Part shown: positions 1-64,000 of the stretch, piece by piece
Layout: every line of letters starts with the position of its first letter
How positions within the stretch are numbered: the stretch's first letter is position 1
From: Polytrichum commune
Taxonomy: Eukaryota; Streptophyta; Polytrichopsida; Polytrichales; Polytrichaceae
Assembly (NCBI GenBank): GCA_950295325.1
Contig: OX485803.1
Coordinates: 74,849,554 to 74,913,553 of the forward strand
Direction: 5' to 3'
DNA: 64,000 nt
Notes under the pieces: model-generated
The model's input: only the letters and a program-made list of their open reading frames with translations
Database searches by the model: none
Told to the model about the DNA's origin: nothing
Translations under genes and position numbers: made by a program

Positions 1-1856
1 ATTCAACCCTTGAAGGTAAATAGCCCCAAAACAAAAAACCCCCAGCCGCACATGGTGCACAAAAATGCCTTAGAGTGATCTACCCGTGGAGAGAATCCCT
101 ACCCAATCTCTAGAATAGCACCTAATCTATATGAATCCTATGCAAATATTCAAACATTCTTTGGAATAGGTAGATGACTCAGTTACGAGATTTGCCGTGA
201 TGTAATCAATTGGTCTAATTGGACATTAACACTACCTTACATAATCTTATGTAGTCACAACAAATAGATGGACAACATATATAAACATTGTCTCCATGTC
301 TTCATGAAAGCAAGCGTAAAGATTAAGGTGACGTGGCCGTCCCAGAGGGCGTCATTTCGGGAAGAGGCTATAAGCCTCCTCCTCGAAAATGAAGAGCCAC
401 TTTTGAGCCCTTGTGCTATTGTCACCTTTTGATGGAATGCGACTAACAACATTTTCTAGAACATTCTTCCTTAAATATCATGTGGATCACATGTGGATTG
501 AATGAGCAACCAATTGACATGGATTATGAATCCTGACCATTTTCCAACTCTAGTCTGAGTATTTAATCAATGAAAACCACATTGATCTAGTAGTTTAAAA
601 AATTCATTGGATGATCTACCATTACATAACATTATTTTGGAGAATAACCGAAAATATTTTGTTAAATTTTGTCAGTCCCACTGAACATTGTTATGGATAT
701 GAATAATGTTATGTACAACATATGTTTCGGTTTCTTTTAATTGAATACTAAATATAAGATACAAAGGTAATGGGCTTACTCATATTCTCACATCAAGGTC
801 TTGCAAGACACGCAATATTTTTGATGCAAGAATAATCCAAGGTTCAAGCTCGAACACCAAGGCCCCCACTAGGTCCAAACATGGTTGGTAGAATGGACCC
901 CCTATTCCCGTAACTTCCTCTATGATTGCCTAGACAAAAGTAGGTAAAACTTTGCATGTCACACGTGATATTTCAAACTCCCATCTACCTACTTTGCAAG
1001 AGACCCAATTCATATTTGTAGGATGATAAATTCAACCCCAAATGAGAAATATGCCTTGCGAAAAGAAGATGTCAATCAATGGATGAGAAATTTTCAATCA
1101 TACACAATGTAGATTTTCCCAAAATGAACCACACCAAAATTGGAGTACAATGTGGAAAGCACTACACTAAAAAGGATATTTATTGTTTGATTATATTTAA
1201 TGTTGACACCACCTTACCCTGTTCAACAATAATTTTCAATTCCTTGACAAGTAGTGTTAGACATATATGTGTTGCTACCTTCCCTATTGCCACCTCCCTT
1301 CTTGTGAAGCATGGATTTTCATATCCTTGCAAACACTAAATTCAAACATTTAACTTCCACATATTACCATAGTTCATATTTAGTGTTAGAAATGGCACCA
1401 AAACAACGACAGGTTGATTTTGCTTTTATCCCTATTAGCAAGGAGGAGATGAATATAGAAAGAGAGTTTGCCGCTTTGAGTGATCAGGGCGCCGAGCCAT
1501 TAACGCATTAGCATGCGGCCTCTTATGGCGCATTGACATGATTGGAGCTTAAAGGAGTCCAAAATTTCCATTAATTAGTTTTTATCTTACTATAATTTTT
1601 CACTTATTCGTTTGATTGGGTTCATAATTTCTGATTTTTCTCGGTTTTTTATTTGAGAATTATTTTTGCACGAACCAACTGTGGTGCTACCATAGTCTCT
1701 TTATTGTGGGCCACAATAATCTTCTAGAGCTCATGTCAATTCTCACAGTGAGAATTAATGTTGGCCAAGTTAATTTTGAACCCACGCTAATTTTCCGGCA
1801 GAAAACTAGCATGGACACATTACTTGTTTTTCTAGAAAATTGATTTGGGTGTTTTT
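1..1856. other. Intergenic DNA, no gene recognised
   Basis: I see no recognisable coding region here. The open frames are short and resemble no family I know. The stretch at about 1700-1856 belongs to the AT-rich host sequence into which the first SINE inserted. A short segment near 1796-1817 is roughly the reverse complement of one near 23159-23180, so part of this DNA is old dispersed repeat. Confidence 0.5.
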
Positions 1857-2037
1857 ATTTTTGAGACAGAAGCCCAATAGGCCAGTGCCAAAGCATAGGA
1901 GGCAATTGACCACCTGGCAAGTTTTTCCATCAAAGTAGAGAGGAGATTTCACAGTCGGGATTCGAACCGCCAACCTCTTCCTAGAGATTTGGGTATCTCT
2001 CCACCATCATCTAATAGTTTAAGGTAATCTCGGACCC
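1857..2037 (-). mobile_element. tRNA-derived SINE 1 with 16-bp target duplication
   Basis: Read on the minus strand, this 181-bp insertion holds a perfect RNA polymerase III B box (GGTTCGAATCC, near 1950-1965). Upstream is an A-box-like TAGATGATGG, and the 3' end is A-rich. A 16-bp direct repeat, TGATTTGGGTGTTTTT, flanks it exactly at 1841-1856 and 2038-2053. Long perfect target duplications with a tRNA-like head and A-rich tail are the signature of SINE insertion by LINE machinery. The body beyond the tRNA-like head was not assigned to a named family. Confidence 0.8.
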
Positions 2038-2094
2038 TGATTTGGGTGTTTTTGATTTTCGCGGTGCTTTTGATGTAAGATGACTAGTTTAATA

Positions 2095-2464
2095 GATAGA
2101 TAGAAACTCCGGTCCCTTTTTTAGCAAGGGGCCGGCGTGAATAAAGTGTCCGTTCATAATGCCAATGACCCGATGCCCACTGGACAAGGGGGCATTGGGA
2201 CAATACTACTCTCCCCTTTCGAGGATGGACACTATAGTGACACACTATACTAGTTCCTAGCTAGCCACTAGTGCCTTGAAGATACCGGACATGGTATCCC
2301 CCCAAAGGGCTTTGAGGTACCCATACAACAAGGTCCAAGGACCCCCCACCATAGTTGGGTGGACTAAGGTGGTGAGCACCACGCGCCGGCATGGGGAATA
2401 GAACCCACAACCTCCTCATTGGGGGCCATGAGCCCTAACCACCAAGCCAAGGCCCGTGGTGCCT
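2095..2464 (-). mobile_element. tRNA-derived SINE 2 with 14-bp target duplication
   Basis: A 370-bp insertion on the minus strand. It begins GGCACCACGGGCC, has an A box (TGGCTTGGTGG) and a B-box-like GGTTCTATTCC about 35 bp later, and ends in a CTAT-repeat tail. The direct repeat TGACTAGTTTAATA flanks it at 2081-2094 and 2465-2478. The host DNA on both sides continues as one sequence related to 23022-23087, where no SINE is present. It differs in body sequence from the neighbouring SINE 1, so these are two families or subfamilies inserted 57 bp apart in the same orientation. Confidence 0.85.
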
Positions 2465-2478
2465 TGACTAGTTTAATA

Positions 2479-2904
2479 TATGTAAGGTGTTGGTCAAAAG
2501 TCTCAAGAAAAACCGAGAGGAAGCCCTTGGGTCTTGGATCGAGGTTAATTCCAACCCGACTAGAGAATTAGAGTGGCCCATGCTACTTGTCCACCTACAG
2601 AAAATTCAACTACTTTTCAGTGCAATTTTGGGCATGCAATCCAGAAATATTTCTCCGAAACAAATTCTACAATAAATTCTATCACCTTTAACCATCTAGT
2701 TTATACGGTGATGTTGGTGTGATGCAGATGTAGGGTTCTTCAAAGAACACTTTCTCATGGACATCTCCATTCTCCAGAGTGTCCTGGTTGTGCTTTTCTT
2801 TCTGCGATGGATTTTCATTTGCATCAAAAACCTTAAATAAAAAAGTCCCCAACCATATTCAAGCAATCCCTGGCTAAATCATGCATATACTACGGAGAGA
2901 TCCA
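2479..2904. other. Dispersed repeat remnant, no gene
   Basis: This continues the host sequence of SINE 2. Its start (TGTAAGGTGTTGGTC) matches 23054-23068 with small changes, so it is part of a degraded dispersed repeat. No coding region is recognised. Confidence 0.4.
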
Positions 2905-3000
2905 ACAACATAAAGGTAGAAAATGCTGACCCTATACATTATTACAGTAACTTGGTTTTGAAAGAATTGCAGAGGACCACCTTCTGTACTATCATTCTCA

Positions 3001-3865
3001 GAGCGTCCCCACCAGACTGGGCATGGGGCATGTCAACGCCAAAAATGGGGCATCATGGGTTCTTAGGTGGCGGTACCAGCATAAATTGAGCCCCACCAAT
3101 AGGGCATAAAATTGACACCCTGGGGGGTGTATTTTGCTTCCTAGGACACCCAAATCTCAAACAGGGTGTCCCCAAGGACACGCAAAAATCCTACAAGGGT
3201 GTCCTTTTTACACCCAAAAAATATTCAAGGTGTCCCCTGTACTTGTAGAGTTGCAATGGCAAAAATCCCCATAGAGGCCATTGACTTTGAACAAGTATGG
3301 GTAAAGTGGTGTGCTATGAAAGGCTGCCGCTTGCAGGTTTGATTTGCATTGCAAGTTATGATATGTAGTGATTTTTTTGATTTTTAATTGAAAATTTGAA
3401 ATGATATTATATATTTTTCAAAATTGTACCTATTTTGACAAAAAAATTTTTTTAAGAGAAATTTATGAGGACACCCAAAAATTGGAGCAGGGTGTCCCTT
3501 GGAAATTTGGCTAGGGTGTCAAATTTATGGCCTGCCCACCAATGTCCATTCCCCCATAATTTAGAACCAGCCCAGGTATAATAAAGACCTTCCAAGTTCC
3601 CCCACCATAAATGGTTCATATAACGGCCCTCCTCCGGCCCGCCAAGAGATTACTTTAATATCAGATACTCTAATATCCTACTTTATCCCATATCAGATAA
3701 TAGGTGTCATTGTCTTATTGATTGCTTCCTAATTATACCGGGGTATGCCTAGGCTTTGGTGGGCTTTGACTAAAAATGAGCTGCCCCCCCAAGATGGAGG
3801 GCTCCCCAAAGGTATAAAATATTATATACTCTATCTGCCGTATACCCGGTCTGGTGGGGATGCTC
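3001..3865. mobile_element. Non-autonomous TIR transposon, private to copy A
   Basis: The termini are inverted repeats: GAGCGTCCCCACCAGAC at the left and the complement of GAGCATCCCCACCAGAC at the right. The flanking direct repeat TCA (2998-3000 and 3866-3868) may extend to TCTCA. The homologous place in copy B, near 51540-51560, reads straight through with one copy of the flank, so it is an empty site and proves the ends. No transposase is encoded. A 3-bp target duplication fits PIF/Harbinger or CACTA, but the terminal bases are not CACTA. Superfamily is unassigned. Confidence 0.85.
3101..3533. mobile_element. Mutator-like MITE nested in the 865-bp transposon
   Basis: Imperfect terminal inverted repeats (left AGGGCATAAAATTGACACCC, right end complement AGGCCATAAATTTGACACCC) bound a 433-bp element. 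The 9-bp direct repeat CCCACCAAT flanks it at 3092-3100 and 3535-3543; the 10-bp version has one mismatch. A 9-10 bp target duplication is characteristic of Mutator-like elements. Several internal copies of an ACACCC / GGGTGT motif in both orientations let it fold on itself. It has no coding capacity. Confidence 0.75.
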
Positions 3866-4639
3866 TCACTTTCAAATCTGCATGAGCATGTACATAGGTA
3901 AATTGCACTACCTTTCCTAAATGGCTCACTTTTGCAAATTTTAATCTTTACACTTGACCTTTCAAATCAGTACACTAATCCATTACACATTAGAAAACAA
4001 AACAAAGTTATTATTATAGGACACACATAGAATTCAGGAGCCCCTTACCAGTGCAAAACTGGTTGAGGTCCAAGTGTTTCCAAGCTCAAACGATTATGTT
4101 GATATCTTCCAGTTTTTCTTTATTGATTGAAGGCATATTCTACGTATTCCTTTAAATTAATCAGCAATTTGCCTAAAGTCATTTCTCAAATTCAACCAGC
4201 TCTTCTGTAATTGACGGTTGGGTCTCCCCATTCAGAGCCCCTCACATGAAAATTAAACAGCAACTGATTGTGCTTGGACTGATTTGGCAGTAGATGCAGC
4301 GCTACAGAAGATTACTAACAATTGGGGGGTGAAAACTATCTAAAAAGAAGAGCATTCCAACAATTTGACACATCTGGGAAAATCAGCACAAGGTGCTTAG
4401 ATTAGATACACTACCAAACCAGCTATGGACAAGCAGATCCGAGAAAACAGAGCAAGGTTAAGACTAGCCACTGACCACACTATTGTACTTGAAATCCAGA
4501 GTACCCCCTTTAAGGCTTAAAAGCCAGGTGTTTTGACCTACTGTGCCTGCCATGGAGTTTAGACTAAGGTCTCACAGCCTACTGCTTAGAAACCCACATC
4601 ATTTCCAAAACAAAAAAATATTGGAATACAACAAACAAG
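3866..4639 (-). other. 3' flank and probable 3' UTR of RBP45/47 copy A
   Basis: This lies immediately downstream of the stop codon at 4640 on the minus strand and is shared with copy B. No other gene is seen. Where the transcript ends cannot be decided by eye. Confidence 0.4.
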
Positions 4640-7600
4640 CTAGCTGATTGACGCTTGTCCATGATCAGAGGTCTTCAGCCACAGATGACGCCCAAGGAAA
4701 GGAGCTGTGTGTACAGCCATGTATGAAGCATTCAACCTGCAATCACAGTGTAACGATGTGTAAATACACAATCTGGCACCTCCTGTGCCTTGATATGTGA
4801 TTAGTTGTCTAGACGTCTTCTCACAAGACTAAAAATAGCAATGTGTGCAATTGCCTGTATGTCCTACAAATAGGTGAACAGGAGCCACAAGTTTATAGCC
4901 AACACTGATAATATTGGGTGGCCAACCAAACTAGGGCTGTGCAATACCTCTAGAATATCGGTTCTAAAACTAAAGGAAATGGAAATGGGAAGTAGAAGAC
5001 TCACTTGTCAACATCAGGAGGGGCAAGGGGGTCAAATATCTCCTCCTCCTTATGCTCCACGGAAGGGGCTGTACTTACAGCAGCGGCAGCCTGTGCGTCA
5101 CCCTGACGATAGTGATGTGCACATTTTTGGCATTCGCAGATCAGAGAAACAATGAGGGGCCTCACAGCTTCCTCATGTAAAACCCTTGTCCAGCCTTTGG
5201 CTTATTCTATACAACTGATCTTACTAATATTGTCAAGCATGTACCTTCTTTACTATCCAAAATCTACATGCACAATGGATATCACATCATGTGCTTCTCT
5301 GCATACTCTCATTTCTATCCAAAGAACACCAGTGCTCACACATGGCCCATAAAACATTGTTGCTAACACAGCATGCTGAAGACTGAATTGTTCGGATAGA
5401 GACTAGATGGTTCTCAAATCAAATAGCAAACATAGAAACATATATTATACACAAGAAGGCAGTTTGTGACAAGTCTTCATTTTCATGCCCCTAATGCTTT
5501 ATTTGCTGTATCAAGTCAAGAAAGTGGTCCAAGATCCTCAACAATCAGTCAATCACAGTCTCAGAATTGCAGAGATAACTCCACACAACATCAAACCTAA
5601 CCCAACACACATTGCAACCTTTTCAAAAAATTTAACAAAAACACGAATCAAATTATCCAAGTTATCCTTGCAACATCAGCTTCCGCTTATAGTCTCTTAT
5701 GACTTGAGAAAGTTGAGCACTCTATTGCCTTGTTCATCATTACAAGTGGAGAAAAGGCATCCTGTTTCAACTACTACTCTGTAATGTCACACGCCAGAAT
5801 CGCTCCAGCAGGAAAACACTTCACTGTTGCTGAGCATTTCACTGTAATATACGAGCACAGAAGGGCCAGCCTTAGAGTTTAGTTTCGTGCTAGGTTCAAT
5901 GCGAGCAACCAACCACAGCTTCATGAAAAGTCAGTTGGAATATCCAGTGACATAACCTCTCTGACAACCACCCCCACAACTATTGCTCCCTGGACCACAC
6001 TATACCGATACACAAGATCCACAGAAGACTTGCACATTGCAAATCAGATTTGCAGCCAGCCATCTGTCCCCGTACCATACTTCACTTGTGACAACCAGAC
6101 AATTCTCACTGTTTCTAAATCCTGATTTGTCTGAAAGTCCCAAAACCCAAGCTCCCAAAATGTGTCCAAGTTTGCAGAGGGGACCAAGGTCATGGGTGAA
6201 ACCAATCCTGTCTTGATAAAAACGTCACTTTAAGACACCTAATTTCGTCATATGGTCCACCTTCCAAACTCAAGAGATAACTGTTGGGCAGCTCAAGACC
6301 CAACCTAGGACAACTTCAGCAAATTCCAAACTTTGGTTTTGAAATTTAGGGTGCGCTCCTTCATGATAAATTCAACACTTAGCACTGACCAACTCCCAAT
6401 CTTCTCAATCCATAAATCAGAAAACCCCAAAATGCTACAAAACAACTAACTATGAGCTCAAGCTTACCTGCTGAGGATAAGCTCCATAACCCGGGTAGTT
6501 TCCGTATGCATATGCAGGGTCTTGAGGAGGTTGTGCTGGATAACCATATTGATCATAACCTTGAGCGTATCCTTGATAGTAGCCTGCTGCATTCCACTGG
6601 TTGGGATCTTGAGGCTGAGCCCATCCTGTTGGCTGTAAACAACTCAGCGAAACACTAAATTAAATTTGTATCCGGAACTCTAAAGAGATGTCCTAAAATC
6701 TTCGGAATGAAAGGCAGCTTTGTATACATTGTTCATCATGCTTTGATACTGAAAGCGTGTCAGAAGATGCAAATCATCTCAGACAGGAAAGAACAGCTGA
6801 ACCTGACCACACTACCATCAGGCCATAACGATGGTTGCATTCAGGATATAGAGAGGATAATGCAAGGCCAAAAGCGTTTACATCTGTAGTTTGCTTGTTG
6901 CCTGGACTCCGACCCCATGATAATCGCACAGCCTGTGTTCCAATAACAGTTCCATGCAGCCTTTGCAACGCCTCCTCTGCACATGCTCTGCAAAACCATT
7001 GCAGTAAGAACTATACCTTCTAGATGGAGGAAGCACTCCAGCTTTGTCAGCACACAGAGCCCAGTATTCAAAACAACTAAAAAGGAATAACAGATCACAC
7101 ATTCTATTTCTTAATTTTAATAAATCTCATGACCATCTCCCAAATGTCAGCCCCTTGATGACCACATCCTAGCAGAGTTAGGCAGTCAGGTATTACCTAC
7201 CTGTGAGTAAACTGCACAAACCCGCAGCCTTTACCGGCAGGAATCTTCACATAAACAAGCTCTCCAAATTGTCCAAATACACTCTTCAACTCTTCATCAC
7301 CTACAGCTGGATCCAAGCCTCCGACAAATATCTGCATAGCACAGGTGCTCAGTAAGGACATCAAAATCAAGCTCATGATGCCTCCAATATGGACAGGAAC
7401 TACAATTCATATTGTTCTTTATGTTCTGCTTATATAACTCAAAAGCTCTTTGCCTACAATTCAATTCGTTGAATACTATATGTTTGGCTTACTTTATAAG
7501 CTTTTAAATTGAGAAAGCACACAACAACTTACTGTTGTGTTGTTTGGATCATTGTCTGTTGCAAAACCCTGGGGAGATGGCTGAGCTCCATATGTACCAT

Positions 7601-9777
7601 ATGTGGCCACTGCTACTGGGGAGGCTGCACTCACTCACAGGCATACACAGTCAAGACTCTCAATCTTGCCAGCCCTTCCAGCCCTCAAGACTTAAAAAAC
7701 AAGCATCTCATTTGGACATTGCACAACAAACCACCACATGCTAACCATATCCAAATACTACACCACAGCCAAATATCCAAACCACTGACAACAAAGCATT
7801 TCACAACAAAAGGAGGCATTGCAGTTTAAACAACATGCCAACAACCTACTTCAGACAGCACCACTATAAGCTCATTAATCTTTAAAGGGATTATATGCAG
7901 CTGCCAAACATTACAGCCACTTCCTCTCTTACACTGCCACATTCCTTTGCTAACAAGCTGATTCTACCACTTCACTGTTTGCCAATCACAACACCAGACG
8001 AGAGAAACACACTCTGCAACCCTTGTGGTCAGACTCCACATATACCCAGCCTTAGAATGGCAACTACCAACTTCATGTTGATTCACAATCCATCCATTCC
8101 CAGAAACTAAACAAAGAAATAACTGATGACTGCCATGATTCTCTCACAAACACAGCATCAAATCCTCAAACTAAACAAGTCAATTTCCTTTACACCACAC
8201 CCACCTTGCCCAATTAAGCCTACACCTTTGCTGGGAAAGAAGTAACAATCTATTGCGCATCAGTACCAATAATCCCTCCATACTGAAGATGCTCAATGTT
8301 CTATAAAACCATGAAATGCTACATCCTACACTATGGATATCAACACAACTACAAGGAAAAGCACGAAATGCTGTAGCAAAATCGTGCAAACAGGGACACT
8401 GACCTAAATCAGGGGCCACCCACTACTGAGGGTGCTTTCCCAGTTGCCGGGTTCTTTATGTGGGCACCCTTTGTAGAGAGTCTCTTCCCCTCCTGCTTTG
8501 ACACAGATTTGGGACCTCATAAGCTTACCCGCCGATCATCACCTCTTTGAACTGAAGCGCACAGCAACTGTACTGATCTTCACAACAAGGAGATGGATAC
8601 TCTCAACAAACTCAATTCCTACCCATGCTCAACTTCAAACTCTACATCTTGCCACCAAACATCCCTGCCTAAAACCTCAACCCGGACACAATTCTCCTCC
8701 ACAAAACCCCTACGCCTCTGCTTCCCACCCGTGATCCACAGCCCATACCTACACTTCCCGTTCACCACAACTGTCAATCCTCCGTACCTTTAGGGTTCAT
8801 CTGTGCTGGACCCAACGATTTCTTCGGGGTTGCTGCACTGATTCTCATCGGTCTGCTGGAGCAATAAATCCCGTTCATTTCACTCATGGCCCGATTCCTC
8901 TCGTTCTCATCGCCAAACCTCACAAATCCGTACCCCTTTGATCGACCTGTGTTTGCATCTGTCACCACCTTGGCACCCTTCACAGATGGATACCGCGTGC
9001 GGAACGTCTCTTGCAGCATGTAGTCAGTCACATCCGGAGCCAAATCACCTACAAAAATTGAATGCTCCGGTCCTGCTTCTGGCCGCCTCTCCCCTATCCC
9101 AAAAGAAGCCCAGTTCAGCCTGAAAGGCTGCTCTGTGTTTGGCATCTGAGTGCCATTATATGCTTGTAGAACTCTCTCCGCTGCGGCGTGAGACACAAAC
9201 TCCACAAAACCATAACCTTCTGAATAACCTGTCTGCTTGTTGCGGATGATTTTTACAGACTGCACCTGCAAGTTCGCAAATCCGAAGCAAGTCAGCCAGG
9301 TTCAAGTCTTGGGATAAAAGAGTGTGAATGATGCGGCCGCACACTTCACATTTTCAGGTCCACGTTACCTGAAAGGATAATCTTGCATTGCCAACCCTCC
9401 ATCTACAAACTACCACCGCTAGTGCTACATGAGATTAGCAATGTCCAAACAACATTACTTTTTTCCTGCAGCGTTTGTAATTACTACGTCATGTTCCCTT
9501 GGAGATGTTCCTGACTACACAGCAACAACCGGCTCTACAATGTCAGGCCAGCCTGGCAACTACGGTAGGGAGTTCCAAAGATAAAAACTACCTCTCCAGT
9601 GTGCACAAACGACGTATGCAGGTAATTCTCATCCATCCAGTACTGCAGGTCTCCCACCCACAATGTCTTCACTTCCTCATGGTGTTGAGGCTGCATTCCT
9701 GACTGTTGCATCATCACCCATTGCTGTCCCTCTGGCTGGGCCTGCGGGGGACCCACCCCTGCTGGAGACTGCATCAT
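4640..9777 (-). CDS. RBP45: RBP45/47-type triple-RRM RNA-binding protein, copy A
   Basis: The spliced product is 450 aa. Coding exons (minus strand): 9777-9592, 9265-8788, 7624-7533, 7331-7201, 6987-6882, 6632-6468, 5102-5005, 4736-4640; all have GT/AG borders and matching phases. Three RRMs are clear: RRM1 (about residues 37-115; LWVGDL, GYGFVEF), RRM2 (131-209; IFVGDL, KGYGFVRF) and RRM3 (253-325; IFVGGL, KGCGFVQF). A Gln/Pro-rich N-terminus precedes them. A Tyr/Gly/Gln/Pro-rich segment (about 332-386) and a conserved tail with IFDPLAPPDVD and FLGRHLWLK follow. The family binds poly(A) or U-rich RNA and shuttles between nucleus, cytoplasm and stress granules (family knowledge). The start at 9777 was chosen because the MMQSP... 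N-terminus fits the family. No disabling change is seen. Compared with copy B I see about three amino-acid differences, in exons 3 and 5. Confidence 0.93.
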
Positions 9778-10601
9778 ATCTCCTCCTTAAGGTCCGCTCC
9801 AGAAAGTGGATACGAAACTTTTCCACAAACTCGTTCAGTAAACACTGGTCTAGGAACCTTCCTTGTTCAGGAGACCCTAACTTCCTGAAACGAGGCCAAA
9901 ACAACTCCAACTGTCAGGTCATCTTCATATGGACTTTCGAAAATACTTCTGCCGAAACCCACAGACTTCACCAAACGCTATCGTTCTTTTCTTCTTCGTC
10001 CAAAGATGTTTGTCAACTATGCAATAGCATGTTCTCAAGGTCACACATACGAAATACATGGCGGTACTATGGTTTACAAGCACTGTACTTCTTTTCAGTC
10101 CCAGGGTTTATGGAGGGGATTAGGAGGTGCGGGCATGTTTCACTCCAAAACTAAGGGCATCCTTCAATGCCCACCCGCGTCGAAATTCCTTCTCGTCTCA
10201 ACTCACTCACAACAAGAAAGACCTATCACCGGAGTATATCTGGCTACAAATATATATGTTACTAAGAAACTCCGTAATGTGAGAATGAGGCGACTAGTGC
10301 TACCGCTATCACCAAATATTTGCAAAACACAAAATAAAGTGAAAGGCACTTACAACAAGAGATTCTAAGGGCCACTGCGTTGATATACAAGCTATATATT
10401 CCTGGATCCGAGTTTCGCCGAGACTTCCAAACCCTACAGACAAGTTTCAACTCCAACTAAATTTCTTCCTTCCTATTCACAAGAGAACAACACAGAAAAA
10501 ATATTACTGAGAGCAGACTCCCAGAACCTCTTCCTAAGTCGCTCCCCCGTACCTTAAAGAATTAACTAACACAAAAACCTAGCTGCAAAGTGTATACTTA
10601 C

Positions 10602-11130
10602 AATCCACGAAATTGCACAAATCAGCTGTAGACACCCTAAAGGGTACACGGCACCGGCTGAGAGGTAAAACCTTACGACAACAAAACCCCCTGGCTCCTG
10701 GCTACCGACGAGAATCCCCAAACCCTCGTCACAGACTCGAATCCCAACCAAATTATAAAATTGAAGCGGCAAAAGAACGGCGACAGGATGGCCTACCGAC
10801 TGTCGCCTGCGGCTATGCGCAGGGCGGAGCGAGCGGGGATCCTCGTGGCAAGAAACGACGGGCGGAGGTAGCAGGGGACACAGACATCGAGAGGAACCCT
10901 CGGAGCTCCAGGCGCAAGGGGGCGCGGCAACGAAGACCCGCTGCCTGCGAAGTGCGCAATTCAACGGTCCGGATGCGATCTCCTGGGACCCAGAGACATC
11001 GAGGCCGTAGGATTAAACTACGATTTATTTTGACTGACCTAGGGTGCGAGTGGTGGGGGGCCCTACCGACGATCCAGATCTCCCCTCAGAAAAGCCTCTC
11101 GAATCTAACTGAACTTTTTCCTTCTTCCGA
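10602..11130 (-). promoter_or_regulatory. GC-rich leader exon (5' UTR) and promoter area of RBP45/47 copy A
   Basis: This GC-rich block is conserved in copy B (58155-58663) and ends on the minus strand at a conserved donor, GATT|GTAAGT (exon end 10602). The likely reading is a long 5' UTR exon joined by a roughly 0.7-kb intron to the exon containing the ATG at 9777. A 132-codon frame runs through it (10566-10964, minus), but its tail diverges between copies, so I treat it as leader rather than protein. The acceptor and the transcription start were not fixed. Confidence 0.5.
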
Positions 11131-11249
11131 GTAACTGAGAGTCCATTGTTTTGCAACCTTTTTGTTTCTCAATTCACTACCATCGGTTGGCGCATGCCCA
11201 CTTCACAACTGGTTATGGAATCGGGCAATGCATCATCGGCTGGAGTCAA

Positions 11250-14200
11250 ACTGTCAAAACCGAAAGGTAGGACAAAACCTCCAAGGCACAGGTTAACATG
11301 AAGGCGGACTTTATTTTGCAAAGCCAATGCTGAAATTTCCTGCGACCACAAAACTAGAATTGGGTCAGGAGCTTGTAAATGTCACCTCTGTACATGACTA
11401 AATGAACGCGTGCAGTACATGTCTCCGAAGCAGAGACATTTTAAGCCAATCCAGTGAACTACAGGTGCTGCGGAAATTGCCCAATCCACTTACTTGGCAA
11501 TGTCTATAAAATCTATGGCAAATAGCAAGTGAGAAATTAGCATTTCAAAAATTAGCGCCCTACAAAGGTGATGTTCATAAATCGGTCACTTTGATACTGT
11601 GGTTCTTCTCTCCACAGTAGGTCAAAACCGTGTTCATACAGGTGTGTTCCAAAATCATCTGATTTTCGGTGCATACCGTCCTCCAGAAATAGGAGAAACA
11701 GCTTGCATCTGGGAAAGTAGTTTCTAAGTTACCACTTTTCAACAGTAATTGTTGATTGTTTTACCTATGTTGAGATTAAACTTGATGTAGAATATGATTT
11801 TGATTTTACCTATGATCGGAAGGAGGTCAACATGGCACGCAGGAATGAATACCGGTGCTGGGGGTTTTATAGTCATTTAGGACAGCCCAAAGCCACAGCT
11901 CATCCAAACATCGAAGTAGTGACAGATGCAAATCATTGAGAATAAATTGGCCAAATCTAGAACTTCAGTTATTATTGAAGGATTGAAACTCGTTACCTCA
12001 TCGGCATCAATAACACCATAGGCAGAGTGGCACCATGATTGTGTTTTTGTTTACCAGACGCTTCATTGCCTTCACATCAGCCCGGAAGTTAGCAGCTACT
12101 GGAGCACGTCGTAGTTTTATTCTGAAAGTACTGTGCTGCCTTGTCATATGCAGAGTGTGCACTCTGAGGTATAACCCTACCAACCAGGAGAAAGGACGCA
12201 GTATGATTCACATGTTAGTCTCTTTCATCCTCAATATTTCTGAGTTCGTTGAATATTCAACTGCAGTGAATAAAAAAATTGTAACCAAGAAACAAGGTCA
12301 GAAGATTACATTCCTGGAGCAGTTCTTCCTCGGGTGGCCCTCATAAAATCACGAGTTGACCTGACGATATGCTTGGAAAAACATCCGGATGCAGAGGGTT
12401 GGTGTGTGCAAACCTGGAGCACACAGATTACAGTATCTTAGAATGAAAACGGGAACTCATTGGGGTTATTAAGCTCTGATAACATAATATACACTTTCAT
12501 TGGATGACAACTATATTCAAACACTTCATAATTCTAATTGCACAACTTTAGGCATAGCTTATTCTGGTTCAACACAAAATCTCAATCAGAGGTAAAGCCA
12601 TACATGCAATAAGCGTCATTAACAAGGCGAAAATGGCCCTCTGTTTCTGCTCCACCGATGTAACTGCAAAACGTAGACTACTGCAAATTGCTTACTGCCA
12701 TGGTCACTAGAATATCTGCTCACCAACCAGGTTCACAAATCACAAAGTAGTGAGCACCAAATTGATACTGTAGATGGCAGATTCAAGTGTGTTCATTTTA
12801 TAATTGCCAATAAGGCTCCCTTCACTGTCCAGATTCACAAATACATAGAAAAGGGCTCACTTGCATGTACACACCACATCGATGACACATCACACAGAAT
12901 ATCTGTGCAGAAAATACCTACACTGCTCCAGAACAACGGCCTTGCCAACAATCTCTGTCTTGGTCTTTGAGTTCCTGCATGCGTCCAATAACAGCAGGTC
13001 CCATCCCATGCTTCGGCAACTCTGTTGCCCAGCTTTCTTTCTCTTTTGTCCCAGACTGAAGCTTCTTCAACACCTGTAATACTTGACATTAGGATCACAA
13101 TTCCGTCACGTGATCTGGATTGTCCAAAGTCGGATCCCGTATGAAGCACCTCCGTAGGAACCACTAAAACATGATGGAAACACATGCTGAAGCAACTAAT
13201 GAGCGACATAATAGAGTTATCTTCTAGCTCAACATGACTTTTGGTCGGGAGTTGGTTATTTTGGATGCAACACTTTCCATGTTCGGTAAGTTTCCAGTGT
13301 ATGCTTGGAGATAGTGTGGAGGTCTGAATGAAGAACGTTCTATATGGGTTGATTAAGGGTCAAAATCATTTTGGCGTGCCAAGAGATGTTAAAAATAAGT
13401 TCCGCCCTTATGAACCAACACAGATTGCTCTTCGTTCAAATCCAGACATTACCTGCGAGCATGCACCACAAGTGGAAAGAAATTAATGATTTTGTATGCA
13501 AATCAACCAATGATTATCATAAAGGACCAAGTTCTGAGGAAATGTCCCATTGAGTTAAAGGACAACTGTAATGGAACACGTATTTTCTACAATGATCAGG
13601 AAACTTTCCCCTTGATCAGCACGTGACGCTTCTGGTCCATTTGACTCAAAGTCCCTAATGCAGGTCAGAATTATAGAAGTCTATCTTCACTTTAATATTT
13701 TGGTACAAATGAGATGGTGTCACAGTCTAGTACATCACCTTGTCTTGCTCCTTTTGTATAATTCGAGCACCACCAGGGATTACCCTGCAAGTTCAATCAG
13801 GGATGCAGCTTCTGTGAATTTCATGCAAAGCTGGAAGCTCTGGACAATGAGATGTTTCAAGTAGAGGTGAAGGATTTACCCCCCCAGACAAGGCTTAAGC
13901 CAGTGTGAAGTTGGGTAATCGAGTGGTTTCACAATATATGCTAGTGATAGTTCTTTACTCGGAACATCTTCCAATTGGACCCTCTCACTGTTGTAGGAGT
14001 ATTTAAAAACATTTCCAACCATAGATGTGGTGTATGTGGCGTGTGTGACAAATAGGACCACTTGCATGAATCCGGACAGGTTCAAGTAGTGAGTCTCCTA
14101 CAGACCATGAACCCTTGTAACTTGGAGACTAACTAACCAACCAAAGAAAGAACAAGTGTTAACATGACCAAGATCATAACCAAACAAAGCTCTCACTTGA

Positions 14201-15531
14201 TGAGGCCACAAGTTCATGCAATCAATCCTCAAAAGTTCCACCTCAAAAAGGGCCCAAAAATTCACTCACTGTCCACAGAACATTTTCCTAAAATGTGTGA
14301 CAGAACCACCCAGTACTGAGCATTGCAGGAGCTGTGTCTGATGAAGTAAACAGGAACTCGAAGAAATTTCTAAACAAGAAACAAAGATATATACTTCCGA
14401 TAGTTTACTCTATTTCTTAGGCGAGAAGAATTCTCAGGTTGGGGACACAGCTCACATAATAACACTACATATACTTCCAATGGCTACTAAATTACGGTTC
14501 GCTTAAGCGATCAAAACACCATCAGAGAAACTCGATAGCATACAGGAGAAATCCTCTCAAGTTACTCAATTACACTAATTTTAACTTGCTCAATCGTCAA
14601 CTCTAACAATGAGTCCACCAGATCACCCTCGAGAATGGAAAAAGCTATCCCTATCCTCGTGTACACGTTTGATATGTCAGGATGGACGTAAAAGAACACT
14701 AAAATAATGAATACTGTTGGTTTATACATTTCTAAGATCATGAGCAAATTGGCAAGTTTGAGGGCACAGCTGAGATGATAGACAGTGCGATCTCCTTCCA
14801 AAGGATGCTCAATTATGGTTAGCTAAAGCGACTACAAGGAATATCAGGAAATTTCGATAGCCTACAGGACAGATCCTCTTCAATTACTCAAAAAAGACTT
14901 CAGAAATTTCGGTTGCTCGAAACCGTTAGTTTTGGCAATGAGTTCACCAGGCCACCCTCGAAAAAGGAAAAATAAAATTCCTATCCTCATGTAGACCTTT
15001 AATATGTCATGATGGACATAAAAGAACTGTAAAATAATGATCTCTGTTGGTTTATACATTCATAGGCGAGTAGATTGTCCAGGTTGAGGGCACAGCTGAG
15101 ATGATGGACAGTATGGTTATGTTTGCCTTCCCAAAGGATGCTCAATTGTGGTAAGCTTACAGGAATATCAGGAAAGTTCTTAAACTACAATAATATCAGG
15201 AGTTTTCGATAGCCTACAGCACAGATCCTCGTCAATTACTGAAAAATGCCCCCAGAAAGTTCAGTTGCTCGACATCATGAATGCTGGAAATGAGTCCACT
15301 AGGCCAACCTCCAAAGAAGAATAGTTCACTCCTAGCCTCGTCTGGGCCTTCCTTATGTCACGAATGCATATATCGATCATAATTTCACCAGTCTCCATCA
15401 CCGCCGAGAATGTGAATCTCAACGAAGCAGTGGTGGAAAAGAATAGATGCCAAAACTATCATCAGTGACTCGAATTGCAAAAGCGCGGAATGCACATTCT
15501 GCCGAATTCCCTGCAAGCTGAAATCGTCCAT
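11250..15531 (-). pseudogene. DPL1: Sphingosine-1-phosphate lyase gene, 5' part only, disabled
   Basis: Several exons match plant sphingosine-1-phosphate lyase, the PLP enzyme that cleaves phosphorylated long-chain bases at the ER. 13073-12922 is an intact exon (WATELPKHGM, CWQGRCSGAV) whose phase-2 donor joins the next exon at 12663 (YIGGAETEGHF), which decays into a stop. About 12380-12300 holds VRSTRDFMRAT. 12163-11997 holds HSAYDKAAQYF, then an extra base, then RAPVAANFRADVKAMKR. 11339-11250 holds LHVNLCLGGFVLPF. In the last motif the family has LHVDLCLGG, whose Asp holds the PLP ring; here it is Asn. A possible first exon starts at 15531 (MDDFSLQGIRQN) and shifts frame. The exon with the catalytic Lys (DVHK) and everything after it is missing. 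The gene stops where the duplicated RBP block starts. Confidence 0.8.
14400..15365. repeat. Tandem repeat of about 325-350 bp, roughly 3 copies
   Basis: The phrase GATAGC(A/C)TACAG recurs at about 14532, 14857 and 15209. Each is followed by similar sequence, including TTGGTTTATACATT and GAGGGCACAGCTGAGATGAT. A partial unit lies before the first. The array sits in what would be intron 1 of the lyase pseudogene, and its last unit runs into the possible first exon near 15370. Confidence 0.75.
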
Positions 15532-15836
15532 GATGCCCGGCATGCTTTGAAACCGGTGCCGTCCACCAATTAGGACGAGAAGAAACGCCTCGACCTCAGA
15601 AATTATCATTTACATGCATTCATACCGACATAAGCGCACGGCTATCAAAATCTGAGCTCCAGAAATGGCAACATGATGACGAAATCGGTCGCGGTGAATT
15701 TAGGGTTTGGCGAAGTGTGAAACGGAATACACATAGCGACGTTTCCGACCTACCTTACTACCTCCCTCACAAGGCTAGCAACAGCCTGCAATGATCGCCC
15801 TGGCCCTACCAAAAGTAGACGACCCTATCACCGTTA

Positions 15837-16212
15837 AGGTAGATGTGCCTAATTCGGTTACTTAACTTAATTGAACACCTATATTTGAGTGGTATGCGGT
15901 TACGTGTGGTTATGAGAACGGATACCAACAAGACATGTATATATTCAAAAGAGATTGGATTATGTGCTCAAACAGTGATAATCATTGTAGGCTCAATAAT
16001 CAACATATTTGGGGGAGGACCTATTTGATCATTCACTTTGAATCTTCACTTTAATAATGAATAAGATTTTCATATGAGTTCCTAAAATTATGCGGAAAGC
16101 GGCTACAACCTCCTTTTGGATTTCCTCTTCATCTTGTACAAAGTGGTGTGTTTCATGTCCTAAAAGAAGTGGGCTAGTAGAGAAAAAAATTCCATTTAAG
16201 ACCCATCTACCT
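15837..16212 (+). mobile_element. TA-flanked MITE, copy 1
   Basis: This element starts AGGTAGATGTGCC and ends CATCTACCT, with TA on each side (15835-15836 and 16213-16214). The 376-bp sequence recurs at 33145-33513, 34340-34665 (truncated), 35512-35892 (opposite strand) and in part near 23380-23545. Conserved internal landmarks are ACACCTATATTTGAGTGGTA near the start and GAATCTTCACTTTGATAATG in the middle. TA duplications fit Tc1/mariner (Stowaway-like) or related MITEs. It has no coding capacity. Confidence 0.75.
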
Positions 16213-16214
16213 TA

Positions 16215-17906
16215 CTTGCATGAGGTTTCGGTTTGGCGTCTTCTAATGAAGTGCTATAAATTTATGAACTACTTAAATCCACTTGATCAGCAAACAACAA
16301 GACACAAATTTGCGTAAGAACTACATGACTTCCCACGTACTTCATTTCTAGCAAATACCTTTATAACCGTTATGAACTTTGCCTCCTCTGAAGCCTTTCT
16401 TCTTGGCTAGATAGAGGATTCTAACACCTAAGTTATAAAAGTTTGCAGCTAATTAGAGGTATGTTAGTTTGTCAACTAGTCCTTTGGGAACCTCTACCAA
16501 ACTCTACAAATTCAATCAACTCAAAATTTTGAGCATGTAGGCTAAACCCTCATCTCCAATGCCATTTGATAGCCAAATCACTCACTCTTCAAATCTCAAC
16601 ATGAAAAGGAAACTAGCTACCAGGTTCAACTGGCTTACATCAAAATTGTGGCTTATGTAATCAAAATGAAACATTTTGTTGCAATTCCAATGGAGTACAT
16701 AAACTTAGATAGCCACCCAAATACGTGAATTCCAAATTTATGAGTCAATTATCATAGATAAAGAACAATGAGCCATAAGATTAAAAATAGATTCCACAAT
16801 ATAGATTTTAAATGTCACAATATAGATTATGTAGGAACATGAGCTAAGAACTTGGGATGATTGGAGCAATTTGACCTACTATGCATGATCATTGCCCAAA
16901 GCAAATTGACCAAAGTTAAGATCATACTTCACATCTACCCATTTCATAATAAGTATGTCATCCTTTACAACGTTGGGGCTATCCTACAAAAGGTTGAGAC
17001 TCTAGAATTTATAATCCATTTTCAACATAATTGATACCATTTCCAAACCTTCACACAAAATAGAACTAATAGTAGCCAAGGCTTAATTCATCTCTCCATG
17101 TTTGATGATTGCCAAACATGCATTCTCCGCAACAATGGAACTTTGTTCATACAATTTGTCGTCACTTTCACATTGATAAAGCATGTTCTCAATAAAAAAA
17201 AACAAACTTGAGTTGTACTTTTGCTTTGCTACGCTCCCACTCCTTTATTGCTTCATCCATATTTTCATAAGCAAAGTCACAACCTCACCAATGGTTTTTG
17301 TTGCTTCCACTAGTGTCGTTTGTCATGTGAGATTCTTTCTCCCAATACATGTGTCATATTTTTTGTCTGGCATAAGTAATGCCCAACAAAAAGAGTACAA
17401 CACTTGGTTGAGGAGCAAGAAGGGAAAAATGAGCATGGCAGGGTTCAATGGTCACCAATGGAAGGAACTCACCCTTGGAAAAGGTAGAGGGTGTGAATAA
17501 TCACATAATGCAAGTAATTGATGGGACATGAAGGTGGTGTGTGCTGAATGAACCACCATCTTAATTGATTTAATCAAATCAAGTGTTTCAATTGATTCCC
17601 ATTTGGATTTGATTCAACTATAGTGACCTCATCATCATTGCTATTCCTTTTGCTCGGTTGGTAATTATCATAAGCATGGTTAATGAGATCCCGGACATTG
17701 AGTGCGGCCGGGGGGGGGGGGGGGGGGTAATGTGTGGCCACATCTCAAACCATTTGTAAATGCAATCATAGACCTCGTGAGCAAGACCTTTGGGGATTTT
17801 CTTCACGGATTGATTTATAGAGGTCATAATCAAATAACTACCTTTTTTTGATGTTAGTCCGTGCATGGTGGTTTGCCACGCGGCAGTAGTCTGGAAGTAG
17901 ATGTAA
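16215..17906. other. No gene recognised; contains an 18-G run
   Basis: AT-rich DNA with no open frame that I can assign. A run of 18 G lies at 17710-17727. The short minus-strand frame around 17618-17866 contains the translation of that run and is not credible as a gene. Confidence 0.4.
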
Positions 17907-17984
17907 CATTAACAGAAAACTATGCCCAAAAAAACCGCAACCGATATCGGTTGCGGTTCTTTTTGACATAGTTTTCTACCAGTG
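17907..17984. mobile_element. 78-bp CACTA-like foldback element
   Basis: A nearly perfect palindrome centred at 17945/17946 on CCGATATCGG. The left end reads CATTAACAGAAAACTATGCC; the right end, read on the other strand, is CACTGGTAGAAAACTATGTC. The shared core AGAAAACTATGCC also forms the ends of the element at 27373-27701. It looks like a minimal CACTA derivative with almost nothing between its inverted repeats. A clear 3-bp target duplication was not found. Confidence 0.6.
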
Positions 17985-18538
17985 TTATTTGGCCTTACAA
18001 GTAGTCTCATCGTGTAAGCAAGGCGAAGCACTTGCATTCACCATTTTTGGAGATTGTGTTGCAACTAGTGACTTCAGTATCCATCAAATCATGTGGGTCA
18101 ACATGTCCAATTCGTCTATGAACTCGCTCCGCTTCTCATCAATAAGAACTAGCATCTCATGATTTGTCAAATTAGGGCCATGAAGTTTGTATTATTGTTT
18201 GGAAGAGGATGGTTGTGAGGATGTGTTTTGTCTCTTGCTTAAACCACAAACTTGTGGAGAAGGTAATTCCCAACATGAGAACCCCTTCTCCCACCCCCTA
18301 CATCACACATGCATTGCAATAACATAAGAAAATAGGATTTGTTCAAAGAAATTCTCTATAGAAAAATGGTAATTGAGTTGATGACACCTTAGATATTGTC
18401 AATAAACAAGTTGTATGTAATGTCTCAATGGCCATAAGCAAGTACAATCGTGCTACTATCAGAGAAGATATGACATAAGTCCAAACATGAAAACCTTGTC
18501 AAACAACCTCAAAGCATGAGATATTTGATTATAGTTGA

Positions 18539-18961
18539 TTAAATATTAGAGATATCCAAGAGGTTGCAAAGGTAATTGCTCATAGTTTCTTTCGTAAGAG
18601 GACCTAAATTCATAGGAAATACAAAAAAACGTGTGGGGAATGAAAAACCACATTGGCATCTTTCTTGATCCATTATATTTTTGTTCATATTTGGCTCATG
18701 GCTACTGAAATTACAGGGGTAGATCAAATCCTTATTAGGAGTGCACTCTGTTGACATGATTTTTCCATTGAACCTTACTTCAACTTTGCTTTGCCTAAAC
18801 ACCGACTTGGTTTGTTTTGGGGCAACGTCCATTGTTTTATTGATATCCAACAAGTACATGCTGGCAAACTTTATATCCTCCAAGTCCATGCCCTCTCCCC
18901 AAGTTTGAATACAATTTGACCATATGTGAGGGTTGTTGTTGTGGTTGAACATGAGGCACAA
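18539..18961 (-). other. Unrecognised 140-codon open frame
   Basis: One uninterrupted frame runs over 423 bp in AT-rich DNA. It contains WGEGMDLEDIKFASMYLLDI and a CQCGF motif. I recognise no domain, and no splice partner could be fixed. It could be a decayed transposon exon or chance. Another unassigned minus-strand frame lies at 19324-19554. Confidence 0.2.
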
Positions 18962-19827
18962 TTAACTACCAATTTGAGATTATGGTTGCTTAAGCTTTCG
19001 GGCTAGATTAGCAACTCAAATTTCTAAGAATATTTTGTTTTGTATTACGGAGAATGCTTTATTTTGTATGTATAAGAATTTACCGTTTTAGATTGCTTTG
19101 CGATTTCCTATTCCATTTCCCTCCGTTTCACTTGAGATTGAGCTACTTGTTAGACTTGACAACATAAACCTGGCTCAAGTAGTAGAAGTTATTTCAATGA
19201 CCTCACACATCATTCATATAGTGCCAAACTCATGAGGCCAACAATGTTGAGGTTTTTATAACAACCTTGATTTCAGGACCTTCATGTTCTCAAGACTTGT
19301 TGACTCATACTCTACACATAGGTTTATTTGATTTGTAGGGTATTTCTAGACCCAGATTCGGGCAACAAAATTAATTTAGAATAAAATAAATGTGTAGGAT
19401 TGAGGGATGTACTTGCCGTAATATTGTTGTTGCCTACAAGCAGTGGAAAATTGTTGAAGTTCCAACCTCCACTTGGAGTAGCCATAGTGTTGAGGGCTAG
19501 GGTGAACGAGGTGCAACACTCGTACCCTGGCCGGATGGAAGTGGGGGTTGTCATCCTAAGGGCCCACCCGCACTCGGCCCACCCTAAACGTGCCGGTGCC
19601 GGCTTGAAACAGCAAGGCCAGGTTTAGCTCGGCCCGTTTTAGGTCCAGTCTGGCCCCCACCGCCACCTGACCGCCTCCTCTCCCCGCTACCCTCCGCAAG
19701 TCGCTCCTGGTTTCCCCGCTCCGCTCCGCTCCTCCGCCTGTGTTGATTGTAAGCTTGCTGATTTTGTAAGTTTTTTTCAATTTTTTGTTTGTTGTCCCGA
19801 ATTTTCGATCTGGTACGAAGATCCCGA

Positions 19828-20636
<809 letters not shown>

Positions 20637-21262
20637 TCATGTATTTGGTTTAGGATATGATCACAAATCCATGGGCATTAGGGATACAAAGGGAGCAAAT
20701 ACAACAAGTATTCTTGTACTTTCCAATAAAATGTAATGGTCTGCTTGATGACCATTCAATTCCACTATATTTTGTTATACATATCTGCTATGCCAAGATT
20801 GAAATAGGGTCTATATTGCAAAATAATCTTCTTTGTATGTTTCAAATATCTTCTTTGATGTTTTGCGTTGTTTGGGACTTGGGCATTTATTTCCCATTGT
20901 GCACATATGTTTTCAATGTACAATCTTTATTGCTCATGTGTGATGTGTATTCCATGTCACTTTTGCCGGTTTGCTGTGATCAAATTTTGCAAATGGGAAG
21001 GTTGTTTGTATATTGTGTGTATTCCATCTCCGTTCCAAAATATGATAACCACAACTACTTCTAAAGTTCTACCCTCGTGTATATACTCCAGAAATCATTC
21101 AATGTAGGCATTTACATCTCAACTCTAATGTATGAGAATATGATTTTTTTGTACTCAAATATTCATTGTTTTTCGTGTTTCTTTGAACTTCGCCTCACTC
21201 ATTTCAATTTGTGTAATAAGAAAATTTATGGCTTCCACATATTGTTGTTGTCATGTTTAATG

Positions 21263-21565
21263 CCACGTATAACACCTGAAACCATAATGTTCCCTCTTTC
21301 TTGCGTCAAGTTTAAGGGAACTGTGTCACGTATAGCGTATAAAATCAGAATGTTCCCTCTTTCTTGCGTCAAGTTTAGGGTTTAGTATCACGTATAGCGT
21401 ATACAATCAGATTGTTCCCTCTTTCTTGCGTCAAGTTTAGGGTTTAGTGTCACGTATAGCGTATACAATCAGATTGTTCCCTCTTTCTTGCGTCAATTTT
21501 AGGTTTAAACTGTCACGTATAGCATATAAAACCAGATTGTTTCTTTGTTGCCTTCGTCACATTTT
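21263..21565 (+). repeat. Left terminal array of the MuDR-like element, 62-bp tandem unit
   Basis: TGTTCCCTCTTTCTTGCGTC starts successive units at 21289, 21351, 21413 and 21475, with a diverged unit at 21538, so the spacing is 62, 62, 62 and 63 bp. Each unit carries CACGTATAGCGTAT. Two units carry TTTAGGGTTTAG, which contains a plant telo-box (reverse of AAACCCTAA). The array ends just before the ATG at 21627 and probably includes the promoter of the companion gene. Confidence 0.9.
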
Positions 21566-21626
21566 GGTTTTTATCACGTGTTCTCAAGCTAACACAAATG
21601 TTTTTGTTTCCTTATGTGTAGTGTAG

Positions 21627-22557
21627 ATGGCTCCATCAACGCCTGCCAATCTTGTGGAGAATCCAAATAATCTTCCACTTGCAATGAGAAATAAGCATTG
21701 GACTTTATTGGCAAATGAAGACAAATATTTGTGTTTAATCAATGGTTGTAAATCCAAAGGGTATACTGCCAAAAATCATTTTCGCAAGCATATATTGTCA
21801 CATATGCTTCATGTGTTTTGGGATACCACTGAACGTCCTAAAGGTGTTATTTCCAAACCTCGCATTCAAAATTAACGGAAGTTCAATGCCCTTGTTTTGA
21901 GCGATGAGATGGCGCGAAACAGAAAGAACTCAAACAACAAGAGAAAAAATGGTTGAAAGAGGCAACTAAAGCATGGGAGACATTGTCATCAATGGATACT
22001 CCTCACTTTGACAAAGAGAAACCAATGTTTGCTTGTGTATTGGATCCGGTGGTAAAGAAGTTTTTGGCAATTTCAGAATGGGGAGATCACATTTCTCCAT
22101 CCTGGTTCAACAAACTCATTATTGATACCGAGTTTGCCGAATATCTGAGATCCACAAAAAGTATTGCGGGTGTTGGATCTTTGAAACATGCATGGGCAAA
22201 ATCCACGTGGGAAGAACGTGAACCATCCCGCGAATATTTTGTAATGGAGTTTCTTCGTTGGAACAAGAAAATAGAGCACACAAGATTGTAAGTATTCCTA
22301 TTTGAAGTTTTACAATTTCAATCAATTTCTTTGTATTTATTTATTTATATGTTGTATCTTATGCTATGTGTATGTTGTATCATAGGTTAGAAGTGGGACG
22401 TGAAGAGTATGTGATATCTATTGTTGAAACACACCGAATCCGATATGAGGCAACGGCACCGCAACGCACCCAACGTATTGCGGAAGCGTGTGCTAGCTAC
22501 GCGGCACGGAATCCAAAGTTGATGGAAAAAATATATAGCAATGACAATGAAGTTTAA
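21627..22557 (+). pseudogene. Companion gene of the MuDR-like element, unknown family
   Basis: Exon 1 starts at 21627 and would run to 22287. An intron with good borders (GATT|GTAAGT, CATAG|GTTAGA; 22288-22385) joins it in frame to 22386-22557. A first segment (residues 1-82) contains CLINGC followed by HFRKHILSH, a C2H2-like zinc-finger spacing. The frame then breaks at a TAA (21873) and a one-base shift near 21930. It resumes as KEATKAWETLSSMDT ... DPVVKKFLAISEWGDH and, after the intron, THRIRYEATAPQRTQRIAEA. Full length would be about 300 aa. I recognise no family. Its position matches mudrB in maize MuDR, but I see no similarity I could claim. Confidence 0.55.
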
Positions 22558-22620
22558 TAGATATAACAATAAATTAATTTTGATGTACTGGTACATGACA
22601 AATATCAAATTGTCATAGCT
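22538..22620. repeat. 83-bp segment duplicated at 23573-23655
   Basis: GACAATGAAGTTTAATAGATATAACAATAA... through AAATTGTCATAG recurs about 1 kb downstream with scattered differences. The pair brackets 22621-23572, which holds dispersed-repeat pieces not obviously part of the MuDR-like element. Confidence 0.7.
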
Positions 22621-23021
22621 TCTTCTACTAGCGCTAACAGGAACATTATAGAGCTCATAGGTTTTTAACAACTTAGTCATGACTCTTGATTCTTAATTCA
22701 AACTATCGGTTATAGCATTGCCTAATTTCAACTAGCAAGTAAACCAAAATACTCTAAATGTATGTATCGCCTTGAAACAAATGATGTTGTGTGTGGTTAT
22801 GAACAAATGGTTTGTGAAGAACTTGTCATAGTCATTTCACATTCGATCCATCATGACATCGAGTCAACATTGTTGAAGCTTTCAACTTGGAAGCTCAATT
22901 GTAACACGATACTTGCTCAAACAAGCAAGTCCCGCATAACATGGGTTATGGGTTTGAATAATGTTATGAATTGTATAAGTAAGAAATTGATGTGAATGAA
23001 TATTTGATCTTATTATACATT

Positions 23022-23090
23022 TGATGTAAGATGACCATTTATTTTATGTAAGGTGTTAGTCGGAAGAGTCAAGGAAGCCCAACGGGAAGA
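23022..23090 (+). repeat. Dispersed repeat, SINE-free relative of 2065-2530
   Basis: TTTGATGTAAGATGACCA...TTATGTAAGGTGTTAGTC matches the two halves of host DNA on either side of SINE 2 (2068-2094 and 2465-2500) without the SINE between them. Similarity continues weakly through GAAGCCC. It serves as an unoccupied paralogous site. Confidence 0.7.
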
Positions 23091-23379
23091 CCCAATGTTG
23101 AACACATGTTATTTCCAATGCAACTATACAATCATCGCGACCCAAATGAACACTTTCCATGCTAGTTTTCCACCTGCCATGAAAATACTATTTGGTTGAA
23201 TCTAAACCCAGTAGTTGATTCAACAATTCTCCAAGGTGATAGGTTCTATATTCAATGTTAGAAAACTACAACTATCTATTAAGCATGAAGGCCACACCAT
23301 TTCCATAACGACTTCACCAAGTCATTTCATGAGCTCAACCTTACAAGGTGAACGTGCCCAAAAAGAATACAACAATAAT

Positions 23380-23545
23380 TGGACACCTATGTTGGACACC
23401 TATGTTGAAATAATATGCGGTTAGGTGTAGATCTGAAAATTAAAACTGGACATGTGCATAAAAGTTTGGAGGTCATGTTCAAATATGCTAACCATTAAGA
23501 GCTCGACATTCATGTTGATTAGGGGGGACTTATTTGAGCACTCAA
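23380..23545 (+). mobile_element. TA-flanked MITE, partial diverged copy
   Basis: ACACCTATGTTGAAATAATATGCGGTTAGGTGT, and later GGGGGGACTTATTTGAGCACTCAA, follow the order of internal landmarks of the MITE at 15837-16212. Ends are not preserved. Confidence 0.45.
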
Positions 23546-23799
23546 CGAGTAAAATATATATTGATTTGATATATACTGATGACAATGAAGTTTAAATAGA
23601 TATAATAATAAAATAATATTGATTAAGTGGTACGTGATAAATATTAAATTGTCATAGAAAGCTTTTGCATTTCATACATATATTGCGATTACTATAGATT
23701 TGACATTGTACCTAGTAATATTCAAATACAATATTATTTATTTGAATATTGTTTTTTATATTCACCGTAGTTTGCATCATATACCACCCTCACCCAATT

Positions 23800-26316
23800 T
23801 TATCGTTTCTTTGATAGTACCATATATTTTTCATCAAAATCCTTCAATCTTTTGATTGAATTCGGTGTGTCATCATCCATTCTTTCGAACACCACATTGG
23901 GATGCAAGTCACCCGCGTCTGATTGAATTTGCATTCTGTGCACATCTGTCAAAACACGTGACAGTATAGCGTGAGCGTGTAGAACAAGTTGGTGTACTCC
24001 CTCCTCGCATTCAGTTTTTATTGCTTGAAGTACTTCGTCCAATCGTTCTTGGGTACTTTCTTGGGTGAATCCTTGTGAAATACGCAATCCTTCACTTCTT
24101 CTTTATCTTCTTCCAACGCGTCGGAAATATTGCATAATTCCAAAACGCTATAGGTTTTTTCGTCCTCATCTTCGAAGAAATCATCAGGCACCGATGCCTC
24201 AAACATTATCCTTAATCTTCCTCTGTTTGTTCCAAAGTACGTTCCACAAAATTCCAACAACACACTCTCAGAAATATCAGTATGTTGCAAAATTATCACA
24301 CATTGGTGTTTACAAAAGTTTTCCCGAAGTCACCAAGGACATGAACAATAAACATACTTCAAATATGGACAAGAAACCTCGAACGAATGATCGGCATCAA
24401 GATATTTGACTATCCAACTCCCTCCCGCATATGTAGGTGGAACCATATGGATAGACTTAATATCCCTTGATTTTAAGATATTTTTTTGTACGATGTTTTC
24501 AATGGTTTTATTCACAACAAAATTATTGAATTTTCTTTCCATCAAATACATATAGTGATTTGAAACGGGTGTACATAAACGCCACACCAACCAATCCACT
24601 TTCCGACTTTGAAGACCTCGCACATCCGTATTCAACCACCGTTTTAATGCCCAATGATATGACTCAATATTTGATTAAGTGTCGATATTGGAATGCGGTA
24701 CCCTCCGAATGCCAACGGTCCAAAGATCTACAAAATTCCAAAAATCCATAATGTTGGAAAATACTACACCTCAACTATGTGAATATATTTGCACGACAAA
24801 ATAAAATTGGAAATATGTAAATAATATGAATATAAATAATATAATGTATTTATAATTGGAAAATAATGTGAAGAAAAATATTCAGCAAAATCTTGAAGTA
24901 CGTGACCATCATGTTCCCATACATTTTTTGCACAAGACATGATTCGATCGAAAAATAATTGTTCGTCTTCTTTATGTCCCAATTGTGCGTACATCCACAT
25001 TCGACATTCGTTGAATACGAGATTCCGTAAAGAAACGTCCTTGATCTTTGAAATTGTCGTTTTTTTCCAATTTTTGAGAATGTGCCATGCACAAAGAAAT
25101 ATAGGAACATTTTCATCCCGCCACACAAATTTATACAAAATATAAACTTGTTTATAAATGCCAAATAAATGAAACAAAAACTAATAAAAGCAAAATGAAA
25201 GACGGACGAGAATATTACGTACTTTATAGCATTCCGTTCGTGAATTGCATTATCAACGCTAAAACAACTAAGACGCCATTCGGGTTGAAGTGTAATCGCT
25301 TTCGCACGCAACACCATCAACCATTGGATTAAATCGTCTTCTTTTTGTCTTGATGTAATGACCCAAGCAATTGGCACGCCATTGCGAAAATCATCAAATA
25401 TCATCAAAGTGAACAAATGGAATTTCATGTGGTTGGTATCAAATGTGGCATCCATCGAAATTGCTCCGTGATTAGCCCATCTCAACATCGCCTGGAATTG
25501 CCATTGCATTTGAATGCCTAAAATGAAATAATATCCTACGACATCATCTCTATCTTGGGAGAAAAATACGGAGTCTTGATTTTCAAGTGCCCACATATAA
25601 ATACTTCAGGCATCGTTTTTATTTCGGTACCAAACACCCATCCTTTGTCGTCCCTCATAATATCTAATATCCCGTAAAGAAAGAAAATCGTCTTTTGATG
25701 TTTGCAATTTGTGTTTAACACGGTCTATCCAAATTTTCTTGTGCACCTCATAAATATATTTTGGAGTGTGACCTTTGTATAATTGGTCTTGAACCCAACT
25801 AATAAGAGCTATACTAATCCGAGGTTCGTATTGAGATTTTTTAGAGTTTGAGGATGGATCTTGGGGACCGTGAGCTATTAATCCATCTAGCCTTTTATGT
25901 TCAACAACATAATAGGCAACCTCTGCGATATGGGAAAATTTGTATAGTTGTTTTATAAAGAAACGAGTAAGACAACCCATTTCTGTAGATCTTTTGTGTA
26001 TTAGATCATGTCTGTGATCTTGTGGCCCATATGCACATTCATAATGCGTATGTGATATGAATGAATCAATTTGAGGACGTTGAAGATTAGTTTCACCCAC
26101 AAATGTTCTCTCAATGTTCCATTGTATTCTTCTGTGCTCTCCCAAATGTTGCCCTTCGATGAAATCCGAAACACGTTCCCACAAAATAAAAGCAAAGAGT
26201 ACGGAAGTAGAATGGGCAAAACCTTGCCTAGTTTTGTTGGCCCACTGAAGATCTCCATATCTTATAGATGTTGATGTTGGATTTTGAACATGCAAATTGG
26301 TTTGTTTCCTTCCCAT
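23800..26316 (-). pseudogene. MULE-type transposase with SWIM zinc finger, disabled
   Basis: The frame starts at 26316 (MGRKQTN). The catalytic region keeps the MULE order: ISMDATFDTNHMKFHLFTL (first Asp, near 25460), FSVDNAIHERNAIK (second Asp, near 25250), CAWHILKNWKK (the C-x-x-H motif of these transposases, near 25070) and NIESYHWALKRWL (near 24650). A SWIM finger near 24310-24345 reads CSC, then a TGA, then CKH, so the stop falls inside the CxC...CxH finger. Other breaks are a TGA near 25602, apparent introns near 25140-25215 and 24770-24880, and a frameshift near 24085 before an acidic C-terminal segment (TQERLDEVLQAIKTECEEG). SWIM-bearing MULE transposases are standard for the superfamily. 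The many breaks make this copy inactive. Confidence 0.8.
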
Positions 26317-26446
26317 TGCTGCAAACCTAACAACAAACATAATATGCATGATCAATATCTAATATTTAAGAGAACATGTGTATGATTTCATAAGTTGAAG
26401 CGCTTGCTTTTTGAATTCTATCTCCATGCACACATCTGGTAGATTA

Positions 26447-26543
26447 TGCTATACGTGACGCAAAACACCTTAAACTTGACAAAATCAAGCTTGAAGAGCT
26501 GAGTCTAACTGCTATACCTGACATAATATTTTGAAAACCTGAC
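26447..26543 (-). repeat. Right terminal array of the MuDR-like element, 63-bp spacing
   Basis: TGCTATACGTGAC...TTAAACTTGAC (26447-26480) recurs in degraded form as TGCTATACCTGAC...GAAAACCTGAC (26510-26543), 63 bp away. It is the inverted counterpart of the left array and lies directly upstream of the transposase start. Confidence 0.7.
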
Positions 26544-26590
26544 AGATCATGTAATCATATTGAATAGTAATCATGTTATATGCATAAACT

Positions 26591-27372
26591 AATGCAATCA
26601 TATTATATGAAATGTAATAATATTGAAAGAACATGAAATTCAAACAAAATATAAGATCTTCATCCTAAACCCTAAAACATAAAACAATAGCAAACACAAA
26701 ATAATGCACTCATACCTTGTGAGAAAGTTGAAGTTGACAAGTACAAGAATGAATGCTAACCTCTTATATATGCTTGATGGCATCCTAAACCCTAATAGAG
26801 ATAGGTGTATAGATAGGGCTATATATTTGTGTTATATTTCATTGGCCATTTCATATCCAAAAATGGAGAGATACACAATAAAGTTGAGGATATTGTTTTG
26901 ATTTGTCATAACTGAATAGCTCTCAAACCATTGGTTTTCTACAATTGTTCTTAAATTGAAGTAAACCATTTATACTCATGCTTTGCCTTTACCTAAATTG
27001 AGATGGACAACCTTAGGTGTACATTCATGCATGGCTTGTCGATAATATAAAGAAAGGTTTGATTTCAACTTTTGTCGGTGCTATTTTTTCCAATGCCAAC
27101 TCGTGCACTTTTTTGAAAGGCCTTCTTCTCCATGATGTAGGATGAGAATTTGAAAGTCATCCGCGAGGCTTTCATCAACCAAGGTACGAGTGTTGTAGCC
27201 GGTTCCCCCTGGCCAGTGTTGAGGAGCTATGGCAACTCTGGAAATCTTGTAGACACTTTAGTGAATGACAAAGACTCTTGGGTTGAGGTGGATTGGTCCT
27301 TTCCACACCTCATAAGAACGTCAATCATCTAAGGATGATGATCATGGTGATTATGTCATATAATGATTATAT
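26591..27372. other. No gene recognised
   Basis: AT-rich DNA with two CATCCTAAACCCTAA telo-box phrases (near 26660 and 26782). A 60-codon plus-strand frame at 27150-27332 resembles nothing I know. Confidence 0.4.
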
Positions 27373-27701
27373 TACTAGTAGAAAACTATGCCAAGAATCA
27401 CCGCAGCCAAAATCGGCTGTGGTTATTTTGACCAACCTAATGTGCAGTCGCTAAACGATTGCAAATTTGTTTTTTTGGTTTAGCGACTGAAATTTTAGGA
27501 ATTTGAAGGCGTATAATGTATTGTTGGAAAGGTCTTGAAAATACATTTTTAGCGGTATAATACATGCCCCAGATTTTAATAAAATTACAATCGCAAAGCT
27601 GAAAAGAAAAAATTATAGTTGTTTAGTGACTGCATATCAGGTGGTCAAAGAACCACGGCCGATTTTGGCTGCGATTTTTTGGGCATAGTTTTTTTCTAGT
27701 G
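27373..27701. mobile_element. CACTA-like non-autonomous element, 329 bp
   Basis: The left end reads TACTAGTAGAAAACTATGCC, and the right end read inward on the minus strand is CACTAGAAAAAAACTATGCC. Next inside are inverted CCGCAGCCAAAATCGGC and GCCGATTTTGGCTGCG, so the termini can form a long stem. The first base of the left end has changed from C to T. The core AGAAAACTATGCC is shared with the 78-bp foldback at 17907-17984. No clean 3-bp duplication is seen (TAT versus CTT). Confidence 0.65.
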
Positions 27702-30700
27702 CTTCCATTACATATGTATTAACTATGAGCAATCTAATGCTCCACCTTCAACATGGAACCCGGGGAGCAGGTGAGAGAAGGTGCTCAACGAAGCCACAAC
27801 CAGGCCTTGCATCCACATGCCTTGTATCACTTTGCGTGATAATGTCTACGCTTGATGGTGGTGGGGCCATGGCCTGCTACCACTCCTCGTTTAGGAGTAG
27901 AGCCCTCAACTTTGTAGCCTCATTCTTCACCGAAGGTTCTTCTACCACCATTTTATGAAGATGGACGCACTACGTTTCTTTCTTGAGCCTCTGCTTGTTG
28001 ACCTCCTCCATGATCAACACATTGGACTTCACCCTCACCATACCAACAAATGTTGTAGGAGGAGGGGGTCGGACCTTAATTTTATTGCAAGTTCCATGTC
28101 ATCCTCGTCTTCATAGAGATTTTGATGGTCTCCTCCAGTACATACTCGCTATACAACTTCTTCGCCTCCAACTTCCTTCACTTTCAACTGCCATGATGTC
28201 GCCCATGAAGAGCATGTCCCCGGTGTTGTCCACGGTGAGGTTAGGGACAAGTTTGTTTGAGGTGTTGTGGCCCACATTGCTTTCTTTCGGCGAGGGGCTT
28301 CTAATGGTTGGGTGTGGCCAATCATCCTAACCTCCTCCTCCCTTTCGATCCTTGTGCCGTCCTCCTCTTTGTCATCCCCCTCTTTGTCATTTTCTTCCAT
28401 GTCATCTACCTCCTCATCGTCAGCCTCCCAAGGTGGATTGCCGAGATGCACTGCAACAAAAGACTCAAGGTCGACAGTGGGGGGCCTTTGAAAAAATCCT
28501 ACAAGTGGATGGCACCTCGCCCTATCTAGTGGACTCTCTCCCCTGTCAACGATCTCCTCTTGGTAGCTCCCGGGAGGCTAGTCCAAGACGTCCATTTTCT
28601 TTGCCAACGCCTTTTGGGTCTTGTAAAATTTGAAATCATTGACCTCAATATATGAGTACATGTTCAACCCAAGAATTTGCACATTTGCTAGGATTGGTTA
28701 GTATAGTAGACAAATAAGAGTGCCAATTACAAAGGAGAATTGAAGGAAACAAGGTAGTTTGGGGCAGTCAATCCAAACTAAGCATTGCATGTTTCGGTCA
28801 ACCACCCGAAACTAGGTACTAATCCTTGAACCCTAAATGTTTAACTTACCAACACAACATATATAAGCTTTGTTCCACAAAAAACGTTGAAGATCATGTC
28901 CCTTCAGCTCGTCATTTTCAGATAGAAATCCATCCTCAACTCTTCCATAGGATAATTTGCATGTTTTGCCTTGTTAAAGACGGACTTCTGAGCGCCCAAC
29001 CCTTTTGGGATCTAGAAAATTTTGCCCATCGTGGACATTGGGTTGTCTCCGCACTTCAAGAACTTTGTTTGGTATACGGAGTAAAGGCACAAAATATTTA
29101 GGGCCTTAATTTTTTGTCTTTCAAGGTCGAGTGCACTCCTTTTGAAGGGACACAAATCATAATTTTTGATGGAGGGTGGATTTAGAGCATGGTCCAAGCT
29201 AGATAGACACAAATTTCATATTAATAACATGGAATCCACAAAAGTACATAACATTTGCAAAAGACGACCTTGCTTGCCTCACGGGTGAATCAAGCCAATG
29301 AGAACTTGGTAGAAGTCAAGTTGTTTGGTTGTGAACAACCACCAATATTATCCAACATTTTTGTACTTGATCTATCATTATAACTTAGCATGTTCAAAAT
29401 TATAGTAAGTCTATGTGCATTGTACGTTTAATGCAATTGGGCTAGACTTTGGGTTACTTACGAATCTTTTTATGTTTGGGTTTGGATGAATATCTATATA
29501 TAGTATCCAAAAAATAAAATTTTATTTTAATAAAAATTTTGGGACAAAAATCTTATTTTGCAATCAATATGCATTTATTTTAGTGCTTGAGTTTTGTAGG
29601 TTGAAGGATTTGGGGTTTATTTGGTATTCAATAGGCATGTATTCCTTTGATTTTATGTTGTAATAAGTTTCAAGTGCTCTACCTAATGTGCTTATATTGG
29701 CCAACCATTAACTTTGGGATTGGACAAATAATGTATATAGCTTGCTAATATACCGTAGCCTATGTTTAGGGCGACCTCATGTCGTTGTCATTCATATATT
29801 AATTTGAGACAATGAAAAGTATGAAATTACCTAATATAGTGTTCCTTCTTACACTCATGTAGTTCGTACATGGTATGGAGAGTCCACCCCCCTTGACATC
29901 TTTAGGTGGAGGGCAAGTCACAATATAATCAAGTCAAGAGGAAAAATAATCCACAGATCCTTGCTCGTAGTGTCATAGTAAAGGCCATTGCTTGCTTCCG
30001 AAAGTCTCTCTCTCTCCTATCAAAATCCAATTGTCAAAAAATAACTATTATAAAATATTTTTCAAGTAATTCCTACCACATCCATAACATTATCTAGCTA
30101 GTATTGTGCGTTGGGTGGGGTCGGGAATAAGCTAGATTCTATTCATAACTCTACCATGCTTACTCTCTTGTGCCATGAGATTCAACTTGATAAACTCAGG
30201 TGAAGCACCATCATTGACATTATTAGAATGAAATTGTTGATAGCAGTTGAATAATGTTATGTCCTTCTATAACTTGATAATATGTTGTGTTTAAAGTGGC
30301 CAAATTTGCGAGGTAATCCTATAAATTCAACTTATTGCAAGTCATTTTTTTGGGAGGACACTTCCATGGAACCTAAGTGTTCCGGATTCCAATATATACA
30401 TGCTTTAAGATTGTGGCCTGAATAATCATGGATTGTTGCGAGATAACCACTTGTTGAATGTTGACGCATGCGTCCGCCACATCGCTCGGGAAGGCCATGG
30501 AGTGGACCACACTAGCATAGGTGACATGAAAACGAATTCAAATTGCCCTCACATCTTCTTTGTGTTATTATATAATGTCACATGCTACACTAATTCTATA
30601 ATATCACACATCCATGTTAACACTACAAAACTCTGTAATATCACATGCACTTCGGTTACCACAGGTGTGATACTACGGAGTTTAGGGTGTATAAGTATAA

Positions 30701-30834
30701 ATGCACTTCAGCTTGGTCTGTGATATTAAGTAGTTTTGTATGCATGTCAACATACTATACTCTCTGTACATAAAATAAGCCTCGGACGCTTAGGGATTGA
30801 TGCTACGGTGGGGCTCCAGTTCATCGACTCTAAC
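27702..30834. other. No gene recognised; short unassigned frames
   Basis: Several overlapping short frames occur at 27725-28633, including a minus-strand acidic one (28149-28451). None has a recognisable motif, and the pattern of shifted frames suggests an old element or gene remnant. About 28670-30600 is AT-rich with nothing recognisable. An imperfect hairpin lies at about 30621-30692, shortly downstream of the CHIL stop. Confidence 0.35.
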
Positions 30835-33643
30835 TTAAGCTTCTTCCTTGGCAAGCTGGGCAGCTATGGTTTCCGTGAGCGAGGAAAGTGTGGTGGGAGT
30901 GAGGGTGTTCTCCCCCAAGTACAAGTCTAACAATGCCTCCGCCACATTTGCGTCCTCGATTGTATATGACACATCCTCCGGCAATGTCGTGTCCACTGAG
31001 ATTGAAATCTGTAGAAAAGATGAACTTGTTGAATCACTATCAATGATGAACATGCTAAGTATGATAATTTGTGAGAAAAACTTGACCGGACTCGCTCCAT
31101 CTAGATATATATAATGCACAACATGGTGATGGCGAGGCTGTTGTCCCACTATTTCCTACCGTTCTTTTTCAGAAAACATTTTGTTTTTTTTAAGAGAATA
31201 GGTCACATGTCAAAGATTTCCTCCCAAAACAAACATGTGATAAAGGGATGAGACATATGTGAAAAGATGGGGGGGGGGGTTACAAGTGCACAAGGTGGTA
31301 TGTTAGGGGGAACCTGGGGAGGTGGCAGGCATGGAGCCAAGGTGGTGGGTAATGGTGGGCTTATGAGCATGGGCATGGGCATACGTGCATATGGCGGGTA
31401 CGCACAAGCATGGTGGGCATATGAGCATACACATATGGTTGCATGCATGGGTGTGTGTAGGGTTGGGTTGACCTGGGATGTTAAATCCTATGCACAAGTA
31501 TAACGGGTTGAGACAGCACGGGTCTAAGATAGTCTTTATACATGCTATGAAGATGTTCTATATACAAATTGAACATGACAACATTTGAGAAGCACCATTT
31601 TGGAACTACTTCATACTATGATATATTTTCTTGGAACTGTCCAGGGGGTCTAGACGGTGAGTCTTGCTTTTGAAAAATTACACCTCCATAGCTCTAATAA
31701 TAATATTTGAAAGTGTGTGTGGCTATTCTAATTCAAACAAAAATGATGTCAATGGATTCTTCTAAATGACAAACCCTCAATTCATTGGAAGCAATTGAAA
31801 CGAGTTGAAACCCACTATTTTAAAGGGGAGAGTAAGGTGGCAACTTACCTTCACGGTGGAAGGTGTAGGCCAATGGTAGATGATGTTGGCGCCTTTGGGG
31901 AAGTTGTGGGGTTGGAAGAAGTCCACCAGCTTGTCAAGGGCCTCTTCTTCGGCTTCCTCATACTTGTCGTCGTTTACCAACCGATCTCTCAAGGAAGATT
32001 GTAAGGAGCCTCCGTACGGGGTACCCTTCACACCCTTTACGATGGAGATTCGTACCAGTTTCTCCACTGGAGCTGCACAAAAATTTACATTCCACTGGGA
32101 TGATTAGTATTGCGTACGTTTGCATACTTTTATTTGCTATTTCACAGTGGATTAACTCTTCATACTCAATATGTGTGTATCTATGAACTTTACGATACAT
32201 AGTTACCAAAAAAGGAACACTCCTCCAACAAGAGCAGTAGCACTTCTCTCATACCCCCGTTTTGTAAACCCGTTTCGGGTTTGAATATGACTCTCATGAC
32301 TATGGTAAAGGTGAAGTGTTCCTCATTCACAAACTGGCACCGCCTCTCTCTGTGAACCTTTACAATCCAAAAAAACTTGAGGTGAACTAGGAAATGCTTG
32401 CTCACTTTGGATGAGCTCTTTATGGAAGCCACTATCGTCATCTACAAGCTCGGTAGCAGGTTTGCCCTTCCATTTCTGCAAGTGCTCAGTGATTGAGGGC
32501 TCTGCATAGAAGCCGATGTTTGTGAACTTTATTTCAACGGTCTCAATTTCCATTCCTGTCATGCCTGCACATGACCATCCATAAGTATCAACACACCAGG
32601 AATTACCACATGGAGCACGAACCCCGTTGGGAAAAGGGGCCAATATCATTAGAACCTAGTTTGGAGCTATAAAAACATTCTGAAGTTGTATTAGTCTGGA
32701 GTTGCCTTTGGTTTACTGAACATCTTTAAGATCTCAAATGTGGATAAATTTTATAAAAAAAAATGCATAACTGAAAATTAATATCTAGGGGGTCAGATAG
32801 TCCTATCTCAATGGTACATCAAATGGGTTTCCTCTCAATCCCCTCTTTCCACTTGAGGATCGAGATCCTGCTTTTGTGGAACACACGTACTTCCCAGTTC
32901 AATCACACAAAAGTCATCACAACTTTAACAAACTGGGTGAGATTTGACACAAAATCTCATGGTCCTCACAAGTTCCTCCCAATGCCCTCTTTCCAAACAG
33001 GTTGGTGTTCTTGGAGAAATAACAAATCATCAATTCATTACATGAATTAGTAGCGATGTAGATGCATCAGTTCTAAAGGGGAGAGTTCAGCCACCCCGGG
33101 TTGAGAATCAAACTTTATCGGCACAGCTCCAGAATGTAACCTTGGATGTAGAGGTACCTAATTCGGTTATGTATCTTAATCAGACACCTATATTTGAGTG
33201 GTAATGTGGTTTGGTGTGGCTCCAAAACCATATACCAAAGAAACATGTTTATGAAAGAGATTTGACTTGTGTGCTCAGATTATATAACCGTTCTAGATCC
33301 AAAAGTGAATGTAATTGGGGGGACCTATTTAATGAGCACGAGAATCTTCACTTTGATAATGAAAAATCTATTCTTCTTGGCTCTGAAGATAATGAGGAAA
33401 GAGGCGACGGCCTCAATTTGGATTTGCTATGCATCTCATACTAATCACGTGTTTCGTATCCTAGGACAAGTGGGCTAGTGGTTAAAAAGGAACCATTTAG
33501 GACCGATCTACCTTAGTGAAGAACAGAGTAGGAATGTGATTCGAATTACCATGGCCAACCAATTCAAGGACAGATGCAGAGGTAGGGGGTGTGATATTCC
33601 CCGAGAACTCCACACCGTCGAGCTCCACACCTTCAAGTCCCAT
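30835..33643 (-). CDS. CHIL: Chalcone isomerase-like protein, type IV (CHIL)
   Basis: Four coding exons join in phase: 33643-33550, 32564-32406, 32072-31849, 31008-30835, giving 216 aa with GT/AG introns and a TAA stop. Landmarks follow plant CHIL: LVGHGMTGMEIE (residues 28-39), EIKFTNIGFY (42-51), KWKGKPATEL (63-71), EKLVRISIVKGVKGTPYG (88-105) and RDRLVNDDKYEE (113-124). Catalytic chalcone isomerases have an Arg in the VRG motif and an Asn seven residues after the active Tyr; here these are Thr34 and Ser111, while Tyr104 and Thr46 remain. This pattern marks the non-catalytic type IV group, which binds chalcone synthase or its product and raises flavonoid output in the cytosol (family knowledge). 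The start was chosen because exon 1 gives the family N-terminus VEFSGNITPPTS. Intron 1 contains a MITE. No defect is seen. Confidence 0.92.
33145..33513 (+). mobile_element. TA-flanked MITE, copy 2, inside CHIL intron 1
   Basis: This is the same family as 15837-16212, recognised by ACCTAATTCGGTTA, ACACCTATATTTGAGTGGTA, GAATCTTCACTTTGATAATG and the end GATCTACCT followed by TA. It lies between CHIL exon 1 (ends 33550) and exon 2 (starts 32564), antisense to the gene. Confidence 0.75.
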
Positions 33644-34339
33644 TCTTACTAGTGCACAAAATTCACCAGGCAAGGGATATACGGCAATGCTCCAGAAATT
33701 CTTCGCACACCCGGCAACAGACTTGAGGAATCTGAACCTCTTAAAAAACCTGAGATGCTAATATGGCGCCTGCACAAGAGCATCATGATCAAGGTTAGCA
33801 CTAGTCTAGCACACTCTCGAATCTGCTCTGAATTTGGTGTCAGGCCTCTGTGGTGAGTCCCAGAGAATGCATCACGACACAACACAACCAATTAGTACGG
33901 TGCCATATTGCCTCATCATTATTTTTAATATCGTTAGATTTTTTGGTGCAGATGTAGTGGTCTACAGCTTGAGGTCATCAAATTCCGTGAGGGATCTACA
34001 AATGGACACTTCTCCTTGGCTATTCAGATATTCGTATACATTCAAGCAGGACTGCAAGGTACAAGAATGAGTGCAAGGTGCCCTAATTACATCTCCCAGA
34101 GGGAACGCACACTTTGTTGGCCATGTCTAGATATATCACAAGTTGGAACTTGAGGAAATTATAAGTTAGTACCCCAGGGAGACATGTGGTAAAGTGGAAA
34201 AAACCAGCCCATTTATATTATGGATGGCACTAATGTAAGGAGTCCAAATGAACATGATCGTACCAACAAGAATGTTCAATGAACTCTCAAAGTCATGGCG
34301 TCATATCCTTGACTCTCATACCCCTGCAAAGCTCATATA

Positions 34340-34665
34340 ATGTAGATATGCCTTAATCGAACACAACTATTATCTGGAGACTTATATTTATTTGAGTGAT
34401 GTGTGATTAGGTTTGAATCTAAGAACTGGCGTCAAAAAGACATGGGTTTAAGAGAGATTGGACTACATGCTCAAAATTTGATAACCATTGGAAACTCAAT
34501 AGTTGACATGATCAGGGCGACCTATGTGACCACTTAATGAGCAGGAGAATCTTCACTTTGATAATGCATAAGATATTCGTATGAGCTCCGGAAATTATGA
34601 GGCAATTGGCTACAGACATGATTTGGACTTGCTACTCATCTTGCACTAATTGCGTGGTAATTCTA
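34340..34665 (+). mobile_element. TA-flanked MITE, copy 3, right end lost
   Basis: It starts ATGTAGATATGCC after a TA at 34338-34339 and keeps GAGAATCTTCACTTTGATAATG and TTTGGACTTGCTACTCATC. The usual CATCTACCT end is missing; similarity fades near 34665. Confidence 0.65.
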
Positions 34666-34957
34666 TAGCCTGATCGTGCAGTCGGGTGATCGGGGCGGAC
34701 TAGAATATCCTATAGAATTTTCCCATAAGAACAAGTCTAGCATCGACTACTAATTACATAGATCACCAAGCAACGACAGGGAGTGTTGTAGCAATTTAGG
34801 AATATTCGATCAACACATGAATCTCCAGCCATGTATTCAACTAGGCCGACATCCAACTTGGCTAAATCACTCTCAATGAGCTGATGTGCATGTCCAAGAT
34901 GGAGCAGTGTGATCATGGAGGAGACACTGCTCGTACAGAAAGAAAGAAAACACTCAC

Positions 34958-35141
34958 CTGATGAGGTGCTCAGAGCCGGACTAGGTAGTGGGTGCTGAAG
35001 TGCATGGTTTCACTGATCGCCGAGTGGGCAACCAAGACCCAGAATCTTAAGCTCCTCGATCAGAAACCCCAACTTGCAGGCTGCTCTGATGAATTTGTTG
35101 GCTGTGGCAACAGGGTAGAGATCGTGGACCAGGGAGTCCAT
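34958..35141 (-). other. Possible exon of unknown identity upstream of CHIL
   Basis: A consensus donor (CATCAG|GTGAGTG) lies on the minus strand with exon end 34958. Upstream, a 43-codon frame starts with ATG at 35141 (DLYPVATANKFIRAACKLGF, then LIEELKILGL) and stops at 35010. It could be a leader exon of CHIL with an upstream frame, or a remnant of another gene. An acceptor-like CTTGTGCAG near 33767-33775 could pair with the donor. I do not recognise the peptide. Confidence 0.25.
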
Positions 35142-35511
35142 GAAAGTCTCGAGACGTGGAATTCTGGTCTAAAGTTGCAAAAGTGCAGAGACTAAAGTCT
35201 TTGTGCGGTCACCACATTTCGGTGACTTTCTCGAAATGTCCACTTCAACTGCTTCTAAGTAGGAGTCCCACACACCATTCTCACACATCCCTAGTGCATC
35301 CTTTCCGAAGTTTGATTATTACTCACCGTAATTAGAATCATGCCTCCGGAGACGAGAATCTCCGGAGAAACATGTATCGTAGCTAGAAGGCAGGCCCTTC
35401 ATTTCGTAATTACCCGTGTAATTGCACTGAAAGTGTGCTTTTCTGCAAATCTTGCAAAGAAAGAAAATGGTTAGCATTTATTGAGCTCTTCAATGTGGCG
35501 AAGCATATCTA

Positions 35512-35892
35512 AGGTAGATGGGTTTCGAATGGTTACTTTTTCCAAGTAGCCCACTTCTCCTTAGGACATTCAAAGTGCGATTAGTATGAGATGATTAGCA
35601 AATCCATGTCAAGGTCATCCTCACTTTCCTTATAAATTTTGGAGCCCATTTGATTATATTGTTTATTATCAAAGTGAAGATTCTCGTGCTCAATAAATGG
35701 TCATATGTGTCCCCCAAACTACGTGGACCATTGAGCGTGGTCCAATGGTTTTCATGTTTTGAAACCATGGTTCAATCTTCATTAGTACATGTATGTTTTT
35801 TTGGTAATTGTTATTGGAGGCACTGCTAGCCACATACCACTCCAATATAGGTGTCCAATTAAGATAAGCAACCAAAATAGGCATGTCTACAT
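35512..35892 (-). mobile_element. TA-flanked MITE, copy 4, opposite orientation
   Basis: A 381-bp full-length member. The plus strand starts AGGTAGATGGG after TA (35510-35511) and ends CATGTCTACAT before TA (35893-35894). Reading the minus strand gives the same landmarks as copies 1 and 2 (GGACACCTATATTGGAGTGG, GAGAATCTTCACTTTGATAA). Confidence 0.75.
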
Positions 35893-36239
35893 TACATTGT
35901 TGAGTTACTTGGTATACAACTTAAGATTCATGCAAAGCAACCATCCTAGAATTTTTATAAAAACATGCCCCCCTATATATTTATGGATGATTCATTCCGT
36001 GTGAACATGAAGCTTGAGAAATTTGGGGTTTTTGATGTCAATTCCAAGGTCGAACATGTTGAATTATCTCTGGGATTTCAAATTTGTAAGGGGTTCCCAA
36101 TGTTATCACCTTCAATTGACATGGTTGCCACAAATCCTTGGCCCACTCACACCCAACTAGCTGTGTGAGTTGGGTCACACAATTGACTCATGAAATTTAG
36201 TCTTTCTCGCAACATCCCAACAGAGCCTCAGAGCCTTGG

Positions 36240-37790
36240 TTTCCAAAAATTGTGCACTAAATGAGAATTTGTAGTCTTGATGTTAAAACTTAGACAAATA
36301 TGAAGATTTTGGGCACTTTGAAGTTGGTTCAAAATTATTTTATTTTTCAAGGGGTCTCCAAACGACCCGAGTAGCACCCCAATAATGCTTTTAGGGCTTT
36401 CAAAAAACGCTAAAAAACTAAGAAATTTGTTGTCTCAATGATGATACTGCACATATCAAGATTTTGGGTTTTTTTAATTTAATGGTTCACAAAATTGATA
36501 TTTAATTTGCTGAAATGATTTCCAAAGGTCCCCGTGCTTCACATCATTGTGGTAATGGTCCCATATGATGCCCAACACATAGTAATTTGTTGTCTTTCTG
36601 CCAAAACAACAATTTCCAACATTTTGTGCTTCAAAGCTAAGGGTGTTTTTGCAATTTTTACTATGATTCCTCATTTTCATTTCAAATTACTCTAAGAACA
36701 CTTTTGCATGTTCTTCAAATAACCTATATTATAAGTTTGACTATAATGAAATTAGAATATCTCATCAATTTCAAATTTCCACATTTTGGATATTTGTCGT
36801 CTCGACTCTAAGACAACAATCTCTCATTCTTTGGGTATTTTGGGAAAACCCTAGGAAATGCAATTGGGCATTGTTGCAATCATTTGGAGACCTCTTGAAA
36901 AGTTTAAATTTTGATGTGCCACCTCTAAAATGCCCAAAATCTTGATATTTGTAATAACACCACCAAGACAACAAATTCTTGTTCTCTATATTTTGTTTTC
37001 CAGAAAGGGAATGAAGCATTTTTAGGACCCTTTGAAGACATTGAATAAATCTTGGAAGCATATTTGAAATGCACTAATTATTGATATTTGTAGTGCAAGC
37101 ACCAAGTCTCCATTTTGTGGGTATGTTTTGAAAGCCTTGGGAAGCAATGTTGCGGTCGTTTAAATTTTGGAGACCCCTTGCAACAATTAAATTGAATTCT
37201 AAACCAACTTCAAAATTAAACAATTTCTTTAATAGTTGTAGTCTTGGCACCAGAACAATAAATTTCCATATTTTGTGTTTTTTCCGAAATCCTTGGGAAC
37301 TGATCATTGTTGGGGTCATGCTAGAGTCATTTGGAGACACATTTGGACAATCAATAATATTTGGAACTAACTCCAAAATGTCCAACACCTTGATTTTCTT
37401 TGTTAGTCTTGGCATAGAGACAACGAATTCTGATTTTTGGCACATGTTTCGAAAGCCCAAAGAACCATTATGGTTGGGAAGTTGGAAAGGTCATAGGGAG
37501 AAAATTTAACAAAATAAAATTTTGAGCCATTTTCAAAATATCCAAAATCTTGATATTTGCAGTCTTGCCATCAAGACAATAATTTCTCATATTTCAGGCA
37601 TTTTTTAAATGCCCTAAGAAGCGTTGTTTTGGTCATTGGATACCTCTTAACAAAATGAAATAAAAGCTTTTAACATCTTGAAAACGTCCAAAATCGTGAT
37701 TTTTGTAGTCTCAACGCCAAGGCAAGAACTTTTGTTTTTGGGATTTTTGAAAATCCCAAGGAAAGAGTGTTCAATGTTCACTTCCAACAT
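36240..37790. repeat. Degenerate ~155-bp satellite-like array with an orientation switch
   Basis: A motif ending in AAGACAACAAATTCT... (variants GACAATAA, GACAACGA) recurs at about 36810, 36964, 37100, 37247, 37415, 37571 and 37715. It is preceded each time by CCAAAATCTTGATATTTGTA-like sequence and followed by a TTTGG...CATTTGGAGACC phrase. Before about 36680 the same motif occurs inverted (AGAAATTTGTTGTCTCAATG and similar) at about 36270, 36425 and 36580, again about 155 bp apart. Units are diverged from one another. No coding region is credible here. Confidence 0.7.
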
Positions 37791-38901
37791 TGTAGACTAT
37801 ATTGTAGTTGAGGATGGCAATGACTTTATTCTAGCTACTATTGAGCTTGCAAAGCAAGATGTCAATGCTAACAAAGAAAAATGCTCCCCATCCATTCATT
37901 CCAGTTAACCAACATGAATTGCATTTTATGAACAATGGCGGTAAAATAAATAATGTGATAGTAAACAATTAACCAAGAAAGATGTTTAATGATTGATGTA
38001 AGTCATAATCAACTCTAACGACATTGTTCATAGAATAATTGTATGAGCAAGAGAATTAAAATGAGTTCGTCGGCCAATTGAGCAAATTCAACATGCAAGC
38101 TACAAAAGAGTCATGTCTTTCTTTCACAAAGCACTATGAGGAGCACTAGGAGAATTATCAATGAAAAGTTGAATAAAAGGGCTATTGCCACCGACACTCA
38201 AAAAGAGCCATTCAATATTTTCCATTACATGATATTAGTGTGCTACTTTTTTGAAGACCAAGCTACTTAAATGCCAATAAGTTGGAGGAAGGTGGCCAAC
38301 AAATCGTTGACCACAACAGAGTTATTGACATCTGTAGTTGGGTGCATCAGGTGCCTCCTTCGAGTAAGGCTTTGACATATTTTGAAGTTGGTGAAGTTGA
38401 CGAGTTTGTTTTCCTTGTGTGTCCTACAATTCTCAACAATGCACGGTGTTTCTATGGTTAAGTAGGAGGCCAATGAAGTTGACACTTGAGTAATGTTAGT
38501 CCATCTTCATTATGTATTTGCAGATGGATGACATAGTTAGCTATAGATTCTTTCACTACAATGTTACATGCTCCACTTTGTGTAATAGTGCGATATTTAT
38601 CGCTTTGTGCATCAACGATGTTCTTGCTCCTAAGATACTTTGGTTCGATGAGGTAAAGCAACAACATTTGGCAACTTTAAATTCTAATTTCTTGGGTTGT
38701 ATCAAAATTACTAATAATACACTTGTCGAAATACGGAAGCCTTGGATTAATGCAAACCATGTAAAATTGTTAACTGACCATAAGATGTATTGTATGAATA
38801 ATATGGTGGTGGTGTCTCTTCTTCCATTTGAATTTGGAATTTCTAGATTCTTATCATGACGTCACAATCCTCGAGCATTCCCACCTTTGTATGGAGGCTT
38901 A
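37791..38901. other. No gene recognised
   Basis: A plus-strand frame of 115 codons at 38512-38859 has no recognisable motif. The rest is AT-rich and unassigned. Confidence 0.35.
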
Positions 38902-39663
38902 GGGCCGGTTTACACTACGGTGGAGAAGGCCTCCGGTCGGTCAAGAATGCTTGGCCAAGACATAGTTATATGAGGCAAATGGTGGATGTGCCGGAGAAGA
39001 ATTAAAGGCAATAAAATATTTCTTAAGGAGTCTTGACCGGTTGAAGTCTAAACACCTAGCGGAGAAGTTTAGCGGAGAAGTCCACCGGAGAAGTCCACCG
39101 GTGAAGAGAAGTTCACCTAATGGTGAAGATTTTTTGTGATAAAAAACCATAATTCTCTACATTCAAATTGTATCAAAAGATTTCAACAAGAATTGTGTTC
39201 ATAAGAATTGTGTAATATAATGTTCAATTTTATTCAAAAGATAATGAAAATTGCCAAATTGCCAAATTGCCAATTGTCAAGTTTGGCCCATGGAGGAAAT
39301 AAATGTCTCCTTGGGTGTTTAAGAATGAGGAGGGGAAAACCCATACACATTGGACAAAGCACTACTCTTTGGTATTATTTAAGACATGCTCTCCTCTTAA
39401 TCATCTTCATCAATTTCTCTCTTCTTATCCCTAATCTTCAATCATGGATAATCGAAGAAGAGAGATTTTGTGCTCTCTTATGATCTTTATGGTTTTGAAG
39501 TATTTTATCGTTTCAACTATGGCGATACAAAAAACCATCATGTATCACCATAATGCTTCAATTATGATGATGGCATATTTTTTGTTTGGGAGCAAGGAGA
39601 GGGTGGTGTGGAACTTTGATGAAAAAAAATTGCACAAAAAGAAATCGCTAAGGAGCTACTACG

Positions 39664-39720
<57 letters not shown>

Positions 39721-40050
39721 CTTGCCAACACCTTAGGTTTTGAAAAGAACCAGATCTGAAATCTACGGTCCAGATTTGTTTTTGAAAATTAATTCTTTAT
39801 TGAGTTGGGCTTCTCCGGCCTCTTGAGGCCGGACAAGAAACTCCTCCTCCGGAGAAGCCCAACTCCAAAAAGTGCCGCCATGTAGGCGGCCATGTCATTT
39901 TATCATCCATGAGAAAAGTTCACCACCATTGTTTTCTTCACCTAGTGTAAACACCCACCGGTCAAGAGTTGCATTTTCGACCAATCACAATTGAGAAACG
40001 CCCTCTTTTTCATGACCGGTGGACTTCTCCACCGTAGTGTAAACTGGCCC
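38902..40050. mobile_element. PIF/Harbinger-like non-autonomous element, 1149 bp
   Basis: Terminal inverted repeats of at least 27 bp: GGGCCGGTTTACACTACGG at the left, and GGGCCAGTTTACACTACGG read inward from the right (one mismatch), continuing TGGAGAAG. The direct repeat TTA flanks it (38899-38901 and 40051-40053), the typical target of this superfamily. Many CGGAGAAG / CTTCTCCG motifs cluster next to both ends as subterminal repeats. A plus-strand frame beginning MDNRRREILCSL at 39444 follows a leader-like stretch and may be a leftover of an internal gene; I cannot show it is a transposase. Confidence 0.8.
39667..39718 (+). repeat. (GA)26 microsatellite
   Basis: This is an uninterrupted GA dinucleotide run inside the PIF/Harbinger-like element. 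It would encode an Arg-Glu repeat in the frame starting at 39444. Confidence 0.98.
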
Positions 40051-40710
40051 TTAGTAATGTGGAGAGACAACCAAATATGGATCAAGGAGAACTAGCTGCA
40101 TATAACAAGTTGCATGTCGGCTACCATGTCCGAGTTGAGTGAGGTATTTGTAGATTAAAGAAGAAATTTTGAAGACTCATGAAGCAATTTGATGGCACCA
40201 AGCCCAAGCACAACCATTTGTTACAGCTGTGGCAATCTTAACAAATTTCATACATAAGCATCGAATGGATCTTGCATATGTAAAGGGACCCCAAGTTGAT
40301 CTCACAATACTGTGTGGATGGGAGGGAGACATATGAGTAGCCATGAATGTGATTTTTCGAAGATTTGGATTCAACATTTTACTTCATCTATAACAACGAG
40401 CCATTTGTGTGTGTACTAGTTTCATTTTGTAGAAGGTAGAGCATTAGATTGCTCGTAGTTAATAGAAATATAATGAAAGAGGCATGAGAAAGAATACGGT
40501 TAGAATAAGGCTATAATGATAGTATGAAGAGGGATAAGAGTTATCTCATATTGTTTGTGTGAACTAATAAAAAAAAAAAGAGCAATAAAAGGCAAAGCAA
40601 GGAGAGCATGAGATCATCTCACTCCAAGCATTGTTCATATGCCTTTGTATATGCTTGTGCATCTTAAGTCTAGTCCTATTGATATCCGATAGATTTGAAT
40701 TAAGAAATAA

Positions 40711-41010
40711 GCATTCAAGTGTGTACTAGGTGTAAATTATACATTCAAGTATGTTTTAGGTTGCTTGTAACAATGCAAGCACTGTTGTTATCAACACAAA
40801 TCTAGGTTAGCTTATGTGTGAGTTGTGGAAAATGCATTTAAGTATGTACTCGGTTGTTCATAAGATTGCAAGCATATGATTGCAATCATTATAAGTCTAG
40901 AATAATTTATGTGCGAGTTGTGGAATATGCATTCAAGTAATACTCGGCTATTCATAAGAATGCAAGCACATGATTGCAATCAACACAAGTCTAGATTAGC
41001 TTAATTGCAA
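40711..41010. repeat. Tandem repeat, about 92-95 bp unit, 3 copies
   Basis: (G/A)CATT(C/T)AAGTATGTA-like starts occur at about 40711 (partial), 40742, 40834 and 40929. Each of the last three is followed by ...ATTGCAATCA/...TATCAACACAA, TCTAG(A/G)TTAGCTTA and GAGTTGTGGAA. Confidence 0.75.
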
Positions 41011-44000
41011 ACGCATCTATAAATTTTTATTTTTATTTATTTAAAATTAATTATAAATACATAAATTTTAATTAGTACATGAATGGTTATCATTGCAATG
41101 TACACAAGACAAAGAATGCTTGAGGAAACATGGATGACTAGGAATTGTAAAGGAAATGACATGTATTATTTTATCAAAGTGTGTTATAATCAACACTTTG
41201 GAAGGATGTGATGCACAACGAGAATGTTAGGGTGGCCAGGGATGTATGCAACATCCAAGTCCTCAAGAGTGTGGGTTAAGTATAGGCCCTTGTATGCAGG
41301 AAAATCAAAGCCCCAGGGGGTCACTCCCATACTTTAGAAAACTACGTGAAAACAAATATAGAGTCCACTTTAAGTTGCAACTTACAATTTATAAAATATG
41401 TACTTGTAACAAAGCTCAAGTCATGTACTCCATGGTATAAATAACTTAGGGTGTTTACAAATTGATAATGTTAGAGAAGTTTTAAAACTAACACACCGTA
41501 GGATTCAGTAGGATGTGGAATTAAAATAATATATTAGGGCCCCGCACTATGGATGAACACCATTGGATGACATCTTATGGATGCCTCTTGGTAGTTGGAT
41601 GTAATCTATTGAGTTAAATGTGGGAAGGGCTCTTGACGGGTTTGCACATTCTATTTGGCTTTGTGAGTTCCCACTTAGGCTTTGCAGGAGCTCTTTAAGG
41701 TTTCATGTCTATGCAATCTTCCACCATCTTGCAAACTTGGCGAATGTTGATGGTTGATTGTTAAAGGTTGGACAGTAGGCGCACACACATAGTTGTGCTC
41801 CTCAAGTGCACCCACTCCAAGCTTTATCTTCTTGCTTGAAATCTGGGTAGTGTTTAAGTATTTGAGTTGTTGTGATTTCTTACAAAAAAAGAAAAGAAAA
41901 AATGGAAGCATTGTCAACAGAGAGGAGGGGGGCGACATCAACAAGAGGCATACGTATGAGCGATACCAACTGCGACTCAATATACTCGGTTCTAGTGAGG
42001 TTGTTGGTCACAAACTAGGTTTGCAATGTCTTTGAAGTTGAACATGTTCTCTATGCACTCTAGAATTTGTTGGGAGTCTTAAACAAAATCTAGGTCAACC
42101 ACATTCATGCCCTTTTGGGATTCAAGGTTGGGATCAATCAAAATCTTACCTCTCTTGACGATTATGACCAACCATTGCCTCCACCTTCTGGTTCTAGAGT
42201 TCGTAGTAAGAGCGCTGGCCATGTGGCACTTAACATGAAGTCCACATTGGTGAGTGCCAAGGTTATGGTTGGATATTTGTTGGACAAAGAAAAAAACTTA
42301 GGAAAGATCTAAAATCGATAACTTCTTTGCCAAAAAAATAATTAAATCACCTCATGTTTAACATGCATATTCAAGTTGGTGCCAAAGAAATGGAGTCCGG
42401 TTTAGTGATCATCCCCAATCATAAGCCTCTAGAAGGAAGTCTATTGTCTTGACTGCATCCAACCATGAGCACAAGTGGCTCAAGGCATTCAAACACTTGA
42501 ATGAATGAATCATAAGTGCAATGAATGAAACTAGTGCCAATGAGAAGAAAAAAAAAATCATTTGCTTTAGTTGGGGATCTTGAATCGAAGGAAGCCAAGC
42601 CTTGTTGGAGATTTGGCAGACAGTCGAGAGGCATTGTGGGTGACAACAATTGAGTATGTTAGAAACAAGTATGTCCAAAACACATGGTTGTTGTCTTAGC
42701 CATTATCTCAGTTGAGTGTCATTGAGGTGAAGGTTCTCTAGGATGCCCTACTATGATGTGGAGGTGAACTACCAAAAAAAAGATTGTTTCAAGAAATGCA
42801 AGAGTACAAACCTCCAACTGCTCATTGAATTGTTTTGGGTAGGATTCAAAGCAAAGTTTGTGACAATGATTTGGCATATTGCATAGTTTGGAGCATTGGG
42901 GTTAGAGTTAGGGCTTGGATTTTTGTCTTAAGCACAAAAACCTAGATGTTATGTATTGAGTAGTTTGAACCACGTGAACTTGAATAATGACAAAAAAAAT
43001 TGCTTCATATTTGAATGTATAAACCCTATACAAATCTTGTGATGGGTGTTGGTTGGTTGGTTGGTTGTGTTCCAATGCTATACATGTGCAAGCACAGTAA
43101 AGTGGACAACTCTTGATCCTTGCTCACGTTTAAGTAAAAATGATCCAAAACTATATACTAACTTTGAATTTCATGAAATAGAAATTCATAAACATTTAGA
43201 AAACATATGAATCTACAAAGCCAAGCAATTTATGTTCACAAAAAACAATTTCAAACACCGTATATGTATTTTAGAAGATGGTGCAAGTGGTGAAAAAGTG
43301 GGTGACATTAAAAAGATAATTGTCAAAAACTTGTTTAGAATATAATTAAATTACATTAGATTGATGAATCTTTGAAAAAAAATTATGACGACCTCAAATT
43401 TTTAATGAATTGAAGGAATACGAAAAAATCCAAGCTCAAAATATTTAAGGTCGTGAAATTTACGCTCAAAACTATATTTAGCCAATTGCTTTTATGCATC
43501 GCTATTGATGATAGGTTTTAAAGATCTCATATTGATATTCTATATTTGAGTACCTAACTTAACAATAGAGTTCATCATGAAAAAAAAATAAATTTAAACA
43601 ACATTTTTCTATCTTATAGGCATTTGACCAAGAAAATCATGGCTTTTGTATACCGGAGCACTTTTTTGGTCCACTTACTATCCTTGCACCCCACACGTAT
43701 GTATATACATGTGTTATTAAACACAAATTTTCAAAGCATATGCATGTATTTTTTTAACACAAGCATTTTGTCACCATTTCCATGTGTATATGTTTTGAAT
43801 AATAGAGATCATACTAGGAAGTAAATTGTGTGCATGTTGTGTTGATGTGTGACTTATGTTCTTTTATGTGTAAATCTTAAATTTTACATGACATCAACAA
43901 AAATATAATTAATAACTACTATATGCCCATGTAAAAGAAGAAGAATACCAAGTTAAGCTACCCATAGGGTCCTCAAAAATAATGAGTGTTAGGAAATTAC

Positions 44001-45690
44001 TTAATAGTAGGGTTCAAAATATTTACCTTCTTCAATACAATAACTCCCCCCCCTTTAAAACACCTTGTGTTCTCTCATGTTCCCACTAAATACAAGGGAC
44101 AAACCCCCACCCCCCCCCCCCCCCCGGAGCATCAAAGTTTCAATCTATGTTCTCACTTAAAGAATGCAATGATGTTAGCCATTTGAGAATGCAAGCACAT
44201 ACATGCACATCGCCATATGGTCCAATAAATAATGCATTTCAAGACTAAAGATGGACACAAAGATGTACTCGGAGCTATTTGCATTCAATGAAATCGTGAT
44301 TATCTCAAAACGATCAATACACTTGGTATTCAAAATTTATACAAAGAGCCTCATGTGGAGCTTAGTAAAATGAATGAGTGTTTCTCACTCGCCTCTACTC
44401 AATGTTCTACACCTAACCTACACACAAAGATACCACACTCAACCCATGGATATTGTGTGCAAGGTAGCTAGGCCCCTAGAAGAGCTTAAACAACACCTGC
44501 AAATACACAACAACAAAATATATTTCAATGAGCATGCACTGCATCCAATGACTAACAAACCCAAAACGAGCATGCAAGTAAAGTCAATGGTCATATATCA
44601 CATTGCAGCGATTACTTCAACTCACATCAAAGCAAGCTTCATGCTAGGATGTACATAAATGCAACTCCAAAGGACCAAACTACAACAACCAATAAATTAA
44701 ATGTGAGAGAATTTTTGTGAGTTTGAAAAATATAATATCAAGCATTACCCTAAAACCAACAAGAATCACCTTACGTTTGGGGAGCTCATACAAAGTATAT
44801 GTGGCTACCAAGCTTAAAGCGAGTTCAATGTAAGCCTTGACCAAATTTCAACAAGATTTCAACAAGCATGTACCACATTCAATAAAATTAACACTGAAAA
44901 AGATTAACATGGTTGAAACCAAAGCAAGCATACACTTTAATCCAACAAGCATGTACTAATCTTCGGGACTAACACACTCAAAGCAAAGCAATCTTGATGC
45001 AACCATGCACCTAAATATAGTGAGCATGTATCAAATCTCAAGGCCTAACAAATTCGAAATAAACGAACTTGATGCAAGCATGTCCCACATTTCAACGAGC
45101 ATGTATCAAAATTAATGAATTAAACATATTAGATAAATATAAAATATGGCAACCCTTTGGGGCACTATCCCAAACCCCACAAATGCATTCTAAGTGCAAT
45201 CAAAATCATAGTTGTAATTAATGTTTTTGTTAGGCTTCAAACTAACCCAAGGAAACAACCCAAGGAACTAGGTCTCAAGGAAGATTGAGCTAGTGTTTAT
45301 AAGGATAAATGTCACATTGGATTAAGGATTTTAATAACAATCTAGGTTTTATGCTCCTTCATTTCTTCTTTATGAAACATTTTCTCCACTCTCATGGTTC
45401 ATTATGCTTTCTCAATCGTGTGTGATACAATCTTATGTGTGTGTGGACTTCTATCACTCTAAATCCATGCTCTTAATCATTCGTGAAGCTCAAAAGCTTG
45501 GCAAGTAGTCAATGGCTCGTAGTCAAGATAATGTCCGGGTTAATGTTTTTTGAGCATCCACATCGTCTTTAATTGCCATGAATTATGCTTGCAACAATCT
45601 CAAATTTAGTTTTATTTAATTAACTTACAATCATCGTGCCAATCTTCACAATTGTAATCACCACCTTCATCTTTGGTGGACTTGGCAACT
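41011..45690. other. No gene recognised; contains a 16-C run
   Basis: This is AT-rich intergenic DNA. A run of 16 C lies at 44110-44125. The frames present are short and unassigned. Confidence 0.4.
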
Positions 45691-47120
45691 TATTGTAAGA
45701 TTCAACCACATAGGTTAACTTCAACATCAACGCATCATCAAGATAGGCTATATCCTTTGTTTATATGCTCTTAGTCTATCTTGTGCACAAAAATAATCTT
45801 TATCATTTATCCACTTACTTTGGTAAGGGAAGTATTTCTCCATTCAAGGTAATGTCCTTGGCAACATATAGCCTGCACAAAATAACCTCATACCATAAGG
45901 CAATCTCTTCCAATCACTTGCCTATCTTCTACCATGGTGCTCATCACATGGTAATGTCTTGTTCATTTATCTCACTCTTGGTCTCTATCATGGCTATGGT
46001 CTATCAAACTTATTTAGTCATGACTGTGTCCATCGCAAACCCCTCAGTTTTTACCACAAGGTAGTGTCTTTCTTTCTCCTAATTACTCTCAACCAAGTCT
46101 TTGCTATGGCCTTCATCTTTTACTCAGGTTAATTGCCTTACTTGAACTTTGTTAACTCATAAACTTCAGCTACTCCACCTACTCGCTTCCATTTATACAA
46201 ACTATTGCCCTTTTTAAGGTTTTCAATCATATTCTTTCTTCATCCTTGTTTCACTCAACTATCTACCCTCTACTCCTCACACAGGAGTTGTTTATCTCTC
46301 GGCTTAACATGTTCTTTTGATTAATCGTCTGTCTCGGATTCCAACAACTCTTCATCTTCTTTCATTCATCCGACTCACTTAACTGTCAAGCCTATTGCAT
46401 GAGTCAGCACATTCAATTTTGACTACGACTTTCAATCTGAAATCACTCCTTCTTGAGCCTTGACAATAGTTTTTTTCTCAAATTATCACTCTTGTTATCT
46501 TTTCATTAACTCCTACATTAATCAACACTCAGCCTTTGCTAGTCTCATTTGCTTAAGTTTCTCGCTTAGCTTCCTCTCCTCTCTAGATTATCGCCTATGG
46601 TTCACTAACTTTCATATCCCGACTTTATCATATATGGCCTATCGCCTAAGCGTTGTCTCTCAAGTTCAAGTTTGATTCTCATATTTCTTCTTCCACTTGC
46701 TCTTAGCTTTCTCCTCGCTATCACTCACAACCTAATGGGTTCTCAGGCCATACTCCTCCTGATTTTTCCCTCGGTCATAAACTTATCAAATTTACCCTCT
46801 CTCTCATCGAGCCTCTTCTCACAAGGCTATCGCCATAGTTCATTTACTCACATGCACTCCAACTCTAACTGCTTACAAACGTTTCACTTGCTCATGCTAA
46901 AACTTTTCTTGCTTGAGTCCATACTCTACTTATTGTCTTCTCTCACCTACACTTCATATATTGACCGACTTCAAACTTCAAACTTGAAATTTTGATCCTC
47001 AACAATCATAATTAAATTCATTCAAAGAATCTGAATCACTCAGCACAATCGATTGCCTTTCTGGCCTAAAACTACTTCCCGATCTCAATTACTAGGCACC
47101 AGTGATATTAAGTCTATCGC
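45691..47120. other. Pyrimidine-rich plus strand, no gene
   Basis: Over about 1.4 kb the plus strand is strongly enriched in C and T, with recurring CTC, TTCTT, TATCGCC and TGTCTT words. This opens the plus-strand frames at 45765-46064, 46460-46675 and 46672-46995, so those frames are composition effects. No element ends were identified. Confidence 0.4.
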
Positions 47121-49250
47121 CTTCCACATGCTATGTCGGATATTACATATAGCAAGTAACCTCTCTCTTTCCTATCCGACCTTCTCCATATCACATTGAG
47201 AAAGAAGAGAAGGTTGTTACAGGCAATAATCGTCCTAAGTGGCTATTGCCTTTTGATCTCACTGAGGATAAGATTCTAAGTGCTATTTGCTAGATGAAAA
47301 GTAATTAAATTGAAAGTTTGCCATCGTCGGCTAGGCTATGGCCAAAAAATTTAGTCTACATCAGCCCTTAATTTACATCAGCACTTGCACCATGCCCTCG
47401 GATGTGTCTGTGGCAACGAGGGAGTTGATTGATAATGGCAAGGGAAAGATATTTGCAAAACCACGATCCCCGACTAATGGGTGACAACAATGATGTCCAC
47501 CAACGCAACTTTACAAATTGATTAGTCCTTGACCCAACTTCTATGGATGCACACTATAGGGTGTTCATGCTAGAATAAGGCGTTCGTTGTACACGAAATA
47601 ATTCCAAGCTCTCTCTCATAGAGCACAAATGTAAAAATGAGGCCTCAATCTCAAAGGTGAAGGCTATAGGTTCTCCTAAAATGCTAGTTGAGGGCAATTC
47701 AACCCAACAAATATGAACTAAGGTTCCTTAGAGTTGGACTTTAAGATTAGATTCAATTGTTTCACACGATTGGTGGGGTGTTAATTATAGCCACAAACCC
47801 TCATATTGGGGTCTAGCCTTCTCTTGACATAACATCCCAAGCATATACAATAATTTTATTATTTCAGTGACATTTCACAATGTTTTTGGAAGCTTCCAAA
47901 CTGTATGTCACAATATTTATTGCAATAAGCTTGCAGAATGCACGGTCTCTAATTCGGATAGATAGTATTATAGTAGTTCTCATTATTTTGATGAGTCCAT
48001 TTCGTGTTTTTTTCGTAAGCATTCAAACTATATTGTCACATTCACTACAATAAACTTTTGAAATTTTGACAACTATCTCAATTGTCAGAATTGCCTTGGG
48101 GGTATGTGGAATCCAATTGAGAAAGAAACATATTCTATTTATAGCTTAAATTTAACAAAAAAATGAGGACCATGTTTTTAAGGTTCAAGTGACCCCATTA
48201 TTCCCATAGAAAATCATGAACATGCCATTCTATTAGTTTGCTAATCTAGACAACATCACCCAAAAATACATACATTGTATTTAAACATACACAGAAATCC
48301 AAATCTATACACTCATTGTATTCCATCATACACATGTCTTTGGAATTCTTGAGTTGGGTTTGTAAGCAATTCAGACACCACGGATGGCTTGTATGATGTA
48401 GGCTTGTGAGTTTGGGTTGTGCATCATGATGGCTTCAAATCTTGTGACATTCCATACCCAATGCCATGATGATGATGCAAGACAAGGTCCTTGATATGTC
48501 CTAACACAAATACACTTGATTAATTACATAGTTCAACATTGAAACTCATGTGATGCAAACAATGGATGCTCTCTAACCACACCACCTAACTCACGAAAAA
48601 ACACTCAATACTTGAATTATGAAGAAAAGAATTTCCTCTTCACTTGCTTGACCTCGAAGGCTCCATGACAACAATTTAGCTTTTGCTACAAGATCCAAGC
48701 CAATGTCATAATGTGGTTGTGGAGCGTACTTGATCAATAGCTTGCATTGCATGTGCAGTTCTTTCATTGGTGATGAGATCTCCAAATTGAAGAGCCATGT
48801 CTAGCCCCATTGACATGCTAACCAATTTCATGACCTTGGCTTATTAAGCAACACAAGAATGAAACAACATCCATCATATGTAAACATACACATTAGAATT
48901 GATAGTGAGCATGTTCTTCAAAGTTCTATCAAGATTATCATGACAATTTTTTTTTGTCTCGGAATGATGTCATTACTTCAACTTTAAAACTTGGCAAAAT
49001 CAATCAAACCCAAGGGCATTTTACACTAAAGCTTGAGGGCATGTGACCATTGACATTTAAAATCTCTCATTGTTGGGAAATGCCAAGATTGTCCACTTAA
49101 CTTTACACCAAAACTTGAGGGCCTAAGTGACCAAGGAAGTTTGAACGGATGACAAGCCTACATGGAGCCCTACATGTCATGCAATGGTCAATGCTTCGTG
49201 GTATACTGCTTTTTACGTCATGCCCACCACATATAACCAAGAGACCATGA
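47121..49250. other. No gene recognised
   Basis: AT-rich DNA; nothing assignable was found on either strand. Confidence 0.4.
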
Positions 49251-50945
49251 CACTATTGTTCTTCCTCTTTAGTATGACATGTTTGAGAAACACAAAAAAT
49301 GTCGTATTATTGAGGTGTCGTCTTCTCGTTAATATGACAAATGGTGTCAAATTGTCGTACTATCGAGGGAATACAAAAACATAAGCAATATGAGCTTAAA
49401 ATATATATACAATGAGTTTAAGCAATATAGATTGTATGCAATAATAACTTATAACTCCAAACAAATACAAATATTCTCAAGAACTCTTGAAACAAGAGTT
49501 CAAAGATCTCTTGTTTTGCCTATCCAAGTTAGCAATTGTCGTCTTATCTAAATTCCCTACTAGCTTTTGAAAACTAATCATTTCATTAACATCAAAATGT
49601 AAAGAGTCGTTTAATAAGAAATTAGACAACAATGATGAACGACGTTTAGCATCACTAAGCTTCACTATAGGTGAAGCAACATCATCCACATCTATTGAAT
49701 GTAGATCAACATTAAGATCAAAGCCTTGTGCATAATTGATTCCCAAAACAACATCCACCAACTCATCAGTTCTCAATTCTAGCTCTATAATCTCTTCCCC
49801 TTTCATTTGAATATAAGTCTCGATTGACATCTCATCATCACCCAAGCGCAACTTTGAAATCAAAGCACCAAGTTCATCTAATTCTTCTTGCATTCTATTC
49901 TTCTCCCTTTCATCAACTAGGGCAAAATCAACATTCCATGTTGGATGTAATAAACGCACCATCCTCCAACAATTCCTGAATATCTATGCATCCAACTCAC
50001 TCCATACTTCATAACTCCACATGATAGCGTGTCTGATGTTGGGTACCACCTTCCTTAAGTACTTCAATGTAACATCATCATATTGAGATTAAACCCTCCA
50101 CAAAAGTTTCTTCTGATACTGAATTTTGAAAGATGCTATTATACCTTGATCCAAAGGTTGAACTAAGCTTGTAACATTGGGAGGGAAGAATACCAAAGTC
50201 ATGTTGCTCAATTCCAAGGTTGAAAAACCACGAGACTTACCAACTTTGGCAGAGCTAAGAACATGTGAAGATGCATTATCCAAAATCATAATCACCTTTC
50301 AATTTTGGCCTTTGAACTGATTGTTGAGCTGCAAAATCCAAGCTTCAAATAATCTCCCTTCATCCAAGTTGTTTTATTTGAATGCCACCGAATATACTCA
50401 TGAGGTTGCCACCTTCCAAAACATCGTAGTTGCTTAGACGTTTAAATCACAAACAACTTCAACTTATCAGTCCTAATTGAATTAATAGCAAGAGCGAGTG
50501 TTACATGCTCCTTCTATAACTTCTAACCTTTCACCTCCCCTTGTGCTAATGTTTTATTAGGATGTGCTCTAATAGACAATCTAGTCTCATCCATGTTATA
50601 AACATCTTCGGGCTCAATGTATGACAAAAGAATAGGAAGGAGGCCACTCTAACCCTAACCATGTCCATTCTACACTAGTACCCCTAATTATCATTAAGTT
50701 CCCAATGATAAGTGACGTTCCCAAGTAGCTCCCAAGTGAAAGATGTATTTTAGATTCACATAACATAGATGAAAGGAATTTTAGCATTAATTACCTCTTT
50801 AATATGACAAAATGGAGATTGTAAATGTCGTATTATTGATTGTCATAGTTGTATAAAAGAGGGAGTTTTGAACTAAAAACTTTGGTCGCGCAAATGTGTC
50901 GTAATATCCAGGGTGTCCGAGTGTCGTACTAACGAGGTTAGACTG
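49251..50945. mobile_element. pogo-like (Tc1/mariner superfamily) DNA transposon, degraded
   Basis: Read inward from the right end, the minus strand starts CAGTCTAACCTCGTTAGTAC and is followed outside by TA (50946-50947). The left end is degraded but keeps related sequence (CCTCTTTAGTATGACA near 49264-49279, then ATGTCGTATTATTGAGG). The phrase TGTCGTA(T/C)TA recurs near both ends. A broken pogo/Tigger-type transposase lies inside on the minus strand. The left boundary is approximate. Confidence 0.65.
49477..50635 (-). pseudogene. pogo/Tigger-type DDE transposase remnant
   Basis: In order on the minus strand: EPEDVYNMDET near 50620-50580 (first catalytic Asp), HVTLALAINS and DKLKLFVI (near 50500-50440), MILDNASSH near 50290 (second Asp), LVFFPPNVTSLVQPLDQGII near 50200-50140 (third Asp), then a C-terminal region to the stop at 49477. 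This is the DDE_1 order of pogo, Tigger and CENP-B-related transposases. Several stops interrupt it (near 50535, 50525, 50447, 50300 and 50085), and the segments need frame changes. All three catalytic aspartates are still readable. Confidence 0.75.
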
Positions 50946-52091
50946 TACTGATATCTTATTGTATCGTAATGAATGGGGTCAAATTGAAATAGCATTGGTT
51001 GAGAACCCAATCGTGTATATCTTTACACAACACTTCAAGGCCCATGATCACATAAAGTTCAATTCAATTTTCCACAGTACAACCTTTAAATGGGTTAAAG
51101 GACCCTTACAATTTCATCATCATGGCCACCTTGGACATAGTGTAAGGTGGCACTACAGTTTTGAAGAAAAGGTGAACCTTACACTCAGGAAGTACAACAT
51201 CCCTCTAGAAATGTATTCAACTCTGGAACTGAAAAATTATTGACCTAGTTAGAATTTTGCTCCACTTCCAAGATGGCAGAAAGTAATTTTGGAAAAGATT
51301 GGCCAATCGCTGAGATGTGTATGCCATCAACCACTTATACCAAATAAACCTACATGTAAAGTGTTAATCAAAGGCTTCCAACAAATTCCAATTCCAATTC
51401 CAGAGCTAGAAATTTGGCTTGTATAATGCTGGCAATTTATGTATATATGTGAAAATCCAACAAAATAAGAAAATGCTGGCCCCATCCATTACTTCAGTAA
51501 CTTTGTTTCCAAAGTATTGCACCATACCAACTTTTGTACCATCATTCTCACTTTTGAATCTGTATTGTGTGTATGCACTATCCTTGCTAAATGGCTCACT
51601 TTTGCAAGTCTTGCATAACACACTTGACCTTTCAAATCAAAAAACCAAACATATTATTCTAGGATGTCATACAACCCACATAATTTCAGGCACCCCTTCC
51701 CGTGAAAATTAGACAATGTCCCATTGCCAAAGACCAATTTCACAGTAGATGTGCAACAAAAAGTTACTGTCATTGAGGGAGTGAAAACTATCTAAAAGAA
51801 GAGCATTCCGGAAGTTCAACACATCTGGGAAAATCAGCACAAGGTGCTTAGATTAGATACACTACCAAACCAGCTATAGACAAGCAGATCCGAGAAAACA
51901 AAGCAAGGTTAAGACTAGCCACTGACCACACTATGGTACTTGGAAATCCAGAGTACCCCCTTTCAGGCTTTAAAACCAGATGTTTTGACCTACTGTGCCT
52001 CCAATTGTGTTTAAGACTCAGGTCTCACAGCCTACTGCTTAGAAACCAACGTCATTTCCAAAACAAAAAATATTGGAATACAACAAACAAG

Positions 52092-55000
52092 CTAGCTGAT
52101 TGACGCTTGCCCATGATCAGAGGTCTTCAGCCACAGATGACGCCCAAGGAAAGGAGCTGTGTGTACAGCCATGTATGACGCATTCAACCTGCAATCACAG
52201 TGTAATGATGTGTAAATATACAATCTGGCAACCTCCTGTGCCTTGATACGTGATCAGTTGTATAGACCTCTTCTGATAACACTAAAAATAGTAATGTGTG
52301 CAATTGCCTGTATGTCCTACAAATTCGTGAACAGGAGCCACAAGTTTGTAGCCAACACTGATAATATTGGGTGACCAACCAAATTAGGGCTATGCAATAC
52401 CTCTAGAATATCGGTTCTAAAACTAAAGGTAATGGAAATGGGAAGTAGAAGACTCACTTGTCAACATCAGGAGGGGCAAGGGGGTCAAATATCTCCTCCT
52501 CCTTATGCTCCACGGAAGGGGCTGTACTTACAGCAGCGGCAGCCTGTGCGTCACCCTAACGATAGTGATGTGCACATTTTTGGCATTCGCAGATCAGAGA
52601 AACAATGAAGGGCCTCACAGCTTCCTCATGTAAAACCCTTGTCCAGCCTTTGGCTTACACTATACAGTATCTTACTAATATTGTCAAACATGTAGCTCCT
52701 TTAATATCCAGAATCTACATGCACAATTGATATTACATCATGTGCTTCTCTACACTCATATCTATCAAAAGAACACTGGTGCTCACACATGGTCCATAAA
52801 AAACTGTTGCTAACACAGCATGTTGAAGTCTAAAAAGTGTGGAGAGAATCTAGATGGTTCTCAAATCAAATAGCAAACATAGAAACACATATTATACACA
52901 AGAAGGCAGTTTATGACAAGTCTTCATTTCATGCCCCTAATGCTTTATTAGCTGCATAAAGTCAAGAAAGTGGGTCCAAGATCCTCAACAATCAGTCAAT
53001 CACAATCTCAGAATTGCAGAGATAACTCCACACAACATCAAAACCTAACCCAACACACATTGCAACCTTTTCAAAAAATTTAACAAAAACACGAATCGAA
53101 TTATCCAAGTTATCCTTGCAACATCAGCTTCCGCTTATAGTCTCTTATGACTTGAGAAAGTTGAGCACTCTATTGCCTTGTTCATCATTACAAGTGGAGA
53201 AAAGGCATCCTGTTTCAACTACTACTCTGTAATGTCACACGCCAGAATCGCTCCAGCAGGAAAACACTTCACTGTTGCTGAGCATTTCACTGTAATATAC
53301 GAGCACAGAAGGGCCAGCCTTAGAGTTTAGTTTCGTGCTAGGTTCAATGCGAGCAACCAACCACAGCTTCATGAAAAGTCAGTTGGAATATCCAGTGACA
53401 TAACCTCTCTGACAACCACCCCCACAACTATTGCTCCCTGGACCACACTATACCGATACACAAGATCCACAGAAGACTTGCACATTGCAAATCAGATTTG
53501 CAGTCATCTGTCTCCGTACCATACTTCACTTGTGACAACCAGACAATTCTCACTGTTTCTAAATCCTGATTTGTCTGAAAGCTCCAAAACCCAAGCTCCC
53601 AAAATGTGTCCGAGTTTGCAGAGAGGACCAAGGCCATGGGTGAAACCTCTCATGTCTTGATAATAACTTCACTTTAAGACATCTAATTTCGTCATATGTT
53701 CCACCTTCCAAACTCGAGATACCTGTTGGGCAGCTCAAGACCCAACCTAGGACAACTTCAGCAAATTCCAAAGTTTGGTTTCGGAATTTAGGGTGCGGCC
53801 CTTCATGATAAATTCACCACACTTAGCACTGACCAACTCCCAATCTTCTCAATCCATATACCAGAAAACCCCCAAATGCTACAAAACAACTAACTATGAG
53901 CTCAAGCGTACCTGCTGAGGATAAGCTCCATAACCCGGGTAATTTCCATATGCATATGCAGGGTCTTGAGGAGGTTGTGCTGGATAACCATATTGATCAT
54001 AACCTTGAGCGTATCCTTGATAGTAGCCTGCTGCATTCCACTGGTTGGGATCTTGAGGCTGAGCCCATCCTGTTGGCTGTAAACAACTCAGCGAAACACT
54101 AAATTAAATTTGTATCCGGAACTCTAAAGAGATGTCCTAAAACCTTCACAACAAGAGGTATGTTTCTCCAGAACCAGCTCTTTACACCAGAAGAGCATGT
54201 CAGAAAATGCCAAACCATCCCAGAAAGTTAAGACCAGCTGAACCTGAACACACTACCATCAGGCCATAACCATAGTTGCACTCAAAAGTACAGAGAAAGG
54301 TCACCCAAGGTCAAAAGAGTTTACATCTGCAATTTGCTTGTTGCCAGGACTCCGACCCCATGATAATCGCACAGCCTGTGTTCCAATAACAGTTCCATGG
54401 AGCCTTTGCAATGCCTCCTCTGCACATGCTCTGCAAATCCATCGCTTTAAGGACAACTATACCTTCTAGATGGAGGAAGCACTCCAACTTTGTAAACAAA
54501 CAGAGCCCACGACATTCATGACAACTCAAAGGAAATCCCAGTTCATACATCCTCTTCCTAGATTCTAATATAACTCCCTACCATCTCTCCAAATGTCAGC
54601 CCCTTGATGATCACATACTCATTGAAGCTTATGATGAACTTGTAGATCAAAAAGCACCAATAGTGCACTCCAGTATACCTCACATCCTGGCAGAGTCGGG
54701 CAGTCAGGTATTACCTACCTGTGAGTAAACTGCACAAACCCGCAGCCTTTACCAGCAGGAATCTTCACATAAACAAGCTCTCCAAATTGTCCAAATACAC
54801 TCTTCAACTCTTCGTCACCTACAGCTGGATCCAAGCCTCCGACAAATATCTGCATAGCACAGGTGCTCAGTAAGGATATCAAAATCATGCTCATGGTGCC
54901 TCCAAGATGCCTCCAATATGGACAAGGAAATGATATGCAGTATTTCATGATCAGACAATCAGGCTATATCTCAACCTCTGTTTATATATACATGCTTCAA

Positions 55001-57327
55001 GTGCTTTAGATAGTCAAATTTGATGTCACAGGACTTCTGGCAGTTCCAATGAGATATGCTGTAGCAATGGAACATATAATTTCTACCCTATACAATTCAA
55101 AAGCTCAAAACCTACTACGTTGATTCATCAAAAACAAAATATGTGGCTTGCTTTAAAAGCTCTTAAGTTGAGACAGCACGCAACATCTTACTGTGGTGTT
55201 GTTTGGGTCGTTGTCGGTTGCAAAACCCTGGGGAGATGGCTGAGCTCCATACGCACCATATGTGGCCACTGCTACTGGAGAGGCTGCACTCATGCACAGG
55301 CATATACAGTCAAGACTCTCAATCTTGCCAGCCCTTCCAGCTCACCAGGCTATTTTTTTTAAAGCACCTCAATTGGACATTGCACAAGAAAAGAGGCATT
55401 GCAGTTTAAACAACATGCCAACAACCTACTTCAGACAGTACCACTATAAGCTCATTAATCTTTAAAGAGATTATATGCAGCTGCCGAGCATTACAGCCAC
55501 TTCCTCTCTTACACTGCCACATTCCTACTTTGCTAACAAGCTGACTCTACCACTTCACTGTTTGCCAATCTTGTAGTCAGACTCCACATATACCCAGCCT
55601 TATAAATTGCAACTACCAACTTCAAGTTGGTTCACAAATTCATCCATTCCCAGAAACTAAACAAAGAAATGACTGATGACTGCCATAAGTCTCTCACAAA
55701 CACAGCATCAAATCCTCAAACTAAACAAGTCAATTTCCTTTAAACCACACCCACCTTGCCTAATTAAGCCTACACCTTTGCTTGGAAATAAGTAACAATC
55801 TTTTGTGCGTCAGTACCAATAATCCCTCCATATTGAAGATGCTCATGGTTCTATAAATCCAACAAATGCTACATCCTACACTATGGATATCAACACAACT
55901 ACAAGGAAAAGCACGAAATGCTGTAGCAAAATCGTGCAAACAGGGACACTGACCTAAATCAGGGGCCACCCACTACTGAGGGTGCTTTCCCAGTTGCCGG
56001 GTTCTTTATGTGGGCACCCTTTGTAGAGAGTCTCTTCCCCTCCTGCTTTGACACAGATTTTGGACCTCATAAGCTTACCCGCCGATCATCACCTCTTTGA
56101 ACTGAAGCGCACAGCAACTGTACTGATCTTCACAACAAGGAGATGGATACTCTCAACAAACTCAATTCCTACCCATGCTCAACTTCAAACTCTACATCTT
56201 GCCACCAAACATCCCTGCCTAAAACCTCAACCCGGACACAATTCTCCTCCACAAAACCCCTACGCCTCTGCTTCCCACCCGGGATCCACAGCCCATACCT
56301 ACACATCCCTTTCACCACAACTGTCAATCCTCAGTACCTTTAGGGTTCATCTGTGCTGGACCCAACGATTTCTTCGGGGTTGCTGCACTGATTCTCATCG
56401 GTCTGCTGGAGCAATAAATCCCGTTCATTTCACTCATGGCCCGATTCCTCTCGTTCTCATCGCCAAACCTCACAAATCCGTACCCCTTTGATCGACCTGT
56501 GTTTGCATCTGTCACCACCTTGGCACCCTTCACAGATGGATACCGCGTGCGGAACGTCTCTTGCAGCATGTAGTCAGTCACATCCGGAGCCAAATCACCT
56601 ACAAAAATTGAATGCTCCGGTCCTGCTTCTGGCCGCCTCTCCCCTATCCCAAAAGAAGCCCAGTTCAGCCTGAAAGGCTGCTCTGTGTTTGGCATCTGAG
56701 TGCCATTATATGCTTGTAGAACTCTCTCCGCTGCGGCGTGAGACACAAACTCCACAAAACCATAACCTTCTGAATAACCTGTCTGCTTGTTGCGGATGAT
56801 TTTTACAGACTGCACCTGCAAGTTCACAAATCCAAAGCAAGTCAGCCAGGTTCAAGTCTTGGGATAAAAGATTGTGAATGACGTGGCTGCACACTTCACA
56901 TTTTCAGGTCCACGTTACCTGAAAGGATAATCTTGCATTGCCAACCCTCCATCTACAAACTACTACCGCTAGTGCTACATGAGATTAGCAATGTCCAAAC
57001 AACATTACTTTTTTCCTCCGGCGTTTGTAATTACTACGTCATGCTCCCTTGGAGATGTTCCTGACTACACAGCAACAACCGGCTCTACAATGTCAGGCCA
57101 GCCTGGTAACTACGGTAGGGAGTTCCAAAGATAAAAACTACCTCTCCAGTGTGCACAAACGACGTATGCAGGTAATTCTCATCCATCCAGTACTGCAGGT
57201 CTCCCACCCACAACGTCTTCACTTCCTCATGGTGTTGAGGCTGCATTCCTGACTGTTGCATCATCACCCATTGCTGTCCCTCTGGCTGGGCCTGCGGGGG
57301 ACCCACCCCTGCTGGAGACTGCATCAT
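52092..57327 (-). CDS. RBP45: RBP45/47-type triple-RRM RNA-binding protein, copy B
   Basis: The eight coding exons match copy A one for one: 57327-57142, 56815-56338, 55283-55192, 54849-54719, 54430-54325, 54076-53912, 52555-52458, 52188-52092, again 450 aa. Every exon has the same length as in copy A. RRM motifs and the Tyr/Gly/Gln/Pro-rich tail are unchanged. Visible amino-acid differences from A are Ala for Thr in exon 3 (YGAYGAQ versus YGTYGAQ) and Ile-Ala for Thr-Thr near the end of exon 5 (NKQIAD versus NKQTTD). Some splice sites differ in sequence but stay functional: the donor after exon 6 is GTACGC here and GTAAGC in A; the acceptor before exon 7 is TAG here and CAG in A. Both copies therefore look able to make protein. 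Confidence 0.93.
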
Positions 57328-58154
57328 ATCTCCTCCCTAAGGTCCGCTCCAGAAAGTGGATACGAAACTTTTCCACAAACTCGTTCAGTAAACACTGGTC
57401 TAGGAACCTTCCTTGTTCAGGAGACCCTAACTTCCTGAAAAGAGGCCAAAACAACTCCAACTGTCAGATCATCTTCATATGGACTTTCGAAAATACTTCT
57501 GCCGAGACCCACAGACTTCACCAAACGCTATCGTTCTTTTCTTCTTCGTCCAAAGATGTTTGTCAACTATGCAATAGCATCTTGTCAAGGTTACCCATAG
57601 GAAAAATACATGGCGACACCACAGTTTGCAACCAATGTACTTCTTGTTTGATCCCAGGGTTTATGCAGGGGATTGGGATGTGCGGGCATTTTAAGCTCAG
57701 AAACGAAGGACAACCTACAACATCCACTTAGACCGAAATTCCTTCTCGTCTCAACTCACTCACAACAAGAAAGACCTATCACCGGAGGATATCTGCTTAC
57801 GAACAAATATATTTCCCAGCAACCCCCTAGTGTGAGAACGAGGCGACTATTGCTATCGCTATTACCACATATTTACAAAACAAAATAAGCAGATAAGCAC
57901 TTCCAACCATAGCTTCTATGGTCCACTGCTTTGATACACAACCTACAAAAATCCTGGATCCGAGTCTCGCCGAGAACTCCAAACCCTAGAGACAAGTTTC
58001 ACTCCAACTAAATTTCTTCCTTCCCACTCCCGTGAGAACTTAACAGAAATAATGCTACCGTGTCCAGACTCCCAAAACCTCTCCCTAAATCGCTCCCTCG
58101 CACCTTAAAGAATCAATAGTAACATAACAACCAAGTTCCAGAGTGCACACTTAC

Positions 58155-58680
58155 AATCCACGAAATTGCACAAATCAGCTGTCGACTGCCTGAATCGACG
58201 ACGACACCATTCCAGAGGTAAAGCCCTACGACAACAAATCCCCCTGGCTCCCGGCTACCGACGAGAATCCCCAAACCCTCGTCACAGACTCGAATCCCAA
58301 CCAAATTATAAAATTGAAGCGGCAAAAGAACGGCGACAGGATGGCCTACCGACTGACGCCTGCGGCAATGCGCAAGGCGGAGCGAGAGGGGATCCCCGTG
58401 GCAAGAAACGGCGGGCGGAGGTAGCAGGGGACACAGACGTCGAGAGCAACCCTCGGAGCTCCAGGCGCAAGGGGGCGCGGCAACGAAGGCGCGCTGCCTG
58501 CGAAGTGCGCAATTCAACGGCCCAGATGCGATCTCCTCGGCCCCTGCGAGATCCAGGCCGTGGGAATAAACTACGATTTATTCAGACTGACCTAGGGTGC
58601 GAGTGGGGGGAGGGCCTACCGACGGTCCAGATCTCCCCTCACGAAAGCCTCTCGAATCCATGAGAGTGATCTTTCTCCTT
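58155..58680 (-). promoter_or_regulatory. GC-rich leader exon (5' UTR) and promoter area of RBP45/47 copy B
   Basis: Counterpart of 10602-11130, with the conserved donor GATT|GTAAGT (exon end 58155). The long frame through it (58113-58517, minus) changes its C-terminal part relative to copy A, which argues against coding. Transcription start and acceptor are not fixed. Confidence 0.5.
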
Positions 58681-58820
58681 CCAAGTAGACTCCATTTTTG
58701 CAACCTTTTTGTTTCTCACTTCGTTTCATTCCATGAACTTAGCGTTGATTGGCCCATGCCAACTTCATAAGTACGGTATTGGACGCTATCGGGCAATGCA
58801 TCGGCCGGAGCGCCCTTTCA

Positions 58821-60703
58821 CAAGTAAGAGTCAGTTTAGACTACAATGAAGAATTTCAAGGGAATGGAGCAACATGATTGGTTATGAAATGGGTCCTTCA
58901 CCAACCAAGGGTTTACACTATGGTCAATACTTCTCTGGTCAAGAACTTCAAGCTTAAATGAAAAAATGACATGGCTCCTAACATGGCAACATTTTTTGTA
59001 AGGGATAAGTTAAGTTTCTTGGGCAATTTCAACCCCTTAGACAAGAAACTTGGCCTCCAAAGCAGTCTAACTTGAGGAATCTTTTTATTAGTCTTTCATC
59101 TTGTCTACCATACCAACCATTGCCACAAATAACCTTGTCTTGGGCTGAATTTTTTGACCAACTGATGCACTTCTTCTCCATGTTCTAAACCAATCCTTAG
59201 TAAGGGATGTTAACACAAGTGACCAAGGGCCATGAGAAAAAATGATTTAGGAATTTTCATGGTTCGCAATATGAAGTCACAACCAAGAAAAAATCACATC
59301 ATTGCTTAGAAGGTTTGGTCCCATGACACAGTATTAAGCAAACATCTAGACCAAGATGTGATTTTATTTTTTTGAGAGTAGATTTTAAAATAAACATAAT
59401 GAATATTTTTGAAAATTACTAAAATATAGATGTTTTAAAAACAAGTTTTCCTCTTGATAGTGACCTTTGTTTATTTATTGAGACCTATGTGTCTGGGTTG
59501 TCTTGCTACGAAACCCAGGTGATTGTTAGTCATTATCCATTTTTGGACATGTGCAATCCCATGTCACATTCTTGTCCATTTTTTGACATGGTCAATCATA
59601 TTTGTAGTGACCTTCTGCAAAGTGATGTGGGACTGCCAATTATTTCTCAATCAATAAAGAATTTTAAAAAGCAACGGTCATGGTTCGAAGTCATTAGTGT
59701 AAACAAGCCCTCAAGCAACAAGTTGTTGTCGTGGATACTAATTGCATGAACGGTGTGGACAGAGAGACATCCATTTATCTCTTTATCTATGGTCTAGACT
59801 CGAACAATAAGCTCCACAAGGTCACCCACTATGGGATATTTGTATTTAGTATCTATGTTTAAATAATCCCACATATTCATAAGCCCTCAATGTATGTGGA
59901 GTGTGTGTGTTTACATGTTTGTGGACATGTTTGAGTACAAAGTCTTGAATCTACTATCCTCCATTACAACCGTGTATTTATTATGTGGATGGTTAAATAG
60001 GCATATATTAAAATATAAAGGTCAAGATTGGTGCCCTCCTCACCCCTCCCCCTACAAGGCATGTCCCCATGAAAATAGCTAGTCATAGGTGTCCAATTTC
60101 AAATCATTGAAGAGTTTTATAAATGCATATGTCTTGTATAACATGATGAAGATCATAATGTTGTGCAATTAAAGAGGTTGACCCTTCAGGGGCCCTTCCT
60201 AACACAATTCCTATAATGTATGTTTCAAGATTACATACAAATTTAGACCAACTCGAAGATGAAGCAAGACCAAAATCTATGATTTGGCAACATCATAAAA
60301 TACTACATATTAACAACATTGGACAATGGTTTATCAATGGTTTAACAATGACATGTAACCTAAGTACTTCAAGATACATTGATCATATAAAACATGATAC
60401 AACATTTATCTTTGGAGTCTATGAGGATGACCCCTACCTCGGCAATTTTAGTGTGTTATTTGTTAACTCTCATTTATCATCTAGTTGTCATTTGAGAGTA
60501 GTTGAGCTTGTGGAGTATAATAATGTGTATACAATGGAGAGTTGATGTGAAAAAATTGAACTACGTGAATATGTCTATTTGATGCATTCTTGTGATAAAC
60601 CGTCTCTCTATTGCACACAAATTGACATGGTCCCATAACAATCCTAAGGTTGGCATCATCATTTTTCCCATCCCTCCTACAACAATGTACAAAATGGAAG
60701 ACA
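58821..60703. other. No gene recognised
   Basis: Unassigned AT-rich DNA beyond the edge of the duplication. Plus-strand frames at 59489-59749 and 60216-60545 have no motif I know. Confidence 0.4.
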
Positions 60704-61127
60704 TATTGTAGCTCTCTAGCAGCTTAGGCACCTTTTTGCCTTATAATTAATTAAAGTGCAAAAGTAGGTTAGGCATAATATTCTAAAATTGGGTTGATTC
60801 AATAAATAATTTAAAATAAGTTAGACATTCATTCATGTTTGCTTGTCTCATTCCCATTTTTATGATAGTGTGTCAGAATGACTTGTGGATCAAATTCATG
60901 CTTGTATTGTTTTTAAACCACGAATGAGATTAATGTTGCATGAAGTCACTGTTGAAGTTATTTGATATTGCTTTGTTGGATTCAAGTGAATGTCACTTGC
61001 ATTATTTTTATTTTAAGCACTCCTTAATTTATGTTTTTTTGGGACACTCAATGAATTCGATTTCCCAAAAATTTAGGCATATTTAAAATTAGTTATTTTC
61101 TGCCCAAGGTGCTAGAGAGCTACAATA
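60704..61127. mobile_element. MITE, 424 bp, with 3-bp duplication
   Basis: Inverted ends: TATTGTAGCTCTCTAGCAGC at the left, and TATTGTAGCTCTCTAGCACC read inward from the right, followed by TTAGGCA / TTGGGCA. The direct repeat ACA flanks it (60701-60703 and 61128-61130). No coding capacity. The superfamily is not assigned. Confidence 0.75.
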
Positions 61128-61540
61128 ACATTTCCACTCTTATTACGCGAAGTGCAAAGTCTTGATGTCATAAACTCATGAGCCACATTTCCCAAAAGTG
61201 GGTCAATGTATATTAAAAAAAATTGAAATTACAAATAGAAATAAAACCAATGATACATGGAACATGGTAAGTAACATAAAATGACCCAAAGGGATAAGGA
61301 TGATTTTCAAATAAAATGTGCATTTACACAAATATGAACATTTTTGGAATAGCACGTGGATATATTTCATTGTTATAGTTGTCATGATAAATTTTGAGAC
61401 GACAGTAAATGACAAGGGATCACCAATTTCCAATACCATTTAATTGAAAATATCAACATATATGTTGAATAAAATATTGTCATAGAAAAATATGTTCCAT
61501 GAGTATGTTGTATCTCATACACTCATCCATATCTATTGTA

Positions 61541-61660
61541 TTTTATGATATATATATATATACACTATATTATGATTATGATTATATATATATATACTCA
61601 TATACTCATAGTATATATATATACATAATATATTATGATTATGATTATATATATTTATGA
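61541..61660. repeat. AT-rich simple repeat
   Basis: Alternating TA tracts with interspersed ATTATGATTATGATTATATA occur twice (about 61568-61590 and 61630-61655). It is a low-complexity region next to the gypsy remnant. Confidence 0.85.
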
Positions 61661-61679
61661 TTATCTGGACTCGGTATGT

Positions 61680-63212
61680 GACGTGATGGTGACCTCTCAG
61701 CATGAATACTTGAGGGATGATATGGATAGTTCAAAGACGGAAGAGTATGCATTGTTGGAGCCATGTGAGGTGCTCACGGAGGAGGAATGATTACAAGGAG
61801 GATTGACTCCATGGGTAGATGGGATAGAGGAACGTAGTGTGAGTTTAGTGCACATTGATGGGATTCAGGATGAGGAGGCATTGATCGAGGCCGCAAAATT
61901 GGAGGAACCCTTGCACTTCAAAACCACATCAACAGGTATTATAGTGGATCAAGATGTCAAGGATTATCCTAAGGTTCCTCCAGATTAGTATAAAAACACG
62001 ACGGAACAAACCCATGTGTCTGAGGCGGATTGGAAGTATGTGGAGGTGAAAACTAAGAATGAAAAGGTTAGGCAGATGAAGATGGATTCTAAGTTGGCGG
62101 ATAGTGAAATCAAGGAGTATAGTGAATTAGTGGATGAGTTCAATGACACATTTGCATGGTCATATGACGAGCTTAGAGGCATACCTCGGGAGATGGTGGA
62201 GCACCGCATTCCTTTAATTCTAGATGCTAGACCAATTAGACAAAATGATAGAAGGATGAACCCACAACTGTAGTTGTTAGTAAGGGCATAGTTAGAGAGG
62301 TTGTTGAAGGTTGGGTTTATAAAGCCAGTAGAAATTACGGACTTGGTGTCTCCAATGGTGTTGGTCAAGAAGAAGAACGGGAAGTTGATAGTGTGCGTGG
62401 ATTATCGGAAGTTGAATGCGTGCACACAGAATGACCATTTCCCCTTACCGTTCATCACGCTACTTTTGGAGGAGGTAGGTGGGCATGCTCATTACACTTT
62501 TATGGATGGCTCTGTAAGATATAACCAGATTTCCATAGCGTTACAAGATATTTATAAGACGGCTTTCACCACGCCTTGGGGCACGTTCATATGGGTTGTT
62601 ATGCCATTTGGATTGTGTAATGCTCTAGCCACGTTTCAGAGACTGGTCGTGTATATTTTCACCGACTTGTTTTACAAATCTATGACAGTGTTCGTAGATG
62701 ATTTTAACACTCAGTCCAGTGGTAGTCAACATTTGGAGTGTGTGAGAAAGACTTTTATTAGATATAGGAAGATGCAGTTAGCTTTGAATCCGGACAAAAC
62801 ATTCTTAGGATTGCAGAGATGAGTGTTGTTAGGATATGTGGTGAGTGAAAAAGGAAGAAAGCCGGACCCGGAAAAGATAGCAGTGATAGATGAGTTGGCT
62901 ACTCCAACCAATGCTAGGGGAATAGCCAAGTTGTTGGGACATGTAGGGTGGTATAGAGAGTTGATCCCGGAGTATGCAAAGATTGCGGTACCTATCACAC
63001 AACTGTTTAAGAAGGATTGTAAGTTAAAGTGGACCGACGCATGCCAACAGACATTCGAGGAGTTGAGGTCGAAGCTTAGCACCTACCCGATGTTGAGGCC
63101 ACCAGATTGGGGGAAGCCATTTCATGTGTTTTGTGATGCTAGTACGGTGGCCGTAGGCAATGCGTTGTGTCAGTCAACGGGTGTTGAGGCCACCTTCAAC
63201 CCTCAGCCTTAG
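61680..63212 (+). pseudogene. Ty3/gypsy pol remnant (reverse transcriptase and start of RNase H)
   Basis: One reading frame runs through the whole stretch but is closed by five stops (near 61788, 61986, 62271, 62289 and 62820). Protease-distal and reverse transcriptase landmarks are in order: ELVDEFNDTFAWSYDELRGI, HRIPLILDARPIRQ, SPMVLVKKKNGK, CVDYRKLNA, HYTFMDG, WGTFIWVVMPFGLCNA and VFVDDF (the catalytic YVDD box as FVDD). After the last stop come LLGYVVSEKGR, LGHVGWYRELIP and the RNase H start FHVFCDAS. The rest of RNase H, integrase and LTRs are missing. Sequence similarity ends about 100 bp before the copia LTR. Confidence 0.85.
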
Positions 63213-63305
63213 ACGGTGTAATCCGTTGTTGACCAATTTACACAAACACTACACCTATCCAAATTACCATGTTTATAACTTCTAATACTTGAAGGTGGTC
63301 TAATG

Positions 63306-63465
63306 TGTTGGACCATCTGCACACAAGGAGTTACCTTAGGTGTAAAACAGTTACCTTAGGTTTACCATAGATAATTAGGGTTAGGACAACTGTATATATA
63401 CTGAACCTTGAGGCTCTTAATCGAACTGATTCGTTCCTAGACAGTGTTCTGTCTATGCTTCTTCA
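63306..63465 (+). mobile_element. 5' LTR of a Ty1/copia element
   Basis: The 160-bp segment starts TGTTGG and ends CTTCA, so it has TG...CA ends. It is followed directly by the primer-binding site TGGTATCAGAGC (63466-63477), complementary to the 3' end of plant initiator tRNA-Met. A TATATATA box lies near 63393. The left edge could also be 63304. The 3' LTR is outside the window. Confidence 0.7.
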
Positions 63466-63533
63466 TGGTATCAGAGCAGGTTAGAGTCAAGCAGTGCAGG
63501 AGTAGGAGTGCGACTTCTCTCTTTCTCTATCAG

Positions 63534-64000
63534 ATGTCAACTGTCGAAACTGATACAGCTGCTAGTCCACAGACTCGTAGGAACCACGCAGCCATGGCTG
63601 GGGATAGTGCACTTCCAGAATCGTACCACCTAGAAGGAGGAGGTAACTTTGGGGTATGGTCTTTTAGGATGAAGAGTCTTCTACAAAAAGATGGACGATT
63701 TCATTACTGTACCATGCCGCCAAGCGAAACCATGGGTGAAGAAGAAAAGACCGCACGTCAGCAAGTCATGAGCGTCATCAGTAGCAACGCGAAGAATAGC
63801 GCCCTACCTCTCCTTCGACGCTACAAAGATCCCTATGAGTGTTGGACCGGTCTCAAGGCTCGCTACGAATCGGACAGCGGCCCACGTCGCGTGATGTTAT
63901 TTGAGAAGTTTTTCGCATTACGGAAAACAGAAGGAGTATCTATGGATACTCATCTCACTGAAGTGAGAAATGTGGCAAACCTTCTAGAGGAGGTTGAGGT
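63534..64000 (+). CDS. Ty1/copia gag (UBN2 type), 5' part, open to window end
   Basis: The frame opens at an ATG 68 bp after the LTR and is uninterrupted for 155 codons to the window edge. YHLEGGGNFGVWSFRMKSLL, then PYECWTGLKARY and LFEKFFALRKTEGVSMDTHL, match the N-terminal gag domain of plant copia retrotransposons. The capsid zinc knuckle and pol would lie outside the window. An open gag beside a well-kept LTR and primer site suggests a younger insertion than the gypsy remnant on its left. Confidence 0.85.
   Translation, partial: MSTVETDTAASPQTRRNHAAMAGDSALPESYHLEGGGNFGVWSFRMKSLLQKDGRFHYCTMPPSETMGEEEKTARQQVMSVISSNAKNSALPLLRRYKDPYECWTGLKARYESDSGPRRVMLFEKFFALRKTEGVSMDTHLTEVRNVANLLEEVE

Follow-up and report, generated by a model that had tools for sequence, protein, structure and literature searches.

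We found that the window (the whole 64,000-nucleotide stretch of Polytrichum commune DNA analysed here) contains a Mutator-like transposon (MULE) in which a transposase gene, T, and a second gene, B, read towards each other, each preceded by a tandem array of short repeats. Within its family, the copy in the window is dead, and both of its genes are broken. We judge the chances to be even that the element belongs to a low-copy family of Mutator-like DNA transposons of the autonomous type, in which B would be an element-specific DNA-binding regulator acting on the arrays, a role for B that is modelled on known systems.

Results

Extent and coding capacity of the element

The first-pass annotation had placed the element at 21250-26590, with the arrays as its ends. 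Homology between the genome copies shows sharp common ends further out, and these, together with the terminal repeats and the target duplication, give an element of 7,720 bp (19495-27214; Table 1). The terminal inverted repeats of the window copy are imperfect and about 32 bp long, and long ones are absent. The target duplication AGTGTTGAG is perfect. Duplications of 9 bp, which the annotation had suggested looking for, were present in all five family-1 copies with both ends located (with an extra junction base in one), and this length lies within the 8-11 bp that characterise MULEs. The transposase, the 32-bp imperfect terminal repeats and the 9-bp duplications point to cut-and-paste movement, as known for the superfamily. 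In the 408-Mb plant genome searched, where all counts are lower bounds, the left-end pattern was found at no fewer than 7 places and the right-end pattern at no fewer than 6 (up to 3 mismatches). As a negative control, the reversed patterns gave 0 matches. Rfam gave 0 matches on the window.

Table 1. Features of the transposon and its flanks, in window positions
Feature	Position	Strand	Evidence
Left target duplication AGTGTTGAG	19486-19494		identity with 27215-27223
Left terminal inverted repeat, ~32 bp, imperfect	19495-19526	+	genome pattern search
Stretch 90% identical to a ~13.85-kb tandem unit	19820-20075		genome comparison
Captured host DNA, part of an NAD(P)H-binding gene running from the start codon to residue 126	20072-20580	-	98.2% DNA identity
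Left array, five 62-63-bp units, core TGTCACGTATAGCRTATAMAAYCAGA	21249-21560	+	repeat and core search
Gene B, second gene, C2H2-type (probable), two exons	21627-22557	+	frames, copy comparison
Gene T, MULE transposase	23800-26316 (exon ends approximate)	-	frames and Pfam domains
Right array before T, two degraded units in the opposite orientation to those on the left	26434-26540 (limits approximate)	-	core search
Right terminal inverted repeat, ~32 bp, imperfect	27183-27214	-	genome pattern search
Right target duplication AGTGTTGAG	27215-27223		identity with 19486-19494

The two spliced, convergent genes that had been proposed were confirmed, with T on the minus strand and B on the plus strand, and further copies carry both genes, a point that the annotation had suggested checking. 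T has MULE and ZSWIM Pfam domains, and PF10551 scored above its cut-off in the window T (3.6e-6), in the copy at C2:68.72M (9.4e-8) and in family 2 (3.2e-13). The window T has in-frame stops and a frameshift, and the window B is frameshifted. B is open in C1:72.16M and C2:68.72M, and the latter also keeps long T frames open; both genes are open in this one family-1 copy and in one family-2 copy, C2:38.00M.

The window copy has also captured host DNA. The source of the fragment between its ends lies at C6:33465706-33466214, and the source protein is a PF13460 protein. A host gene fragment between the ends is a property of Pack-MULEs; unlike Pack-MULEs as characterised in the relevant passages of PMC6446971, the present element retains transposase genes. 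The tandem unit matched by the neighbouring stretch occurs near several chromosome ends. This subtelomeric unit was rejected as rDNA, since one unit (~13.9 kb) had no Rfam rRNA match.

Tandem arrays adjoin the genes

The inverted arrays of a 62-63-bp unit described by the first-pass annotation were found, with the two right units degraded. The core starts at 21261, 21324, 21386, 21448 and 21511 in the left array and lies at 26435-26460 and 26498-26523 (minus strand) in the right array. As a negative control, five base shuffles of a 10-kb stretch gave 0 matches at an equal mismatch limit. Across the genome, the core was found at 32 or more sites (up to 3 mismatches), all at family-1 elements, and the reversed control gave 0. 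The arrays as element termini were rejected, since homology extends outward to the terminal repeats and the duplication; they are internal, about 1.75-1.8 kb (left) and 0.7 kb (right) inside the ends, and adjoin the genes. Hence, of the MuDR-like transposon first proposed, the convergent two-gene MULE stands and the "terminal repeats built from tandem units" do not. In the close copies, the nearest core starts 110-116 bp before the ATG of B (7 copies) and 143-145 bp before that of T (5 copies).

The arrays could instead be binding sites for T, that is, subterminal repeats for synapsis, with B an integration accessory like MURB in MuDR; the portion of PMC9168764 on MuDR states that MURB is required for insertion. 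The position of the arrays well inside the ends, at a fixed distance from the start codons, argues against this reading, which we regard as rather unlikely.

B probably encodes a C2H2 zinc finger

A profile built from the B proteins of three families matched the C2H2 proteins YY1 (2.3e-5) and GLI (4.3e-5). Both cysteines and both histidines were retained at 11 of the 16 family-1 loci having the finger region; a zinc ligand was missing at the other five (L006, L012, L013, L014 and L016), all of which have a damaged B. This tally covers all 16 family-1 finger loci, and the six rows of A2 were drawn from better copies. The family-2 B has an odd C-x8-C spacing. Pfam scans with single B sequences gave none above the curated cut-off (weak matches to ARS2, 0.23, and TEX13, 0.042). 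Single-sequence PDB searches were empty for the B of families 2 and 3 and weak for family 1 (TFIIIA, 0.11), and a family-1-only profile matched Sp1 at 0.13, closely followed by unrelated proteins. Single-sequence structure prediction for a 127-aa window piece of B gave a mean pLDDT of 43.7. Taken together, the three-family profile and the zinc ligands indicate that the B protein probably has a C2H2 zinc finger.

B accompanies T and diverges in step with it

Among the matches listed, 38 of 65 B loci were convergent with a T within 16 kb, compared to a null mean of 0.196 (maximum 2, 1000 trials), and B as a chance neighbour of T was rejected on this count. Also among the matches listed, 26 of the 35 closest T loci were paired with B (counted from the first 39 T matches), and B lay opposite T at 7 of 8 close-family T loci (at least 60% identity). 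The pattern that the first-pass annotation had named as evidence against its reading, other copies with the transposase only, was not borne out at these close-family loci. One of these seven pairs is a chimera with a diverged B. L005 (C7:8.40M) combines a diverged B with a main-clade T; it was retained in the pairing count and the co-divergence test, and its T, shorter than 100 codons, was dropped from dN/dS.

The distances of B and T co-diverge (Mantel r 0.88; 0 of 2000 permutations equal or higher) across 19 elements of three families, a sample that omits L011, L013, L016, L017, L018 and L037. Between family-1 subfamilies, dN/dS was 0.10-0.24 for B and 0.16-0.19 for T, with dS above 1 and saturated. 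Constraint was weaker between close copies (B 0.28-0.61; T 0.37-0.90, once 2.06), and the family-2 B gave 0.37-0.63. The sample comprised 12 B loci and 10 T loci, in pairs involving the window, L001, L002 or L005 only. These results show purifying selection on B between family-1 subfamilies.

It is improbable, in our estimation, that the arrays are neutral minisatellites and that the element picked up B from the host and carries it as a passenger. The capture of host DNA by the window copy would fit such a reading, as would the 26 of 65 B loci with no T match within 16 kb among the matches listed. However, B faces T at 38 loci, is under purifying selection and diverges in step with T, which argues that B is not a passenger; B also accompanies T in three families, and the core is kept in both arrays at a fixed spacing.

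Sister families share the plan and differ in their arrays

Families 2 and 3, which are distant sister families, have the convergent two-gene plan as well, with different tandem units. The family-2 arrays, unrelated to those of family 1, are of 94-95 bp, and of 177 bp before T in two copies; the family-3 unit, also unrelated to that of family 1, is 61 bp. One family-2 copy has a perfect target duplication, and a second is without a clear one. This recurrence of one plan with different repeats points to a separate switch in each family.

All three families have a short core upstream of T, and T and B co-diverge, so that either could partner the array; both points are compatible with the arrays being bound by T. 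Against that reading, one array lies between the two genes in families 2 and 3, and families 1 and 2 have similar terminal repeats but dissimilar arrays. Upstream of B, families 2 and 3 showed no core array.

The units of families 2 and 3 have the sequence GTATTGCA in common with one diverged family-1 unit (22 of 20000 plain base shuffles), in a post hoc test for which this family-1 unit was picked after the match was seen. At this place the window units read GTATAGCG or GTATAGCA, and the three-way test using the window unit found no common core. Families 2 and 3 share a 9-mer (P 0.0455). We regard GTATTGCA as a weak candidate for a core common to the three families.

Discussion

MuDR (mudrA/mudrB) resembles the present element in having two genes on opposite strands and a 9-bp duplication. 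However, the terminal repeats of MuDR are long (~220 bp) with promoters inside, whereas those found here are short and the arrays lie far inside them. In En/Spm, TnpA is a second DNA-binding protein that acts on repeated motifs inside the ends, as B may do; En/Spm belongs to the CACTA superfamily, with another transposase type.

Plant MULEs with two convergent genes have already been published from outside Zea, and, with the opposite-strand second genes in PMC9168764 and PMC6446971, the novelty implied by the first-pass annotation is not supported. Abermu (Gao 2022, PMC9168764) is a plant MULE with a 9-bp duplication and, in its two-gene type II, a fast-evolving ORFR opposite the transposase, for which the pertinent text reports no MURB similarity. 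By description, Abermu has terminal repeats of 138-145 bp, compared to ~32 bp here, and TA-rich targets; that text mentions neither gene-proximal arrays nor a finger in ORFR, and the present element has the arrays and, probably, the finger. The MUDR and MUDRAVI2 groups carry an antisense PMD gene (Dupeyron 2019, Table 1 of PMC6446971). Their antisense second gene is alike, but no PMD domain was among the Pfam matches of B. A PMD search of the genome was silent, but so were its controls, which makes it uninformative. The same paper, in its entries for these elements, lists a C2H2 finger and a second ORF for Mutyl (mutB, Yarrowia) and Spectre (arthropods), which are fungal and animal elements, in contrast to the plant element here; for mutB the text gives the same strand and Table 1 antisense, and for Spectre the text counts two ORFs and the table one.

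VANDAL elements of Arabidopsis and their VANC proteins are a functional parallel to B and its arrays, alike in working and not in membership. As set out in the sections of PMC5735166 and PMC10398659 concerned, these are MULEs with extra genes, one of whose proteins recognises the element's own tandem repeats and thereby allows escape from silencing; the family-specific short motif lies in noncoding tandem repeats, also upstream of the transposase gene. A family-specific motif in noncoding tandem repeats was found here too. However, VANC has DUF1985 and DUF287 (PMC5735166), neither of which was among the Pfam matches of B, and full VANDAL21 copies have three genes compared to two here.

We consider it distinctly unlikely that the arrays serve as target sites for a repressor encoded by the element, in which case B would control copy number, or for silencing by host small RNAs. 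The low number of family-1 ends would agree with this, and RdDM targets overlap those of VANC1 and VANC6 in the data given in PMC10398659; a pure repressor, however, is not obviously selected alongside T through three families.

As a regulator, B would bind the core repeated in the gene-proximal arrays of its own family and would thereby switch on, or shield from silencing, the genes of that family only, by analogy with VANC and TnpA. Sister families that keep the two genes and differ in their arrays would fit a private lock and key for each family. More tentatively, and with the balance somewhat against it, these elements may represent an ancient MULE lineage with its own C2H2 protein and a private tandem-repeat address, both changed together in three or more families of one genome, as a lock-and-key system of anti-silencing or activation independent of VANC. 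The three families, with the open copies C2:68.72M and C2:38.00M, offer pairs of protein and array suited to a swap test. If the reading is true, a protein of a second type, unrelated to VANC, would follow the array logic of VANDAL, which would mean that this solution arises repeatedly.

Results

The host genome searched comprises 408 Mb in 64 contigs; since an open rbcL-like frame on contig C8 matches the entire RuBisCO profile, the host is photosynthetic. The first-pass annotation had described a MuDR-like transposon at 21250-26590 that ends in inverted tandem arrays. Both arrays exist, but they are not the ends of the element: similarity among genomic copies continues past 21250 and 26590 and stops at sharp common points. 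The actual limits, set by copy comparison, inverted repeats and a 9-bp duplication, are given in the table. The expected 9-bp target duplication was found in all five family-1 copies (the family of the window element) with both ends located, namely the window copy, C1:72.16M, C2:68.72M (with one additional base), C5:21.68M and C4:18.56M (contig:position in Mb).

Positions of features in the window element
Feature	Position	Details
Whole element	19495-27214	7,720 bp; imperfect 32-bp inverted repeats; flanked by the perfect 9-bp duplication AGTGTTGAG
Segment similar to a tandem unit	19820-20075	256 bp
NAD(P)H-binding gene fragment	20072-20580	left arm; start codon to residue 126
Left array	21249-21560	five units of 62-63 bp
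66-bp direct repeat, first copy	22553-22618	end of gene B
66-bp direct repeat, second copy	23592-23657	between the genes
Right array	about 26434-26540	two degraded units, inverted to the left array

As annotated, the element carries two convergent genes. The transposase gene T, on the minus strand, matches MULE and ZSWIM domains, and a further T exon has a SWIM match under the cut-off; the second gene B, on the plus strand, is split into two exons, which in open copies measure 221 and 56 codons. Both genes are broken in the window copy: compared with the C2:68.72M reference, T has in-frame stops and one frameshift, and B is frameshifted. The C2:68.72M copy keeps B and the long T frames open; the C1:72.16M copy combines an open B with a stop in T.

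The left arm includes part of an NAD(P)H-binding gene of the host, 98.2% identical to C6:33465706-33466214, which is a recent Pack-MULE-like capture inside an element that also bears transposase genes. The 256-bp segment is 90% identical to a ~13.85-kb tandem unit located close to several chromosome ends and on contig C62; the one unit checked had no rRNA match. In two copies (L001 and L002) the left arm holds GC-rich tandem repeats with units of 30-46 bp, and other copies have different sequence there; the left arm seems to undergo frequent replacement. The two copies of the 66-bp direct repeat are 85% alike, and related stretches occur in other family-1 copies.

B belongs to the element. Queries from family 1 and two distant sister families with the same two genes (families 2 and 3) gave 65 B loci among the matches listed, of which 38 have a convergent opposite-strand T within 16 kb, one has another arrangement with T, and 26 have no T match within 16 kb. 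Random placement (1000 trials) gave a mean of 0.196 B-T pairs and a maximum of 2, compared with the 38 observed. Starting from T, the 35 closest loci among the matches listed include 26 with a facing B, and one of the nine unpaired loci has a B 30 kb away. The refuting case of other copies with only the transposase did not arise: 7 of the 8 close-family T loci among the listed matches have B; at the eighth, C4:2.08M, T and the right end are present, and the DNA retrieved there yielded no B. One locus, L005 (C7:8401200-8409000), is chimeric, with a B of the diverged family-1 type beside a main-clade T; two copies have apparently fused.

Pfam scans with single B sequences gave no match above cut-off. 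A three-family B profile matched C2H2 fingers in the PDB (YY1, 2.3e-5; GLI, 4.3e-5), followed by ZNF410, TFIIIA and ATF-2 at 0.003-0.006; a family-1-only profile indicated the same fold, not significantly (Sp1, 0.13). Both cysteines and both histidines are intact in 11 of 16 family-1 loci, and the five without one of the four zinc ligands are damaged copies. Family-3 B has the canonical C-x4-C-x12-H-x4-H, and the first finger loop is longer in family 2.

The best E-values between B families were 1.5e-8 (2 vs 3), 2.5e-8 (2 vs 1) and 1.1e-5 (3 vs 1). B evolves faster than T, with identities between families of 20-30% and 43-47%, respectively, and their distances are correlated (Mantel r 0.88, 19 elements, 0 of 2000 permutations). 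Between family-1 subfamilies, dN/dS was 0.10-0.24 for B, where dS is above 1 and hence saturated, and 0.16-0.19 for T; among close copies it was 0.28-0.61 for B and 0.37-0.90, once 2.06, for T.

In family 1, the distance from the start of the last core (a sequence repeated in the array units) upstream of B to the ATG is 110-116 bp in 7 copies; from the nearest core upstream of T to the T ATG it is 143-145 bp in 5 copies. Allowing up to 3 mismatches, the core has 32 sites in 408 Mb and its reversed control none; every site falls no more than 10.3 kb from a B or T belonging to these elements, and DNA around the most distant (C1:12739755) aligns with the element. Diverged family-1 members (L005, L007, L008, L009 and L018) have two units upstream of B, and L008 and L009 have two additional units between the genes. 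All four family-2 copies inspected contain a 94-95-bp array between the genes, and two of them (L034 and L035) also carry a 177-bp array upstream of T. In family 3, a 61-bp array lies between the genes (3 of 3 copies inspected) and a short core recurs upstream of T. Families 1 and 2 have similar terminal repeats, so the arrays changed while the ends did not.

Two copies of a ~9.5-kb family-2 element, L034/L047 (C2:38.00M) and L035/L041 (C6:23.10M), lie at different places; L034 and L035 match each other at 99% across 8.0 kb and at 94% across 0.7 kb at the end near B, which suggests recent movement. B is open in both, and T is open at C2:38.00M and has one TGA at C6:23.10M. This T stop, the lost ligands and the weaker close-copy dN/dS concern decayed copies and leave the anatomy untouched.

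Discussion

The novelty implied for a two-gene MULE outside Zea is not supported. PMC9168764 describes Abermu with ORFR, a plant MULE with two genes on opposite strands, and PMC6446971 lists antisense PMD genes in MUDR groups (its Table 1) as well as a C2H2 finger and a second ORF in fungal Mutyl and arthropod Spectre. The literature searched, including portions of PMC6446971, PMC5735166, PMC10398659, PMC2528002 and PMC9168764, with few subscription journals, contained no plant MULE combining a convergent C2H2 gene with family-specific gene-adjacent arrays, although absence is unproven.

The element has one transposase, one partner gene retained with T, and gene-adjacent arrays that are private to each family. 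B probably recognizes its own array through the C2H2 finger, and this binding would raise transcription, or lift silencing, of the family's own T and B genes. Such action would follow the pattern of VANC, a VANDAL-encoded protein that, according to PMC5735166, binds a short motif in VANDAL tandem repeats; the likeness lies in putative array recognition, whereas B shows no VANC domain. A less likely reading is that T, rather than B, binds the arrays.
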